This document shows, in pieces, positions 1 to 57,071 of a stretch of DNA of 57,071 nucleotides. The notes below the pieces were generated by a model. That model was not told the origin of the DNA. It saw only the letters and a list, made by a program, of their open reading frames with translations, and did no database searches. The first letter of the stretch is position 1. Each line of letters starts with the position of its first letter. A program made the position numbers and the translations under genes. Origin of the DNA: Bacillota bacterium (GTDB lineage Bacteria; Bacillota; Limnochordia; DTU087); assembly GCA_012519025.1 (NCBI GenBank), contig JAAYQZ010000060.1, forward strand, positions 1-57,071, written 5' to 3'.

Positions 1-2
1 AT

Positions 3-1199
3 ACCGTTACTGAAATCAATCGGATACTCAAGCGGTACCTTGAGGGGGAGCCGCTTTTTCGGCGACTGATCATACATGGAGAGATCTCTAATTTCCGACA
101 TCATACATCCGGTCACATGTATTTTGTCCTAAAAGACGCCCAAAGCACTATGCGCTGTGTCATGTTTAGAGGGCACAACACGCGATTGCGTTTTACACCC
201 AGCGATGGTATGGAAGTTTATGCGACCGGTGCGATAACAATTTATGAAACCGGCGGTATCTATCAGCTGTATGTTGAGCACCTTGAGCCGGGCGGCATAG
301 GGGATCTGCATTTGGCCTTTGAACAGCTTAAGATTAAGCTCGACAAGGAAGGCCTTTTTGATGTCCAGAAAAAAAGGCCGCTTCCATTTTTACCTAGACG
401 GGTTGGCATAGTTACATCTCCCACTGGGGCAGCTGTTCAAGATATGGTAACCATACTCACCCGGCGTATGCCTCAAGTTGAAATCCTCATTGCTCCCGCT
501 GTTGTGCAGGGAAAAGAGGCGCCTTCAAGCATTGTGGAAAATCTCAATATGCTGCTTCAGTGGGGTGAATGTGATGTTATTATAGTCGGGCGGGGCGGTG
601 GCTCCATTGAGGACCTTTGGGCTTTCAATGAAGAAGCAGTAGCCCGCGCTGTGTTCGCATCTCAAGTACCCGTGATCTCCGCAGTCGGACATGAAACGGA
701 TATAACGATCTGTGACTTTGCTGCAGATCTAAGGGCCCCTACGCCCTCCGCAGCAGCGGAACTTGCGGTACCTTTGGTTTCAGCGCTGCTTGAGGAAGTT
801 TCTGTCCGTGAAATTCGTTTGAAAACAGCTTGGCATAGATATCTCAATGCCCGGAAGGAACGTCTGCTTGGTGTAAAGCGCATGCTCAACAGCTTTAATC
901 CTGTGGGAGTATTGCGTCAGCGTCAGCAGCGGCTCGATGAACTCGGCCAACGTCTTGAAGAGTCTATTCAAAGGCAAATTAAATCAAACAGACGCGAACT
1001 GACCGCGACTGTAAAGCTGCTGGACGGGTTAAGCCCTTTGGCCGTTGTGGCCAGGGGTTATGGGATAATTACCCAACGGCAGACCAAAGATGTAGTCACA
1101 TCGATCAAGCAGATTGATATAAATGAAGAAGTTGATGTAATGCTGCAGGATGGTGTTTTAACGGCTGAGGTTACCGAAATCAAGCCCAACAAGGCTTAA
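3..1199 (+). CDS. xseA: Exodeoxyribonuclease VII large subunit, 5' partial
   Basis: This is the large catalytic subunit of exonuclease VII, a cytoplasmic nuclease that degrades single-stranded DNA from both ends together with XseB. The frame is open from base 3, and the residues before the first internal ATG (117) read as the usual XseA N-terminal OB fold (VTEINRILKRYLEG, then GEISNF, then SGHMYFVLKD). The true start therefore lies just upstream of the window and only about 10-15 residues are missing. The C-terminal catalytic domain shows GIVTSPTGAAVQDM, a VGRGGGSIEDLW block and AVGHETDITICDFAADLRAPTPSAAAE, all family hallmarks. The stop lies 21 bases before the chosen xseB start, so the two are co-transcribed. 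Assignment is secure; only the start is unseen. Confidence 0.97.
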   Translation, partial: TVTEINRILKRYLEGEPLFRRLIIHGEISNFRHHTSGHMYFVLKDAQSTMRCVMFRGHNTRLRFTPSDGMEVYATGAITIYETGGIYQLYVEHLEPGGIGDLHLAFEQLKIKLDKEGLFDVQKKRPLPFLPRRVGIVTSPTGAAVQDMVTILTRRMPQVEILIAPAVVQGKEAPSSIVENLNMLLQWGECDVIIVGRGGGSIEDLWAFNEEAVARAVFASQVPVISAVGHETDITICDFAADLRAPTPSAAAELAVPLVSALLEEVSVREIRLKTAWHRYLNARKERLLGVKRMLNSFNPVGVLRQRQQRLDELGQRLEESIQRQIKSNRRELTATVKLLDGLSPLAVVARGYGIITQRQTKDVVTSIKQIDINEEVDVMLQDGVLTAEVTEIKPNKA

Positions 1200-1220
1200 C
1201 CATTAAGTAAGGTGGAGGCT

Positions 1221-1469
1221 ATGGAACAAAAAGAAACCAACAAAGAAGTGACGTTTGAACAAAACTTGGCCCGCTTGGAAGAGATTATTGGGACTATGGA
1301 AAAAGGGGATGTCCCACTGCAGGAATCTCTGGCCCTTTTTGAAGAGGGAGTGCAGATCGTCAGACGCTGCTCAGCTTTGCTGGAAGGAGCAGAAGAACGC
1401 ATTAATATGCTGTTAAGTAAAGACGAAGATGGGCAGCCGGTGATTGTCCCCTTTGAACATTCCGGATGA
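1221..1469 (+). CDS. xseB: Exodeoxyribonuclease VII small subunit
   Basis: Small helical subunit that binds XseA to form exonuclease VII. About 82 residues, the usual size, with the family signature FEQNLARLEEIIGTMEKGDVPLQESLALFEEG split around a helical hairpin. Start is uncertain: a GTG at 1212 gives three extra residues, but GGTGGAGG at 1211-1218 is the only SD-like sequence and lies just before the ATG at 1221. The stop codon overlaps a possible ATG of the next gene (ATGA at 1466), and the gene sits directly behind xseA as in most bacteria. Confidence 0.95.
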   Translation: MEQKETNKEVTFEQNLARLEEIIGTMEKGDVPLQESLALFEEGVQIVRRCSALLEGAEERINMLLSKDEDGQPVIVPFEHSG

Positions 1470-1486
1470 AAAGGAGTCTAACGCTG

Positions 1487-2386
1487 ATGGCACTAACGGA
1501 TTTCATGGATAGACATTTACCCCAGATAGAGATGGAACTAGAGAAATGTTTGCCGCAGGCGGTTGTGTATCCCGAAACACTGCACAAGGCCATGCGCTAC
1601 AGCACCATCGGTGCCGGCAAAAGGCTGCGGGCTCTGCTGGCTGTCGCGGCTTGTCAAATGGTGGGTGGGTCGGAATTTTCAAGCCTTGAGGCTGCCTGCT
1701 ACCGATTTGCTGCGGCTGTGGAAATGCTGCACGCCTATACCTTAGTCCACGATGACCTGCCGTGTATGGATGATGACGATTACCGCAGAGGCAAGTTATC
1801 CAACCATAAGGTGTTTGGTGAAGGATTGGCGGTATTGGCCGGTGATGCCCTGCTTACAGAAAGTTTTGCACTGTTGATGCAGCTGGTTGATCTAGCTATC
1901 CCTGCAGATGTGACTGTGAAGGTAACAAAGGAGCTGGCCCTTGCTGCCGGCAGCAGGGGACTGATTGGAGGTCAGGCCGTTGACCTTGCCTCAGAAGGAC
2001 AACTTGTTGATGCCGAGGTTCTGCGCTACATTCACACTCATAAGACAGGTGCTTTGTTTAGGGCCGTTCTCCGTGGTGGGGCACTTTTAGCCGGGGCTTC
2101 CGATACTGAGCTGGAAGCTGTGACAACTTATGCGGAGCACTTCGGTCTTTGTTTCCAAATTACCGATGATATTTTAGATGTAATCGGCGATGAGGCCAAA
2201 TTGGGCAAACGTGTGGGCAGTGACCTAGAGTCAAATAAAGCAACTTATGTTTCCCTGCACGGGTTGAAGCGTGCGAAAGAGATGGCAAAGGAAACCGCCC
2301 AAGCGGCACATGGTGCCATTCAAATTTTTGGCGACAATCGCGTACTGCGGGAGCTGACCGACTATGTGGTGGCTAGGGATCACTAG
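1487..2386 (+). CDS. ispA: Polyprenyl (farnesyl/geranylgeranyl-type) diphosphate synthase
   Basis: Condenses isopentenyl diphosphate with allylic diphosphates to make the C15-C20 precursors of undecaprenyl phosphate and quinones. The first Asp-rich motif is VHDDLPCMDDDDYRRG with the two-residue insertion typical of bacterial short-chain synthases, and the second is FQITDDILDVIGD. GQAVDL is also present. About 299 residues, as expected. I chose the ATG at 1487 because AAGGAG lies 10 bases upstream (1471-1476); the ATG at 1466 overlaps the xseB stop but has no SD. Together with dxs downstream it places isoprenoid supply on both sides of the OLE RNA. Product chain length cannot be read from the sequence. 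Confidence 0.95.
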   Translation: MALTDFMDRHLPQIEMELEKCLPQAVVYPETLHKAMRYSTIGAGKRLRALLAVAACQMVGGSEFSSLEAACYRFAAAVEMLHAYTLVHDDLPCMDDDDYRRGKLSNHKVFGEGLAVLAGDALLTESFALLMQLVDLAIPADVTVKVTKELALAAGSRGLIGGQAVDLASEGQLVDAEVLRYIHTHKTGALFRAVLRGGALLAGASDTELEAVTTYAEHFGLCFQITDDILDVIGDEAKLGKRVGSDLESNKATYVSLHGLKRAKEMAKETAQAAHGAIQIFGDNRVLRELTDYVVARDH

Positions 2387-2432
2387 GGACTGTGGATAAA
2401 AATTGCGACAGCAAGCAAAGGGGGAGCCGGTT

Positions 2433-3659
2433 GTGGACATCTATGAAAGGTCATTGGTTTACCATCGGCGGCTGCAAGGTAAAATTGAAATAAAAAGCCG
2501 TGCAGAGGTTGCAAATGAGCTGGATTTGAGTCTGGCCTATTCACCTGGTGTGGCAGAGCCGTGTCGGCGTATTGCCAAAGAGCGGGATTTAGTGTACGAA
2601 TTCACCAACAAAGGCAATATGATTGCAGTTGTTTCCGACGGTTCGGCTGTTTTGGGCCTGGGAAATATCGGTGCTGATGCGGCCTTGCCTGTGATGGAAG
2701 GTAAGTCTGTTTTGTTTAAGATGTTTGCCGGTGTTGATGCAGTGCCGATTTGCCTTAGATCACAAGATGTTGATGTGATTGTGGAAACTATAAAGCAGTT
2801 AGCACCATCTTTTTCCGGAATTAACTTAGAGGACATTGGCGCCCCTCGATGTTTCCAGATAGAGGAACGTCTGCAAAATGAAACGGAAATGCTCATTTTC
2901 CACGATGATCAACACGGTACCGCTGTTGTGACTCTGGCGGGTTTGATTAATGCCGGTCGTGTGGTTGGCAAAGAACTTCGCAAATTGAGGGTGTTGGTCA
3001 ACGGTATCGGTGCCGCCGGTTCCAGTGTAGTTCGTTTACTGCATTTATATGGAGTAGAGCATATAGGTGCTTGCGGCAAAGATGGTTTGCTTTATCCCGG
3101 TATGCCGGGTCTAAACCCTATCCAAGCAGAAATTGCTGTTTTGACAAATCCCCACGGTCGCCGAGGTCGACTCGGTGAGATCATCGACGATTATGACGTC
3201 TTTGTCGGCCTATCAACGGCTGATGTTCTAAGCAAAGATATGGTTCATCGCATGGGTCCAACACCAATCGTGTTCGCTCTTGCCAACCCCGAACCGGAAA
3301 TCCCCTTTGAAACCGCCAAAAGTGCCGGTGCAAAAGTGGCAGCATCAGGAAGATCCGATTATCCTAATCAAGTGAATAATGTTTTGGGATTTCCGGGTAT
3401 ATTTAGGGGTGCATTGGACGTGCGGGCGAAAATCATCAATGACGAGATGAAAATCGCCGCGGCTCAGGCCATCGCCGGGCTCATCAGCTCCAAGGAGCTT
3501 TCGGAAGATTATATTATTCCGAAGCCTTTTGATAAAAGAGTTGTACCTGCTGTTGCTTTAGCCGTGGCCAAAACAGCTATAAAGACCGGTGTGGCCGGGC
3601 TGGAATTAGCGGCAGATGCTCTGGCAGCTAAAATTCATCAGGCAATTAATTCCCACTAG
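2433..3659 (+). CDS. NAD(P)-dependent malic enzyme
   Basis: Oxidatively decarboxylates malate to pyruvate, linking the C4 pool to pyruvate in the cytoplasm. About 408 residues, matching the short bacterial malic enzymes without a phosphotransacetylase domain. N-terminal malic domain: AYSPGVAEPCRRI, VYEFTNKGNMIAVVSDGSAV, then the catalytic/metal region LEDIGAPRCFQIE and FHDDQHGTAVVTLAGL. The C-terminal Rossmann half has VNGIGAAGSSVVRLL. GTG at 2433 is preferred because GGGGGAG lies about 6 bases upstream; a TTG at 2403 would add 10 residues with no good SD. It sits between ispA and the OLE RNA, an insertion relative to the commonest OLE gene order. Cofactor preference cannot be read here. Confidence 0.95.
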   Translation: MDIYERSLVYHRRLQGKIEIKSRAEVANELDLSLAYSPGVAEPCRRIAKERDLVYEFTNKGNMIAVVSDGSAVLGLGNIGADAALPVMEGKSVLFKMFAGVDAVPICLRSQDVDVIVETIKQLAPSFSGINLEDIGAPRCFQIEERLQNETEMLIFHDDQHGTAVVTLAGLINAGRVVGKELRKLRVLVNGIGAAGSSVVRLLHLYGVEHIGACGKDGLLYPGMPGLNPIQAEIAVLTNPHGRRGRLGEIIDDYDVFVGLSTADVLSKDMVHRMGPTPIVFALANPEPEIPFETAKSAGAKVAASGRSDYPNQVNNVLGFPGIFRGALDVRAKIINDEMKIAAAQAIAGLISSKELSEDYIIPKPFDKRVVPAVALAVAKTAIKTGVAGLELAADALAAKIHQAINSH

Positions 3660-3689
3660 GCTGCCTTGGAAAGACGAGATTTTTATATC

Positions 3690-3718
3690 TTGTGACAAGG
3701 ATGTGCTTATGTTATAAT
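3690..3718 (+). promoter_or_regulatory. Housekeeping promoter of the OLE RNA
   Basis: TTGTGA (3690-3695) and TATAAT (3713-3718) separated by exactly 17 bases, predicting a start near 3725. It lies in the gap after the malic enzyme stop, so the structured RNA can be made independently of the upstream operon. Confidence 0.8.
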
Positions 3719-3724
3719 CATGAT

Positions 3725-4372
3725 AATTATAGTAGGTGGCGCAGTATCCTAGTCGATACGCCCATTTTCCAAGACGGGCCTAAAAATCCGTTAATGGCAC
3801 ATCGATGAAGTTCTTGGTGGTGGCCGCTGACGCCCAGTTGGGGGCTGTTGCTGAGGGTTAAGGCAGTGGGGCGATCTGCAAAGGCATGCAGGCGTGGACC
3901 CTGCCGCCGTGGAGACCCAAGTCCGCAGAAGGATACCTACTTAGGTAATGCTGCGGCTTGGGGTGTAACCTGCATGTGATGCGTGAATCTAGCGTTGGGT
4001 GCAGTGTAGCCTGCCTTGCGTGGGGTAATTGGGATGGTAGGTTCAAGTCCTGACTCGAAGGCCAAGAGGAAGGACCCGATGCTGCCTGAAATTTATCCTG
4101 CTAAAGAGGCTAGAAAATGGGGCAGGTCGTTGAGGAAATCTCCTAGGCTGTTCCATAGGACGCAAAGTGGGGATTGCAGTATGGACTAAGTGGTAATCCA
4201 GCCTCACCTTTGGCGACAGGGTGAAGCGGTCGTAAAGGAGAAATCGCCGGACCGGCAACAGTCCGGAGGGCCGTTGGGAAAACCTGCTGGACCTGAAGCC
4301 ATAATGTTTACTCATTTTGCGGCCATCTACTAATTTGTTTTGCATTTGCGGCTTGGAGCATCCAAGCCTTTT
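3725..4372 (+). ncRNA. ole: OLE RNA (ornate, large, extremophilic RNA)
   Basis: A region of about 650 bases without a credible protein gene but rich in local inverted repeats, for example GCCGGACC around 4245 with GGTCCGG-like partners, GATTTC/GAAATC pairs and CAGGTCG/CTGGACC-like complements. Known OLE RNAs are about 600 nt, accumulate to high levels in anaerobic or extremophilic Gram-positive bacteria, lie next to ispA, dxs and the gene for a membrane partner (OapA), and form a membrane-bound ribonucleoprotein tied to magnesium, alcohol and cold stress responses. Size, context, its own promoter at 3690 and the following membrane-protein gene all match. I did not align it to the published consensus, so ends are approximate: the 5' end comes from the promoter and the 3' end from a hairpin at 4350-4372. 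I saw no RNase P, tmRNA or group II intron core motifs. Confidence 0.85.
4350..4372 (+). terminator. Hairpin at the 3' end of the OLE RNA
   Basis: GGCTTGGA (4350-4357) pairs perfectly with TCCAAGCC (4361-4368) over a 3-base loop, followed by TTTT. The T tract is short, so it may terminate only part of the transcripts or mark a processing site, allowing read-through into oapA. It ends just before the oapA translation start region. Confidence 0.55.
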
Positions 4373-4395
4373 GATCCTTCATGAGGTGGTTATTT

Positions 4396-5004
4396 TTGGG
4401 AACGGATCTTAGGCGGTTTTTCGGGGTGGCTTTGGGAACATTCCTCATTTCTTTAATATCCAGCTACACCAGCACTCATCTTCTGGACGCACTGCCTGTT
4501 GTCCCCGCTTTTGGTGTACTCGCTGCTATAATTTTTTCGGGGATTATTTTTGATATAGTGGGTGTGGCCGCGACTGCGGCCAATGAAGTGCCCTTTCATG
4601 CAATGGCCTCTGACAGGGTGGCAGGAGCGAAGGAAGCTATTTGGATTGTTCGCAATGCTCCTTCAGTTGCCACATTCTGCAACGATATGATCGGTGATAT
4701 CGCCGGTACTTTGAGTGGGGCTGTAGGTACCGGCATTGCTTTTGCCCTGCTGCGGAATTTTCATTATTGGAACCAAGGACTTGTTGGGACATTGCTGATC
4801 TCTTTGGCGGCCGCAGCTGCAGTTGGAGGCAAGGCTTTGGGAAAAAATGTAGCAATTGCTAAAGCCGGTGATATTGTGCATGCGGTGGGAAGGATAATCT
4901 ATGCCTGGGAGGCGCTGACAGGATTGCGAATCACCAATTTTGGAAATACAGTGGGTAGACGGGTTCAAGGGAAAAAAGCGGCACAGAGGAGATTTATGAA
5001 GTGA
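4396..5004 (+). CDS. oapA: OLE-associated integral membrane protein OapA
   Basis: Small hydrophobic protein of about 202 residues with several predicted membrane helices (near residues 10-30, 38-62, 112-128 and 134-155) and a basic C-terminus ending in [16 protein letters not shown]-like sequence. Its position between an OLE-sized RNA and dxs is diagnostic for OapA, which binds OLE RNA and anchors it at the cytoplasmic membrane. The segment VGVAATAANEVPFHAMASDR resembles the conserved polar stretch of that family. Start choice: TTG at 4396 has GAGGTGG (4383-4389) six bases upstream, while the ATG at 4381 has no SD and sits almost on the hairpin. The stop overlaps the dxs GTG, so the two are translationally coupled. 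Function rests on context plus topology. Confidence 0.85.
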   Translation: MGTDLRRFFGVALGTFLISLISSYTSTHLLDALPVVPAFGVLAAIIFSGIIFDIVGVAATAANEVPFHAMASDRVAGAKEAIWIVRNAPSVATFCNDMIGDIAGTLSGAVGTGIAFALLRNFHYWNQGLVGTLLISLAAAAAVGGKALGKNVAIAKAGDIVHAVGRIIYAWEALTGLRITNFGNTVGRRVQGKKAAQRRFMK

Positions 5005-6899
5005 CATTACTTGATACAATCAATGATCCGAAACAATTACATGAACTGACTCAGCCGGAACTGGTGCGTTTATGCCGAGACTTAAGAGAGCGTATCATTC
5101 AGGTTGTGGAGAAAACAGGAGGGCACCTCGCGTCAAGCCTCGGTGTTGTGGAACTGACTGTGGCACTGCATTCCCTTTTAAATGCCCCTGCGGACAAGCT
5201 TGTTTGGGATGTTGGGCATCAAGCTTATGCCCACAAGCTGCTTACCGGTCGCAAAGATCAATTCCACACATTGAGGCAGCATAAAGGAATCAGCGGTTTT
5301 CCCGCCCGCCATGAAAGTGTTTATGATGCATTTACAGTGGGCCACAGCAGTACTGCCATCTCGGCTGCCCTTGGCTATGCGCTGGCACGGGATTATAAGC
5401 AGGAGGATTACAGCGTTGTAGCTGTTGTGGGAGATGGTGCCTTGACAGCCGGTATGAGTTTTGAAGCTTTGAACCATGCAGGACATATGGGCACCAGGCT
5501 AACCGTCGTCCTTAACGACAATGAGATGTCCATTGCCCCCAACGTGGGGGCATTGTCGGAATATCTAACTAGACTGCGCATGGACCCCACATTGAGCCGC
5601 ACTAAAGAAGAAATCGAACAGATTTTACGCCGCATACCCGCGATCGGGGATTCGATGATCAGGGCCACTGATCGGGCTAAACGATTGGTTAGACAGCTAG
5701 TGGTACCCGGTGTGTTGTTTGAGGAGCTGGGATTTACTTATATTGGGCCGGTAGATGGCCATGATGTAGACATGCTGCAGAAAGTGCTTAAAGAAGCTTT
5801 GCGGAGGAAAGGACCTGTGTTGGTCCACGTGATTACCCAAAAAGGAAAGGGCCATGAGGCTTCTGAGCGAAACCCTGTTCTTTACCATGGGGCTCCTCCT
5901 GCGGTACAGGCCAATGGAAGCCGGGCAACTGCCCCTACCTACAGCAGCGTATTTGGGGAGGCTCTAACTAAACTTGCCAAAGAGGATGATAAGATTACAG
6001 CCATTACAGCGGCTATGCCCGATGGTACCGGGCTTGGTAAGTTTAAAGAAGCATTCCCCGAACGGTTTTTTGATGTGGGTATTGCCGAGCAGCATGCAGT
6101 TACTTTGGCCGGCGGTCTGGCAGCCGGCGGTCTAAAACCGGTAGTAGCGATTTATTCATCTTTCTTACAGCGTGCATATGATCAAGTTATTCATGATGTT
6201 TGTTTGCCGAACTTGCCTGTGGTGCTTGCCATAGACAGGGCCGGACTTGTAGGTGAAGACGGACCGACACACCACGGTGTATTTGACGTCAGTTTTTTAA
6301 GGGCAGTCCCCAATCTTTGTATTATGGCTCCGAAGGATTCCCGTGAGCTAAAACAGATGCTTAATTTAGCTTTTGAGTTAAATACTTGTGTTGCCTTGCG
6401 TTATCCCAGGGGGGAAGTGCACGACAAGCTGCTCGATCAGCTGGGCTTGAAAGCCGATGTGCCGGTGGAATACGGAAAAGCAGAGGTTATTTGTCAAGGC
6501 AGCGACTTGACCATTGTCGCGGCAGGCTCGATGGTTGCAGCAGCTTTGGAAGTGGCTGGTTTCTTAAGCAAGCAGGGATTGAGTATAGGAGTCATCAATG
6601 CCCGCTGGATCAAGCCCTTAGACGCGTTCACAATTCTAAAAGCGGCCGCAGCATCAAAAAATTTAGTTACTTTAGAAGAAAATGCACTTGCCGGCGGATT
6701 TGGATCAGCTATCCAGGAACTGCTGGAAGCCGAAGGCCTGCTGGATAAGGTGAGTATCAGACGGTTTGGCATCCCAGATGAATTTGCTGAACACGGGACC
6801 AATGAGCTCCTACTGGAAAAACTTGGCCTTGACACAAAACAGCTAATTAGGCAGATCAGTGCTTTTATCAGCCAAGAAAAGAAAGTAGTTATTTCATGA
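5001..6899 (+). CDS. dxs: 1-deoxy-D-xylulose-5-phosphate synthase
   Basis: First enzyme of the MEP isoprenoid pathway: thiamine-diphosphate-dependent condensation of pyruvate and glyceraldehyde 3-phosphate. 632 residues, full length. Visible motifs are [29 protein letters not shown], the ThDP/Mg motif [18 protein letters not shown] with [13 protein letters not shown], the transketolase-type [14 protein letters not shown], and [18 protein letters not shown]. Start is the GTG at 5001, overlapping the oapA stop, with GAGGAG about 10 bases upstream. Its stop overlaps the tlyA start, so it is a tightly packed operon member. Confidence 0.98.
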
Positions 6900-7708
6900 A
6901 AATGAGATTAGACCTGATGCTTGTGAAAAAGGGGATAGCAGAAAGCCGCAACAAAGCCCAAAGTCTCATCATGTCCGGTATTGTTTTCGTGAATGGGCAA
7001 CGTGTGGATAAATCCGGTACAGCAATCCACAGTGATGCGGAAATTCAACTGCGGGGCGCACCCATACCATATGTGAGTCGCGGGGGCTTGAAACTCGCCA
7101 AGGCTTTAGAAATTTTTCCGGTACAGGTTTTAGGCAAGGAAGTCTTGGATGTCGGTGCCTCTACAGGTGGATTTACCGACTGCTTGCTGCAAAATGGTGC
7201 AAAACGCGTGGTTGCTGTTGATGTAGGTTATGGGCAGTTAGCCTGGCGCTTGCGGCAAGATGAACGGGTTGTTGTGATGGAAAGGACTAACATTAGGCAT
7301 GTGCTGCCTAAAGACTTGCCCAACCCCATGGATTTGGCCGTAATAGATGTCTCGTTTATTTCTTTGGGGAAAGTTTTACCGGCTGTTTCCAATTTGCTGA
7401 TCAGGGAAGGCCAAATTATTGCCTTAATCAAACCCCAGTTTGAAGCGGGAAGGAAGCAGATCGGTAAAAGAGGTGTAGTAAAAGACGCAGATGTTCATGT
7501 TGAAGTAATCATACAGCTTCTTCAATCGGCAGAGAAAGATGGTATGGGTCTGTTGAGCTTAACCCATTCCCCCATCACAGGGCCTAAGGGCAATATTGAG
7601 TTTTTGGCATTATGGCAAAAGGGCATTTCCTCTGTTTGTGCTGATTACCGCAAGCTCGCTCGTGAAACTGTGGAAGCGGCCCATTTAATGCTTCGCGGTG
7701 ATAGCTAG
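6896..7708 (+). CDS. tlyA: TlyA family RNA 2'-O-methyltransferase
   Basis: S4 RNA-binding domain at the N-terminus ([20 protein letters not shown], with [11 protein letters not shown]) followed by an FtsJ-type SAM-dependent methyltransferase fold with [19 protein letters not shown] as the SAM-binding loop and IDVSFISL as motif IV. TlyA proteins methylate ribose in rRNA; a hemolysin role claimed for relatives is doubtful. 270 residues, normal. ATG at 6896 overlaps the dxs stop; ATG at 6902 is an alternative. The dxs-tlyA-nadK-argR-recN order is widespread in Bacillota. Confidence 0.95.
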
Positions 7709-7764
7709 CCTTGGCAGGAATTCCCCTGTCAAAGGAGAATGCATGATCGGTGGAGGCGAAGACT

Positions 7765-8643
7765 TTGAGACAGATCGGTATCTTTCCCCATCTTGGAAAA
7801 CCCAAGGCAATAGAGCTCGCCCACACGACAAAAGCATATCTTACAGAACGCGGTGTTAAAAGTTGGGTTACACCAAAAGTTTGTCAGGCATTGGGCTGGG
7901 CAAAGGACAATTCTACAGTAGTTGCTGAAAAACCGCAGAATGTAGGAGCCGTTATCGTTTTAGGTGGTGATGGCACTATCCTGCACGGAGCGGGGTTCCT
8001 TGCACCATATGGGGTGCCGCTGCTTGGAGTAAACCTAGGACATTTGGGGTTTCTGACGGAAGTAGAACCAAAGGATCTTGAGTCTGCGGTGATAAAGCTT
8101 TTACATGGGGATTTTACCATTGAAAAACGGATGCTTTTGGAAGCGGCGGTGGAGGATGGTAAGGAAAAACAGCGGTTTTTTGCCGTCAATGATATAGTAA
8201 TCACCCGAGCGGCATTTGCCCGCATGGTTCATGTGGCCATTGATATAGAGGGTGTAGCTGCCGGCGATTTCTTGGCCGATGGTTTAATTGTTTCCACACC
8301 TACAGGTTCAACGGCATATTCGCTTTCTGCCGGTGGCCCCATTGTTCACCCACGTTTGCAGACAATCTTGATCACACCGATTTGCCCCCACAGTCTTGCC
8401 ACTCGTTCCATTTTAGTCCCACCTGAAGACGAACTGCGGATCAGAATAATCGATGATCGAAAAGCCGATGTATTATTAACCGCCGATGGCCGACCCGGTG
8501 CAGAGCTTAAATCAGCGGAATCTATAGTGGTGCAAAGAGCAAAGCGGTGTGCACATTTTATCAAATTGGGAGAACGCAGTTTTTATGAGGTATTACGCAA
8601 TCGCTTGGATTACCCGTCTTTGCATCCCCCGGGAAAAGTTTAG
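7765..8643 (+). CDS. nadK: NAD kinase
   Basis: Phosphorylates NAD to NADP in the cytoplasm. The family motifs are all present: VLGGDGTILHGAG (catalytic GGDGT), GVNLGHLGFLTEV, and the substrate loop DGLIVSTPTGSTAYSLSAGGPIVHP. About 292 residues. TTG at 7765 is preferred because GGAGG lies 8 bases upstream (around 7753-7757); the GTG at 7750 that opens the longest frame overlaps that SD. Followed by a gap of about 100 bases before argR. Confidence 0.96.
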   Translation: MRQIGIFPHLGKPKAIELAHTTKAYLTERGVKSWVTPKVCQALGWAKDNSTVVAEKPQNVGAVIVLGGDGTILHGAGFLAPYGVPLLGVNLGHLGFLTEVEPKDLESAVIKLLHGDFTIEKRMLLEAAVEDGKEKQRFFAVNDIVITRAAFARMVHVAIDIEGVAAGDFLADGLIVSTPTGSTAYSLSAGGPIVHPRLQTILITPICPHSLATRSILVPPEDELRIRIIDDRKADVLLTADGRPGAELKSAESIVVQRAKRCAHFIKLGERSFYEVLRNRLDYPSLHPPGKV

Positions 8644-8747
8644 GACGCGGATTTCCGGCGTCATGTACTGATATATCTCTCGAGATTGCTAGGGGGTGTG
8701 TGCGGCAAACCCAGCTTGAATGAGGCGGGTTTGCAAGGCTTTGGACT

Positions 8748-9221
8748 ATGAAAACCAAACGACAGGCACTGATTTTAGAGATCATTAGGGATAATGTAGT
8801 AGAAACCCAGGAAGAGTTAGCAAAACTGCTTCGAGAACGAGATGTGGACGTTACACAGGCCACCGTCAGTCGAGATGTGAAAGAGTTGAGATTGGTCAAG
8901 GTACCCACCGGTGAAGGACATTATCGCTATGGTGTTCCGTTTGAACCTACAGTCGGCGATGTGATGAGGCGTGCACGCCGCAGTTTCCACGATTATGTAG
9001 TGGAGATCGATTACAGCCAAAACATGATCATACTAAAAACTCTTTCCGGTACTGCAAATGCTGTGGCAGCATCTATCGATGATTTGAACTGGCCGGACAT
9101 TTTAGCTACAGTTGCCGGAGATGATACGATTTTAGTAATTGTACGGGATGATCGTGATAAACCTCCATCTGTCTCGGTTGGTGGAGTTTTAGATGAATTC
9201 AGGAAACTGCGCCAAAACTGA
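8748..9221 (+). CDS. argR: Arginine repressor ArgR/AhrC
   Basis: Arginine-responsive DNA-binding regulator. N-terminal winged helix (residues about 3-70) with recognition helix TQATVSRDVKELRLVKV, and C-terminal hexamerisation/arginine-binding domain including a DDTILVIVRDD-like stretch with the Asp residues that bind arginine. 157 residues, the standard size. Position between nadK and recN is conserved across spore formers and does not itself imply control of the neighbours. The 100-base leader contains an imperfect palindrome CAAACCC...GGGTTTG (about 8705-8732) of unknown role. Confidence 0.96.
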   Translation: MKTKRQALILEIIRDNVVETQEELAKLLRERDVDVTQATVSRDVKELRLVKVPTGEGHYRYGVPFEPTVGDVMRRARRSFHDYVVEIDYSQNMIILKTLSGTANAVAASIDDLNWPDILATVAGDDTILVIVRDDRDKPPSVSVGGVLDEFRKLRQN

Positions 9222-9256
9222 TAGTGAATTTGGGTATGGCACAAGGGGGGTCAGAT

Positions 9257-10993
9257 TTGCTGCGCCAGCTTCAGATAAGGAATTTTGCGCTGATTACGGA
9301 TTTGGATCTCGAATTTGAGCAGGGTATGACGGTGCTTACCGGGGAGACAGGGGCAGGCAAATCTATTGTGTTGGACGCCATCAGTATGCTGATGGGGAGC
9401 AGAGCATATGCCGAGGTAATTCAAACCGGTGCTGAAGCAGCGTGGATAGCGGCGACTTTTGTGATCTCGGAAAATGAAAAGCTGCTTAAGCTGCTGCAGG
9501 AACTGGGATTTTCCACAGATGATGATCGAGAAGAATTGATTTTAGCTCGGGAAATTCACCGATCAGGTCGCAATAAATGTTGGGTGAACGGTCGCATAGC
9601 CACCGTAGGTGCCCTGCGACAGATTGGTGAATTTTTGATTGAGATCCATGGGCAGCAAGAACATCAAGCTGTGTATGATCCCAGGCAGTATTTGGAGATG
9701 GTGGATGCCATGGGTGGTATGCCGCTTTTTGCCCTTAGGGCAGAAGTGGCCGCTGCTTACAGAAAGGTCCTTGAACTCGAAAGGGAACTGGAGCATCTGC
9801 AGGTAAGTGAACAAGATCGTCTGCGCCGTATCGATCTGCTGCAATTTCAAATAGATGAAATCGCGGCTGCCGCACTCACTTCAGGCGAAGAAATTGAGTT
9901 GGTTCGGGAAAGAGAACTCCTCCGCCACGGCGAAAAACTCAAAGAAGGTGTTTTAAAAGCTTACCGAGCGCTTTACGGGCACGAAGTTGAAACCCATGGG
10001 GCATTGGACGGATTGGGTAAGGCCGGCCAAGCGGTGGAACCCTTAGTCCAGCACGACAGTCACCTTGGGGAAATATTAGCCCTGATCAATGCTGCCGCTG
10101 CTAATGTGGAAGAAGCCGTCTGGCAGTTGAGGGAATATGAGGAAAGCCTTGATGTTGAACCAGGTCGTCTGGATGCAGTCGAAGGCCGGCTGGGGTTGAT
10201 CAGCAGGTTGGAGCGCAAATATGGCGAATCGACTGAGGCAATTTTGGCATACTCTGACGAAATTAGCGATGAGCTGGAAAAACTGCTCAACAGTGAAGTT
10301 ACCATGGAGCGACTGGAAGAAAAAATCACACACGCTAAAGCTAATTTAAGCAAGAAAGCTTTTAAGCTTTCTTTGGAGAGACAAGCTGTTGCAAAGAAAT
10401 TGCAAGAAAAGATCATGACCGAGCTGCCGGATCTGAATTTGGGTCATGCCCGGTTTGAAGTAAAAGTCTCGCAAATAAGTGATCCTAAAGGAATTGCATA
10501 TCCCGCCGGAGATGATCAAACTGTTCGGGCTACAAACAGAGGTGTTGATCATGTGGAGTTTTTATTTTCCGCCAATCCCGGTGAAGGTGTCAAACCGCTT
10601 GCCAGAGTTGCCTCTGGCGGTGAGGCAAGTCGGTTAATGCTGGCGTTAAAAACTGTGATGGCCGGAGCTGTGGGCGTACCTACCCTCATTTTCGATGAAA
10701 TTGACGCGGGCATCGGAGGTAAGACGGCTCGGGCTATTGGTGCAAAATTGGCGACATTGGCCGCGGGGCGTCAGGTTTTGTGTGTTACCCACCTGCCCCA
10801 AGTAGCAGGTGTGGCAAACCATCACTTGGCTATTTCTAAGGAAGTAGAGGGTGAATCCACTGAGGTAAGTGTGGAATTTCTCTCCTCCGAATCCAGGGTT
10901 TTTGAATTGGCAAGGATGTTGGCTGGAGATGGTGCTTCTGAAGTTAGTCGCCAGCACGCCCGGCAATTACTCAATGAACGAAGTAACTTCTAA
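9257..10993 (+). CDS. recN: DNA repair protein RecN
   Basis: SMC-like ATPase acting early in double-strand break repair. N-terminal Walker A TGETGAGKSIVLDAIS, a long central coiled coil (about residues 150-390), C-terminal ABC signature VASGGEASRLMLALK and Walker B PTLIFDEIDAGIGG, then CVTHLPQVA. TTG at 9257 has AAGGGGGG six bases upstream and starts the protein at LRQLQIRNFALI, matching the family N-terminus; the GTG at 9224 adds 11 non-conserved residues. About 578 residues. Followed by an intrinsic terminator. Confidence 0.97.
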   Translation: MLRQLQIRNFALITDLDLEFEQGMTVLTGETGAGKSIVLDAISMLMGSRAYAEVIQTGAEAAWIAATFVISENEKLLKLLQELGFSTDDDREELILAREIHRSGRNKCWVNGRIATVGALRQIGEFLIEIHGQQEHQAVYDPRQYLEMVDAMGGMPLFALRAEVAAAYRKVLELERELEHLQVSEQDRLRRIDLLQFQIDEIAAAALTSGEEIELVRERELLRHGEKLKEGVLKAYRALYGHEVETHGALDGLGKAGQAVEPLVQHDSHLGEILALINAAAANVEEAVWQLREYEESLDVEPGRLDAVEGRLGLISRLERKYGESTEAILAYSDEISDELEKLLNSEVTMERLEEKITHAKANLSKKAFKLSLERQAVAKKLQEKIMTELPDLNLGHARFEVKVSQISDPKGIAYPAGDDQTVRATNRGVDHVEFLFSANPGEGVKPLARVASGGEASRLMLALKTVMAGAVGVPTLIFDEIDAGIGGKTARAIGAKLATLAAGRQVLCVTHLPQVAGVANHHLAISKEVEGESTEVSVEFLSSESRVFELARMLAGDGASEVSRQHARQLLNERSNF

Positions 10994-11021
10994 CATACGG
11001 GCTCCGAATCACGGGAATCAT

Positions 11022-11054
11022 AAGGGTCAGGCGCTGCCTAGGCCCTTTTTTTAT
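11022..11054 (+). terminator. Intrinsic terminator after recN
   Basis: AAGGGTCAGGC and GCCTAGGCCCTT form an imperfect stem around a short loop, followed by a run of seven or more T. It separates the argR-recN transcript from spoIVB. Confidence 0.8.
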
Positions 11055-11103
11055 TGACCAACATTAGTGACTCTTCCCATTGTTGATGAGGAGTGGTAAG
11101 TCG

Positions 11104-12414
11104 GTGGGTGATCACAAAAAACGGACTTTCAAGGCTTTCCTGATGTTGATGATGCTTTGTTTAGGTATGTTCTTATGTGCAGCGGTGTTGAATGTACCGG
11201 TGCATATGCGTCTTTTCACTGGGCAGGAAAGATCCTTGCAGGTGCTGCCTCTTTTTACTGTTAGGGAGCCTAAAGGAGATGTGGGGCTGTTGGTTCCCAC
11301 GGAGAAAGGTTTGACACTCAAACCAATAAATTTGGGCAAGGTGGACTTAGAACTGCGGTTTTTAGATGTAATCCCTCTGAAGCAAATGGTTGTAGACGTT
11401 GTGCCGAAACTGTACGTCCGTCCCGGAGGACAGGCCATAGGTGTGCTTTTAAGTGCCCATGGACTGATTGTCAGCCGCATTTTACCGGTCATTGATGTTA
11501 ATGGAATCGAATGCCACCCTGCAAGGGATGCCGGTATACAGCCTGGGGATGTTCTGGAAATGGTTGCAGGACAACCTATCCGTAATGTTGCCCAGGTCGC
11601 TGCCTTAGTTGATTCACTGGGCAGGGCACAAAAGAATGTCACAATAACCATCAAAAGGGGGCCAAACCGCTTTCAAGTACAGTTAAATCCTGTGCTGGCA
11701 CAGGCCAATGCTAATGAACAGGGACCCAGGTATATGCTGGGTATTATTTTGGAAGAACCCACGGCCGGTGTGGGAACGCTGACATTTCATCACGGTGCAT
11801 CGGGGAAGTACGGGGCATTGGGCCACATTATTACAACAAGTCTCACAGGATCACTGCCCATAGAAGATGGCCGCATCGTCCGGGCCCAAATAAGTGAGGT
11901 CTTCAAGGGTTCTCGAGGCAATCCCGGGGAGAAGAAAGGAGTCTTCCGCAGCGAAAAAGACACCATCGGTACTATCGAGAAAAATACGAAGTTCGGCGTA
12001 TTCGGAAAACTGTCAGCCCCTTTACCGCCCTCTTTTTGGGATGATGAGGTACCCGTAGCATTGGCAAGCGAGGTTAAAGTCGGTCCTGCTGAAATCCTCA
12101 CAGTACTCGATGGTGAGCATGTGCAGGCTTTTCAAGTTGAGATCATCAAAGTTACATCGCAAAGCAAACCCGATGATAAAGGGATCGTACTTAGAGTTGT
12201 TGATGAACGCCTGTTGGCACGCACCGGTGGGATTATTCAGGGCATGAGCGGCAGCCCTATTTTACAAAACGGCTCATTGGTAGGGGCAGTCACCCATGTA
12301 TTTGTGAATGATCCTGAGCGCGGTTTTGGTATCTTCTCAGAATGGATGCTCCAGGAAGCAGGATTGTGGGATGAAGCAAGAAGCAGAAGTGATCTATCCC
12401 TGAAGGCAGCCTAA
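11104..12414 (+). CDS. spoIVB: SpoIVB serine peptidase (sporulation signalling)
   Basis: Forespore-secreted S55-family peptidase that triggers sigma-K activation in the mother cell. It has an N-terminal membrane anchor (about residues 10-28), a PDZ domain around residues 110-195 (with AGIQPGDVLEMVAGQPIRNVAQ), and the peptidase domain with the catalytic His in ALGHIITT (about residue 241) and Ser in QGMSGSPIL (about residue 384). About 436 residues with the GTG at 11104, chosen for GAGGAG about 10 bases upstream; TTG/ATG at 11080-11086 are alternatives. SpoIVB-Spo0A adjacency is classical in spore formers. I could not find a clean sigma-G promoter. Confidence 0.96.
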   Translation: MGDHKKRTFKAFLMLMMLCLGMFLCAAVLNVPVHMRLFTGQERSLQVLPLFTVREPKGDVGLLVPTEKGLTLKPINLGKVDLELRFLDVIPLKQMVVDVVPKLYVRPGGQAIGVLLSAHGLIVSRILPVIDVNGIECHPARDAGIQPGDVLEMVAGQPIRNVAQVAALVDSLGRAQKNVTITIKRGPNRFQVQLNPVLAQANANEQGPRYMLGIILEEPTAGVGTLTFHHGASGKYGALGHIITTSLTGSLPIEDGRIVRAQISEVFKGSRGNPGEKKGVFRSEKDTIGTIEKNTKFGVFGKLSAPLPPSFWDDEVPVALASEVKVGPAEILTVLDGEHVQAFQVEIIKVTSQSKPDDKGIVLRVVDERLLARTGGIIQGMSGSPILQNGSLVGAVTHVFVNDPERGFGIFSEWMLQEAGLWDEARSRSDLSLKAA

Positions 12415-12442
12415 GTCTTGGAATCCATAGGGGGAAGATAGG

Positions 12443-12468
12443 AGGAAGCCTGTCGATCAACGGCGAAT
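12443..12468 (+). promoter_or_regulatory. Possible sigma-H promoter with 0A-box-like site before spo0A
   Basis: AGGAAGC (12443-12449) and GGCGAAT (12462-12468) fit the AGGA/GAAT pattern of sigma-H promoters with 12 bases between them. TGTCGAT (12451-12457), one base off the core of a Spo0A box, lies between them. Bacillus spo0A has a similar arrangement. Short motifs, so only suggestive. Confidence 0.4.
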
Positions 12469-12514
12469 AAAAAAGCACAGGTAGAGAACAACCGGCACAT
12501 TTGGGGTGATAACC

Positions 12515-13345
12515 TTGACAACAACGGTTAAAAACGTGCTCATCGCGGACGGCAATCGCCGGTTTTGCGGGTGGCTTCAGCAAAAAATCGAAGCTCAGCC
12601 AAACCTGGCCTATCTTGGGAGCGTGCACGATGGTCGCACGGCTCTTTTGGAAATGGAACGTCTAGAGCCTGATTTGGTAATATTAGGTCTGATATTGCCC
12701 CATTTAGACGGGTTTGCCGTTATGGAAGAAGCCCGGGAAAAAGGAATTAAAACAAAGTTTTTGTTAGTGACAGCCTTTAATGGAGAAGAATTCCCAAAAC
12801 AAGCCGTTCGACATGGTGCTGATGGTTTTGTAATTAAACCTTTTCAGTGGGCCGTTTTCATTGAGCAAATAGAAGCTTTATTGGATACAGAGTCTTTGTC
12901 TAAAACCGGAGAAAAGGGCAAAACGGCGGCTGAAACCGATGATATGGATGATTTGATCAGGTTAGCCTTGGACGATGCGGCAGTCGAAAGCCTGATTGGA
13001 GATCGCATTACCGAGCTTGGCATACCGGCCCATTACAAAGGATATCGCTATCTAAAAGATGCTATTGCCATGGTTGTTTATGATGTTGAGCTGCTGGGAT
13101 TGGTGACTAAGGTACTGTACCCCACTATTGCCAACACTCACCAATCTACTGCTGCAAAAGTGGAGCGTTCTATGCGCTATGCGATTGAAGCCGCCTGGTC
13201 CAGAGGAGATGTTGATGTGCTGCATAAAGCCTTTGGATATTCCGTTGATCCTGAACGGGGTAGGCCCAGCAATTCTTCTTTTGTTGCCAAAATCGCCGAT
13301 GAAATTCGACTGCAGCTGCGCGCGGAAGGGATGCCATTGATTTAG
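12515..13345 (+). CDS. spo0A: Spo0A, sporulation master regulator with non-canonical receiver
   Basis: Response regulator that initiates sporulation. The C-terminal DNA-binding domain is fully conserved (PAHYKGYRYLKDAI, VTKVLYPTIA, VERSMRYAIEAAWSRG). The receiver domain is unusual. The acidic pocket reads ADGN instead of ADDN (Gly13), and the phosphoacceptor block reads VILGLILPHLDG instead of VLDIIMPHLDG, so Gly58 (codon GGT at 12686) replaces the Asp that is phosphorylated (Asp56 in Bacillus). The Thr (VTAF) and Lys (VIKPF) of the pocket remain. TTG at 12515 is chosen because GGGGTG lies six bases upstream. 276 residues, no frameshift. The protein is clearly Spo0A by its output domain, but classic phosphorelay activation looks impossible; activity may be set by dimerisation, level or another protein. 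Confidence 0.95.
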   Translation: MTTTVKNVLIADGNRRFCGWLQQKIEAQPNLAYLGSVHDGRTALLEMERLEPDLVILGLILPHLDGFAVMEEAREKGIKTKFLLVTAFNGEEFPKQAVRHGADGFVIKPFQWAVFIEQIEALLDTESLSKTGEKGKTAAETDDMDDLIRLALDDAAVESLIGDRITELGIPAHYKGYRYLKDAIAMVVYDVELLGLVTKVLYPTIANTHQSTAAKVERSMRYAIEAAWSRGDVDVLHKAFGYSVDPERGRPSNSSFVAKIADEIRLQLRAEGMPLI

Positions 13346-13378
13346 TATAGGAGCAGGCTAAATAAGCAATACTAGTTG

Positions 13379-13404
13379 CGGGAGAGTTTTTCTCCCGTTT
13401 TTTT
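13379..13404 (+). terminator. Intrinsic terminator after spo0A
   Basis: CGGGAGA (13379-13385) and TCTCCCG (13391-13397) form a perfect 7-bp stem with a 5-base loop followed by seven T. Confidence 0.92.
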
Positions 13405-13461
13405 ATGGGATTCTTCGGGAAAGCCTAGGTGTTGAGGGCTGTTGTGGTAGGTGTACATCTG

Positions 13462-14586
13462 ATGAGGATTCAAGGAATTGCTCGGGTCGACAAAAAAACC
13501 AAAGAATTGGCCAAGAGGCTGCGGCCGGGTGACATAGCCGTCATTGATCATATTGATCTGGATGAGGTTGCTGCAGAATCATTGTTAGCTGCGAAAGTGA
13601 CGGCCGTGATCAATGCCAAATCCTTCTGCTCTGGACGATACCCCAATCTGGGGCCCAGGTTGCTGGTCCAACACGGCATCATTTTGCTGGATCAAGCAGG
13701 AGAAGAAGTCATGGACGGATGCATTGAGGGACAGTTAATTCGGATTATTGATGAGCAGGTAGAAGACGCAAAAGGAAACCCAATTGCACAGGGCATCGTT
13801 CTTACGGAGGCAATGGTTAAAACCCAAATGGCCAAAGCTGAAGCTAATTTGATCCCTCTTGCCGCTGAGTTCATAGATAATACTTTGGCGTTTGCCCAAA
13901 AAGAGAAAAGCTTTGTTTTGGGAGGAGTCGAGTTTCCTCCTTTGGTCACTCAGATACAGGGGAAACACGTAGTTGTTGTGGTAAGAGGACACAATTATCG
14001 GCCTGATTTGTTTGCATTGCGCTCCTATATCAGGGAAATGCGGCCGGTTTTAGTCGGTGTTGATGGTGGTGCCGATGCTTTAGTGGAAATAGGGCAGTGC
14101 CCGGATCTGATTGTAGGCGATATGGACAGCGTATCTGATGCGACTTTAAGGTGTGGTGCAGAAATCGTGGTGCATGCCTATGTTGATGGCAAGGCACCGG
14201 GCCTTGGGCGCATCGAAGCACTGGGACTGGAAGCTAAAACGGTGGCTGCCCCAGGGACTAGTGAGGATGTTGCACTATTGATGAGTTATGAAAATGGAGC
14301 CCGCCTCATTGTGGCAGTGGGCACCCACTCCAATATGATAGATTTTTTAGAAAAAGGCAGGCCTGGTATGGCTTCGACCTTTTTAGTAAGGCTTAAAATC
14401 GGGTCACTGCTGGTAGATGCAAGAGGTGTAAGCCAATTGTATAGGGTAAAACCAAACCATGCGCATCTAGCTCAAGTGTTGATAGCTGCAACGATTCCCA
14501 TAGTCTTGTTGACTGTTTTATCATCACCGGTGCGACAGGTTGTGCGTTTGCTGCTTTTACAAATACGACTGGCTTGGGGATGGTAA
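13462..14586 (+). CDS. steA: SteA-like (putative cytokinetic ring) protein
   Basis: About 374 residues. The N-terminal domain (GIARVDKKTKELAKRLRPGDIAVIDH, then LDEVAAESLLAAKVTAVINAKSFCSGRYPNLGP) and a thiamin-pyrophosphokinase-like middle domain (VGVDGGADALVEIGQCPDLIVGDMDSVSD) are those of the SteA family. In Corynebacterium SteA works with SteB at the septum in cell separation. A membrane helix lies near the C-terminus (about residues 340-360: VLIAATIPIVLLTVLSSPV). ATG at 13462 is used because homologous N-termini begin at this level and TAGGTG lies 8 bases upstream; GTG 13429 opens the longest frame. Head of an envelope-related operon. The role in this organism is inferred from family only. 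Confidence 0.85.
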   Translation: MRIQGIARVDKKTKELAKRLRPGDIAVIDHIDLDEVAAESLLAAKVTAVINAKSFCSGRYPNLGPRLLVQHGIILLDQAGEEVMDGCIEGQLIRIIDEQVEDAKGNPIAQGIVLTEAMVKTQMAKAEANLIPLAAEFIDNTLAFAQKEKSFVLGGVEFPPLVTQIQGKHVVVVVRGHNYRPDLFALRSYIREMRPVLVGVDGGADALVEIGQCPDLIVGDMDSVSDATLRCGAEIVVHAYVDGKAPGLGRIEALGLEAKTVAAPGTSEDVALLMSYENGARLIVAVGTHSNMIDFLEKGRPGMASTFLVRLKIGSLLVDARGVSQLYRVKPNHAHLAQVLIAATIPIVLLTVLSSPVRQVVRLLLLQIRLAWGW

Positions 14587-14623
14587 GGATGCAAAACAAT
14601 CACCTAAGGGAGTGGGATGCATC

Positions 14624-15544
14624 ATGATTATCGATATACGCTACCATGTCGCTTCTTTAGTGGCTGTGTTTTTGGCTTTAGGTATGGGCATGTTAATAGG
14701 AGCAAGCCTGCTTGACGAAGGTCGGTTGGTGGAAAGCCAAGAAAAACTCATCGCAGGATTGGAACGACGCTTTGATGGTCTTCAAGCCGAACGCCATATG
14801 CTGGAAGATGAAATTACCGCCCTCAACAACACGTTAAACCAGCAGGAACTGATGCTGCAGGCCTTAGAGAGCCCACTGATCGATGGAGCATTAAAGGATC
14901 AGACAGTGACCTTAGTATATGGCAATGAAGCTTGGCTTGAAAAAGAAGGGCCTATGTTGGGTGAGCTGCTGGCCAGAGCCGGTGCCGAGGTGGTCTACAG
15001 TACTGTACTCACCGAACTGCTGCCTAATAAGATTACGTTTTCCCATCCGGAAAGTGCAAATAATGGCGATGGCAATCACTGGTTGTCTGCAGCTGATTGG
15101 CTGCCTTTCGGCTCTTCTGACCTATCCGAACAACCGCGCCTGCTTGGAGAACCTAAGCCCACGCGTCCCTCCCCTTTGGGATTGGTAGATGTAATACTAT
15201 TAGTCAAAAGCACAGATGATGCCATGATCCCTTGGGAAACCCGGTTGTTAAAAGAAGCAGTTGCCGCCGGAGTGGCGGTGGGAGTGGTGGGTGATGGAGA
15301 ATTGGAAAGCTTCGCAAAAGAAATGGCGGAAACACACATTCTAATTGTAGATCACATTCACAGTGCAACAGGCCGAATAGGGTTGGTCAGAGGTCTTTTC
15401 TCAAGAAGTGCAGGATATTACGGCATGGGCAAAGGTGCTTTAGGCCTGTTACCTGATTTAGCTTTGCATTACGACGTGAATGATGTGAAAAAGCACCTTT
15501 CGTCTCAAGTTGGAGGAATTTCTGAGGGCGGAAGTGATAACTAG
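14624..15544 (+). CDS. steB: SteB / MctB-like membrane-anchored coiled-coil protein
   Basis: Starts with IDIRYHVASLVAVFLALGMGMLIGASLL, the signature transmembrane segment of the MctB 'copper transporter' family that includes SteB, followed by a coiled coil (about residues 28-75) and an extracytoplasmic Rossmann-like domain. About 306 residues. ATG at 14624 follows AAGGGAG; the upstream GTG (14540) lies inside steA. In Actinobacteria SteB binds SteA, and the direct SteA-SteB adjacency here supports that role rather than copper transport. Confidence 0.85.
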   Translation: MIIDIRYHVASLVAVFLALGMGMLIGASLLDEGRLVESQEKLIAGLERRFDGLQAERHMLEDEITALNNTLNQQELMLQALESPLIDGALKDQTVTLVYGNEAWLEKEGPMLGELLARAGAEVVYSTVLTELLPNKITFSHPESANNGDGNHWLSAADWLPFGSSDLSEQPRLLGEPKPTRPSPLGLVDVILLVKSTDDAMIPWETRLLKEAVAAGVAVGVVGDGELESFAKEMAETHILIVDHIHSATGRIGLVRGLFSRSAGYYGMGKGALGLLPDLALHYDVNDVKKHLSSQVGGISEGGSDN

Positions 15545-15546
15545 AC

Positions 15547-16212
15547 ATGCTCATCTCAGCTGTCGTCCCGGCATACAATGAAGCCAAAACTATTCGTGCC
15601 ACGCTTAAAGCCCTGCAAAACATTGACGGCATCCAAGAGATCATTGTTGTGGATGACGGTTCTGCAGATAACACGGCGGATATTGCTCAAGCGATGGGGG
15701 TTGTTGTCGTTCGCTTGGTAGAAAATTGCGGTAAGGGCCGGGCTCTGCAGGTGGGGTGTGCTATCTCCAAAGGTGACATTTTACTGCTCTTGGATGCCGA
15801 TCTAGGGGAAAGCGCGGGTTTGGCCGGGGCTCTTTTAGAGCCGATTTTAAAAAAGGAGACCGATGCGACTGTCGCTGTTTTGCCTTTAGAAGGTGTCGGT
15901 GGTTTTGGGTTGGTGCAGGGTCTGTCCAGATGGGCTATTAGGCGCAGCGGAGGTAAGGCTTTGGCACAACCTCTTTCAGGGCAGCGGGCGTTAAAAAAAG
16001 AAGTGTGGAAAGAGTTGGGTGGATTTGATGGGGGATTCGGGGTAGAAACAGTGATGAGCATGGGAATTCACCGCCTGGGGCACACATTGATGGAAGTGCC
16101 CGTTTCAATGCAGCATCGGCGTACTACCCGTAATTGGCCGGGAATAATCCACAGGGGCAGGCAGTTTAGCCATGTTTTGTGGGCTGTAGTTAAACACTGG
16201 CGGTGGTTGTAA
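15547..16212 (+). CDS. Family 2 glycosyltransferase
   Basis: GT-A fold enzyme of 221 residues. AVVPAYNEAKTIRATLKAL at the start, the nucleotide-binding VVDDGSADNTADIA, NCGKGRALQVG, and the metal-binding DxD-type LLLDADLGES are all visible. C-terminal LGGFDGGFGVETVMSMG resembles the acceptor region of dolichol-phosphate-mannose/glucosyl-phosphoglycerate type enzymes. No membrane segments, so it acts on the cytoplasmic face. Two bases after steB and three before the MraY-like gene: the three are one operon. The donor sugar and acceptor cannot be read. Confidence 0.9.
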   Translation: MLISAVVPAYNEAKTIRATLKALQNIDGIQEIIVVDDGSADNTADIAQAMGVVVVRLVENCGKGRALQVGCAISKGDILLLLDADLGESAGLAGALLEPILKKETDATVAVLPLEGVGGFGLVQGLSRWAIRRSGGKALAQPLSGQRALKKEVWKELGGFDGGFGVETVMSMGIHRLGHTLMEVPVSMQHRRTTRNWPGIIHRGRQFSHVLWAVVKHWRWL

Positions 16213-16215
16213 GAA

Positions 16216-17052
16216 ATGCGGAAAACAGCAGCCCTTTTTCTTTTGACCACGACAGCAGGTATGGCAACTTATATATTAATGCCAGGTTTTATTGGACTTT
16301 TAAGGAAAAGTGGGGCTGTCTGCAAGAATTATCAGGGAGCGATGGTAGCTTCAAGCGGAGGGTTTTTGCTTTTATGGATCGGAAGTCTAATCGTTCTTTT
16401 CAGTCCAACCCCAATCGTGCTGAGACTGATTGTCACAGCGGCAGGATTGGGGTTTGCTATGTTGGGGCAGCTGGACGATTTTTTAGGTTCCCGCCGCGAT
16501 TCCGGTCTTATAGGTCATTTTCGTGCATTTAAACAAGGCCGCTGGACTACCGGTTCGCTGAAGGCAATGCTGGGGGGTGTTTTTGGTTTCGGTCTGAGTT
16601 TTTGCTTTAGTCACAGACTGCCATTGTGGTATATCTATTTGGGGACATTGATTGTTAACGGCCTGCTCATCGCCGGTGGTGCCAATTTAATCAATTTGCT
16701 GGACGTACGTCCAGGCCGAGCCGGTAAAGGGTTTCTCATCGGCAGTCTAACTGTGCTCTTTTGGGGCAGTGGAGACTCTTTGAAAATATTACTGCCATTC
16801 ATTGGGGCATTAGTCGGTTACCTGTACTATGATCTTAACGGTCAAGTGATGATGGGAGATACAGGTTCCAACGGACTGGGCGCAGTTTTGGGTCTGGCAA
16901 TGGCTTCTGGATTTACATTGCCGGGGCGGCTTTGTGTTTTAGGCGGCATTGCAGCTGTACATGTTGTGGCAGAAAAAAGCTCATTATCCCACATAATAGC
17001 AAAGTTTGCTCCTCTAAAGGCGATTGATCGCTGGGGTCGACCGGATCCATGA
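16216..17052 (+). CDS. MraY/WecA-like phospho-sugar transferase family protein (short)
   Basis: Polytopic membrane protein of 278 residues with about 8 hydrophobic segments. It has family motifs of polyprenyl-phosphate phospho-sugar transferases: an Asp-Asp pair in AMLGQLDDFLGSR, NLINLLDVRPGRAGKG (the N-x4-D type catalytic loop), and MMGDTGSNGLGAVLG (the D-x2-N loop facing UDP-sugar). Shorter than MraY (about 320-360). The canonical mraY would be expected in the cell-wall cluster elsewhere, so this is probably a paralogue making a lipid-linked sugar for a surface polymer, together with the preceding glycosyltransferase. That role is inference. Confidence 0.8.
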   Translation: MRKTAALFLLTTTAGMATYILMPGFIGLLRKSGAVCKNYQGAMVASSGGFLLLWIGSLIVLFSPTPIVLRLIVTAAGLGFAMLGQLDDFLGSRRDSGLIGHFRAFKQGRWTTGSLKAMLGGVFGFGLSFCFSHRLPLWYIYLGTLIVNGLLIAGGANLINLLDVRPGRAGKGFLIGSLTVLFWGSGDSLKILLPFIGALVGYLYYDLNGQVMMGDTGSNGLGAVLGLAMASGFTLPGRLCVLGGIAAVHVVAEKSSLSHIIAKFAPLKAIDRWGRPDP

Positions 17053-17105
17053 GGCACGAAGGTAATCAGGGCGTAAAAGGCGAATAATCATAGAGAAGCT
17101 GATAG

Positions 17106-19316
17106 ATGGGGGCTTTTTCTATGGGTTTTGCTCCTGCCGGTGGACTGCCGGATATGCTCAATCAAATACGGGACATTCTGGGGCCCAACGGTGCTGTTGC
17201 CAAACAGTTGATCGATTATGAGCATCGCCCCGGCCAATTGGAAATGGCTGAAATAGTGGCAAAGGCCCTTTGGGAGGGCAAAGTGGGGCTGGTAGAGGCG
17301 GGGACAGGCACCGGCAAATCTTTAGCTTATCTGATCCCTGCTATTTTTTGGTCTGTTCAACACAAGGAAAAAGTGGTTGTTTCCACCAATACAATTACCC
17401 TACAAGAACAGCTCATCAAAAAGGATATACCATTCCTCAACAAAGTTTTAGATTTTCCTTTTCAGGCCGCTTTGCTGAAAGGTTGGGCGAATTATGTTTG
17501 TCTCAACCGCTTGTATAATCTGAATCATTACCAACAAAGCTTGTGGGACGGCAACTTGGACGAATTGGGGCTTGTGCTGGAATGGGTGAAGCGCAATCAG
17601 GGAGGTTCCCGAGGAGAGTTGGGATTTTCCGTAAGTGATGAGTTCTGGCAGGAGATCTGCTCAGAAAGTGATGCCTGTTTGCGGGGAAATTGTTCCTATT
17701 TTGATCGCTGTTTTTATTTTCGAGATCGCCGGCAGGCGGTGGAAGCGGATATTATTATAACTAATCATCACTTACTTTTTGCAGATTTATCTTTGCGTCG
17801 GATCCTGGGTTTTGACACCAACTGGTCAGTGCTGCCTCCTTATCGGTATGTGATTTGGGATGAGGCCCATCATGTTGAAGCCACCGCAACCAATTACTTC
17901 GGTCGCAGACTCAGCCGCCGCGGGGTAGCTCGGCTGCTTCGCCGTCTGTATCATAGAAGAGGCGATAAAGAAACAGGCTTGCTGGCCCACATCTATTTTC
18001 TACTGGCAGAACCTGCAAGCAGCGGTAGTGCAGGTAAATACAAGGACCCAGCCTATTTGAAAAAAGAGCTGGATGAAAATGTAATACCGCGGTTGCTGGA
18101 GGCGGAAGCCGTTTGCCGCAAATTTTTTGGGAAACTCACAGAACTCATCGAAGCAAACCCACAAGGAAATAGATTGCTTGTCTTAAGCCCGGCCCCAAAG
18201 GCGCCCATGTTGAGGGAATTGATGGGGCAGGAAGTCGACCTTATGAGTAAGGTTTGGCGTGATTTCACCTCTACCGTATTGGATTTTAAAGAGAGATTTG
18301 ATGATGGACATGATCAGAATCGGGAGACTGCAGGTGCAGAATTGGCTGCTGTTTGCGGACGCCTTAAAGAGATTGGCACAAACTTAGCTTATTTTACATC
18401 CCGACCGGAATCCAATTTTGTATCTTGGGCTGAATTGAGTCCCCGACAAAAGGAACCCAGTTTAATTGCGGCACCTATAGAGGTGGCAGAGCATTTGAGA
18501 AATGATGTGTATCAGCATCTCAAAGGTGCAGTGTTTACTTCTGCCACTTTAGCCGTAGATCAAGGGTTCGATCATATAATAAAAAGGCTCGGTCTTAACC
18601 TGGAAGGCGACATGAACCAAGAGCATTGTTTAATCGAGCCGCCAATTTGCGCTGTTGTCAGTTCCCCCTTTTACTATCAAGAGCAGGTACTGCTTTGCGT
18701 TCCCCAAGACCTTACGGCTCCACAAAAAGGGCGGCACGGCCGGGAGCTGGCTCAGTATGTACTGGATGTGCTCCTAATGTCCAAAGGGCGAGCCTTTGTA
18801 CTGTTTACGTCCTACAGTCAGCTTAATGCTGTTTACAGATACTGCCGAGTCCCGCTGGCCCAAGCAAACATTGAAGCGCTTTGCCAAGGAACAGCTCCTC
18901 GCGGCCGTCTTTTAAACTCCTTCCGCTCTGACACCCATTCAGTTTTGTTTGGCACCAGCAGCTTTTGGGAAGGCGTCGATGTCCCGGGTGAACCCCTTTC
19001 CTGTGTGATTTTAACTAAGCTGCCTTTTCCGGTGCCTACGGAACCGGTAACCGCTGCACGGGCAAGCGGCTTGGAGCAACAAGGTGAAAATGGTTTTGTC
19101 AATTATATGCTGCCGCAGGCTGTGATTAGGTTTAAACAGGGTTTTGGACGTTTGATCCGGCGCTCCACCGATCAAGGTGTAGTTGTAGTATGTGATAACC
19201 GCATTTTGACCAAATCTTATGGGAAAACCTTCCTAAAATCTATTCCCTCCTGCAAGGTGATTGCATCGTCAGCAGAAAACACGCTGCAGGCAATTTCCCA
19301 GTGGCTTTGCCCTTAA
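17106..19316 (+). CDS. DinG/XPD-type ATP-dependent DNA helicase
   Basis: Superfamily 2 5'-to-3' helicase of 736 residues. Motif I VEAGTGTGKSLAYLIPA, motif II WDEAHHVEAT, and C-terminal GTSSFWEGVDVPG and FGRLIRRSTDQGVVVVCD (motifs V and VI). Cysteines at about residues 132, 191, 196 and 202 (with another at 185) lie between motifs I and II, where the XPD family binds a 4Fe-4S cluster, so an iron-sulfur helicase is likely. No N-terminal exonuclease domain, unlike Bacillus DinG. Start ATG 17106 has a weak SD; ATG 17154 is possible. Role in repair or R-loop/structure unwinding is from family. Confidence 0.92.
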   Translation: MGAFSMGFAPAGGLPDMLNQIRDILGPNGAVAKQLIDYEHRPGQLEMAEIVAKALWEGKVGLVEAGTGTGKSLAYLIPAIFWSVQHKEKVVVSTNTITLQEQLIKKDIPFLNKVLDFPFQAALLKGWANYVCLNRLYNLNHYQQSLWDGNLDELGLVLEWVKRNQGGSRGELGFSVSDEFWQEICSESDACLRGNCSYFDRCFYFRDRRQAVEADIIITNHHLLFADLSLRRILGFDTNWSVLPPYRYVIWDEAHHVEATATNYFGRRLSRRGVARLLRRLYHRRGDKETGLLAHIYFLLAEPASSGSAGKYKDPAYLKKELDENVIPRLLEAEAVCRKFFGKLTELIEANPQGNRLLVLSPAPKAPMLRELMGQEVDLMSKVWRDFTSTVLDFKERFDDGHDQNRETAGAELAAVCGRLKEIGTNLAYFTSRPESNFVSWAELSPRQKEPSLIAAPIEVAEHLRNDVYQHLKGAVFTSATLAVDQGFDHIIKRLGLNLEGDMNQEHCLIEPPICAVVSSPFYYQEQVLLCVPQDLTAPQKGRHGRELAQYVLDVLLMSKGRAFVLFTSYSQLNAVYRYCRVPLAQANIEALCQGTAPRGRLLNSFRSDTHSVLFGTSSFWEGVDVPGEPLSCVILTKLPFPVPTEPVTAARASGLEQQGENGFVNYMLPQAVIRFKQGFGRLIRRSTDQGVVVVCDNRILTKSYGKTFLKSIPSCKVIASSAENTLQAISQWLCP

Positions 19317-19396
19317 CGGTTTCTTCTATCTTACCAAACACTTGCATAAACTGTTTAGAGTAAAGACCCAAATTCCTGAGCCAAGGGGGGATTGGA

Positions 19397-20221
19397 GTGC
19401 GAGTGTTTAGTATCAGAAGTAAACTCAGCAAAGCCTTGTTAATCGTTCTTGCATTTATCGCCTTCACTATCGTTCACTGGCTTTCAGAACAAGCTATCCA
19501 CACAGTATCTACTATGGTATCTACTCGCTTGGTGCCTATTTACCGCGTTGATGTTCCCACCCAAAAAATGTCGATATCGTTTGATGCAATGTGGGGCGCA
19601 GATTACACAGACGAGCTTTTAAGGATTCTTAGGGAAAATGATGTCCGGACCACGTTTTTTTTGGGAGGTTATTGGGTAGAGAAGTATCCTGAATATGTGA
19701 AAAAGATCGTGGAATCAGGCCATGAAATCGGCAATCACACTTATTCACACCCCCATCTAAACAGTCTGGCCCCTGAAGGGATTCGTCAGGAACTTCAACG
19801 CAACCACGACAATATTAAAGCCATAACAGGTCAAGATTCTTTTTTGTTTCGCCCGCCTTTCGGTGAGTACAGCAATAAGGTAATTCAAACAGCGGAAGAA
19901 CTGGGATATTACACTATCCAGTGGAGTGTGGATTCGTTGGATTGGAAGGATGTCAGCGCCGGCTTCATACTTGACAGAATATTGGACCAGGCGGGGCCCG
20001 GTGAAATTGTGCTGATGCACAATAATGGGACCCATACTGCTGCCGCCTGCAGCCAGCTGCTGCCGGAACTGAAGCGCAGAGGATATGAGATAGTGCCCAT
20101 ATCGGAATTGATATACCGAGATAATTACATGATTGAAAGCCATTCCGGCACACAGCGTTCCACCCAAAAGCCTGAACCTAAAAAAGGTGCCTCCACAGAT
20201 GGGGAGGGAAGCAGCAGGTGA
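19397..20221 (+). CDS. Polysaccharide deacetylase family protein (PdaB-like)
   Basis: 274 residues. One N-terminal membrane anchor (about residues 12-34) and an extracytoplasmic NodB-type domain. Motif 1 reads SISFDAMWGADYTDELL: the catalytic Asp is present but the usual second Asp is Ala, the arrangement also seen in PdaB-type sporulation deacetylases. Motif 2 is GNHTYSHPHL (metal-binding HxxxH), motif 3 RPPFGEYS, motif 4 DSLDWKD, motif 5 IVLMHN. GTG at 19397 follows AAGGGGGG by six bases. It overlaps the next gene by four bases, a related deacetylase. Substrate is probably peptidoglycan or spore cortex; inferred. Confidence 0.88.
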   Translation: MRVFSIRSKLSKALLIVLAFIAFTIVHWLSEQAIHTVSTMVSTRLVPIYRVDVPTQKMSISFDAMWGADYTDELLRILRENDVRTTFFLGGYWVEKYPEYVKKIVESGHEIGNHTYSHPHLNSLAPEGIRQELQRNHDNIKAITGQDSFLFRPPFGEYSNKVIQTAEELGYYTIQWSVDSLDWKDVSAGFILDRILDQAGPGEIVLMHNNGTHTAAACSQLLPELKRRGYEIVPISELIYRDNYMIESHSGTQRSTQKPEPKKGASTDGEGSSR

Positions 20222-20985
20222 GTGGATCTAAAAACTCGGGGAAGTTTTGGTTTTTATGCCTTGATGCCAGGCAAATTGGGCGCCGTGTAGGTATGTTCAC
20301 GCTATTTGGTGTGTGGATTATGTCTTTAGTATTTGCAATTACCTTACCTTATTGGCGCAGTACGATTGATGTAATGGTGATGGGAGAGTCCGCTCCCCAG
20401 GCTATCTATCGCGGGGATCCGGCACAGCCTTTAATGAGTTTTGCCGTCAATGTGGACTGGGGCCAAGAGGTGCTGCCGGACATGCTGCGAATTTTTGAGA
20501 AGGAAAATGTCCGTGTGACCTTTTTCGTTACAGGTCGCTGGGCCAAACTTTATCCGGATGTGCTGCGAGAAATGGCTGAGGCAGGTCACGAAATTGCCAA
20601 CCACGGTATGCAGCATGATCACCCGCTGCAGTTGGGGGATTGGGCATTGACGATGCACATATTGGAAAACCAAAAGCTGCTTACTGAAATAATCGGCAGC
20701 CCAGTGCAGCTTTATGCACCTCCTTACGGTGAAGTGGATCGCAGAATCGTGGCCACCGCCAATAATTTGGGGTTTCACACCATCATGTGGACCATCGATA
20801 CTATTGATTGGCAGGAGCCCAGTGTAGAGACAACGGTTCGCCGGGTAGTTGATAAAGCCGAAAATGGCGCTATTGTACTTATGCACCCCAAACCCAATAC
20901 AGCTAAAGCCCTTCCACAAATGATAGAAGGGCTTCGGCAAAAAGGTTTTCTATTGGTCCCTATTGGACATTTATTAAAACAGTAG
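20218..20985 (+). CDS. Degenerate polysaccharide deacetylase paralogue
   Basis: 255 residues, an N-terminal membrane anchor (about residues 25-42) and a NodB-like fold colinear with the preceding gene, evidently a tandem duplicate. Key residues differ: motif 1 reads SFAVNVDWGQEVLPDML with Asn in place of the catalytic Asp, and motif 3 reads YAPPYGEVD with Ala in place of Arg. The metal-site histidines in NHGMQHDHP, DTIDWQEPS and IVLMHP are kept. It may be non-catalytic, perhaps a partner or regulator of the upstream enzyme, or a binding protein. GTG 20218 overlaps the upstream stop and has GGGAGG upstream. Confidence 0.82.
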   Translation: MSGSKNSGKFWFLCLDARQIGRRVGMFTLFGVWIMSLVFAITLPYWRSTIDVMVMGESAPQAIYRGDPAQPLMSFAVNVDWGQEVLPDMLRIFEKENVRVTFFVTGRWAKLYPDVLREMAEAGHEIANHGMQHDHPLQLGDWALTMHILENQKLLTEIIGSPVQLYAPPYGEVDRRIVATANNLGFHTIMWTIDTIDWQEPSVETTVRRVVDKAENGAIVLMHPKPNTAKALPQMIEGLRQKGFLLVPIGHLLKQ

Positions 20986-21000
20986 CTCTTGCTTTGTAAA

Positions 21001-22278
21001 CTATGAAGACAGCTTGGTTCCAACTACAGACCACACCTGGGGATCTTCTTGTCCCAAGCGCCACAGCGCAATACCTTTAATACCGTATTTGTTCACTAAA
21101 TCAAGCTTGTGACTGATACTGGCAGCATTTTCAAACCACATCTCTCGGCCTTGATGATAAGCAAACGGAGCTTGGTGGGTTGAATCCCACTGTACACCTC
21201 CGCCTTCCGCGGCCAGCTCAACTGCTCTTTGGTAAGTGACCGAATAGGCGCTTCCCGAATTTTGCCAGCTGTAACCATATCCGGCAACTCCCAGGACGAC
21301 TTTTTCTCTGGGGGCTTGGGAAACAGCAAATTTGAGGACTTGTTCCACCCATTCGATTGATGCTATAGGACCCGGCGCCCCTCCTGTGTAGTGCTGATCA
21401 TAGGCCATGATCATCATTCGATCAACTGTTTGGCCGATCGCTTTGTAATCAAATGCACCAGACCATGCGGCCTTAGGATCATCGAATGTTTTCGCCGGAA
21501 TGGCCACAGTTACCAATAGCCCCGCAGGCTGTAAACGTGACTTCAGATCCCGCAAAAACTGGGAATAATGCTCTCGATCTGTTGGGTACACGTGCTCGAA
21601 ATCGATATTTACGCCGCTGAACCCCCAATCTTTGAGAGTGCGGTAAATGCTTTCTACCGCTTGACGGCGATTTGCAGGGTTTTTGAGCAAAGTATGGGCC
21701 AGTTCGCCGCTGAAACTTTCAGTTTGCTTATCGTAGTTGCTGACGAGGGCCAAAGTGTCCAGTTTCTTTTCCCCGGCAAACTGCAAAGTGCGGGCGAGAA
21801 TGCCGGCATCCATTTGCTGCAGTAGATTGCCTGCGGCATCTAGACTAAATGACCAAGGCGTTACTCCGGTCATGTTGTGAAAATTGGTCTGAAGGGAAGG
21901 CAAAGAAGGCAGATTTGTGCTATGGACAAAATACCCATAAACCTCTTTGGCTAAGATACCCGGAGTCCCAGCTGATGAAATCAACAGTTTCAATGCCCAA
22001 CCTGTGGTGCCGTCAGGGAGCTGGATCTTATACCAATCCCCGTCTTCCGCCAGCAAAACAACAGAAGTATTGGCAGGCCCTGTGCCAACTTTTGCGGCAT
22101 TGCGGCTGGGAGCATCATAAAGTGTAATGGGCGCACTGCGAACACGACCAGATATAGTATGTGCTTGTTCTTGACCGGAATCGTTAGTTTGAGGCGGCAT
22201 AATGGTGGGCGAACCACCAAATAAGTTTGAGATAAATAGCATTAGACTTAATAGAATAACTACAACGTTTTGTGACAT
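21001..22278 (-). CDS. Secreted SH3-domain glycoside hydrolase family 18
   Basis: 425 residues, signal peptide (VVVILLSLMLFISNLFGG), a bacterial SH3 domain (about residues 42-97, ending DGTTGWALKLLI) and a GH18 catalytic barrel with GFSGVNIDFEHVYP, where the final Glu of the D-x-D-x-E type motif is the proton donor. Similar to YaaH/YdhD spore cortex-lytic N-acetylglucosaminidases, but with SH3 instead of LysM repeats. A strong SD, AAAGGAGG, lies about 6 bases before the ATG. Only reverse-strand gene between 1 and 53 kb, divergent from the dUTPase gene. A TATAAT-like hexamer is on its strand at 22330-22335 but I found no matching -35. Confidence 0.9.
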   Translation of the reverse strand: MSQNVVVILLSLMLFISNLFGGSPTIMPPQTNDSGQEQAHTISGRVRSAPITLYDAPSRNAAKVGTGPANTSVVLLAEDGDWYKIQLPDGTTGWALKLLISSAGTPGILAKEVYGYFVHSTNLPSLPSLQTNFHNMTGVTPWSFSLDAAGNLLQQMDAGILARTLQFAGEKKLDTLALVSNYDKQTESFSGELAHTLLKNPANRRQAVESIYRTLKDWGFSGVNIDFEHVYPTDREHYSQFLRDLKSRLQPAGLLVTVAIPAKTFDDPKAAWSGAFDYKAIGQTVDRMMIMAYDQHYTGGAPGPIASIEWVEQVLKFAVSQAPREKVVLGVAGYGYSWQNSGSAYSVTYQRAVELAAEGGGVQWDSTHQAPFAYHQGREMWFENAASISHKLDLVNKYGIKGIALWRLGQEDPQVWSVVGTKLSS

Positions 22279-22377
22279 GGTGGCCTCCTTTCCTGATATA
22301 AATAAAAGGTCACCTGCCAGCTCATGGCCATTATATCGAAAGTCTTCCTTATCCTCTAGGAAAGGTTATATCCACAT

Positions 22378-22406
22378 TTGACAGTAATTGGCGATCGGGG
22401 TATAGT
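22378..22406 (+). promoter_or_regulatory. Housekeeping promoter of the dUTPase gene
   Basis: TTGACA (22378-22383) and TATAGT (22401-22406) with a 17-base spacer, 48 bases before the TTG start of the dUTPase gene. Confidence 0.82.
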
Positions 22407-22453
22407 GGGCACATATAATCTTTGCTTTTAGGTGTCGCTTAGGAGGAATACTT

Positions 22454-22831
22454 TTGACAAGCACCAAAGACAAGCTCGAGCATATATTTGCACTGCAAAA
22501 GGCTTTCGATGAGGAACTGGTGAAACAGCGCCAATTGGACGGGGACATGGAGACATGGATTCAACGGGAAATTCTCGCTATAATCTCCGAATTAGCAGAG
22601 CTATTGGATGAGGTAAATTTTAAGTGGTGGAAAAACCCGCAACCCTTAAACATGTCAGCAATTGAAGAGGAATTAGTTGACATCCTGCATTTTTATGTGG
22701 GTATGTGTCTCAAGGCAGGATTCGATGCTGATGCGATCTACCAGGCTTACCTAGACAAAAACAAAGAGAATATACGCCGGCAGGCGGGATTATCAGAAAA
22801 AGACGGCTACAGCATTGCCGAAAAGCGGTAA
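22454..22831 (+). CDS. All-alpha (MazG-like) dUTP diphosphatase
   Basis: Small 125-residue protein of the dimeric all-alpha NTP pyrophosphatase fold. The metal-binding helices are ISELAELLDEVNFKWWKN (ExxE) and EELVDILHFYVGMCLKAG (ExxD), and the C-terminal DKNKENIRRQ matches the YE/NxxR pattern of dimeric dUTPases. It would hydrolyse dUTP to dUMP. TTG at 22454 follows AGGAGGAA with good spacing. Monocistronic: strong promoter upstream, terminator downstream. Another NTP substrate is possible. Confidence 0.88.
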   Translation: MTSTKDKLEHIFALQKAFDEELVKQRQLDGDMETWIQREILAIISELAELLDEVNFKWWKNPQPLNMSAIEEELVDILHFYVGMCLKAGFDADAIYQAYLDKNKENIRRQAGLSEKDGYSIAEKR

Positions 22832-22864
22832 ATGTGAGATAATTATATCATCATCCAATCCAGA

Positions 22865-22914
22865 TAGCCCCCATGTCTTTGTGTTTTATTTCTAAAGACA
22901 GGGGCTTTTGTCTT
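22865..22914 (+). terminator. Terminator after the dUTPase gene
   Basis: AGCCCC...TGTCTTT pairs with AAAGACA..GGGGCT around a loop of about 13 bases and is followed by TTTTGTCTTTT. Confidence 0.82.
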
Positions 22915-22943
22915 TTCATCCGGCCGAAAGGAATGGTGAAAAG

Positions 22944-24374
22944 ATGAATAAAGCCCTTTGGGCTGCCATTTTTGTATTGTTTGTTGTAAACAGTTTGATT
23001 TCACCGGCTGCAGCTGAGCAAACAGGCTTTGCGGAAACGACAGCGACTTGGATGACAAAAGAAGGGGAAACAGTCTTATTGCAGACCCTCGGATGGCGGG
23101 GGCATCCTTTCCAACTTCCAATAGATTTGGATTTTGAGATTCAAGTTAGGCGAGACAGCAGTGCTTCCCTGTCCTTGGAACAGGGTGAATTAGTTTGCGG
23201 AGTTTCCAATTATGAGATTAGAGGCTTTACTAACATGGGCTTTGCGAGCACTCTGGACCCATTGAGATTGTTGGCTGCCTCCCGCCGTGCTGAAGATTTT
23301 TTTGGTCTTGAATTTAAAGGCAGTCTGAAGAACGTCGGTATGCGGGGTCTTTGGATGAGTGAAGTGGCAAATGTTGGTGATGATGGCTCCCTTCTGTTAT
23401 TGGATTTATCCTTAGAACCGGCTGTTGTTTGGGGCGACTATCGGTATCTTTACATCACCCATAGCAGTGATTGGCACTGGCACCATCCAAAATCCGGCAG
23501 TTATGCTACTAAAACCGAAAGGGAAATCCATGCTTTGGTTGCCCGGTGGAACGCGACCAAGCGGGTGCAGCTGCTCGGTGAGGTGGCTCATTTGTCTGGT
23601 CTGGATGTTCGCAAGACTTACAAACAAGAATTGACAGGATTGACAGCTTTGGTCAGAGGCGAGATTTCTCTTAACAGTGGTTTTTGTGTCATAGATTTGC
23701 ACAAGGCCGCACCGGGTTTTGTCTTGGCAACGGGTGATGAAAACTCCCCCAAAGCCGGCCATGAAGGAGTGAGTTTGCAGATCGGCAGTCAACCCCGCGG
23801 GGCCTCTGCCTGGAAAGTCAAGCTTGATTACCACCGGCCGTCTCGGGAGTCAGCTGATTCTTCAAAGTCATCTTTAGGATATCGAGTTGATCCTAAAGAC
23901 TACACTATTGGGGAGATTACCTACAGACGGCGTTTTGATGAGTTCAGCCATGGTGTCGGTGCGGAATACAAAATAATCGGCAGTGATAAAACGCCGAAAG
24001 TTTTTTGGGAAGGCAATTGGCGTCCTTTCCAACTGCAGTTGGGAGGGCAGTGGAAAGGCGGGACTGCCGGCAGTTGGGGCGTTTATGGTAAGATGGCTCC
24101 CCACCCAAAGATCAACCTGGGGGTCCGTCGAGATGTGACCAAAGACTGGTGGCGCACCAACTTGACATTCACCCAAGATGCAGGAGAGTCTGTGTGGCAG
24201 TGTGAAGCGGTTTACAAAAAGCGCCCTGAGCAGCATTATACATATCTGGCATTGCAGCATAAGATGGATAAGGGTTATTGGGAAATACGTTGGGGCAAAT
24301 CCGATCATGGCCATCTGGAATGGGCTTGGAATGCTCCCCAGCAAATAAGTATTTCTTGGGGCCGTTACTTCTAA
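22944..24374 (+). CDS. Secreted beta-strand-rich protein, outer-membrane-barrel-like
   Basis: No named family recognised. 476 residues starting with a clear Sec signal peptide (MNKALWAAIFVLFVVNSL, cleavage near AAA-EQ). The rest has no hydrophobic helix but many alternating polar/aromatic stretches of 8-12 residues (for example LQLGGQWKGG, GSWGVYGKM, TYLALQHKM, GYWEIRWGK) and ends ISISWGRYF. A C-terminal strand closing with Phe is the signature of beta-barrels inserted by BamA in bacteria with an outer membrane. ATG at 22944 is chosen for the signal peptide; GAAAGGA lies upstream. A large secreted beta-sandwich or adhesin-like protein is the alternative. Flanked by a terminator upstream and by the YlmC gene 44 bases downstream. 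Confidence 0.7.
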   Translation: MNKALWAAIFVLFVVNSLISPAAAEQTGFAETTATWMTKEGETVLLQTLGWRGHPFQLPIDLDFEIQVRRDSSASLSLEQGELVCGVSNYEIRGFTNMGFASTLDPLRLLAASRRAEDFFGLEFKGSLKNVGMRGLWMSEVANVGDDGSLLLLDLSLEPAVVWGDYRYLYITHSSDWHWHHPKSGSYATKTEREIHALVARWNATKRVQLLGEVAHLSGLDVRKTYKQELTGLTALVRGEISLNSGFCVIDLHKAAPGFVLATGDENSPKAGHEGVSLQIGSQPRGASAWKVKLDYHRPSRESADSSKSSLGYRVDPKDYTIGEITYRRRFDEFSHGVGAEYKIIGSDKTPKVFWEGNWRPFQLQLGGQWKGGTAGSWGVYGKMAPHPKINLGVRRDVTKDWWRTNLTFTQDAGESVWQCEAVYKKRPEQHYTYLALQHKMDKGYWEIRWGKSDHGHLEWAWNAPQQISISWGRYF

Positions 24375-24418
24375 ATCCGTTCTGTTTTGCCAAAGACCAC
24401 TTAAGGGAGGCAGCAAAT

Positions 24419-24688
24419 GTGCGCTTCAGTGAGTTGGCCGGAAAAGAAATCATATCGCTTGATGAAGGGGCAAGGCTTGGGGTAATAAGTGAAACTGATT
24501 TAGTGATCGATACGGAAACCGGTACGATTCGGTCTTTAATTGTGCCTAATCGCGGCACGTTTTTCCGCAGGCGTATATTGGTACTCCCTTTTCAGGGGAT
24601 TAAAAAAATCGGACACGATTTGATCATCGTGGATTTAAGTACTATAGAAGATGAGGAGCATTATCTTAAAGAACTAAACCTGGAATAG
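24419..24688 (+). CDS. YlmC/YmxH family PRC-barrel sporulation protein
   Basis: 89 residues. A single PRC-barrel domain: RFSELAGKEIISLDEGARLG, then DLVIDTETGTIRSLIVPN. The YlmC/YmxH family is conserved in spore formers and linked to sporulation, biochemical role unknown. GTG at 24419 has AAGGGAGG eight bases upstream; the longer frame from 24278 runs backwards through the end of the previous gene and is not real. Confidence 0.88.
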   Translation: MRFSELAGKEIISLDEGARLGVISETDLVIDTETGTIRSLIVPNRGTFFRRRILVLPFQGIKKIGHDLIIVDLSTIEDEEHYLKELNLE

Positions 24689-24815
24689 TATATCTATTGT
24701 GTATGTCTATTTGTGGAAAGGGGAACCCTATCTTGGGAAAGATATCACCTGTTGAGTTGCGGTGCGGTCCCCATCCGGTACCTGCCGCAACTTGTCTCCA
24801 AGAAGGGGGATTACT

Positions 24816-25298
24816 TTGAGTGTAGTCATAGGAACATTTTCTGACCGCAATCAAGCAGAATCAGCGGTCAAGTCTCTTAGGGACAAAGGATTCACAGAAG
24901 ACGAGATTTCCATCGTGGCTAGGGATGAACAAAGCGGTGGCGGTGATTTTGAATCAGGAGATGATATGGCGCTTGACGATTTAAGTGAAGGGACCACTTG
25001 GGGTGGGGTCCTAGGTGGGACTGCCGGTTTGCTGGCCGGTGTAGGTGCCTTAGCTATCCCGGGTATTGGGCCGATTATAGCTGCCGGACCTTTGGCAGCA
25101 GCTTTATCTGGGGCTGTCACAGGCGGGGTGGCCGGCGGTCTTTTAGATATGGGAATCCCTGAAGATCGAGGTCAGTTTTTTGAAGATGAAGTTAAAAGAG
25201 GGCGATTTTTAGCTGTGATTGATACTGAAGCCGGTTTGGTGGAGGACGCTGCCCGGATTATGTGGGAAAATGGAGCCTCAGATGTGGAAACCCACTAA
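24816..25298 (+). CDS. General-stress-like protein with glycine-zipper segment
   Basis: 160 residues. N-terminal ferredoxin-like domain (VVIGTFSDRNQAESAVKSLRDKGF, then EISIVARD) as in the heat-induced/general stress GsiB-YflT-17M group, a central Gly/Ala-rich hydrophobic hairpin (about residues 66-110, LGGTAGLLAGVGALAIPGIGP) that could insert in or lie on a membrane, and a C-terminal repeat of the first fold (RGRFLAVIDTEAG...AARIMWENGASDVE). TTG at 24816 has AAGGGGG six bases upstream. Ends at a strong terminator. Function unknown. Confidence 0.8.
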   Translation: MSVVIGTFSDRNQAESAVKSLRDKGFTEDEISIVARDEQSGGGDFESGDDMALDDLSEGTTWGGVLGGTAGLLAGVGALAIPGIGPIIAAGPLAAALSGAVTGGVAGGLLDMGIPEDRGQFFEDEVKRGRFLAVIDTEAGLVEDAARIMWENGASDVETH

Positions 25299-25317
25299 AC
25301 GGCTTTAAAGGGCGCGT

Positions 25318-25341
25318 GGGCTGCCTTGGGCAGCCCTTTTT
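25318..25341 (+). terminator. Intrinsic terminator before dapB
   Basis: GGGCTGCC (25318-25325) pairs perfectly with GGCAGCCC (25329-25336) over a 3-base loop, followed by five T. Confidence 0.93.
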
Positions 25342-25399
25342 AATTGGTGCCGGTGAAGGCAATGTGAAGCTGTCACTCTGTGGAAGAGCCGGGTTTTGC

Positions 25400-25428
25400 T
25401 TGACAAAACTCGATTTGTGCTAGAAAAT
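25400..25428 (+). promoter_or_regulatory. Probable housekeeping promoter of dapB
   Basis: TTGACA (25400-25405), 17-base spacer, GAAAAT (25423-25428). Perfect -35, weaker -10; it is the only candidate between the terminator and dapB. Confidence 0.55.
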
Positions 25429-25462
25429 AGGGCTAATGAAGGAAATTGCGGAGGGCTTATCT

Positions 25463-26272
25463 ATGGCCATCAAAGTAGTAGTCAGCGGCGCCGCCGGCAA
25501 AATGGGCCAAGAAGTAGTAAAAGCAGTCCACCAAGCCAGTGATATGGTGTTGGTGGGGGCATTTGACCGGCAACGAACCGGGGAAGATGCAGGCACTGTG
25601 GCCGGTGTTGGCTTTATCGGCGTCGAGATACAAGATGATCTAACCGAAGTTTTGACAAACAGTAAAGCACATATAATGGTTGATTTCACAGAGCCCGGCA
25701 GTGTCCTTGAAAATGTGTTCACTGCCTTGCATCTTGGGGTGCGGGTTGTAGTAGGCACTACTGGACTCTCCCAGGTTGAGCTGGAGGAGATAGAGACCCT
25801 TAGCTTGGAAAAGGACCTGGGTGCGGTAGTGGCACCTAATTTCGCAATCGGTGCTGTGCTTATGATGTATCTTGCTCAACAGGCGGCTTCTTGGTTTCCC
25901 CATGTTGAAATCATCGAGCTGCACCATGAACGCAAAAAGGACGCCCCCTCAGGGACTGCGTTGAAGACGGCGGAGATGATTAAAGAAGCCTGGTCAGATC
26001 TGGAAACAGCTTCTGCAGATATACCGATGGATGAGTGGGAGAGCCTACCCGGGGCCCGGGGCGGCAATTTAGAAGGGATCCACATACATAGTGTGCGCCT
26101 CCCGGGTTTTGTCGCTCATCAGGAAGTGATTTTTGGTCTCGCGGGTCAAACCTTGACTTTGCGTCATGATTCAATCAATCGTGAATCCTTTATGCCCGGT
26201 GTGCTGATGGCAATTCGAGAAGTTGTGCAGATTACAGGCTTGATATACGGCCTGGAACATCTGCTTTTTTGA
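25463..26272 (+). CDS. dapB: 4-hydroxy-tetrahydrodipicolinate reductase
   Basis: Lysine/diaminopimelate pathway reductase acting after DapA. N-terminal Rossmann domain VVSGAAGKMGQEVVKAV, VVVGTTGLS, VVAPNFAIGAVLM, and the catalytic/substrate motif ELHHERKKDAPSGTALKTA. 269 residues with ATG at 25463, preceded by CGGAGGG with 7-base spacing. It leads into the dipicolinate and lysine block, although the space of about 110 bases before dpaA carries a separate candidate promoter. Confidence 0.97.
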   Translation: MAIKVVVSGAAGKMGQEVVKAVHQASDMVLVGAFDRQRTGEDAGTVAGVGFIGVEIQDDLTEVLTNSKAHIMVDFTEPGSVLENVFTALHLGVRVVVGTTGLSQVELEEIETLSLEKDLGAVVAPNFAIGAVLMMYLAQQAASWFPHVEIIELHHERKKDAPSGTALKTAEMIKEAWSDLETASADIPMDEWESLPGARGGNLEGIHIHSVRLPGFVAHQEVIFGLAGQTLTLRHDSINRESFMPGVLMAIREVVQITGLIYGLEHLLF

Positions 26273-26302
26273 TTCCCGATCGGCAGCTTGGATGCTTTGC
26301 GC

Positions 26303-26330
26303 ACCACCTAGAATTCCCAGTCATATAATA
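26303..26330 (+). promoter_or_regulatory. Candidate sigma-K promoter for dpaAB
   Basis: CATATAATA (26322-26330) fits the sigma-K -10 pattern CATANNNTA, with ACC (26303-26305) 16 bases before it as the -35. In Bacillus the dipicolinate synthase operon is made in the mother cell under sigma-K, which fits this location. Confidence 0.5.
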
Positions 26331-26381
26331 CTACGCGCTAGGAAGGCTGGGTAGGAGAGGTTCAAAAAGGGGGAGCCCAAG

Positions 26382-27302
26382 GTGCAGGCGATCTTGCGGG
26401 GAATTCGACTTCTTGTCTTAGGAGGCGACAGGCGTGAGATGGTCATGGTTCGATGTTTGGCGGATTTAGGCTGCCACATCTATACTGTTGGCCACCGACC
26501 ATATGATGGCTATCCCAGTATCGTTGGGGTGGAAGATCTAAGAATGTATCCAGATGCTTTACCGGAAATTGATGTAGTTATTGCACCTATGAGCCATACA
26601 GATGCTTTGGGTCGGGTTAGGGATGTTCCGGACAAAGATGCGGTGATAATAATTGACGATGAACTGTGCGAGAAATTCCCCCCGAAAGTTCCTTTGTTCA
26701 TTGGCATGGCTCAGCCCATCATCAAAAAACTGGCTGAGCGCCACTGCTTGCAGTTGATTGAAACAGCAAATATCGATGAAATCGCCATTCTAAATTCTAT
26801 ACCTACTGCGGAGGGTGCTGTACAAATCGCCATGGAAGAGCTGCCCATAACTATCCATGACTCCAGGGTTTTGGTGTTGGGAATGGGTAGGTGTGGATTG
26901 ACTTTGGCCAGGATGCTTGCCGGGTTGGGAGCGAAAGTATGTGTAATCGATCGCAGCCTGGCTCATTTAGCCCGGGCCAAAGAAATGGGTCTTGACGCGG
27001 CTGATCTGAGCGAGCTTGGAAATCGGGTAGAAACCGCAGATGTAATTTTCAATACAATACCGGCCCAATTGATCACTAAAAGAATTTTGTACGGGATGAA
27101 TAAAGAAACCTTGATTGTTGATATTGCCTCAGCTCCGGGGGGAGTGGATTTTGCCGCCGCACGGGAGCTGGGGATTCGGGCAGTATTGGCTGCAGGACTA
27201 CCGGGGAGAGTAGCCCCTGTTACTGCCGGTCGCATTTTGGGCCGCTGTATGCCGCAGATCATATTAAAAGCTCTTGCAAAACCTATACCAGCTCGTTCTT
27301 AG
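26382..27302 (+). CDS. dpaA: Dipicolinate synthase subunit A
   Basis: Makes dipicolinic acid, the calcium chelator of the spore core, from dihydrodipicolinate in the mother cell together with DpaB. 306 residues: N-terminal DpaA domain (LVLGGDRREMVMVRCLADLG, IVAPMSHTD-like segment) and an NAD-binding Rossmann domain (VLVLGMGRCGLTLARMLAGLGA, then VIDRS). GTG at 26382 follows AAGGGGGAG with about 8-base spacing. Its 3' end overlaps the longest frame of dpaB. Confidence 0.95.
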   Translation: MQAILRGIRLLVLGGDRREMVMVRCLADLGCHIYTVGHRPYDGYPSIVGVEDLRMYPDALPEIDVVIAPMSHTDALGRVRDVPDKDAVIIIDDELCEKFPPKVPLFIGMAQPIIKKLAERHCLQLIETANIDEIAILNSIPTAEGAVQIAMEELPITIHDSRVLVLGMGRCGLTLARMLAGLGAKVCVIDRSLAHLARAKEMGLDAADLSELGNRVETADVIFNTIPAQLITKRILYGMNKETLIVDIASAPGGVDFAAARELGIRAVLAAGLPGRVAPVTAGRILGRCMPQIILKALAKPIPARS

Positions 27303-27330
27303 CGCCAATCCTATGTGTGAGGTGCTGAGC

Positions 27331-27924
27331 GTGGAGCTAAAGGGCAAAAAGATTGGTTTTGGGATTACAGGTTCCTTTTGCACATTTGAGGCGACAATTC
27401 CGGAAATCAAGCGATTGATTGAGGCCGGTGCCGCTGTCTATCCAATTTTGTCCACGGCGGCAGCCACAACCGATACCAGATTCGGAAAAGCCCGGGATTT
27501 TATAAAACAGGTGGAAGATATTTGTGGGCGGCCTTCTATTACGACAATAGTTGATGCTGAACCGATAGGTCCAAAACACCTATTGGATCTAGTCATAATC
27601 GCTCCCTGTACCGGTAATACATTGGCCAAATTGGTTCACGGTGTTACCGATACAGCAGTGCTGATGGCGGCTAAAGCCCACTTGCGCAACGAGCAGCCGG
27701 TACTGGTGGCTGTTTCTACCAACGATGGTTTGAGTAATAATGCCGTCAATATTGGATTGCTGTTGAACAGGCGGCTGGTTTATATGGTCCCCTTCGGTCA
27801 AGATGATCCTGTTGGAAAAGGCCGTTCTTTAGTAGCAGATATGACCTTAATAGAGCCCGCTGCCAGGCTGGCTTTACAAGGTCAGCAGATACAGCCAATA
27901 TTATTTGAATGGAAAAACAAATAG
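27331..27924 (+). CDS. dpaB: Dipicolinate synthase subunit B (flavoprotein)
   Basis: 197 residues, flavoprotein family: KKIGFGITGSFCTFEA (FMN loop), and late ADMTLIEPAARLALQGQQIQPI. Partner of DpaA. GTG at 27331 has GAGGTG six bases upstream; ATG 27313 is a close alternative, while the frame from 27274 overlaps dpaA. Followed by asd, dapG and dapA as in Bacillus, so precursor supply and dipicolinate synthesis are co-expressed. Confidence 0.95.
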   Translation: MELKGKKIGFGITGSFCTFEATIPEIKRLIEAGAAVYPILSTAAATTDTRFGKARDFIKQVEDICGRPSITTIVDAEPIGPKHLLDLVIIAPCTGNTLAKLVHGVTDTAVLMAAKAHLRNEQPVLVAVSTNDGLSNNAVNIGLLLNRRLVYMVPFGQDDPVGKGRSLVADMTLIEPAARLALQGQQIQPILFEWKNK

Positions 27925-27949
27925 ATTGAACAAAGGGTAGGGATGAATC

Positions 27950-28984
27950 TTGAAGAACTACAATGTCGCGATCTTAGGCGCAACCGGGGCGGTGGGTCAA
28001 GAGTTAGTCGAGCTCTTGCAGGAGCGCAAATTTCCAATAGAGTCGCTCAAACTTTTGGCGTCCGCCCGCAGCGCCGGGCGAGTTGTTCAAATTGGAGGGG
28101 AAAATTTCACCATAGAAGAGGCAAAACCGGAAAGTTTTACCGGCGTTGATTTGGCATTCTTCTCGGCGGGAGGTTCTGTCAGTGAGACCTTTGTCGAGGC
28201 GGCTCGAGCTTCGGGTACAGTTGTTATTGATAATACCAGTGCATTTCGGTTGAACCCCGAAGTGCCCTTAGTAGTTCCTGAGGTTAATGGCGATGATCTG
28301 GCCCAGCATAAAGGTCTAATTGCCAATCCTAATTGCTCTACCACCATTGGCGTGATGGCACTTGCACCATTACATGCCCGGGCACGAATCAAACGGGTGG
28401 TTTTCTCAACTTACCAGGCAGTATCTGGTATCGGGGCAGCAGCTATAGATGACTTGAATCGACAAGTGGAGCAGTATGTGAAAGGTGAAACCATTACTGC
28501 CGAAACTTTTCCATCGACGGCCAGCCCTAAGCAATACCCCATGCTTTTTAATTTGATTCCTCATATTGATAGTTTTGATGAAGGGGATTACACCAAAGAA
28601 GAGTGGAAAATGGTGCGGGAGACCCAAAAGATCCTGCATGACGATGATTTGGCCATAACTTGCACAACGGTACGAGTGCCGGTTTTCAGAAGCCATTCTG
28701 AATCGATTAATGTCGAGTTCCATGATGAGCTTGGTGTGGAAGAGGCTAGAAGGGTTTTAGCAAAAACCCCCGGTATTAAAGTATTTGACAATCCCCAAGA
28801 ACAAGAGTATCCCATGCCGATTATGACAACCTATGATGATTCAATTTGGGTTGGGCGGATCCGCAAAGACTACAGTGTTCCCTATGGTTTAAATCTGTGG
28901 GTAGTAGGGGATCAAATACGTAAAGGTGCGGCTTTAAATTCTGTGCAGATAGCCGAGGAATTGATCAACCGAGAGCTTTTGTGA
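27950..28984 (+). CDS. asd: Aspartate-semialdehyde dehydrogenase
   Basis: Reduces aspartyl phosphate to aspartate semialdehyde. 344 residues: NADP motif AILGATGAVGQELVELL, catalytic Cys in ANPNCSTTIGVMAL, and the RVPVFRSHSESINVE block with the active His. TTG at 27950, SD GTAGGGA. Central member of the dpaA-dpaB-asd-dapG-dapA operon. Confidence 0.97.
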   Translation: MKNYNVAILGATGAVGQELVELLQERKFPIESLKLLASARSAGRVVQIGGENFTIEEAKPESFTGVDLAFFSAGGSVSETFVEAARASGTVVIDNTSAFRLNPEVPLVVPEVNGDDLAQHKGLIANPNCSTTIGVMALAPLHARARIKRVVFSTYQAVSGIGAAAIDDLNRQVEQYVKGETITAETFPSTASPKQYPMLFNLIPHIDSFDEGDYTKEEWKMVRETQKILHDDDLAITCTTVRVPVFRSHSESINVEFHDELGVEEARRVLAKTPGIKVFDNPQEQEYPMPIMTTYDDSIWVGRIRKDYSVPYGLNLWVVGDQIRKGAALNSVQIAEELINRELL

Positions 28985-29070
28985 CCAAATATAGCCTCCA
29001 GTAGTATGATACTCTGAAGGAAAAATGGATGAAGATAATTTCCTTAAGTATCGGGAGTGGAGGGGCCAGT

Positions 29071-30303
29071 ATGGGTATAGTGGTGCAAAAGTTTGGAGGC
29101 TCATCAACAGGGCCGAAGGACCGGCGCCTGCATGTGCAAAAACACATTATAGACGCGAAAAATTTAGGATATGATTGTGTTGTTGTTGTCTCCGCAATGG
29201 GCAGGGCAGGAGATCCATATGCAACTGATACCTTGCGGAGTCTTGTTGTATGCGATTCTAAGTATAATTCGGCCAGAGAACTGGATTTGTTGATGTCATG
29301 TGGCGAAACTATAGCTGCCAGTGTCATTGCCCAAGAACTCACCAATGCAGGATACCAAGCTCGGGCGTTCACCGGAGGACAGGCGGGTGTGATCACCGAT
29401 CACAACTTCGGCAGTGCCAGGATAATAGAAGTGAAGCCCGAGAAGATTAAGAACGCATTGGCCAGTGGATTTATTCCGGTAATTGCCGGGTTCCAAGGGC
29501 TAACGCCTGATGGGGAGGTAACAACTCTCGGCAGGGGGGCCGGGGATATCAGTGCGGTGGCTGTAGGAGTGGCTTTAGGCGCGAAAATGGTGGAGATCTA
29601 TACTGATGTAGACGGCATAATGACCGCTGATCCAAGAATTGAGCCCCACGCACAAAGGCTTCATACAGCCACATATAAAGAAATTGTGGAAATGGCGCAT
29701 TTGGGTGCCAAAGTCATTCATCCTCGGGCCATGGAAATTGCTATGGAAGGCCGTATATCCATTAGAATACGGGCCACGGGTTCTGACAGCCCGGGGACTT
29801 TGGTACAGGCGAGTCCCGGCAGCCCCAAGGAGATCAGTGATCGGACAGTAACCGGGATTGCCCACGTATGCGGGATGGCACAAGTCCAGCTTGAGGTTTC
29901 GGAAGATTGCCTACAGTCGAACTTGCCGCTTGTGGTGTTTGAAAAGCTAGCCGACAGTGGTATCAGCCTAGATATGATCTACGTATCACCGGAAAAAATT
30001 GCCTTTATTATAGAGGAACGATGGATTACAGAAACGGAAATATTGCTAAAAGAGTTTCCTATCGGAGTATGCATTCAACAAAAAGTTGCTAAAGTTTCGG
30101 CAGTGGGGGCAGGTATGCGGGGTGTGCCGGGAGTAATGGCACAAGTTGTAAAGGCATTACAGGGGGCGGGGGTACCGATTTTGCAGACTACCGATTCCCA
30201 TGCCAATATCTCCTGCCTGGTAAGGGAAGAACATATTAAGCCCGCAGTTCGAGCTTTGCATGCTCAATTCGAACTGGACAGATTAGATAACTCTAGGGAG
30301 TGA
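29071..30303 (+). CDS. dapG: Aspartate kinase (DapG-type)
   Basis: Commits aspartate to lysine, threonine and dipicolinate. Kinase domain with [15 protein letters not shown], the SCGE/EL region [12 protein letters not shown], and [19 protein letters not shown]; two ACT domains in the last 140 residues. About 410 residues with ATG 29071 (GGAGGGG five bases upstream); the ORF from 29029 is longer but has no SD. By position it matches Bacillus DapG. Feedback specificity is not readable. Confidence 0.95.
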
Positions 30304-30308
30304 TTTCG

Positions 30309-31190
30309 ATGGCGGAATTTGGCAGGCTGCTGACAGCAATGGTGACTCCTTTCGATGATGACTTTAAAGTCGATTACAATAAAGCTGCTGCATTGGCGGA
30401 AAAACTCACTAAATCCGGTTCCGATGGTTTGGTAGTATGCGGGACCACCGGTGAATCACCTACTTTAAGTGATGAGGAAAAGATTAAATTGATTGAGGCA
30501 GTAGTGGAAGCAGTAGGTGGTAAGGCACTAGTGTTGGCTGGGACGGGGACCAACTGTACAGCCCATTCCGTGGAAATGACCGAATCTGCTCAGCGGTTGG
30601 GGATTGATGGGATCATGTTGGTGGCTCCATATTACAACCGTCCTTCTCAAGAGGGACTGTATCAGCATTTTCGTACTATAGCAGAATCAACTTCACTGCC
30701 TGTAATGGTCTACAATGTACCCGGACGCACGTCGGTGAACATTTTACCTGAAACCGTGGCACGTCTGGCTGACATTGATAATATTGTGGCAATTAAAGAA
30801 TCCAGTGGGAATCTAGAACAGGCGGCTGAGCTTAGGCGAGTGCTTCCAAAAGAATTTGCTGTTTACAGCGGTGATGATAGTTTGACTTTGCCTATGATGT
30901 CTGTAGGGGGACAAGGGGTTGTTAGTGTAGCTTCTCATCTTGTCGGTCGGCGTATCAAGGAAATGATCGAAGCTTTTGTTCAAGGTAAAGTTAGCACAGC
31001 CGCCCTTATTCACACGGAACTGCTTCCACTCATGAAGGCTCTTTTTGTTACCACCAATCCCGTGCCGGTGAAACATGCATTAGAGCTTGTGGATTACCCT
31101 GTTGGTGGGGTAAGGCTGCCTTTGGTTGGAGCAACTGAGACAGAAAGCGCTTTGCTTAAAAAGACGTTGGAAAACCTACACTTAATCTAG
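30309..31190 (+). CDS. dapA: 4-hydroxy-tetrahydrodipicolinate synthase
   Basis: Condenses pyruvate and aspartate semialdehyde. TIM-barrel aldolase of 293 residues with [17 protein letters not shown], the catalytic Tyr in [16 protein letters not shown], and the Schiff-base Lys in [13 protein letters not shown] 30309 has AGGGAG eight bases upstream and lies just after the dapG stop. Feeds both lysine and dipicolinate. Confidence 0.97.
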
Positions 31191-31212
31191 AAGATCATAA
31201 AAATAAACAGAA

Positions 31213-31236
31213 AAAGCCGCCGGCCCGCGGGCCGGC
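31213..31236. repeat. GC-rich perfect palindrome before the RNase J gene
   Basis: GCCGGCCCGCGGGCCGGC centred near 31227, flanked on the left by AAAAAGCC. Read on the reverse strand it looks like an intrinsic terminator (stem then TTTTT); read forward it has no T tract. It may act as an mRNA 3' end stabiliser for dapA. Confidence 0.75.
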
Positions 31237-31262
31237 ATTAAGGAAGTAGAGGTGTTTTGTGT

Positions 31263-32930
31263 TTGGGAAATGCAGAAAAATCCATCTCCCTTGTACCTTT
31301 AGGTGGGTTGGGAGAAATCGGCAAGAATATGATGGTTTTGAAATATGAAGATGATTTGATTGTCATCGATGCCGGTGTCATGTTCCCGGAAGAGGACATG
31401 TTGGGCATCGATCTTGTCATACCGGATATTACGTATTTGAAAGAGAACAAAGAACGTGTTAAGGCCATATTTTTATCCCACGGTCATGAAGACCACATTG
31501 GAGCTGTACCTTATGTACTTCAACAACTAAATGCTCCGATTTATGGGACCCGGTTAACGCTTGGATTGCTTCGGGGCAAACTCCAAGAGCACGGGCTGTT
31601 GTCTGAGACAGAACTTAAAGAGATCAAAGCCGGCGACCGCATTAAAGTGGGTGCCTTGGAAATAGAATGCATCCATGTCAATCACAGCATAGCGGATGTT
31701 GTTGCGCTGGCTGTGCACACTCCTTTGGGGGTAGTTATTTACTGCAGCGATTTCAAGCTTGATCAGACGCCTATCGATGGCCGGGTCATGGATCTGCACA
31801 GATTCGCGGAGCTCGGTAAAAAGGGTGTATTGCTGCTTATGTCCGATAGTACCAATGCGGAAAGACCCGGATATACCCTGTCGGAGCGGGTTGTGGGTAA
31901 GGCCCTTGATGAGGCCTTTGCCGAGGCTGAAGGACGGGTTCTTGTTGCGACTTTTGCATCCAATATCCATCGTATACAGCAAATAATAGATGCCGCGGCG
32001 GCATATGGCCGCAAAATAGCAGTTATCGGTAGAAGCATGGTGAACAACGTTGGCATTGCTGCCGAACTTGGCTATCTGGAAATCCCGGAGGGCATTATGA
32101 TCGAGGTCGATGCCCTGGATCGGTATCCATCTGAACAGGTCGTGATTATCACCACCGGCAGTCAAGGTGAACCAATGGCTGCTCTTACCCGTATGGCTAT
32201 GTCAGAGCACCGCAGAATCGATATTGTTCCCGGTGATACTGTTATTATTTCGGCCATGCCGATCCCGGGCAACGAGAAATTGGTCGGTAAGACTATTAAT
32301 CACCTCTTCCGGCAAGGGGCCAAGGTGATTTATCAGGCTGTTTCCGGGGTGCATGTTTCCGGACATGCAAGCCAAGAGGAGTTGAAACTGCTTCTCAATA
32401 TCTGCAGACCAAGATATTTTATGCCTATCCATGGCGAATATCGCATGCTGGTTCGCCACGCTGAGCTAGCTGAGGAAGTTGGTATTCCAAGGGAACGTAT
32501 CATGCTTTGTGACATCGGCGATATCCTTGAGCTATCACCCAAAAAGGCAGCTAAAACAGGTAGAGTACCGTCTGGACAAGTCTTAGTTGATGGCCTTGGT
32601 GTGGGTGATGTAGGCAACATTGTGCTTCGGGATCGCCGTCAGCTTGCACAAGATGGGATATTGATTGTCGTGATTACCATGGACAAGCAAAATGGCACAG
32701 TTATAGCGGGTCCTGATATTATTTCTCGCGGATTTGTCTATATGCGGGAATCGGAGCAGTTGATTGAAGAAGCAAAAGAGAACGCTAGAAAAGTACTGCA
32801 CATTTGTGAGGCAGAAAATGTTACTGAGTGGGGAGTTTTAAAAAGCAGTGTCAAAGAGAGCCTGACTCAGTTGCTTTATGAGAGGACAAGACGCCGTCCT
32901 ATGATTATGCCCATCATCATGGAAGTCTGA
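31263..32930 (+). CDS. rnjB: Ribonuclease J (RnjB position)
   Basis: Metallo-beta-lactamase/beta-CASP RNase with 5'-3' exo and endonuclease activity in mRNA decay. 555 residues: [18 protein letters not shown], the metal site [30 protein letters not shown], and beta-CASP motifs [10 protein letters not shown] and [18 protein letters not shown] 31263 follows AGAGGTG by about 8 bases; TTG 31257 would be too close to the SD. Its place after dapA and before tepA matches Bacillus rnjB; whether a second RNase J exists cannot be seen. Confidence 0.95.
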
Positions 32931-32936
32931 TCATAA

Positions 32937-33008
32937 TTCCCTTATGTGATTGTTATACTAGTGTAGAGCATCAACCGGAGTATTCACTACGGCACTGGTA
33001 TAAGGGAA
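32937..33008 (+). promoter_or_regulatory. Inverted repeat that can mask the tepA ribosome-binding site
   Basis: TTCCC (32937-32941) can pair with GGGAA (33004-33008) and TTATACTAGTG (32953-32963) with CACTGGTATAA (32993-33003, one G-T pair). The right arm includes the AAGGGAAGG in front of tepA, so this hairpin would hide the SD. Confidence 0.5.
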
Positions 33009-33010
33009 GG

Positions 33011-33925
33011 ATGACAGAGGTGGACAATGGTTTAGGTACTGTTGGGGGGAGTAAGGTGCCCCGAGCCGAAGGCTTTTATCCGGGGGTAGAAGGTCCGGCA
33101 GAAGAGCCGCTGATGCCTTTTGAGGAGCCCAATCATGACCCCCAGGAACAAGATCCTGCAGCACAGCAGGCGGCTTTGGAAAACATCAAGGAACTTGGAC
33201 AAACCGAAGTACCCGGGCCTATGGTATCCCGTATTCACTGCATCAATATCGTAGGCCAGGTAGAAGGGCATGTTCTGCTGCCCCCAAGAAACAAAACCAC
33301 CAAATACGAGCATATTATTCCCCAGCTGGTAGCTGTGGAACAAAATCCCCGAATTCAAGGGGTACTGGTAATTTTAAATACTGTCGGTGGTGACATTGAA
33401 GCAGGCCTGGCCATCGCCGAAATGATCAAAGGTCTATCAAAGCCCAGTGTGTCATTGGTGTTGGGGGGCGGTCACTCTATCGGGGCACCAATAGCAGTCG
33501 CTGCTAGGCATAGTTTCATTGCAGATTCGGCCACTGTTACTGTTCATCCCATTCGCCTTACCGGTTTAGTCGTTGGGGTACCGCAGACCTATGAGTACCT
33601 GGATAAGATGCAGGATAGGGTGATTCGCTTTATAACGGAAAACAGCCGGATTACTCCCGAGCGACTGAGAGAGTTGATGTTTCGAACGGGCGATTTGATG
33701 CGAGATATTGGAACCGTATTGATAGGCAAAGAAGCTGTTGCTGCTGGGCTGATCGATGAGTTGGGCGGTTTGCATAAGGCAGTTACCAAGTTGGAGAAAC
33801 TGATTGAGGAACAAAAATCGCAGTCAAATGAGCCTTTAGATGGCCCTTTGTGGCAGGCCGAAAATGCCGAGATACTGCCTGTTAAGGACATTCCTTTAGG
33901 ATCACCTGGGGGTGTTGATCATTGA
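33011..33925 (+). CDS. tepA: TepA / ClpP-like serine protease
   Basis: Membrane-associated or cytosolic ClpP-fold protease; Bacillus TepA was described as translocation-enhancing. 304 residues: a variable acidic/proline-rich N-terminus (about 1-65), then [32 protein letters not shown], and the nucleophile region [17 protein letters not shown] with Ser in GHSIG, and [13 protein letters not shown] with the His. ATG 33011 abuts the SD; a GTG at 33020 would have better spacing. Four-base overlap with ylzJ. Confidence 0.92.
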
Positions 33926-34134
33926 TGTGGACGATTGTGCCTCCAGAACTTGTATGGGAAGGTGTTGAGCGGGAACCAAAAAAACTGCAGCAAATCCAGT
34001 GGCACAATGCCCAGGTTTTGATAGAACCCATCGATTTTGGGCGAGGTCGAGTTGTCCAAGTTTTGAGCACTGAGCCCAATGACTTTCTCAGGCCTGATCT
34101 GGCCCCTGGGGCTATTATTAATCTTGGTTCTTAG
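33925..34134 (+). CDS. ylzJ: YlzJ-like protein
   Basis: 69 residues, soluble, recognised by [13 protein letters not shown] and QVLSTEPNDFLRPDLAPGA. A small protein of unknown function found next to tepA in many spore formers. ATG 33925 (or the overlapping TTG 33922) follows GGGGGTG. It overlaps the tepA stop and ends before a terminator, closing the operon. Confidence 0.88.
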   Translation: MWTIVPPELVWEGVEREPKKLQQIQWHNAQVLIEPIDFGRGRVVQVLSTEPNDFLRPDLAPGAIINLGS

Positions 34135-34170
34135 GCTGCTGATAAAAATAGAAGCAATTGCTGTTTGAGG

Positions 34171-34195
34171 AGGACGGCGCCGGCCGTCCTTTTTT
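34171..34195 (+). terminator. Intrinsic terminator after ylzJ
   Basis: AGGACGGC (34171-34178) pairs with GCCGTCCT (34183-34190) and is followed by TTTTT. It ends the long lysine/dipicolinate-RNase J-tepA unit. Confidence 0.93.
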
Positions 34196-34272
34196 ACATT
34201 GTATACCTGGATTTAGACCTGTGGTCTATCAGCCCCCAAGCTGTGCATAAGATCGGCAGAGGGGGTGATGGG

Positions 34273-35199
34273 GTGGTTTTAGTCATTGTTGGTGCTGTTT
34301 TGGGTATGATGATTTTCCTTACAGGACTCCGTACCATGACTTTCGCTCTTAGGACAATGTCAGGACAGCGTATAGAGTGGGTGTTGAGGCACTTCACCAC
34401 ACATCCCTTGGCGGCACTGGCAACCGGGGCCGCTGTCACTGCTCTCACTCAAAGCAGCAGTGGAACAGCCGCGGCAGCCGTAGGACTAGTGGATGCGGGA
34501 TTGCTTGGCCTTGAGCAAGCATTTGCAGTTATTCTCGGGGCAAATGTAGGCACAACTTTAACTGGGCAGTTGCTCTCCCTTAAGTGGCAGCCTTTTGCCC
34601 CTTTTGCCATCTGTTTAGGCGGGCTTTTGTTTTGCGCTAAGAGAGATTCCTCCTTAGGCCGAGCCGGAGCAATCTTGGCAGGAGTGGGCGGCCTGCTTTG
34701 GGGAATAGAACTTGTCGGACTCGCTTTACGGCCTTTGGTGGCGCTTCCCTTTTTGACTGCCCTCGTTTTGCGGTGGGAAACGGATCTTTATTCTGGTATA
34801 CTTGCAGGGATAGTACTTACAGCAACAGTTCAAAGCAGCAGTGCCGCCATTGGTTTGGTTTTGGCGTTGGCCAAAGAGGGCTTGGTGGGCCTATACGGCG
34901 GTATGGCCGTTGTGCTGGGAAGCAACGTAGGCACGGTTCTGACAACCCTTGCAGCCAGCATTGGGACAAAAAAGGAGGCCCGCCAGACGGCAGGAGGGGA
35001 TTTGTTTTTTAATGCCCTGGGTGTCTTAGTTTTCGCACCACTTTTTCCATATTTCTTGCTGCTTTTGCGTCTTACTTCAAAAGATCCGATGCATCAGATT
35101 GCGAACGGTCACACAATCTTTAATATCATATCTGCTGTAATTGCGCTGCCTTGTATTCCATTTTTGGCAGGGTTGATGAGACGTATAGTTCAGCGCTAG
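34273..35199 (+). CDS. Na/Pi-cotransporter II family membrane protein
   Basis: 308 residues, mostly transmembrane. Two inverted repeats of the family are visible: ALTQSSSGTAAAAVGLVDAGLLGLEQA with ILGANVGTTLTGQLLS, and ATVQSSSAAIGLVLALAKEGLVG with VLGSNVGTVLTTLAAS. The duplicated Q-S-S-S motifs line the substrate and sodium site of NptA-type transporters. GTG 34273 has AGAGGGGG seven bases upstream; the ORF from 34165 would begin inside the ylzJ terminator. It lacks the C-terminal PhoU-like domain often present. Substrate (phosphate) is inferred. Confidence 0.9.
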   Translation: MVLVIVGAVLGMMIFLTGLRTMTFALRTMSGQRIEWVLRHFTTHPLAALATGAAVTALTQSSSGTAAAAVGLVDAGLLGLEQAFAVILGANVGTTLTGQLLSLKWQPFAPFAICLGGLLFCAKRDSSLGRAGAILAGVGGLLWGIELVGLALRPLVALPFLTALVLRWETDLYSGILAGIVLTATVQSSSAAIGLVLALAKEGLVGLYGGMAVVLGSNVGTVLTTLAASIGTKKEARQTAGGDLFFNALGVLVFAPLFPYFLLLLRLTSKDPMHQIANGHTIFNIISAVIALPCIPFLAGLMRRIVQR

Positions 35200-35241
35200 G
35201 ATGATCTTTTCCTTTGCATCGGCAGAAAGCCAAGTTTCAGA

Positions 35242-35277
35242 GAGGGGTGAAGGCGGTGTAAAACCGCCGCAGACTTG
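35242..35277 (+). promoter_or_regulatory. SD-hairpin-TTG arrangement at the uppP start
   Basis: GAGGGGTGA (35242-35250) is the only SD candidate and is 24 bases from the TTG at 35275, but GGCGGT (35252-35257) and ACCGCC (35263-35268) form a perfect 6-bp hairpin with a GTAAA loop in between. Folding brings the SD to about 8 unpaired bases from the start. Confidence 0.6.
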
Positions 35278-36087
35278 ACAATTGGACAGGCAATATTATT
35301 GGGAATCTTTCAAGGGTTGACTGAGTTTTTACCGATCAGTTCATCAGGGCATCTGGCGCTTTTGGGTCAAGTGGTGGGTCTTAAAGAACCTGACTTGACT
35401 TTTAATGTAATGGTGCATTTTGGGACATTGATTGCTGTTGTTTCAGCTTTATGGTCGGAAGTGGTATTGATGTTCCACGGTTTGCAGCGCTTCACAGAAA
35501 CCAATGTGGAAACAGTTCGAATGGGGCGCAGATTGCTTTCATTGATTGTAATTGGTACCATTCCGGCTGCTGTTGTAGGCCTTTTGGCAAAAGATTTTGT
35601 GGAAAAGCTCTTTGGCTCAGTAGTCTTGGTGGGAATCGCCCTTTTACTGACCGGAGGCTTGCTTTGGTGGGCGGAAGGAAGGGCTGACCAAGGAAAAGGC
35701 TTAGATGAAATGCTGCCCAAAGATGCCCTGCAAATTGGAGCCTGGCAAGCTGTTGCACTAATTCCCGGAATATCGCGATCGGGGACTACGATCAGTGCCG
35801 GCCTGTATCAGGGTTTCAACCGAGTGGACGCCGCCCGATTCTCATTTCTTTTGTCTGTTCCTACTATAGCCGGGGCAGTGATTTTGGAATCCCGAGGGGT
35901 GTTTGCCGCCGTATCCGGCGGAACATGGGGGCCAATTGCCGCAGGGACTTTGACCGCGGCGGTAACCGGATTTTTAACTATTAAAGGGATGCTGCAGCTG
36001 GTTAAATCCCATTCACTGCGGGTTTTTTCCTATTATACGTGGGTTATAGGCTTAACTGTGTTGATTTTGACACGTTTTTTACGTTAA
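35275..36087 (+). CDS. uppP: Undecaprenyl-diphosphatase
   Basis: Recycles the lipid carrier of cell-wall synthesis by dephosphorylating undecaprenyl diphosphate; BacA family. 270 residues, polytopic. Signature motifs: GIFQGLTEFLPISSSGHLAL and ALIPGISRSGTTISAGLYQGF. TTG at 35275 puts the start exactly where the family begins. Upstream hairpin noted separately. Confidence 0.97.
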   Translation: MTIGQAILLGIFQGLTEFLPISSSGHLALLGQVVGLKEPDLTFNVMVHFGTLIAVVSALWSEVVLMFHGLQRFTETNVETVRMGRRLLSLIVIGTIPAAVVGLLAKDFVEKLFGSVVLVGIALLLTGGLLWWAEGRADQGKGLDEMLPKDALQIGAWQAVALIPGISRSGTTISAGLYQGFNRVDAARFSFLLSVPTIAGAVILESRGVFAAVSGGTWGPIAAGTLTAAVTGFLTIKGMLQLVKSHSLRVFSYYTWVIGLTVLILTRFLR

Positions 36088-36112
36088 AAGTATGGAAACC
36101 GCCGTAAAACGC

Positions 36113-36141
36113 TTGACACATGGCGCTTACTAAGCTATAAT
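36113..36141 (+). promoter_or_regulatory. Consensus housekeeping promoter of the liv operon
   Basis: TTGACA (36113-36118), 17-base spacer, TATAAT (36136-36141): a perfect match. Transcript start near 36148, giving a leader of about 60 bases before the binding-protein gene. Confidence 0.95.
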
Positions 36142-36207
36142 CGGCATTAAATATTATGCTGGCGGGGCAGGTACAGTTTGTCGGCCCCTTGGAGCAGAGG
36201 GAGAGAG

Positions 36208-37371
36208 ATGTGGATGTCAAGAAAACGAATGTTGTCAGCCTTCATGGTCTTGTTTATGGTGCTGGCGGGAGCGGTGGGTGCACTAGCTGCCGATACTTTT
36301 AAAGTAGGTGCGGTTGGCCCCACAACCGGTCCGGTCGCTACTTACGGATTGTCGGTGTTGGATGCCGTGACCCTAGCAGTTGAAAAATACAATGCCGAAG
36401 GTGGTCTTTTAGGCCGACAAATTGAACTTATTGTTGAAGATAACAAGGCCGATGCGGTAGAGACCAACAATGCGTTTAGGAAACTGGCTTCACGGGATCA
36501 GGTGCACGCCATCGTAGGTGCGGTTGTCACTGCAAACAGTATAGTCGGGTCGCAAGTTGCCCAAATGATGAAAGTTCCTATGATTACACCGACTTCCACC
36601 GCGGAGAAAGTAACATTGGAAGGGGACTACATTTTCCGTTCCTGTCTGATTGACCCCGTACAAGCCGTTATTATGGCTAACTTTGTTTACGACAGTTTAA
36701 ATCTTAGGGAAGTTGCCATTCTCACAGCCCAGACCAATGACTACAGCGTCGGGCTCACCGATGTTTTCATCGAGACCTTTGGGAATCTTGGTGGGAAAGT
36801 TGTCGCTGCTGAATCCTACAGCGAAGGTGATCAGGATTTCAAAGCCCAGTTGACGAAAATACGTGCCCGCAATCCTGAGGCAGTTTATGTACCGGGATAT
36901 TACACTGAGGCCGGTTTGATTGCACGCCAGATGAGGCAGCTTGGTATGGAGCAGCCGATTTTGGGCCCAGACGGATTTGACTCTCCTAAGTTGTTTGAAA
37001 TCGGCGGTGAAGCTATTTTAGGCAGCTATTTCACCAACCATTATTCAAAAGAAACTGAAGATCCTGTATCCAAGCAGTTTGTTGCAGATTACCGGGAGAA
37101 GTACGGCGTTGATCCGGATGGATTTGCTGCACTGGCATACGATGCCGCTCTAATCCTGTTTGAAGCCATCGAACGGGCTGGTGAAGATGCTTTGTCCAAG
37201 AACATTGCAGCAGCTCGGCAGGCCATCCGTGATGCTATGGCGGAGACAAAGGATCTTGAGGCTGTTACCGGCACCTTGACTTTCGATGAAAATCGCAATC
37301 CAGTCAAAAGCGCGGTTATCTTAAAAGTGGTTGAAGATGGCTATGAGTTTGTGGAACGTGTTGAGCCCTAA
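36208..37371 (+). CDS. livJ: Branched-chain amino-acid ABC transporter substrate-binding protein
   Basis: 387 residues. Sec signal peptide (basic start, then AFMVLFMVLAGAVGALA, cleavage before AD) with no lipobox cysteine, so it appears to be released as a free protein rather than a lipoprotein. The type I periplasmic fold follows: FKVGAVGPTTGPVATYG, VEDNKADAVETNNAFRKLAS, VGAVVTANSIVGSQVAQ. ATG 36208 is preferred for AGAGGGA spaced 5-6 bases upstream; ATG 36214 is the alternative. First gene of the operon; a hairpin follows. Substrate by family is Leu/Ile/Val, but related proteins bind other amino acids or amides. Confidence 0.93.
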   Translation: MWMSRKRMLSAFMVLFMVLAGAVGALAADTFKVGAVGPTTGPVATYGLSVLDAVTLAVEKYNAEGGLLGRQIELIVEDNKADAVETNNAFRKLASRDQVHAIVGAVVTANSIVGSQVAQMMKVPMITPTSTAEKVTLEGDYIFRSCLIDPVQAVIMANFVYDSLNLREVAILTAQTNDYSVGLTDVFIETFGNLGGKVVAAESYSEGDQDFKAQLTKIRARNPEAVYVPGYYTEAGLIARQMRQLGMEQPILGPDGFDSPKLFEIGGEAILGSYFTNHYSKETEDPVSKQFVADYREKYGVDPDGFAALAYDAALILFEAIERAGEDALSKNIAAARQAIRDAMAETKDLEAVTGTLTFDENRNPVKSAVILKVVEDGYEFVERVEP

Positions 37372-37405
37372 TAGTTTAGTCTAACTAAATTTGGGCATTC
37401 GTCCG

Positions 37406-37438
37406 GCCATGGGCAGACTTTTTCTGCCCATGGCTTTT
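37406..37438 (+). terminator. Intercistronic hairpin between livJ and livH
   Basis: GCCATGGGCAG (37406-37416) and CTGCCCATGGC (37424-37434) form a perfect 11-bp stem with a 7-base loop, followed by TTTT. It probably acts as a partial terminator or stabiliser so that the binding protein is made in excess over the permease. Confidence 0.8.
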
Positions 37439-37511
37439 GGCTGGACACGGGCGGGGTTTTCTAGTATGGTTTTATGTATGGTTGAGATGGTTAAGAAGGA
37501 AGGTGAACCAG

Positions 37512-38402
37512 GTGGCTGCGATAATTCAAGAAATCATCCAGCAGCTGGTCAACGGCATCTCTTTGGGAAGCATCTATGCCTTAATTGCTTTGGGCTACAC
37601 GATGGTTTACGGCATCATTAAGTTGATTAATTTTGCCCACGGAGATATTTACATGCTCGGTGCATTTATTGGGTTCTTTGCAATTAACATTTTTCAGATG
37701 TCCTTTTTCCCGGCCTTGATCGTTGCGATGATTGTGGCTGCTTTTTTCGGTGTTGTGATTGAGCGGCTTGCTTACCGCCCTTTGCGACATTCTACCCGCA
37801 TTGCCGCTTTGATTACTGCAATTGGAGTTTCAATGTTGATCCAAAATGTAGCGCTCTTGGTTTGGAAGCCCGACCCCAGGTCGTTTCCTGATGTATTCCC
37901 TTTTAAAAGCTATAAGATTTGGGGTGTTTACCTAGACAACCGGCAGCTGGTTATTTTGGGTGTCGCTTTATTTTTAATGGTGGTACTCCATTATATTGTT
38001 CGCTATACCCGCATGGGTAGGGCCATGAGAGCCGTAGCATTGGATGACGATGCGGCACGGCTCATGGGGATTGACGTTGATCGAGTAATTTCCTTTACTT
38101 TTGCCTTAGGGTCCGCTTTGGCAGCCGCGGCGGGAGTATTGGTCGGCATCTATTATAATAGAATTGACCCGATGATGGGTGGTATGCCGGGACTTAAAGC
38201 ATTTGTGGCCGCAGTTTTAGGTGGTATAGGGGTAATCCCCGGCGCAATGATTGGCGGTCTGGTAATGGGGGTTGCCGAAGTTGCGGTAGTGGCGCTGACT
38301 ACATCCACGTGGAAAGATGCTGTTGCTTTTGGAATCTTGATCATAATTTTGCTGCTTCGGCCCGCGGGTATCCTTGGTCAGCATGAACGGGAGAAGGTGT
38401 AG
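37512..38402 (+). CDS. livH: Branched-chain amino-acid ABC transporter permease LivH
   Basis: 296 residues with about 8 membrane helices. Family signatures: NGISLGSIYALIALGYTMVYGIIKLINFAHGD at the start and MRAVALDDDAARLMGIDVDRVI, the cytoplasmic coupling loop for the ATPases. GTG 37512 has AAGGAAGGTG seven bases upstream; the ORF from 37437 runs back across the intercistronic hairpin. Confidence 0.95.
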   Translation: MAAIIQEIIQQLVNGISLGSIYALIALGYTMVYGIIKLINFAHGDIYMLGAFIGFFAINIFQMSFFPALIVAMIVAAFFGVVIERLAYRPLRHSTRIAALITAIGVSMLIQNVALLVWKPDPRSFPDVFPFKSYKIWGVYLDNRQLVILGVALFLMVVLHYIVRYTRMGRAMRAVALDDDAARLMGIDVDRVISFTFALGSALAAAAGVLVGIYYNRIDPMMGGMPGLKAFVAAVLGGIGVIPGAMIGGLVMGVAEVAVVALTTSTWKDAVAFGILIIILLLRPAGILGQHEREKV

Positions 38403-38404
38403 CG

Positions 38405-39394
38405 GTGAAAAACGCGGCGGTTAAGTATGGGGCCATAATTGGCGCTCTTATAGCCCTTGCTGGGTTGGTGTTTATCAATTATGGAGTTTACAGCTACTAT
38501 ATAGATTTTTATTTGACAGGTGTTTTGGTAATTGTATGCATCAACATTATCTTGGCAGTAAGCCTGAATTTAATCAATGGATTCACTGGTCAATTTTCCT
38601 TGGGACATGCCGGCTTCATGGCTGTAGGGGCCTACATTTCAGCTTTGTTGACCATTCACACAGGTTGGGCTTTTCCTGTGGTTTTGGTTTTAGCGGGGGT
38701 GGCATCCGCCTTAATTGGACTTTTGATCGGGCTGCCCACCTTAAGACTGCGGGGAGATTACCTGGCAATTGCTACTTTGGGTTTTGGTGAAATCGTCAGG
38801 GTTGTTATCCTCAACCTGAAGATTACAGGCGGACCGAGGGGTCTTGGTGGAATTGCTCCTAAGACGACTTTTTTCTCGGCAGAGTTGGCAGCGATATTGA
38901 CGATTATAATATTTGTAAATTTGATTCGTTCGTCTCACGGCAGGGCGTTTGTGGCGATACGGGAGGATGAGATTGCAGCTGAGGCCATGGGTATTGACAC
39001 GACTAAATACAAGGTTTTGGCTTTCAGTTTAGGGGCCGCGTTTGCGGGAATAGCCGGCGGTCTGTTTGCCCACCACCAGATGTTTATAGACCCTCGCTCG
39101 TTTACATTTCAACGTTCCATCGAGATTTTGGTGATGGTGGTTTTTGGTGGTTTAGGCAGTATAAGCGGTTCAATAGTTGCTGCAGCGGCACTGACAATTT
39201 TGCCCGAGGCGCTGAGGGGCATTGCCCAATATCGCATGATAGTGTATTCAGCGCTTTTAATTATTTTGATGCTGGTTCGGCCGCAGGGATTGTTTGGAAC
39301 TAAGGAGCTTACCGATTTATTAGGGTTTAAAGCCAAAGATACCGCACACAAGGAAAAAAATCAAGCAGTGGAGACTACCGGAGGTGAGGGTTAA
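38405..39394 (+). CDS. livM: Branched-chain amino-acid ABC transporter permease LivM
   Basis: 329 residues, polytopic. LNLINGFTGQFSLGHAGFMAVGAYISA, GDYLAIATLGFGEIVR and the coupling loop IREDEIAAEAMGIDTTKYK are typical of LivM. GTG 38405 follows AAGGTG; the gene starts three bases after livH and its stop overlaps the livG ATG. Confidence 0.95.
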   Translation: MKNAAVKYGAIIGALIALAGLVFINYGVYSYYIDFYLTGVLVIVCINIILAVSLNLINGFTGQFSLGHAGFMAVGAYISALLTIHTGWAFPVVLVLAGVASALIGLLIGLPTLRLRGDYLAIATLGFGEIVRVVILNLKITGGPRGLGGIAPKTTFFSAELAAILTIIIFVNLIRSSHGRAFVAIREDEIAAEAMGIDTTKYKVLAFSLGAAFAGIAGGLFAHHQMFIDPRSFTFQRSIEILVMVVFGGLGSISGSIVAAAALTILPEALRGIAQYRMIVYSALLIILMLVRPQGLFGTKELTDLLGFKAKDTAHKEKNQAVETTGGEG

Positions 39395-40167
39395 TGAGCC
39401 TTTTAGAGGTCCGTAATTTGACTATGCAGTTTGGAGGCTTGACGGCGGTTAACCGCTTTTGCCTAGACCTTGGGGAAAACTCCATTGTTGGGTTGATTGG
39501 GCCTAACGGTGCCGGCAAGACGACTGTTTTCAACTGTTTGACCGGTATGTATACACCAACAGATGGTGATATTTATGTGAACGGCCAAAAGGTCAATACC
39601 TTAAAGCCCAGCCAGATAACTCAACTGGGTCTTGCTCGCACATTCCAAAACATCCGTTTGTTTAGGGATTTGACTGTCTTCGACAATATCAGAATTGCAT
39701 TCCACTACCAAATCCGCTATGGTTTGTTGAACACAATTTTCCGTTTTGGTGGTTTTGCCCGGGAAGAAGACAACATTAAAGTGCGAACGGATGAGCTGCT
39801 GGAGATCTTCAGCCTTTATGATTATCGCAATGAATTGGCCCGGAATTTGCCCTATGGTGAGCAAAGACGGCTTGAGATTGCAAGGGCCCTCGCAGCCAAC
39901 CCCAAAGTGCTGCTTTTGGATGAACCGGCCGCAGGTATGAATCCATACGAAACCCAGGCTCTTACCGAGTTAATTAAATGGGTGAAAGAGGAGTTTGCAC
40001 TGACAGTTTTTCTTATAGAACATGACATGCGGCTTGTTATGGGTTTATGTGAGCGCATCTTGGTTTTGGACTATGGCATTACTATTGCTGAGGGTACTCC
40101 CCGGGAGGTACAAGATAACCCGGCAGTGATTGAGGCATATCTTGGGGAGGAGGCGCTTTCATGCTGA
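39394..40167 (+). CDS. livG: Branched-chain amino-acid ABC transporter ATPase LivG
   Basis: 257 residues. Walker A GLIGPNGAGKTTVFNCLTG, the LivG-specific GLARTFQNIRLFRDLTVFDN, a signature LPYGEQRRLEIARALAANP, Walker B LLLDEPAAGMNP, H-loop LIEHDM. Overlaps livM (ATGA) and livF. Confidence 0.96.
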   Translation: MSLLEVRNLTMQFGGLTAVNRFCLDLGENSIVGLIGPNGAGKTTVFNCLTGMYTPTDGDIYVNGQKVNTLKPSQITQLGLARTFQNIRLFRDLTVFDNIRIAFHYQIRYGLLNTIFRFGGFAREEDNIKVRTDELLEIFSLYDYRNELARNLPYGEQRRLEIARALAANPKVLLLDEPAAGMNPYETQALTELIKWVKEEFALTVFLIEHDMRLVMGLCERILVLDYGITIAEGTPREVQDNPAVIEAYLGEEALSC

Positions 40168-40865
40168 AAGTTGAGGGCCTAAATGTTTTTTATGGGGGGA
40201 TCCACGCACTGAAAGGTGTTTCCTTCCACGTTAAAGCCGGTGAGATAGTTACTTTGATAGGGGCCAATGGTGCCGGCAAGTCTACTTCCCTTAAAGCTGT
40301 ATCCGGGCTTGTTAAGAGTGAAAGCGGCAGCATTCAATACAATGGGAAAGATATCCTGGGCGATGCCGCTCACAAAATCGTTCGACTAGGACTTTCACAG
40401 GTACCGGAAGGCCGGCGGATATTTGCAGACATGAGTGTGACAGAAAATTTATCCCTCGGGGCGTACCAACGCAGGGATACCGCTGGTATTAAGGCTGATT
40501 TAGAATGGGTGTATGAGCTGTTTCCCCGGCTTAAGGAGCGTCGGCAGCAAATGGCAGGGACTTTAAGTGGGGGTGAACAGCAAATGTTGGCCATTGGGCG
40601 AGGATTGATGGCCCACCCAAAACTGCTTCTACTCGATGAACCCTCTATGGGACTGGCCCCGCTGTTGGTTAGTGAGATTTTCGAGATCATCAAAGAGATT
40701 AATGCCACCGGGGTGACCATTTTAGTAGTGGAACAAAATGCCCACATGGCCCTGCAGGTGGCACACAGTGCTTATGTAATGGAAACCGGGCGCATTGTGC
40801 TGTCTGGGCCGGCAGATGAAATCGCCCGTAATGCCAAAGTTCGGGCGGCTTATCTGGGGGGTTAA
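40161..40865 (+). CDS. livF: Branched-chain amino-acid ABC transporter ATPase LivF
   Basis: 234 residues. Walker A LIGANGAGKSTSLKAVSGL, LSQVPEGRRIFADMSVTENL typical of LivF, signature LSGGEQQMLAIGRGLM, Walker B LLLDEPSMGLAP. Starts seven bases before the livG stop with GGAGG upstream. Last gene of the transporter operon; no clear terminator follows, so the division cluster may share read-through. Confidence 0.96.
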   Translation: MLKVEGLNVFYGGIHALKGVSFHVKAGEIVTLIGANGAGKSTSLKAVSGLVKSESGSIQYNGKDILGDAAHKIVRLGLSQVPEGRRIFADMSVTENLSLGAYQRRDTAGIKADLEWVYELFPRLKERRQQMAGTLSGGEQQMLAIGRGLMAHPKLLLLDEPSMGLAPLLVSEIFEIIKEINATGVTILVVEQNAHMALQVAHSAYVMETGRIVLSGPADEIARNAKVRAAYLGG

Positions 40866-40900
40866 TCTAGGACAAGCCCCCGCCGAAGGGAGCCTGGGGG

Positions 40901-41830
40901 ATGCTTTCCCATACTGCGGATACTGCGGCTATCAAGCGGATATCAAAATGGGGCTTTATGCTGGCGTCGTGTCTAGTGTTGTTTTGGTTTGCCGGTCCGG
41001 TGTTGCTTCGTGTGCCTTTAATCAAAAGGGTTTTCACTTTGACCGTGCAAGAGCCTTTGCGATTGACCCGGGATGGGCAAGGCAGCGCATTAGTTAAGCC
41101 GGGCTTAGAGCCTGTCCTTGCTCCTATTGATGGTTTTGTTACGGTTTTAGTGCAGCATGGGCAGTGGGCAGCCGCCGGTGGGGTGGTTGCGGAAATGTCT
41201 GCTGGAAAAACGTCTCTACAAGATGAGGTCCAGCTGTTATATGCTCCCCGCGGGGGTTTGGTTACACTGCGTCTAAGCCATTTTCTTGCAATGCCTCCGG
41301 ATAATCCATACATAATGAGACAAGACGGGGACTACCTAGCTGCTTTTGAACCGGTTCTGGGTCTGAAACAATCATTACCTTTGGTATTGGAATTAATTGA
41401 TCACCCCTTTAATGATTTGCCATTATTGGATGCGAAGATATTTATCGCGAAAAAAGAGGGCTGTGCTGTAGGCTCTGTTGACCTGGATTGGCAGGAAGGC
41501 AGCGGCTTTTTTGATCACACCGGAGCTTTTATAATTGAACTTGTAAAATTCCCTCAAGAGTGGCTTGATGATGTGGTTTTAGACTGCTTTGTACGGGTCG
41601 TGGGTGCGGAAGGGTATGTGCTGCCGAAACGAGCACTGTATTCTTTTAAAGGGCTTGATAATGCCGATGTTCTGGTATTTGAACAGGGCAGAATCAAAGA
41701 ACGCCCGGTTAAGATTATAGATTATACAAAAAACAGTGTGGTTGTCTCAGGCCTTGCTGCCCACGACAAGGTGCTTTCTTATCCTAAAATTTTCCGATAT
41801 CGGTTTCGGGGAGAAGGGAACCATACGTAA
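40901..41830 (+). CDS. HlyD-like membrane-anchored protein of the division cluster
   Basis: 309 residues. One N-terminal membrane helix (about residues 16-38), then a lipoyl-like hairpin domain (VLAPIDGFVTVLVQHGQWAAAGGVVAEM and LLYAPRGGLVTLRLSHFLAM) as in HlyD-type adaptor proteins, and a C-terminal beta domain including VLPKRALYSFKG and SGLAAHDKVLSYP. Such proteins often precede yggS-sepF in clostridial genomes; function unknown, perhaps in envelope assembly at the septum rather than efflux. ATG 40901, AAGGGAG eight bases upstream. Confidence 0.75.
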   Translation: MLSHTADTAAIKRISKWGFMLASCLVLFWFAGPVLLRVPLIKRVFTLTVQEPLRLTRDGQGSALVKPGLEPVLAPIDGFVTVLVQHGQWAAAGGVVAEMSAGKTSLQDEVQLLYAPRGGLVTLRLSHFLAMPPDNPYIMRQDGDYLAAFEPVLGLKQSLPLVLELIDHPFNDLPLLDAKIFIAKKEGCAVGSVDLDWQEGSGFFDHTGAFIIELVKFPQEWLDDVVLDCFVRVVGAEGYVLPKRALYSFKGLDNADVLVFEQGRIKERPVKIIDYTKNSVVVSGLAAHDKVLSYPKIFRYRFRGEGNHT

Positions 41831-41863
41831 AGCTAGAATGGAACTGATGTAAAGGAGTTGCAG

Positions 41864-42559
41864 TTGTTGGCAGACATAATAAGTAACTGGCAAAAAGTGC
41901 TGGAACGGGTTCAAAAGGCCGCAAACCGTGTCGGACGGCGGCCGGAAGATATACAAGTAGTCGCAGTCAGCAAAGGCGTAAAAATTCACCGCATTGCTCC
42001 CTTGATCGAAAGCGGAGTAAGAAGTGTCGGTGAAAACCGTATTCAGGAAGCCTTGCCTAAGTACCGTCAGGCACCTTGGCGCGACCAGGTTGAGTGGCAT
42101 TTTATCGGTCATTTACAAACTAACAAAGTGCGAGACTGCCTGGAATTTGCTTCTTTAATTCACTCCGTTGATCGGCTTCGCCTTGTTAAAGTGCTTGATC
42201 AAAGGGCCCAAGCACTAGGAATTTCTAAAGTGAATATTTTGCTTCAGGTCAATGTAAGCGGTGAAGAGTCTAAGTTTGGACTCGCCCCTGATGCAGTTCC
42301 TGATCTGTTGGAGCAGATCGGGCCATATGAACGAGTTTTCGTCCAAGGCCTTATGACCATGGCGCCTTATGAAGAAGAACCGGAAAATACAAGACCATGT
42401 TTTAGAAATTTGCGTATTTTGGGAGAAAAGTTGTCCAATGGAGGATTTTCTCGATTTACAATGAAATATCTCTCTATGGGGATGACTAACGATTTTGAAA
42501 TCGCTGTAGAAGAGGGCGCAAATCTGCTGCGAATCGGCAGTGCTATCTTCAAAAGGTAG
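41864..42559 (+). CDS. ylmE: YggS family PLP homeostasis protein
   Basis: 231 residues, PLP-binding TIM-barrel protein without known enzymatic activity that keeps pyridoxal phosphate balance. The PLP lysine is in VVAVSKGVKIHRI; also GENRIQEALPKY, WHFIGHLQTNKVRD and LSMGMTNDFEIAVEEGANLLRIGSAIF. TTG 41864 has AAAGGAG six bases upstream; TTG 41858 is too close. Head of the ylm-type division cluster. Confidence 0.95.
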   Translation: MLADIISNWQKVLERVQKAANRVGRRPEDIQVVAVSKGVKIHRIAPLIESGVRSVGENRIQEALPKYRQAPWRDQVEWHFIGHLQTNKVRDCLEFASLIHSVDRLRLVKVLDQRAQALGISKVNILLQVNVSGEESKFGLAPDAVPDLLEQIGPYERVFVQGLMTMAPYEEEPENTRPCFRNLRILGEKLSNGGFSRFTMKYLSMGMTNDFEIAVEEGANLLRIGSAIFKR

Positions 42560-42590
42560 ATTTTACCGTTTTCAGGAAGGAGGATGCATA

Positions 42591-43061
42591 ATGGCAGTGA
42601 GGTTTATGGATAAGATGCTGTCTCTTATGGGTTTTGAAGAGCAGGCCGACGAACCGGAATTTGAGACTGCTTCATCCGATGAAATGGAAGAAATGCCGCT
42701 AATGCAAGATGATTTTAGTGCAACAAGGCGCAAGGGGAAATTGGTCAGCATCAACCGCCAAACCCAAACTAGGGTCATGGTTGTGGCACCGACAAGTTAT
42801 GATGCGGTAGAGGATGTAGCCAATTATCTTAAAAGTGGACGTGCTGTAATCGCTTGCCTTGATGAAATAGACCGTGAGCTTGCCAAAAGAATTGTAGATT
42901 TTATGAGTGGTACTGCTTATGCTTTGGATGGGAATATACGGCGCATAGCGGAAGGGATTTTCTTGTTTACTCCGCCCCATATCCTAATTGAGGTCGATCC
43001 CACCATTGATTTGAGGGAAGAGAAGATGTCATGGGTAACTGGTAATGTTACTCACATGTAA
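42591..43061 (+). CDS. sepF: Cell division protein SepF
   Basis: 156 residues. An N-terminal amphipathic membrane-targeting helix (FMDKMLSLMGFEE), acidic linker, and the SepF core (VVAPTSYDAVEDVANYLKSGRAVIACLDEIDRELAKRIVDFMSGTAYALDG). Tethers FtsZ filaments to the membrane. ATG 42591 has a strong AAGGAGG; the ORF from 42540 is upstream overrun into ylmE. Confidence 0.96.
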   Translation: MAVRFMDKMLSLMGFEEQADEPEFETASSDEMEEMPLMQDDFSATRRKGKLVSINRQTQTRVMVVAPTSYDAVEDVANYLKSGRAVIACLDEIDRELAKRIVDFMSGTAYALDGNIRRIAEGIFLFTPPHILIEVDPTIDLREEKMSWVTGNVTHM

Positions 43062-43107
43062 TCCAATGGTTTGACGGATGTATGATGAGAGAAGGTGGGG
43101 ACTGGCT

Positions 43108-43932
43108 TTGGACGGATGGGGAAATTTAGGTATCATCGGTGTTGGTGCCATGGGTGGGGCTTTGGTTGAGAGCATAGCAGCTTCCGGGAAAGTAACCGCG
43201 GATAAGATAGCCATTTTTGACCAGAGGCGCTCCCACGCTGAGGGATTGGCAAAACGGTTGGGTGTGAGGATGCTGGACATAAAATCACTCGCAGCCTGTG
43301 CCGACGCTATTATTGTGGCTGTCAAGCCTCAAGATATGGCACAGGTATTAGTCGATTTGGAGCCTTATTTGACGGCCGAGCATTTGATAATATCCCTTGC
43401 GGCAGGCATTTCTTTGGATAAGTTTGCCGATTGGGTTGGTCCTAAACAGCCTGTGGTAAGAGCGATGCCCAATACTCCTTGTTTAGTAGGTGAAGGGGCT
43501 ATTGCACTGAGTCCCAACCGCTATGTTTGCCCAAAGCAGCTTGAATTCACTAGATTTCTTTTTGAAGCAACCGGGAAAGTTTGGGTGCTGCCGGAACAGA
43601 TGATGGGTGCGGTTACTGGCGTTTCGGGCAGCGGGCCGGCATATGTTTTTCTGTTTTTGGAAGCCTTTATAGAAGGCGGTGTTGCCGCCGGTTTGAATTA
43701 TGAAGTTGCCACAGGACTGGCACTGCAAACTTTACTGGGAGCCTGCAAACTGATGATGGAGACCGGAGACCATCCTGCAATCTTAAAAAACAAGGTAACT
43801 TCGCCGGCAGGCACCACTGCTGTTGCCTTGCGGGAATTGGAAGCAGGCAAATTGCGCAGTATAGTCGTTGAAGCGGTTTTGAAAGCTAGTGCTTGGCCCG
43901 TAGAGCTCGGCAGTGACGAACCTGAGGGGTGA
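43108..43932 (+). CDS. proC: Pyrroline-5-carboxylate reductase
   Basis: Last step of proline synthesis. 274 residues: NAD(P)-binding LGIIGVGAMGGALVESI, AVKPQDMAQVL, the conserved VVRAMPNTPCLVGEGA, and AVTGVSGSGPAYVFLFLEA with VTSPAGTTAVALRELE. TTG 43108 has AGAAGGTGGGG about 7 bases upstream; ATG 43078 has none. Inserted between sepF and yggT, a common arrangement outside Bacillus. Confidence 0.96.
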   Translation: MDGWGNLGIIGVGAMGGALVESIAASGKVTADKIAIFDQRRSHAEGLAKRLGVRMLDIKSLAACADAIIVAVKPQDMAQVLVDLEPYLTAEHLIISLAAGISLDKFADWVGPKQPVVRAMPNTPCLVGEGAIALSPNRYVCPKQLEFTRFLFEATGKVWVLPEQMMGAVTGVSGSGPAYVFLFLEAFIEGGVAAGLNYEVATGLALQTLLGACKLMMETGDHPAILKNKVTSPAGTTAVALRELEAGKLRSIVVEAVLKASAWPVELGSDEPEG

Positions 43933-43937
43933 AGAGA

Positions 43938-44201
43938 TTGAAGTGGCTTTTATTTTTCTTGGATTTTGGTATAAGTGTTTACCGATGGATGGTGATAGCC
44001 CGTGTTATTATTACCTGGATACCTAGTCTTGATTATTACCATCCTGTGGTTAGATTCATCTATGACTGGACAGAACCGGTTTTGGCACCGCTTCGCCGCC
44101 TGATACCACCCTTAGGAGGCTTCGATCTATCACCAATTTTTGTGTTTTTAGGATTGGAATTCATCCGAGGCACGCTTTTGAGAATAGTACTGATGTTTTA
44201 G
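43938..44201 (+). CDS. ylmG: YggT/YlmG family membrane protein
   Basis: 87 residues, two membrane helices. The family motif is WMVIARVIITWIPSLDYYHP followed by TEPVLAPLRRLIPPLGGFDLSPI. Linked to division-site and nucleoid/osmotic functions; mechanism unknown. TTG 43938 with GAGGGGTG six bases upstream; GTG 43929 overlaps the proC stop and is an alternative. Confidence 0.92.
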   Translation: MKWLLFFLDFGISVYRWMVIARVIITWIPSLDYYHPVVRFIYDWTEPVLAPLRRLIPPLGGFDLSPIFVFLGLEFIRGTLLRIVLMF

Positions 44202-44214
44202 GACGTGAATATTT

Positions 44215-45006
44215 TTGATTATATTTGATAAAGACAGGTTTCTTGGGCATTTGGACGGCCAAGAAAAAGAAACCGGTAGCCGCATCTTAGATTTGGCAGC
44301 ACAAGCATATGAAGGCAACAAACCTGCTTACAGTGACTTTCTTAATCCTCGAGAGCAGGAAATCGCAACGGGAATCGTTCGAGGCACTGATTTTTTAGCC
44401 TACTATTTCGATGGAGGGTATTCAACAGCTGAACGTCGACGACTGGCGGTCTTCCCCAATTATTTCCCTCGGGAAAGGATTGAGGTTCCTTTAAAGGCCC
44501 TGGCTGTTACCGGTACTGCAGAGTTTACAGGAGTAACCCACAGGGACTTTCTCGGTGCAGTGCTTGGCTGTGGGATACGACGGGAAAAAGTCGGAGACAT
44601 TATTTTGACAGACAGAGGGGCTCAAATTGTGCTGGCTCCGGAAGTAGCAGTTTCAGTTGAAAACACACTTCAATCAGTCCAGAGAGTGCCGGCCATTGCC
44701 AATCCCATCGAATTAGAGCAGCTTGATGTTGCACCAAAGCAAATCAAAGAAATAAGGACTACAGTGGCTTCCATGCGGCTTGATGCAGTGGCTGGGGCAG
44801 GGTTTGGTACTTCCCGCACCCAAATGGTCAGGGAGATCAAACGGGGAACAGTGCGAGTTAATTGGCAACCTGTGGAAAACCCGGCCCAAGAAATTCAAGA
44901 AGGCGATATTTTGTCCATCCGCGGTAGGGGTCGTGTGGAAGTAGCCGAGCAGATGGGTTTGACTCGTAAAGGTCGTATTCATCTATTACTTCAGCGATAT
45001 ATCTAG
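44215..45006 (+). CDS. ylmH: YlmH family S4-domain RNA-binding protein
   Basis: 263 residues. A central segment (FTGVTHRDFLGAVLGCGIRREKVGDI) and a C-terminal S4 domain (TSRTQMVREIKRGTVRVNW with DILSIRGRGRVEV). Bacillus YlmH has been tied to rescue of stalled ribosomal complexes. TTG 44215 with a weak SD. The divIVA start follows within 12 bases. Confidence 0.94.
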   Translation: MIIFDKDRFLGHLDGQEKETGSRILDLAAQAYEGNKPAYSDFLNPREQEIATGIVRGTDFLAYYFDGGYSTAERRRLAVFPNYFPRERIEVPLKALAVTGTAEFTGVTHRDFLGAVLGCGIRREKVGDIILTDRGAQIVLAPEVAVSVENTLQSVQRVPAIANPIELEQLDVAPKQIKEIRTTVASMRLDAVAGAGFGTSRTQMVREIKRGTVRVNWQPVENPAQEIQEGDILSIRGRGRVEVAEQMGLTRKGRIHLLLQRYI

Positions 45007-45017
45007 GGGGCGAATCC

Positions 45018-45590
45018 ATGTTACGGCCGATAGACATTCATCAAATGGATTTTAAGCAGGTTTTCAGGGGATACAATAAAGAACAAGTAGATGATTTTCT
45101 CTCCAGGCTTGTTTCAGAATATGAGACATTATATCAGAAGAACCAGGAGCTGGAAGAGCAGATTGAAGAGTTGAAAAGCCAGGTCAAACGCTACACCAGT
45201 ATGGAGGATACTCTACAGGAGACATTGGCATATGTTAAAGATTCTTCCAGTGAGATCAAAGATAATGCTGAGCTGATAGCAGAGCGCATTATCGATGAGG
45301 CAAAGCTGCAGGCTGACGAGATTCTGCTTGATGCAAAGCGCCGAGTTGCAGATGAGATCAGGCAAGCTGAAGAAGCATTGGCTTTTCGCGGGCGAGTGCG
45401 TCGACGGCTGGAAACGCAGCTTACACAGCTGTTGGAAGAAGTCAAGCTGTTGTATGATTATGAAGATGAATCCGCGGCTGCAAGTGCAAGCCGCAATAAC
45501 GACACTAAGACTTTTGAACACAGTGTTTCGGCTCCTCCGCCAGAAACCTCCAAACAGGTCGATTTAGAAGTACAAACAGATGATGATTGA
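45018..45590 (+). CDS. divIVA: DivIVA septum/pole-targeting protein
   Basis: 190 residues. N-terminal lipid-binding domain MLRPIDIHQMDFKQVFRGYNK, with VDDFLSRLVSEYE, followed by a coiled coil (about 28-150) and a low-complexity acidic tail. It recognises curved membrane and recruits division or chromosome-anchoring partners. SD GGGGG is about 8 bases upstream. Its stop codon overlaps the -35 box of the next promoter. Confidence 0.96.
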   Translation: MLRPIDIHQMDFKQVFRGYNKEQVDDFLSRLVSEYETLYQKNQELEEQIEELKSQVKRYTSMEDTLQETLAYVKDSSSEIKDNAELIAERIIDEAKLQADEILLDAKRRVADEIRQAEEALAFRGRVRRRLETQLTQLLEEVKLLYDYEDESAAASASRNNDTKTFEHSVSAPPPETSKQVDLEVQTDDD

Positions 45591-45615
45591 CGTATCCAAG
45601 GGTGTGCTCTATAAT
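45587..45615 (+). promoter_or_regulatory. Housekeeping promoter of the ileS leader
   Basis: TTGACG (45587-45592), 17-base spacer, TATAAT (45610-45615). The -35 overlaps the divIVA stop codon. Start expected near 45622. Confidence 0.88.
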
Positions 45616-45639
45616 ATAATGGTACTGCATTCTTAGACC

Positions 45640-45886
45640 GATTTATATAATGCTATGACGGGGAAAGCAGTAAGTTGCGGTATGGGCACAGCGAACCGAG
45701 GTAGGTGTAAGCTCGGTCCCACAGACTCACTCAAATCACCCCTGAGCTGTCTTGATGAACGGTGAATCCAAGTAATCTAGACCGGGTAGGCCCGTTACAG
45801 CCTGTGGAAGTGGGTCATAAGATTTCTTATGGCCAAGTGGGGTGGTACCACGGGTCCTCTCGTCCCTAGGATGAGGGGCTTTTTTT
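45640..45886 (+). promoter_or_regulatory. T-box riboswitch upstream of ileS (Ile)
   Basis: Roughly 250-base leader with the T-box bulge GGGTGGTACCACGGG-type sequence (45840-45854) that pairs with the 3' end of uncharged tRNA, followed by a terminator. In the Stem I region the strand CTCAAATCACC (about 45731-45741) contains ATC, the Ile codon, where a specifier loop is expected. Starved tRNA-Ile would favour the antiterminator and ileS expression. The specifier assignment is by eye. Confidence 0.93.
45856..45886 (+). terminator. T-box-controlled terminator
   Basis: CCTCTCGTCC (45856-45865) pairs with GGATGAGGGG (45869-45878) with a 3-base loop, then CTTTTTTT. Competes with the T-box antiterminator. 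Confidence 0.9.
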
Positions 45887-45904
45887 GTAGGGAGGCTTTA
45901 TGAA

Positions 45905-48685
45905 ATGAGCTATCAGGAGACAGTATTATTACCAAAGACCAAATTCCCCATGCGAGGTAATTTATCCAGGAAAGAGCCTGAAATGCAAAAACAGTGGGAA
46001 ACAGATGACCTATATGGCAAACTTCGCCAAAAACGGGCAGGCTCGCCCAAGTTTGTTTTGCATGATGGCCCACCTTATGCCAATGGGCATATTCACTTAG
46101 GAACTGCTGTTAACAAAGTGCTGAAGGATTTTGTAATTCGCTCCAGGACAATGGCAGGTTTTGATTGTCCGTATGTGCCGGGTTGGGATGTCCACGGGCT
46201 GCCCATCGAATATGCCATGATTCGTTCTTTGGAACTTGATCGTCACTCACTCTCACCGGTGGAATTTAGGAAGCGGTGTGAGGAATTTGCTTTGCATTGG
46301 CTCGATGTGCAAAGGGAAGAGTTTAAACGCCTTGGCATATGGGGTGAATGGGATAACCCGTATGTTACCATGCGGCCGGAGTTTGAAGCCGTTCAGGTAG
46401 AGATATTCGGGACTATGATGGAGAAGGGTTACATCTACAAAGGGCTTAAGCCTGTATATTGGTGCCCTAACTGTGAATCATCCCTGGCAGAAGCCGAAAT
46501 AGATTATCATGATCATAAGTCTAATTCCATTTATGTGAAATTCGCGATCACTGATGGCAAAGGGCTGATTGCAGTTGATGAGCCTGTTCACATTTTGGTT
46601 TGGACGACGACTCCCTGGACTTTGCCTGCCAACGAAGCTGTTGCCCTGCACCCGGCAGTGAAATATGTGGTCGCCGATACCACAAAAGGGAAACTTTTAA
46701 TGGCAGAGGAGCTGCTGGAGACGGTTCGAGAAACGGCCGATTTTGAGGTGTTGGACACCTTAGGTCCCTGGCAAGGACGGGATTTGGAGGGTATCACATA
46801 TAAGCACCCGTTTCGTGATCAATCAGCCCCGGTTATCTTAGCCGATCATGTTACCTTGGAACAAGGTTCCGGTTGTGTTCACACTGCACCTGGTCACGGA
46901 CTCGAGGACTACGCTGTAGGAACCAAATATGGATTGCCTGTTTTTGCCCCTGTAGATTCCCAAGGATGTTTTACCGACGATGCCGGAAAATATGCTGGTA
47001 TGAAGCTGGATGAGGCAAATCCCGTTATTATCTCTGATCTGCATGACATGGGACTGTTGTTGGATGCCTCAGATCTGACACACCAATATCCTCACTGCTG
47101 GCGATGCAAGCATCCCATTGTGTTTCGGGCTACAGAGCAGTGGTTTGTGTCTATTGCAGACTTCCGGCAGGAGGCTTTGGATGCGATTAAACAAGTGGAG
47201 TGGATCCCCAGGTGGGGTATTGATCGCATCAGCAATATGGTCAAGGAGCGGGGAGATTGGTGCATATCCCGGCAGCGCCTGTGGGGTGTTCCGATCCCTG
47301 TCTTTTACTGTGAGCATTGTGGTGAACCTTATGCTGCAAAAGCAGCAAACAAAGCTGTGGCGGATTTATTCCGCAAAGAGGGGTCTAATGCCTGGTTTAT
47401 CTATGAAGCCCATGAGATTTTGCCACAAGGGACAACATGCGAAGATTGCGGACATGATAAGTTCGTCAAAGAAACCGATACTATGGATGTTTGGTTTGAC
47501 TCAGGCTCTACACATATGGCTGTATTAAAACAGCGAGAGGGGCTTAGTTGGCCGGCTGATCTTTATCTTGAGGGCAGTGATCAGCACAGAGGTTGGTTCC
47601 AGTCGTCACTGCTTACTTCGGTGGCTACTCAAGGTAGGGCGCCCTATAGGGCTGTTTTGACCCACGGGTTTATTGTAGATGGGGAAGGGCGCAAGATGTC
47701 CAAGTCAGTGGGTAATACAGTGGCACCGGAAGAGATCATTGATGTGTATGGTGCTGATGTATTCCGTTTATGGGCAGCATCAGCGGATTATCGCGGTGAT
47801 ATTCGAATTTCCCAAGAGATTCTAAAACAGATGGCAGAAATCTACCGTCGCATCAGAAACACCATGCGGTTTATGTTGGGGAATATTTCTGATTTTGATA
47901 TACGTCAAGACGCGGTGCCTACTAAACAGCTGCCCGAAATTGAGCAATATATTTTGGATACCTATCATCATTTGGTTGATAGGGTTACAAAGGCCTACAG
48001 TGATTATGAGTTCCATGCAGTATACCATGCTGTGCATAATTTCTGTGTTGTGGATCTTGGCGGTTTCTATTTGGATGTAATCAAAGACCGGCTTTATTGT
48101 GATGGTATAGATTCTCTCAGTCGCCGCTCTGCCCAGACAGTGCTGGCGAACATCCTACCGGGTTTGGCACGTCTGGTTGCCCCAGTCTTAGTCCACACCG
48201 CGGAGGAGATTTGGCGACATTTGCCGGAGGAGCTTAAAGATAATTCCAGTGTGCACTTTTCCCACTGGCCGGAGGCAGGTACTTGGAGTTTACCCGAAGA
48301 CTTGCAGGTGAAATGGGAGCAGGGCATGCGCATGCGCAGGGAAGTATCCAGGGCCCTTGAGACAGCCAGAATGGAGAAAAGGATCGGCAGTTCCAATGAT
48401 GCTGCAGTCACCTTATATACCAAAGAAGATGTGGAACGTGCTGTAGGTATGTTCTCAAATGAGGAATTGGAGGCCTTGTTTATCGTGTCAGAGGTGCACA
48501 TCGCTTCATGGAGTGATGCACCTAAACATGCGATCAATGGTCTGGATGGGAAGCTTAAAGTGCTGGTTCACGAACCAGAAGGTGAGAAGTGTGAGCGGTG
48601 CTGGCGGCATACATCTTTTGTAGGAACAAGCGAAAAGCATCCAACGCTTTGCCAACGATGTGATAGTGTAGTTTCCGACCAATAA
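45905..48685 (+). CDS. ileS: Isoleucyl-tRNA synthetase
   Basis: 926 residues, class I synthetase charging tRNA-Ile. HIGH-type motif [21 protein letters not shown], editing domain (about 190-400), KMSKS loop [18 protein letters not shown], and a C-terminal zinc site [10 protein letters not shown]...CQRCD as in eubacterial type-1 IleRS. ATG 45905 follows GGGAGG by about 11 bases; an ATG at 45901 runs straight into a stop. Controlled by the T-box leader. Confidence 0.98.
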
Positions 48686-48712
48686 CACGAACAATCTGAT
48701 TTTATCACATTT

Positions 48713-48777
48713 GATGCACCCACAGTGCTAACAGCCTCTATATGTAGGGGCAATTGGCACCACGGGTGCATCTTTTT
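48713..48777 (+). terminator. Long three-segment terminator hairpin after ileS
   Basis: GATGCACCC (48713-48721) pairs with GGGTGCATC (48764-48772); inside, GTGCTAA pairs with TTGGCAC and CCTCTA with TAGGGG, giving an extended hairpin followed by TTTTT. Confidence 0.8.
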
Positions 48778-48849
48778 ACTATGGGACATGTCGGGTCTTT
48801 TAGGGAAAGCTATGTGAGTAGACGAGGTCCAGAGTGGAGAGTCATCGAA

Positions 48850-49155
48850 ATGGCTGAAATCAATAACAAACTCCTGGAAACTTTGATTAAACGGTTGGAT
48901 GGTCTGCTTGATGTTTTTGGAAAAGCCAGCATTGCCGAGTTTGTGGAGCTGTATAGGAAACCCCGTCGCCTCTTATATTTGAATTTTCTAGCCGGGCTGT
49001 TCAGGGGATTCGGCATAGCAGTAGGTTTCACCGCGGCGGGGGCACTGTTTCTCTATTTGCTGGGAAAGTTGGCGGCCCTAAATTTACCGTTTATCGGCAG
49101 ATTTTTGGCGGAGATCGCCCGTATAGTTGAAGTAGAACTGCATCGGCTGCCGTAG
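48850..49155 (+). CDS. DUF5665-like small membrane protein
   Basis: 101 residues: a soluble N-terminal helix pair (LLETLIKRLDGLLDVFGKASIAEFVELYRKPRRL) and one or two membrane helices (NFLAGLFRGFGIAVGFTAAGALFLYLLGKLA). Resembles a small uncharacterised family found in clostridial genomes between ileS and dksA-type genes. ATG 48850 has GGAGAG upstream; the 48754 start lies inside the upstream terminator. Function unknown. Confidence 0.75.
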   Translation: MAEINNKLLETLIKRLDGLLDVFGKASIAEFVELYRKPRRLLYLNFLAGLFRGFGIAVGFTAAGALFLYLLGKLAALNLPFIGRFLAEIARIVEVELHRLP

Positions 49156-49174
49156 AAATTGAGGAGGTATTAAT

Positions 49175-49804
49175 TTGGGCAAAAAGGGCTTTTATGATGA
49201 ATTAAGGCACCAGTTGGAATCTGAGCGGGAACGGCTTAAGAAGATAATAGGCGACATAGAGGAAGGACTCAAACAGCGCCTTACAGATTCTGTGGGGGAA
49301 CTATCTAGTATTGATCAGCATACCGCTGATTTAAGTTCAGAGACTTTGGCCAGAAGCCAAGATATTGCCCTTAAAGACAACAGCCTAAGGATTTTGGAGG
49401 ATGTGGAAGAAGCATTAAGATTGATGGAGTCTGGTGAATATGGAATCTGCCAAGACTGCGGGCAACCCATTGACGAAGGCCGCCTCAGGGCTTTGCCGTG
49501 GGCGACAGAGTGCATGCAGTGCAAAGATGCGCCAGACGCAAAGCAGGACAGATGGCACCGCCCTGTAGAAGAGTTGGTAATCCATTTTGATCTTACCGAG
49601 GATGACACAGTGGGGTTTGATCGGGAAGATAGCTGGCAGGCAGTGGCCCGCTTCGGTACATCCAACAGTCCTCAAGATATCCTGGGAGCTGATGACTACG
49701 AAGATGCATATATCAATGCCGATGAGGATATTGGAATAGCGGAACCACTGGAAGCCACAGAAGACAGCATGCTGTCGGAGCCTTTTTGGGAAGAGCCCCT
49801 TTAA
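49175..49804 (+). CDS. TraR/DksA C4-type zinc-finger protein (YteA-like)
   Basis: 209 residues. Coiled-coil N-terminus (DELRHQLESERERLKKIIGDIEEGLKQ), ALRLMESGEYGICQDCGQPIDEGRLRALPWATECMQC with four cysteines for a zinc knuckle, and an acidic C-terminus with a 'DREDSWQAVARFGTSNSPQD' segment typical of the spore-former YteA group. May bind RNA polymerase in the secondary channel, but the DksA acidic tip residues cannot be confirmed. TTG 49175 with GAGGAGG upstream. Confidence 0.9.
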   Translation: MGKKGFYDELRHQLESERERLKKIIGDIEEGLKQRLTDSVGELSSIDQHTADLSSETLARSQDIALKDNSLRILEDVEEALRLMESGEYGICQDCGQPIDEGRLRALPWATECMQCKDAPDAKQDRWHRPVEELVIHFDLTEDDTVGFDREDSWQAVARFGTSNSPQDILGADDYEDAYINADEDIGIAEPLEATEDSMLSEPFWEEPL

Positions 49805-49870
49805 ACTTGCCTTAGCAGCGAGGCTGTGCTAATATGGGCCCATAAAGATGAGGAAAAAGGAGCCGGTGTT

Positions 49871-50311
49871 TTGGGTTTTCTTATGGGCGGCATTCTTCTA
49901 GTGATATTGGATCAGGTGTCTAAATGGCTTGCAACCTATTACCTGCACCTGGGTGAGTCAGTTGCCTTGCCCGGGCACCTAGTTTACTTAACCTTAGTTC
50001 ATAATCCCGGGGCAGCATTTGGGCTGTTTGCAAATGCTACTTCTTTTTTGGTTGCACTGGCCTTGGCACTGTTGTTGGGTGTGTGGTGGTATAGGCATGT
50101 AATTGCCCGCCAATCTTTTTTGCTCAAGCTTGGCTTGACACTGAGTATTGGGGGGGCTGTAGGCAATGTAATCGATCGCATCAGATTGGGTTATGTAGTC
50201 GACTTTATCGATGTGAGGGTGTGGCCGGTTTTTAATGTTGCTGATTGTGGGATTGTCATCGGCGTAGCTGTACTTTTTTGGCTGCTTATAACGGCTGAGC
50301 ACCAAAAGTAA
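49871..50311 (+). CDS. lspA: Lipoprotein signal peptidase (SPase II)
   Basis: Aspartic membrane protease that cleaves lipoprotein signal peptides. 146 residues, four membrane helices. Motifs: LVHNPGAAFGLF, GNVIDRIRLGYVVDFIDVR and FNVADCGIVIG, containing both catalytic Asp residues. TTG 49871 follows AAAGGAG by 8 bases; the GTG at 49826 adds a non-conserved polar extension. Next to rluD, as in most bacteria. Its presence shows lipoproteins are made, which makes the absence of a lipobox on LivJ more notable. Confidence 0.96.
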   Translation: MGFLMGGILLVILDQVSKWLATYYLHLGESVALPGHLVYLTLVHNPGAAFGLFANATSFLVALALALLLGVWWYRHVIARQSFLLKLGLTLSIGGAVGNVIDRIRLGYVVDFIDVRVWPVFNVADCGIVIGVAVLFWLLITAEHQK

Positions 50312-50329
50312 GGCTGATTTGGAAGGCAG

Positions 50330-51280
50330 ATGGGGGATATGAGTCAGAATTGGCAAAACGATAGACTTGGTGAGGAGCTTCAGTTTGTGGTTCCGCAACA
50401 CTGGGCCGGTGGACGGCTGGATCATTTCATCACAAATGAAATTTCCGAGTATTCCCGCTCTTTCCTCCGCAGGCTGCTGGATCAAGGTCTGATTACAGTA
50501 AACGGGCACAGTGTAAAGGCGGGATATAAATTAAGGACAGGGGAGAGTGTACATATCATCATTCCCCCCACCAAAGGTCTATCGGTGGAACCGGAGGATA
50601 TTTTGCTGGATGTCGTCTATGAAGATGCCGATATCATTGTTGTAAACAAACCTGCTGGAATGGTGGTGCACCCTGCTTTCGGCAACCCCGGTGGGACTTT
50701 AGTAAACGCACTCAAAGCGCATACTTCAGATTTATCGGATATCGGAGGGGCTCACAGACCCGGGATAATCCACCGCCTTGACAAAGATACCTCAGGGGTT
50801 ATGGTGACCGCTAAGAATAATTACGCACATATGGCTATTGCCCAGCAAATTAAAGAACGGCAGGCTGAAAGATGGTATCTGGCTTTAGTATTTGGCAATA
50901 TTGTAAGAAATGAAGGGACTGTTGATGCACCCATAGCCCGCCACCCCGTCAATCGCAAGAAAATGGCTGTTTGTGAAGGAGGGCGAAATGCCCGCACCCA
51001 TTATTATGTTCGGGAGCGTTTCGGGGATTACACACTGGTGGAGTGCAGACTGGAGACAGGCCGGACTCATCAGATCAGAGTGCATTTATCTTATATCCGA
51101 CATCCACTAGTTGGTGATTTGGTTTACGGCCCTAAACGCAATAAATTGAACTTAAAAAGACAGGCTCTGCATGCGTATCGCTTGGGATTGTACCACCCCC
51201 GCCAACAAAAATTCGTGGAGTTTGAAGCCCCACTGCCCCAAGATATAAATAATGCACTAAAAATGCTCGAAAAACGATAA
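50330..51280 (+). CDS. rluD: 23S rRNA pseudouridine synthase, RluD type
   Basis: 316 residues. N-terminal S4 domain (GGRLDHFITNEISEYSRSFLRRLLDQGLITVNG) and the RluA/RluD catalytic domain with IVVNKPAGMVVHPAFGNPGGT, the catalytic Asp in IHRLDKDTSGVMV, and LETGRTHQIRVHLSYIRHPLVGD. ATG 50330 or 50339 (both with G-rich SD) cannot be separated. Position target is by family. Confidence 0.95.
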   Translation: MGDMSQNWQNDRLGEELQFVVPQHWAGGRLDHFITNEISEYSRSFLRRLLDQGLITVNGHSVKAGYKLRTGESVHIIIPPTKGLSVEPEDILLDVVYEDADIIVVNKPAGMVVHPAFGNPGGTLVNALKAHTSDLSDIGGAHRPGIIHRLDKDTSGVMVTAKNNYAHMAIAQQIKERQAERWYLALVFGNIVRNEGTVDAPIARHPVNRKKMAVCEGGRNARTHYYVRERFGDYTLVECRLETGRTHQIRVHLSYIRHPLVGDLVYGPKRNKLNLKRQALHAYRLGLYHPRQQKFVEFEAPLPQDINNALKMLEKR

Positions 51281-51303
51281 AGGATAAATTGGCATTTTGG
51301 GGA

Positions 51304-51333
51304 TTGACAAAACCCAAAAGACAGTGTTAGACT
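51304..51333 (+). promoter_or_regulatory. Promoter of the pyrR leader
   Basis: TTGACA (51304-51309), 18-base spacer, TAGACT (51328-51333). Confidence 0.7.
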
Positions 51334-51349
51334 AAGTGTAAGTTATACG

Positions 51350-52001
<652 letters not shown>

Positions 52002-52035
52002 ATAAGATGTGAAAATAATACCGCAATGATCTTTT

Positions 52036-52117
52036 GACTCTTTAAGGCAGTCCTGAGAGGCTGGAAAGGGCAAGTGGGTTTTTATGCTGCTGTCCTTTTC
52101 AAGGCAGTGGTTTTTTT
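52036..52117 (+). promoter_or_regulatory. PyrR-regulated attenuator 2 (uracil permease leader)
   Basis: PyrR loop with CAGTCCTGAGAGGCTGG at 52048-52064, competing GGAAAGG/CCTTTTC arms, and a terminator CTGCTGTCCTT/AAGGCAGTGG followed by seven T (52087-52117). Confidence 0.9.
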
Positions 52118-52222
52118 ATGTCAAAGCACGCTTTGAAACTGATGGTGGAAGGGGGAAAAAAGCAGTAGTGTTGGCAATTGGGGGTTTTGTGGGGCATTTT
52201 TACAACATGGGAGGCAAAAAAA

Positions 52223-53527
52223 ATGGAACAGCCAAAGATCGGTGTTCATGAAAAATTACCTTTAGTGCAGATGATACCCCTTGGTTTTCAGCATTTGTTT
52301 GCAATGTTTGGTGCAACTATCTTGGTACCTTTGCTAGTTAACGGCAGTACAGGCATGATGGTGATCCCGCCGGGTGTAGCTTTGCTGACAGCTGGAGCAG
52401 GCACATTATTGTTTTTGGCCATAACACAATTTAAAGTACCGGCTTATCTTGGCTCTTCATTTGCATTCATTGCGCCCTTAATAGCTGTTGCCAGTCAATT
52501 TGGCCCGGGACATGCATTAGGCGGTGCAGTCGCAGTCGGTATTTTGTATGCACTCATCGCCTTGATTATAAGGCAGGTGGGTGTAGATTGGCTGGATCGG
52601 GCACTTCCTCCGGTTGTCATCGGCTCAGTTATTGTGGTAATTGGGCTTGGACTTGCAGGTACCGGCGTGGATATGGCGGGATTGTCGGGTGATGTTGTCA
52701 GTCTAGCTAATGTGGATGTAAGGATCTCGCTGTTTACACTGGCTGTCGCTATAGCTGCATCGGTATGGTTCAAGGGATTCCTGGCTGTCATACCCATCCT
52801 AATCGGGGTCGTTTCCGGGTATCTGTTTGCACTATTGCAGGGTGCTGTTGACTTGACACCTGTTAAGGAAGCCGCCTGGTTTGCACTGCCTGTCGGCAAC
52901 AAGGTTGCATTTTCTTGGCCTGCTATTGCAACAATTTTGCCGGTTGGTCTTGTAACTATTGCTGAACACTTAGGCGATGTGCTGGTTCTAAGCAGAGTTG
53001 TAGATCGAGATTTTTATAGGGAGCCTGGGCTTCACCGTACGATACTGGGAGATGGGTTGGCAACTTTGCTGGCCGGATTTTTGGGTGGCCCTCCCAACAC
53101 CACCTATGGCGAAAATATTGGTGTCATGGCTATCACCGGCGTTTATTCGGTGTGGGTAATTGCCACTGCCGCGATTATGGCCGTCTTGCTCTCCTTTATG
53201 CAGAAATTCGGTGCTTTAATCCAAACAATTCCAGAGCCGGTAATGGGCGGTATATGTATCATGCTCTTTGGAGTAATCGCGTCCTCAGGTATTAGAACCC
53301 TGGTGGAAAGCGGGATTGATTTTGGGGATAAGCGGAATTTGATCATTGCTTCAGTGATTTTGGTCTTGGGAATAGGTGGAGCAAGACTGCAGCTGGGCGC
53401 CTTTGCCCTGGAGGGCATGGCTTTGGCGGCTGTAGTGGGCATTTTGTTGAACCTGGTTCTTCCGGGTCTGATAAACTCTAACAATGCGACAACCAAACTA
53501 AGCTCAGCCGACAGTAATTCAGTTTAA
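52223..53527 (+). CDS. pyrP: Uracil permease (NCS2 family)
   Basis: 434 residues, about 12-14 membrane helices. FGATILVPLLVNGSTGM, TIAEHLGDVLVLSRV (the purine/uracil-binding region with the conserved Glu), and ATLLAGFLGGPPNTTYGENIGVMAITGVYS are NCS2/UraA signatures. ATG 52223 follows GGGAGG. Control by the second PyrR attenuator shows it is a pyrimidine, most likely uracil, transporter. Confidence 0.95.
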   Translation: MEQPKIGVHEKLPLVQMIPLGFQHLFAMFGATILVPLLVNGSTGMMVIPPGVALLTAGAGTLLFLAITQFKVPAYLGSSFAFIAPLIAVASQFGPGHALGGAVAVGILYALIALIIRQVGVDWLDRALPPVVIGSVIVVIGLGLAGTGVDMAGLSGDVVSLANVDVRISLFTLAVAIAASVWFKGFLAVIPILIGVVSGYLFALLQGAVDLTPVKEAAWFALPVGNKVAFSWPAIATILPVGLVTIAEHLGDVLVLSRVVDRDFYREPGLHRTILGDGLATLLAGFLGGPPNTTYGENIGVMAITGVYSVWVIATAAIMAVLLSFMQKFGALIQTIPEPVMGGICIMLFGVIASSGIRTLVESGIDFGDKRNLIIASVILVLGIGGARLQLGAFALEGMALAAVVGILLNLVLPGLINSNNATTKLSSADSNSV

Positions 53528-53568
53528 ACTGACGCGGCTGAGGCAGTTGGCTGGGTTTTGGGAAATGT

Positions 53569-53859
53569 TTAAGGCATGACTTTGCGTCCCGGGTGGCGAG
53601 GGGAGTTGTTTACTTGTTTAGTTGCCTCTACAATGGCCTTAAACACATCTAATTGTGCCTGTTTACTTTGAAGCTCAACACCGGTAAGCAGACGACCCTC
53701 CCGAGATGCTGTGTACTTTGATGGCAATCTATTGGCGGCAAGTGCTACAATGTCATTGCGGCACTGCTGACATTGGCAAGCCAACACCTCAGGGTTTTGG
53801 GAAAGATATGTTTCCAGTTGATGTTTGATTTCGTCTAGAATTTGATTATACACAGTCAA
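53569..53859 (-). CDS. ComFB-like late competence development protein
   Basis: 96 residues on the reverse strand: QILDEIKHQLETYLSQNPEVLACQCQQCRNDIVALAANRLPSKY is the ComFB family core with a Cys-x-Cys-x2-Cys cluster. TTG start at 53859 with AAAGGGTG eight bases upstream. ComFB is part of the competence locus in Bacillus, and some relatives bind c-di-GMP. Here it is alone, between pyrP and the purH leader, convergent with pyrP. Confidence 0.85.
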   Translation of the reverse strand: MTVYNQILDEIKHQLETYLSQNPEVLACQCQQCRNDIVALAANRLPSKYTASREGRLLTGVELQSKQAQLDVFKAIVEATKQVNNSPRHPGRKVMP

Positions 53860-53945
53860 TACATCAACACCCTTTCTATCGATTTATAACTTTAGTTCGG
53901 CGTTGAGACGGCAATTTCCTTTGTCAATCAATCTGTGGAATGTGA

Positions 53946-53974
53946 TTGACATCTATAGGAAGTAGGCTTACAAT
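53946..53974 (+). promoter_or_regulatory. Housekeeping promoter of the purH leader
   Basis: TTGACA (53946-53951), 17-base spacer, TACAAT (53969-53974). Start near 53981. Confidence 0.88.
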
Positions 53975-54004
53975 AGAACTGTAGCAGTACTGCCGCAAAA
54001 ATAG

Positions 54005-54087
54005 ATAGCAGCTTCTGCAACTGGCGGATAAAGGTGGACAACCACCGGGGAGCAGAAAAGCGTTATGTTTAGCCGGCCGCCTGGGCA
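54005..54087 (+). promoter_or_regulatory. ZTP (pfl) riboswitch
   Basis: Contains ACTGGCG followed by GGTGGACAACCACCGGGGAGC (54034-54053) and GCCGCCTGGGC (54076-54086), the conserved core of the ZTP/ZMP riboswitch. It senses the folate-stress alarmone ZTP and its precursor AICAR (ZMP). Directly upstream of purH, whose first activity consumes AICAR. Confidence 0.93.
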
Positions 54088-54109
54088 TTTTATGCCTGGG
54101 CGGCCTTTT
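54075..54109 (+). terminator. Expression platform terminator of the ZTP riboswitch
   Basis: GGCCGCC (54075-54081) pairs with GGCGGCC (54099-54105), with GGCA/TGCC inside, followed by TTTT. The left arm is the GCCGCCTGGGC of the riboswitch core, so ligand binding would prevent termination. Confidence 0.88.
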
Positions 54110-54141
54110 GGTATTGCATGACTTTTGAGGAGGTACCGAAG

Positions 54142-55740
54142 ATGACTGTGAAACGTGCTTTGATCAGTGTGTCCAACAAAGATGGAATCGTAGAGTTTGC
54201 TTCCGGTCTCGTTGAATTAGGTGTGGAGATTATCTCCACCGGAGGTACTTTGAAAGCTTTAAGAGAGGGAGGAATTGATGCTTGTGCCGTTTCTGATATA
54301 ACGGGTTTTCCGGAGTGTCTTGATGGCCGGGTAAAAACCCTTCATCCCCATATACATGCGGCTGTTTTGGCCCGAAGAGATCGCCTGACACATATGGATG
54401 AATTAAGGCAGCTCGGCATTAAACCAATTGATCTTGTGGTGGTTAATCTTTATCCTTTCCAGCAGACTGCGGCAAGGGCAGACACTTCCCTTCAAGAGGC
54501 ATTGGATAACATCGATATAGGTGGACCCACCATGATCCGAGCAGCGGCCAAGAACTACATCGATGTTGCGGTTGTGGTCGATCCCCTACGCTACCGTGGG
54601 CTTCTTAAAGAGCTTAAGGTTAACAATGGATGCCTTTCATTGGAGGTTCGCCGTGATTTAGCAGTAGAGGCTTTCAATCATACGGCACAATACGATGCAG
54701 TAATTCAAAGCTACTTAGCGCATACAGCAGGTGGGAACAATCAGCCCCTAGATGGTCACAGTGCTGGTGATACTGAGCGGGATGCAGTCTTTTCAAACGG
54801 CGGTTTTGTGCCCATGATTCTCCATCAAAAACTGCGCTACGGAGAAAACCCCCACCAAAGGGCAGCGTTTTATCGGGAACCTTATCCCGGTGAAGATACA
54901 TTAGCCATGGCCAAGCAGCTCCACGGCAAAGAGCTGTCCTTTAACAATATCAATGATGGTGCAGCCGCTTTAGAGATGGTAAAGATGCTTGAAGAACCGG
55001 CTGTAGTTGCAATTAAACATGCCAACCCCTGCGGCTGGGCAATTGCCAATACTTTGGCCGATGCGTACCAAAAGGCCTATGATGGTGATCCTGTCAGCAT
55101 TTTTGGCGGAATTGTTGCCTGCAATCGTTCAATTGACGTAGAGACGGCGGGGCTGATGTCAAAAACTTTCCTTGAGGTAATTATAGCGCCTGGTTTTGAC
55201 GAAGAAGCTTTAGCAATACTTCGTCAAAAAAAGAACCTCCGGCTCTTGGAACTGCCCGGATTAATTCCGGCAGTTAAGGACAAATGGTGGGATTTCAAAC
55301 GAATTAAAGGTGGCTGGCTTGTACAAGAGGTTGACCCTATGACAGATGACAAGGACAACTGGAGGGTTGTTACTACAGCTCAGCCTACAAACACTATGTT
55401 GGCTGATTTAACCTTTGGTTGGCAGGTAGTCAAGTTTGTGAAGTCAAATGCTATAGTTATCGCTAAAGATGGTATGACATTGGGTGTTGGGGCAGGGCAA
55501 ATGAATCGTGTAGAGGCCGCTTCCATAGCTTTAAAGCAAGCGGGGGAAAAAGCAAAAGGCGCCATCTTGGCCTCAGATGCTTTCTTTCCCTTTGATGATG
55601 TAGTAAAACTCGCAGCCGAGTACAACATTGCCGCTATCATTCAGCCGGGTGGTTCAATTCGTGATGAAGATTCAGTTACAGCCTGTGATGAAGCCGGTAT
55701 TGCAATGATTTTCACCGGTCGCAGACACTTCCGTCACTAA
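54142..55740 (+). CDS. purH: Bifunctional AICAR transformylase / IMP cyclohydrolase
   Basis: Last two steps of IMP synthesis. 532 residues: N-terminal cyclohydrolase (ALISVSNKDGIVEFASGLVELGVEIISTGGT, VKTLHPHIHAAVLARRD) and transformylase domain with LRYGENPHQRAAFYR, IKHANPCGWAIA, GGIVACNRSIDVETA and SDAFFPFDDVVKLAAEYNIAAIIQPGGSIRDEDSV. ATG 54142 has GAGGAGG eight bases upstream; ATG 54118 precedes that SD and is excluded. Stand-alone, not in a full pur operon. Confidence 0.98.
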   Translation: MTVKRALISVSNKDGIVEFASGLVELGVEIISTGGTLKALREGGIDACAVSDITGFPECLDGRVKTLHPHIHAAVLARRDRLTHMDELRQLGIKPIDLVVVNLYPFQQTAARADTSLQEALDNIDIGGPTMIRAAAKNYIDVAVVVDPLRYRGLLKELKVNNGCLSLEVRRDLAVEAFNHTAQYDAVIQSYLAHTAGGNNQPLDGHSAGDTERDAVFSNGGFVPMILHQKLRYGENPHQRAAFYREPYPGEDTLAMAKQLHGKELSFNNINDGAAALEMVKMLEEPAVVAIKHANPCGWAIANTLADAYQKAYDGDPVSIFGGIVACNRSIDVETAGLMSKTFLEVIIAPGFDEEALAILRQKKNLRLLELPGLIPAVKDKWWDFKRIKGGWLVQEVDPMTDDKDNWRVVTTAQPTNTMLADLTFGWQVVKFVKSNAIVIAKDGMTLGVGAGQMNRVEAASIALKQAGEKAKGAILASDAFFPFDDVVKLAAEYNIAAIIQPGGSIRDEDSVTACDEAGIAMIFTGRRHFRH

Positions 55741-55921
55741 AATAATTTAAAATAGCAGGAAGTCCGGCAAAACAATGCTTTGTGAGCAGGAAGTATCTGG
55801 AGAACCACGAATACTTCAGACAAGCTTGAGTGATAAGCGACATTTAGCAGAGGATAGGTGAAGATGTCCGTTCTTGTGTTGGACGGTGGCAGCGGAGAAC
55901 TCGCCTATTTTCTGAAAGGTA
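55741..55921. other. Unexplained spacer after purH
   Basis: No family recognised. Two copies of GCAGGAAGT (about 55754 and 55788) lie in it. A 49-codon frame from ATG 55864 (starts SVLVLDGGSGELAYFLKG) has GGATAGGTGAAG upstream but runs through the terminator and antisense to rqcH, so it is unlikely to be a whole gene. It may be a gene remnant; purD often follows purH. Confidence 0.4.
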
Positions 55922-55961
55922 GACAAAACCTCACCCTGATTTGTCAGGGTGAGGTTTTGTC
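55922..55961. terminator. Bidirectional terminator between purH and rqcH
   Basis: An 18-bp perfect inverted repeat, GACAAAACCTCACCCTGA (55922-55939) with its complement at 55944-55961 and a 4-base loop. GGTTTTGTC occurs at the end of both arms, so both convergent genes may end here. Confidence 0.9.
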
Positions 55962-55963
55962 TC

Positions 55964-57071
55964 TCATATGGTTTTTACTGCCTCCAAAGCTGCCAAGTTC
56001 TCTGGGTCGGGGGTGACATATACAGTTGAATGGTTCTGATAGATCACCATACCGGGTTTGGCCCCCTTTGGTTTGCGCACATGTTTACGCAGTGTATAGT
56101 CTATAGGAACGTTTTCTCCTTCCCGGGCTTTGCTGTAATAAGCGGCCAAAGCTGCGGCCTCCCTAAGGGTTTGAGCAGGTATATCTTGGCCTTGACTGCG
56201 GATGATGACGTGGGAACCGGGTATTTGTTGGGCATGGAGCCACATGTCCTGCGGACGGCCGATTCTAAATGTCACATGATCGTTTTGGTTATTATTGCGC
56301 CCCACGTATATATCATAGCCTTCCTCAGATTTAAATCGCATGGCAGAAGACTGTGGTGCTGTCTGTCGCCTCTCGGTCCGCCGCGCCTTCAAATAACCCT
56401 GCTCTTTTAGCTCCTTTTGGATGTCTTCTATATCATTTTCATCTTGAGCCAAATCGACAGTTGTCTGTACTTGATCGAGATAATTGTATTCTTGCAAAGA
56501 GCGATTGTACTGCCTTAGACCTGCCACTTTCGTCTTTTTTGCCTTATTATATTTGTTGAAAAAAGCCTGGGCATTCTTTGACGGAGATAAGCTCGGATCC
56601 AAAGGTATAGTAATCAACTTTTGATCCGGATCATAGAAGTTGGGTACAGAGATCGCCTGCATTCCTTTTTCGATTTTGTAAAGGTTGGCGGTGACTAATT
56701 CACCAAGGATTTTGTATTCATCGGCATTTTCCGCTAAATCCAAGGCACGCCTTTGAGCTGCCAATTTGCGTTTCGTCCGCTTAAAATGAACAGCTATCAC
56801 CCTAGAGAGATTGGCTTTCAACGAAGTCAGTCTATGCTGATTTGCTTTTTGAGTATAGTAGATCTCCAAGGCCCGGGAAATAGATGTAAATTTTTGGCGC
56901 TTACTTAAGGGTTGATGAGTTAAAGCGATAGCAGAAACATCTTCAAGCCCCCCTCCAGAGGCGGTCAGAATTTCAGGCATAAACTGTTTTTCCCGGATCT
57001 CTTGGGCGAGTTTGACTGTGGCTTCATAGAGAATTTCTAAACCCTCTTCGCCCAGCTCTTGTCTTGTCATA
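55964..57071 (-). CDS. rqcH: RqcH/NFACT family ribosome quality-control protein, 5' partial
   Basis: The C-terminal two-thirds of an Rqc2/RqcH (formerly FbpA/fibronectin-binding) protein that adds C-terminal alanine tails to nascent chains on split ribosomes. 368 residues are visible, including a coiled coil (about 85-230 of the fragment) and the NFACT-R domain: EEGYDIYVGRNNNQNDHVTF, RPQDMWLHAQQIPGSHVII, AAALAAYYSKAREGENVPIDYTLRKHVRKPKGAKPGMV. Frame is open to the window edge, so the N-terminal NFACT-N domain lies beyond 57071. Usual length is about 570 residues. Confidence 0.95.
   Translation of the reverse strand, partial: MTRQELGEEGLEILYEATVKLAQEIREKQFMPEILTASGGGLEDVSAIALTHQPLSKRQKFTSISRALEIYYTQKANQHRLTSLKANLSRVIAVHFKRTKRKLAAQRRALDLAENADEYKILGELVTANLYKIEKGMQAISVPNFYDPDQKLITIPLDPSLSPSKNAQAFFNKYNKAKKTKVAGLRQYNRSLQEYNYLDQVQTTVDLAQDENDIEDIQKELKEQGYLKARRTERRQTAPQSSAMRFKSEEGYDIYVGRNNNQNDHVTFRIGRPQDMWLHAQQIPGSHVIIRSQGQDIPAQTLREAAALAAYYSKAREGENVPIDYTLRKHVRKPKGAKPGMVIYQNHSTVYVTPDPENLAALEAVKTI

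Follow-up and report, generated by a model that had tools for sequence, protein, structure and literature searches.

A spoIVB-linked Spo0A lacking the phosphoacceptor aspartate, accompanied by a second Spo0A that retains it, in Limnochordia

The spo0A locus and its product

The window, that is, the whole stretch of 57,071 nucleotides that was analysed, carries recN, spoIVB and spo0A in this order, read directly in its sequence and the same as in Bacillus. The gene spoIVB, marker of the canonical spo0A locus, is placed at 11080..12414 (+) and matched TIGR02860 with 393 bits. It is followed by an ORF at 12506-13345 (+) that codes, in an unbroken frame, for a full-length Spo0A of 279 aa, with TTG at 12515, preceded by GGGGTG, as the probable start. 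The gene (12515..13345, +), designated here spo0A paralog B, combines a degenerate receiver with a Spo0A_C domain and scored 244.5 bits against TIGR02875 (cut-off 200), 57.4 bits against PF00072 and 122.5 bits against PF08769. No new two-component partner gene was found beside it among the surrounding ORFs.

The receiver domain (12536..12871, +; PF00072) has an intact predicted fold, with a mean pLDDT of about 95-98 across most of the domain in the AF2 model and a TM score of 0.92 (normalised by the 1qmp chain) against phospho-Spo0A 1qmp. The first acid of the pocket, equivalent to D10 of Bacillus subtilis, is kept (GAC 12548), as are the conserved Thr (12770..12772, +, codon ACA) and the conserved Lys (12836..12838, +, codon AAA). 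Gly occupies both the second acidic-pair position, the metal ligand D11 (12551..12553, +, codon GGC), and the phosphoacceptor position D56 (12686..12688, +, codon GGT). The initial annotation had described a Spo0A without Asp56 and Asp11 and otherwise intact, and both codons and the TIGR02875 score agree with that description. On its sequence, paralog B is a Spo0A by descent, without the canonical phospho-activated form, and it is a pseudo-receiver by definition, a receiver-family (PF00072) domain without catalytic residues that phosphotransfer requires, in this case the acceptor and the second pocket acid.

The Spo0A_C DNA-binding domain (13001..13306, +; PF08769, E=2.9e-36) matched 1lq1/1fc3 in sequence and fold. 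Its recognition helix, VERSMRYAIE (13160..13189, +), keeps the equivalents of E213 and R214, and H218 is replaced by Tyr (TAT 13178). With 58/113 residues (51%) identical to the B. subtilis effector and His218 changed, "fully conserved", as the domain had been called, is too strong. The B. subtilis Spo0A reference used for comparison is identical to PDB 9phz_E / 1lq1_A wherever those chains cover it.

A second Spo0A in the same genome

A search of the window genome for Spo0A_C returned two genes, paralog B and a second one, paralog A, on contig C127. Paralog A is located at 1179-2066, inside the housekeeping cluster rsmB-A-rlmN-FHA-FHA-PP2C phosphatase-ftsW/rodA-PBP. Its score against TIGR02875 (290.6 bits) is above that of paralog B, and both exceed the cut-off, so that annotation by Spo0A matches alone conceals two distinct regulators. 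The pocket residues are D10-N11-D56-T-K, and the recognition helix reads GGVEAAIRNA in place of SRVERAIRHA, equivalent to R214A and H218N. The reading of paralog B as a lone Spo0A was therefore not upheld; the other Spo0A keeps D56, T and K and has Asn at D11 and an altered helix. With Asn at the metal-binding acid, paralog A would formally count as a pseudo-receiver too, and its own phosphorylation is not assured.

Spo0A_C genes were counted in 61 genomes. Exactly two copies were present in 55 of them; of the other six, two have three copies, three have a single copy and the last has none. Both Spo0As are present in nearly all related Limnochordia genomes, and named matches place the two-Spo0A group in Limnochordia, some relatives being labelled Hydrogenispora; paralog A thus occurs in Limnochordia, Hydrogenispora and others. 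The context of the loci differs, paralog A lying between rsmB and rlmN and paralog B adjoining spoIVB, as in 37/51 Limnochordia loci and 29/34 other B loci. The literature searched contained no mention of Limnochordia with two Spo0As.

Several additional observations concern single genomes or lineages. In G025 and G028 (L061, L063) three Spo0A_C genes each were detected, the third being a long-branch A-like copy. In other lineages (L218, L219, L242, L243, L245, L176) an A-type Spo0A has a Glu-Asn acidic pair and the helix VEAAIRYTIQKTWKQG, and the spoIVB-linked Spo0A of these lineages stays canonical. The genome G026 (3,817,036 bp), probably that of Limnochorda pilosa, possesses both Spo0As with the acceptor of B intact; L. 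pilosa has been named among the species having lost sporulation genes (PMC7924749).

Order and recurrence of the residue losses

All of the ten further family members that were compared, each a different species, have Asp at D56. At D11, two of them share the Gly, namely G001, which belongs to the same genus, and G003; the others have Asp. As D11G is common to relatives and D56G is private to the window genome, the metal-binding acid was lost first and the acceptor second, a sequential order instead of the two independent losses initially proposed. The accompanying expectation that close relatives would not all carry Asp held at D11 and failed at D56 within the family; in the wider class, D56 is lost elsewhere in Limnochordia too.

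A pure sequencing error is unlikely because D11G recurs in separate assemblies, those of G001 and G003, so that the broken pocket is unlikely to be an artefact; this argument does not reach the private D56G. An assembly consensus error at D56 alone, the true protein having Asp56 and only D11 being lost, would fit a change found in the window genome alone, one A-to-G transition off an Asp codon and called from the assembly. With the pocket already broken in separate assemblies and D56 lost elsewhere in the class, such an error is extremely unlikely.

Among the sequences of the tree set, paralog A keeps D56 and Lys in 60/60, and D11 is non-acidic in 59/60, mostly Asn. In Limnochordia paralog B, D56 is lost in 11/51 (E, G, Q, L, A) and the acidic D11 in 25/50; outside Limnochordia, D56 of B is lost in 1/35. 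The available text of a review gives about 2.0% of PF00072 receivers without Asp (PMC12632262), and against this background the 11/51 of paralog B gave a Fisher p = 6e-9, for sequences that are phylogenetically correlated. Fisher tests ignore relatedness and the safer figure is the count of independent changes on the tree, where the D56 state changed at least seven times, every time in B. A lone Spo0A among the genomes with D56 loss was seen only in G048, a fragmented MAG. The canonical Spo0A copy is becoming a pseudo-receiver in the class and is already one in the window species.

An extremely diverged spoIVB-linked Spo0A, L047 (G014:C9), has lost D56 and K, and its acidic pair is degenerate.

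The retained fold, T, K and aromatic K-3 residue would be consistent with a B receiver switched by a different signal, through ligand binding, association with a partner or a modification other than phosphorylation, and such pseudo-receiver mechanisms are known (PMC12632262). Neither a conserved new pocket nor a partner gene was identified, and the replacement of D56 by different residues in different lineages disfavours one common new ligand; this explanation is very unlikely.

Selection on the two paralogs

In the same-genus pair, the tree distance is 0.15 for paralog A vs 0.78 for paralog B, mainly on the window branch, the terminal branch of window B being 0.60 vs 0.18 in its sister. Omega values were estimated in the pairs G000-G001 (G000 being the window genome) and G008-G009, and ranged from 0.15 to 0.17 for the B receiver, from 0.03 to 0.05 for the B effector and from 0.03 to 0.05 for the A receiver. 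The dS is saturated in most pairs and near saturation in G000-G001, for which the values are rough. The pair G008-G009, with a dS of about 0.5, showed an equal contrast between receiver and effector although its B site is intact, which indicates that relaxation came before the loss. The B receiver is under relaxed but still purifying selection, and the B effector is constrained.

These values bear on the fate of paralog B. The long window branch, H218Y and the very degenerate B of G014 would agree with a decaying and dispensable protein, paralog A having taken over the entire Spo0A role, including the 0A boxes. Such a takeover is unlikely, with a low probability, given that the ORF is intact, the sigma-H-type promoter is conserved and B persists, though fast-evolving, in most genomes of the class; a pseudogene or neutral decay is ruled out by the intact 279-aa ORF, an effector omega of about 0.05, a receiver omega of about 0.17 and the kept promoter.

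The sporulation genes spoIVB, spoIIE, spoIIAB and spoIIGA are present, in agreement with the initial annotation of an organism that retains such genes. Its suggestion of a Spo0A working without phosphorylation is plausible for paralog B because the acceptor and the pocket acid are gone, ORF and effector are under purifying selection and the sporulation genes are kept; it does not extend to the organism as a whole, where another Spo0A exists.

By identity to B. subtilis, the receiver is closer in paralog A (51%) than in paralog B (35%) and the effector is closer in B (51%) than in A (45%). Judged by these identities, the input half is better preserved in paralog A and the output half in paralog B.

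Promoters and 0A boxes

A sigma-H-type promoter, GGAGGAAGCCTGTCGATCAACGGCGAAT, is located upstream of paralog B at 12441..12468 (+), with a chance value of 0.06 for this sequence alone. The pattern was defined as RNAGGA followed by GAAW 21-22 bases further, and it is found at a conserved place before A and before B in 10/12 family genomes each, for 0.2 expected (B: 0.23). In G000 and G001 the promoter of paralog A has the -35 part and a weaker -10. The sigma-H label rests on the known consensus of B. subtilis.

Upstream of paralog A, a CCAATnnTT-like stretch is conserved in the family some 30-45 bases before the sigma-H -35 and could be a binding site of A itself. Four relatives have a perfect TGTCGAA ahead of paralog A, which was rejected as a 0A box because it falls on the sigma-H -10 position.

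The element TTCGACATGGACAA precedes spoIIE in the family, the window genome included. The spoIIE promoter has TTCGACATGGACAACC right before a TATAAT, and the first seven bases are the inverted canonical 0A box, exact in 9/13 genomes, again including the window genome, for 0.54 expected; in one of these nine, G014, the box is not at the usual place. Elsewhere in the genome the long spoIIE element showed no further exact match, and matches with 2 mismatches did not exceed those of the reversed control. No excess of 0A boxes was detected at spoIIA and spoIIGA, none being exact at spoIIGA and none consistent at spoIIA.

Since the canonical box persists before spoIIE and paralog B holds the canonical helix, with E213/R214 kept but H218Y in the window protein, the reading of 0A boxes would be assigned to B. 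A protein that has lost the acceptor and kept its DNA-binding domain could also be a phosphorylation-blind occupant of these boxes that holds them without activating, setting a threshold for A to overcome. An antagonist of this kind has little probability, as B corresponds in its genomic position to the activator Spo0A, and the different helix of A makes competition for one box doubtful.

Signalling proteins and a division of Spo0A functions

The window genome has eight receiver matches and two HisKA kinases. Candidates for the Spo0F, Spo0B and orphan kinases that the initial annotation had suggested looking for were found. The orphan MASE3-HisKA kinase (C86 11194-12723, -), a candidate sporulation kinase, is present in 11/11 family genomes with 36-51% identity. 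A Spo0B-type protein (L220/L241; C122 33695-33832, -), membrane-anchored, with a HATPase domain and not adjoining obg, is a candidate phosphotransferase. On C50 (L075 3472-3894, -) an orphan receiver consisting of a single domain, encoded between a hydrolase gene and tsaE, is a Spo0F candidate. These three proteins would be enough for a putative phosphorelay.

Our preferred interpretation, with a probability of about 0.5, is that input and output of Spo0A are divided between two proteins, paralog A taking the phosphorelay signal and paralog B being a phosphorylation-independent reader of 0A boxes dosed by its amount. The phosphorelay of orphan MASE3 kinase, Spo0B-like protein and single receiver would phosphorylate A; A~P, possibly, and sigma-H would drive the expression of B. 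Not activatable by acyl-phosphate, B would be able to act on 0A boxes as soon as it is synthesised, and its control would lie in the amount transcribed. A review of pseudo-receivers recognises regulators that are governed by how strongly they are expressed, as one possible design (PMC12632262). In favour of this division are the presence of two or three Spo0A_C genes in 57 of the 61 genomes, the retention of D56 in A and its loss in B, the receiver and effector identities to B. subtilis, the changed helix of A and E213/R214 kept in B, the relaxed B receiver vs the constrained effector, the folded receiver, the sigma-H-type promoters on both genes, the spoIIE 0A box and the orphan kinase. Against it are the Asn at the metal-binding acid of A, H218Y in window B, the saturation of dS in most pairs and the lack of an exact 0A box at spoIIGA or of a consistent one at spoIIA.

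The main rival is an A:B heterodimer, in which A~P would supply the activated receiver and the B receiver would only dimerise, B reading the 0A boxes and its own site being dispensable. The coexistence of A and B in nearly all Limnochordia, the sigma-H-type promoters on both, a B receiver predicted to be folded and under purifying selection, and the precedent of BldM-WhiI in Streptomyces (PMC4125116) are consistent with it; the receivers of A and B, however, are only 36% identical, the Asn at the metal-binding acid of A weighs on this arrangement too, and we consider it unlikely.

On a broader and tentative reading, which we would place somewhat short of even odds, Limnochordia and some neighbouring lineages might possess an ancient obligate Spo0A pair, formed by a phosphorylation sensor with new DNA specificity and a phosphorylation-blind 0A-box activator, acting as a cascade or as a heterodimer. 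If true, 'Spo0A~P' is not a single molecule in these organisms.

Comparison with known systems

Phosphorylation of Spo0A is the textbook decision point for endospore formation. The recurrent loss of the acceptor in the canonical Spo0A, beside a Spo0A that keeps it, makes the dividing of a one-protein switch into input and output testable. Window B resembles the Spo0A of B. subtilis and Clostridia in its domain architecture, in an effector with 51% identity and in the 0A box at spoIIE, and differs in having Gly at D11 and D56, a receiver with 35% identity and a second Spo0A in the same genome. Within that genome, the two paralogs are alike in belonging to the Spo0A family; A is set apart from window B by its Asp56, by Asn at D11, by R214A/H218N and by the rsmB-A-rlmN locus.

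The effectors of BldM and WhiI of Streptomyces are of the NarL type. These proteins are likewise two developmental response regulators with atypical receivers and possible pairing (PMC4125116), whereas both paralogs of the window genome are of the Spo0A family and their pairing is putative, known from co-occurrence and similar promoters. ChxR, HP1043, BldM, WhiI and RamR (PMC12632262, PMC4395418) share with window B a receiver fold without a phosphorylatable pocket joined to a DNA-binding domain. The term 'Spo0A' is absent from the available text of the pseudo-receiver review (PMC12632262), and no Spo0A is among the examples given in the available text of these sources. Compared with those examples, the window system is distinguished by an acceptor-bearing paralog and by a loss that recurs within one class.
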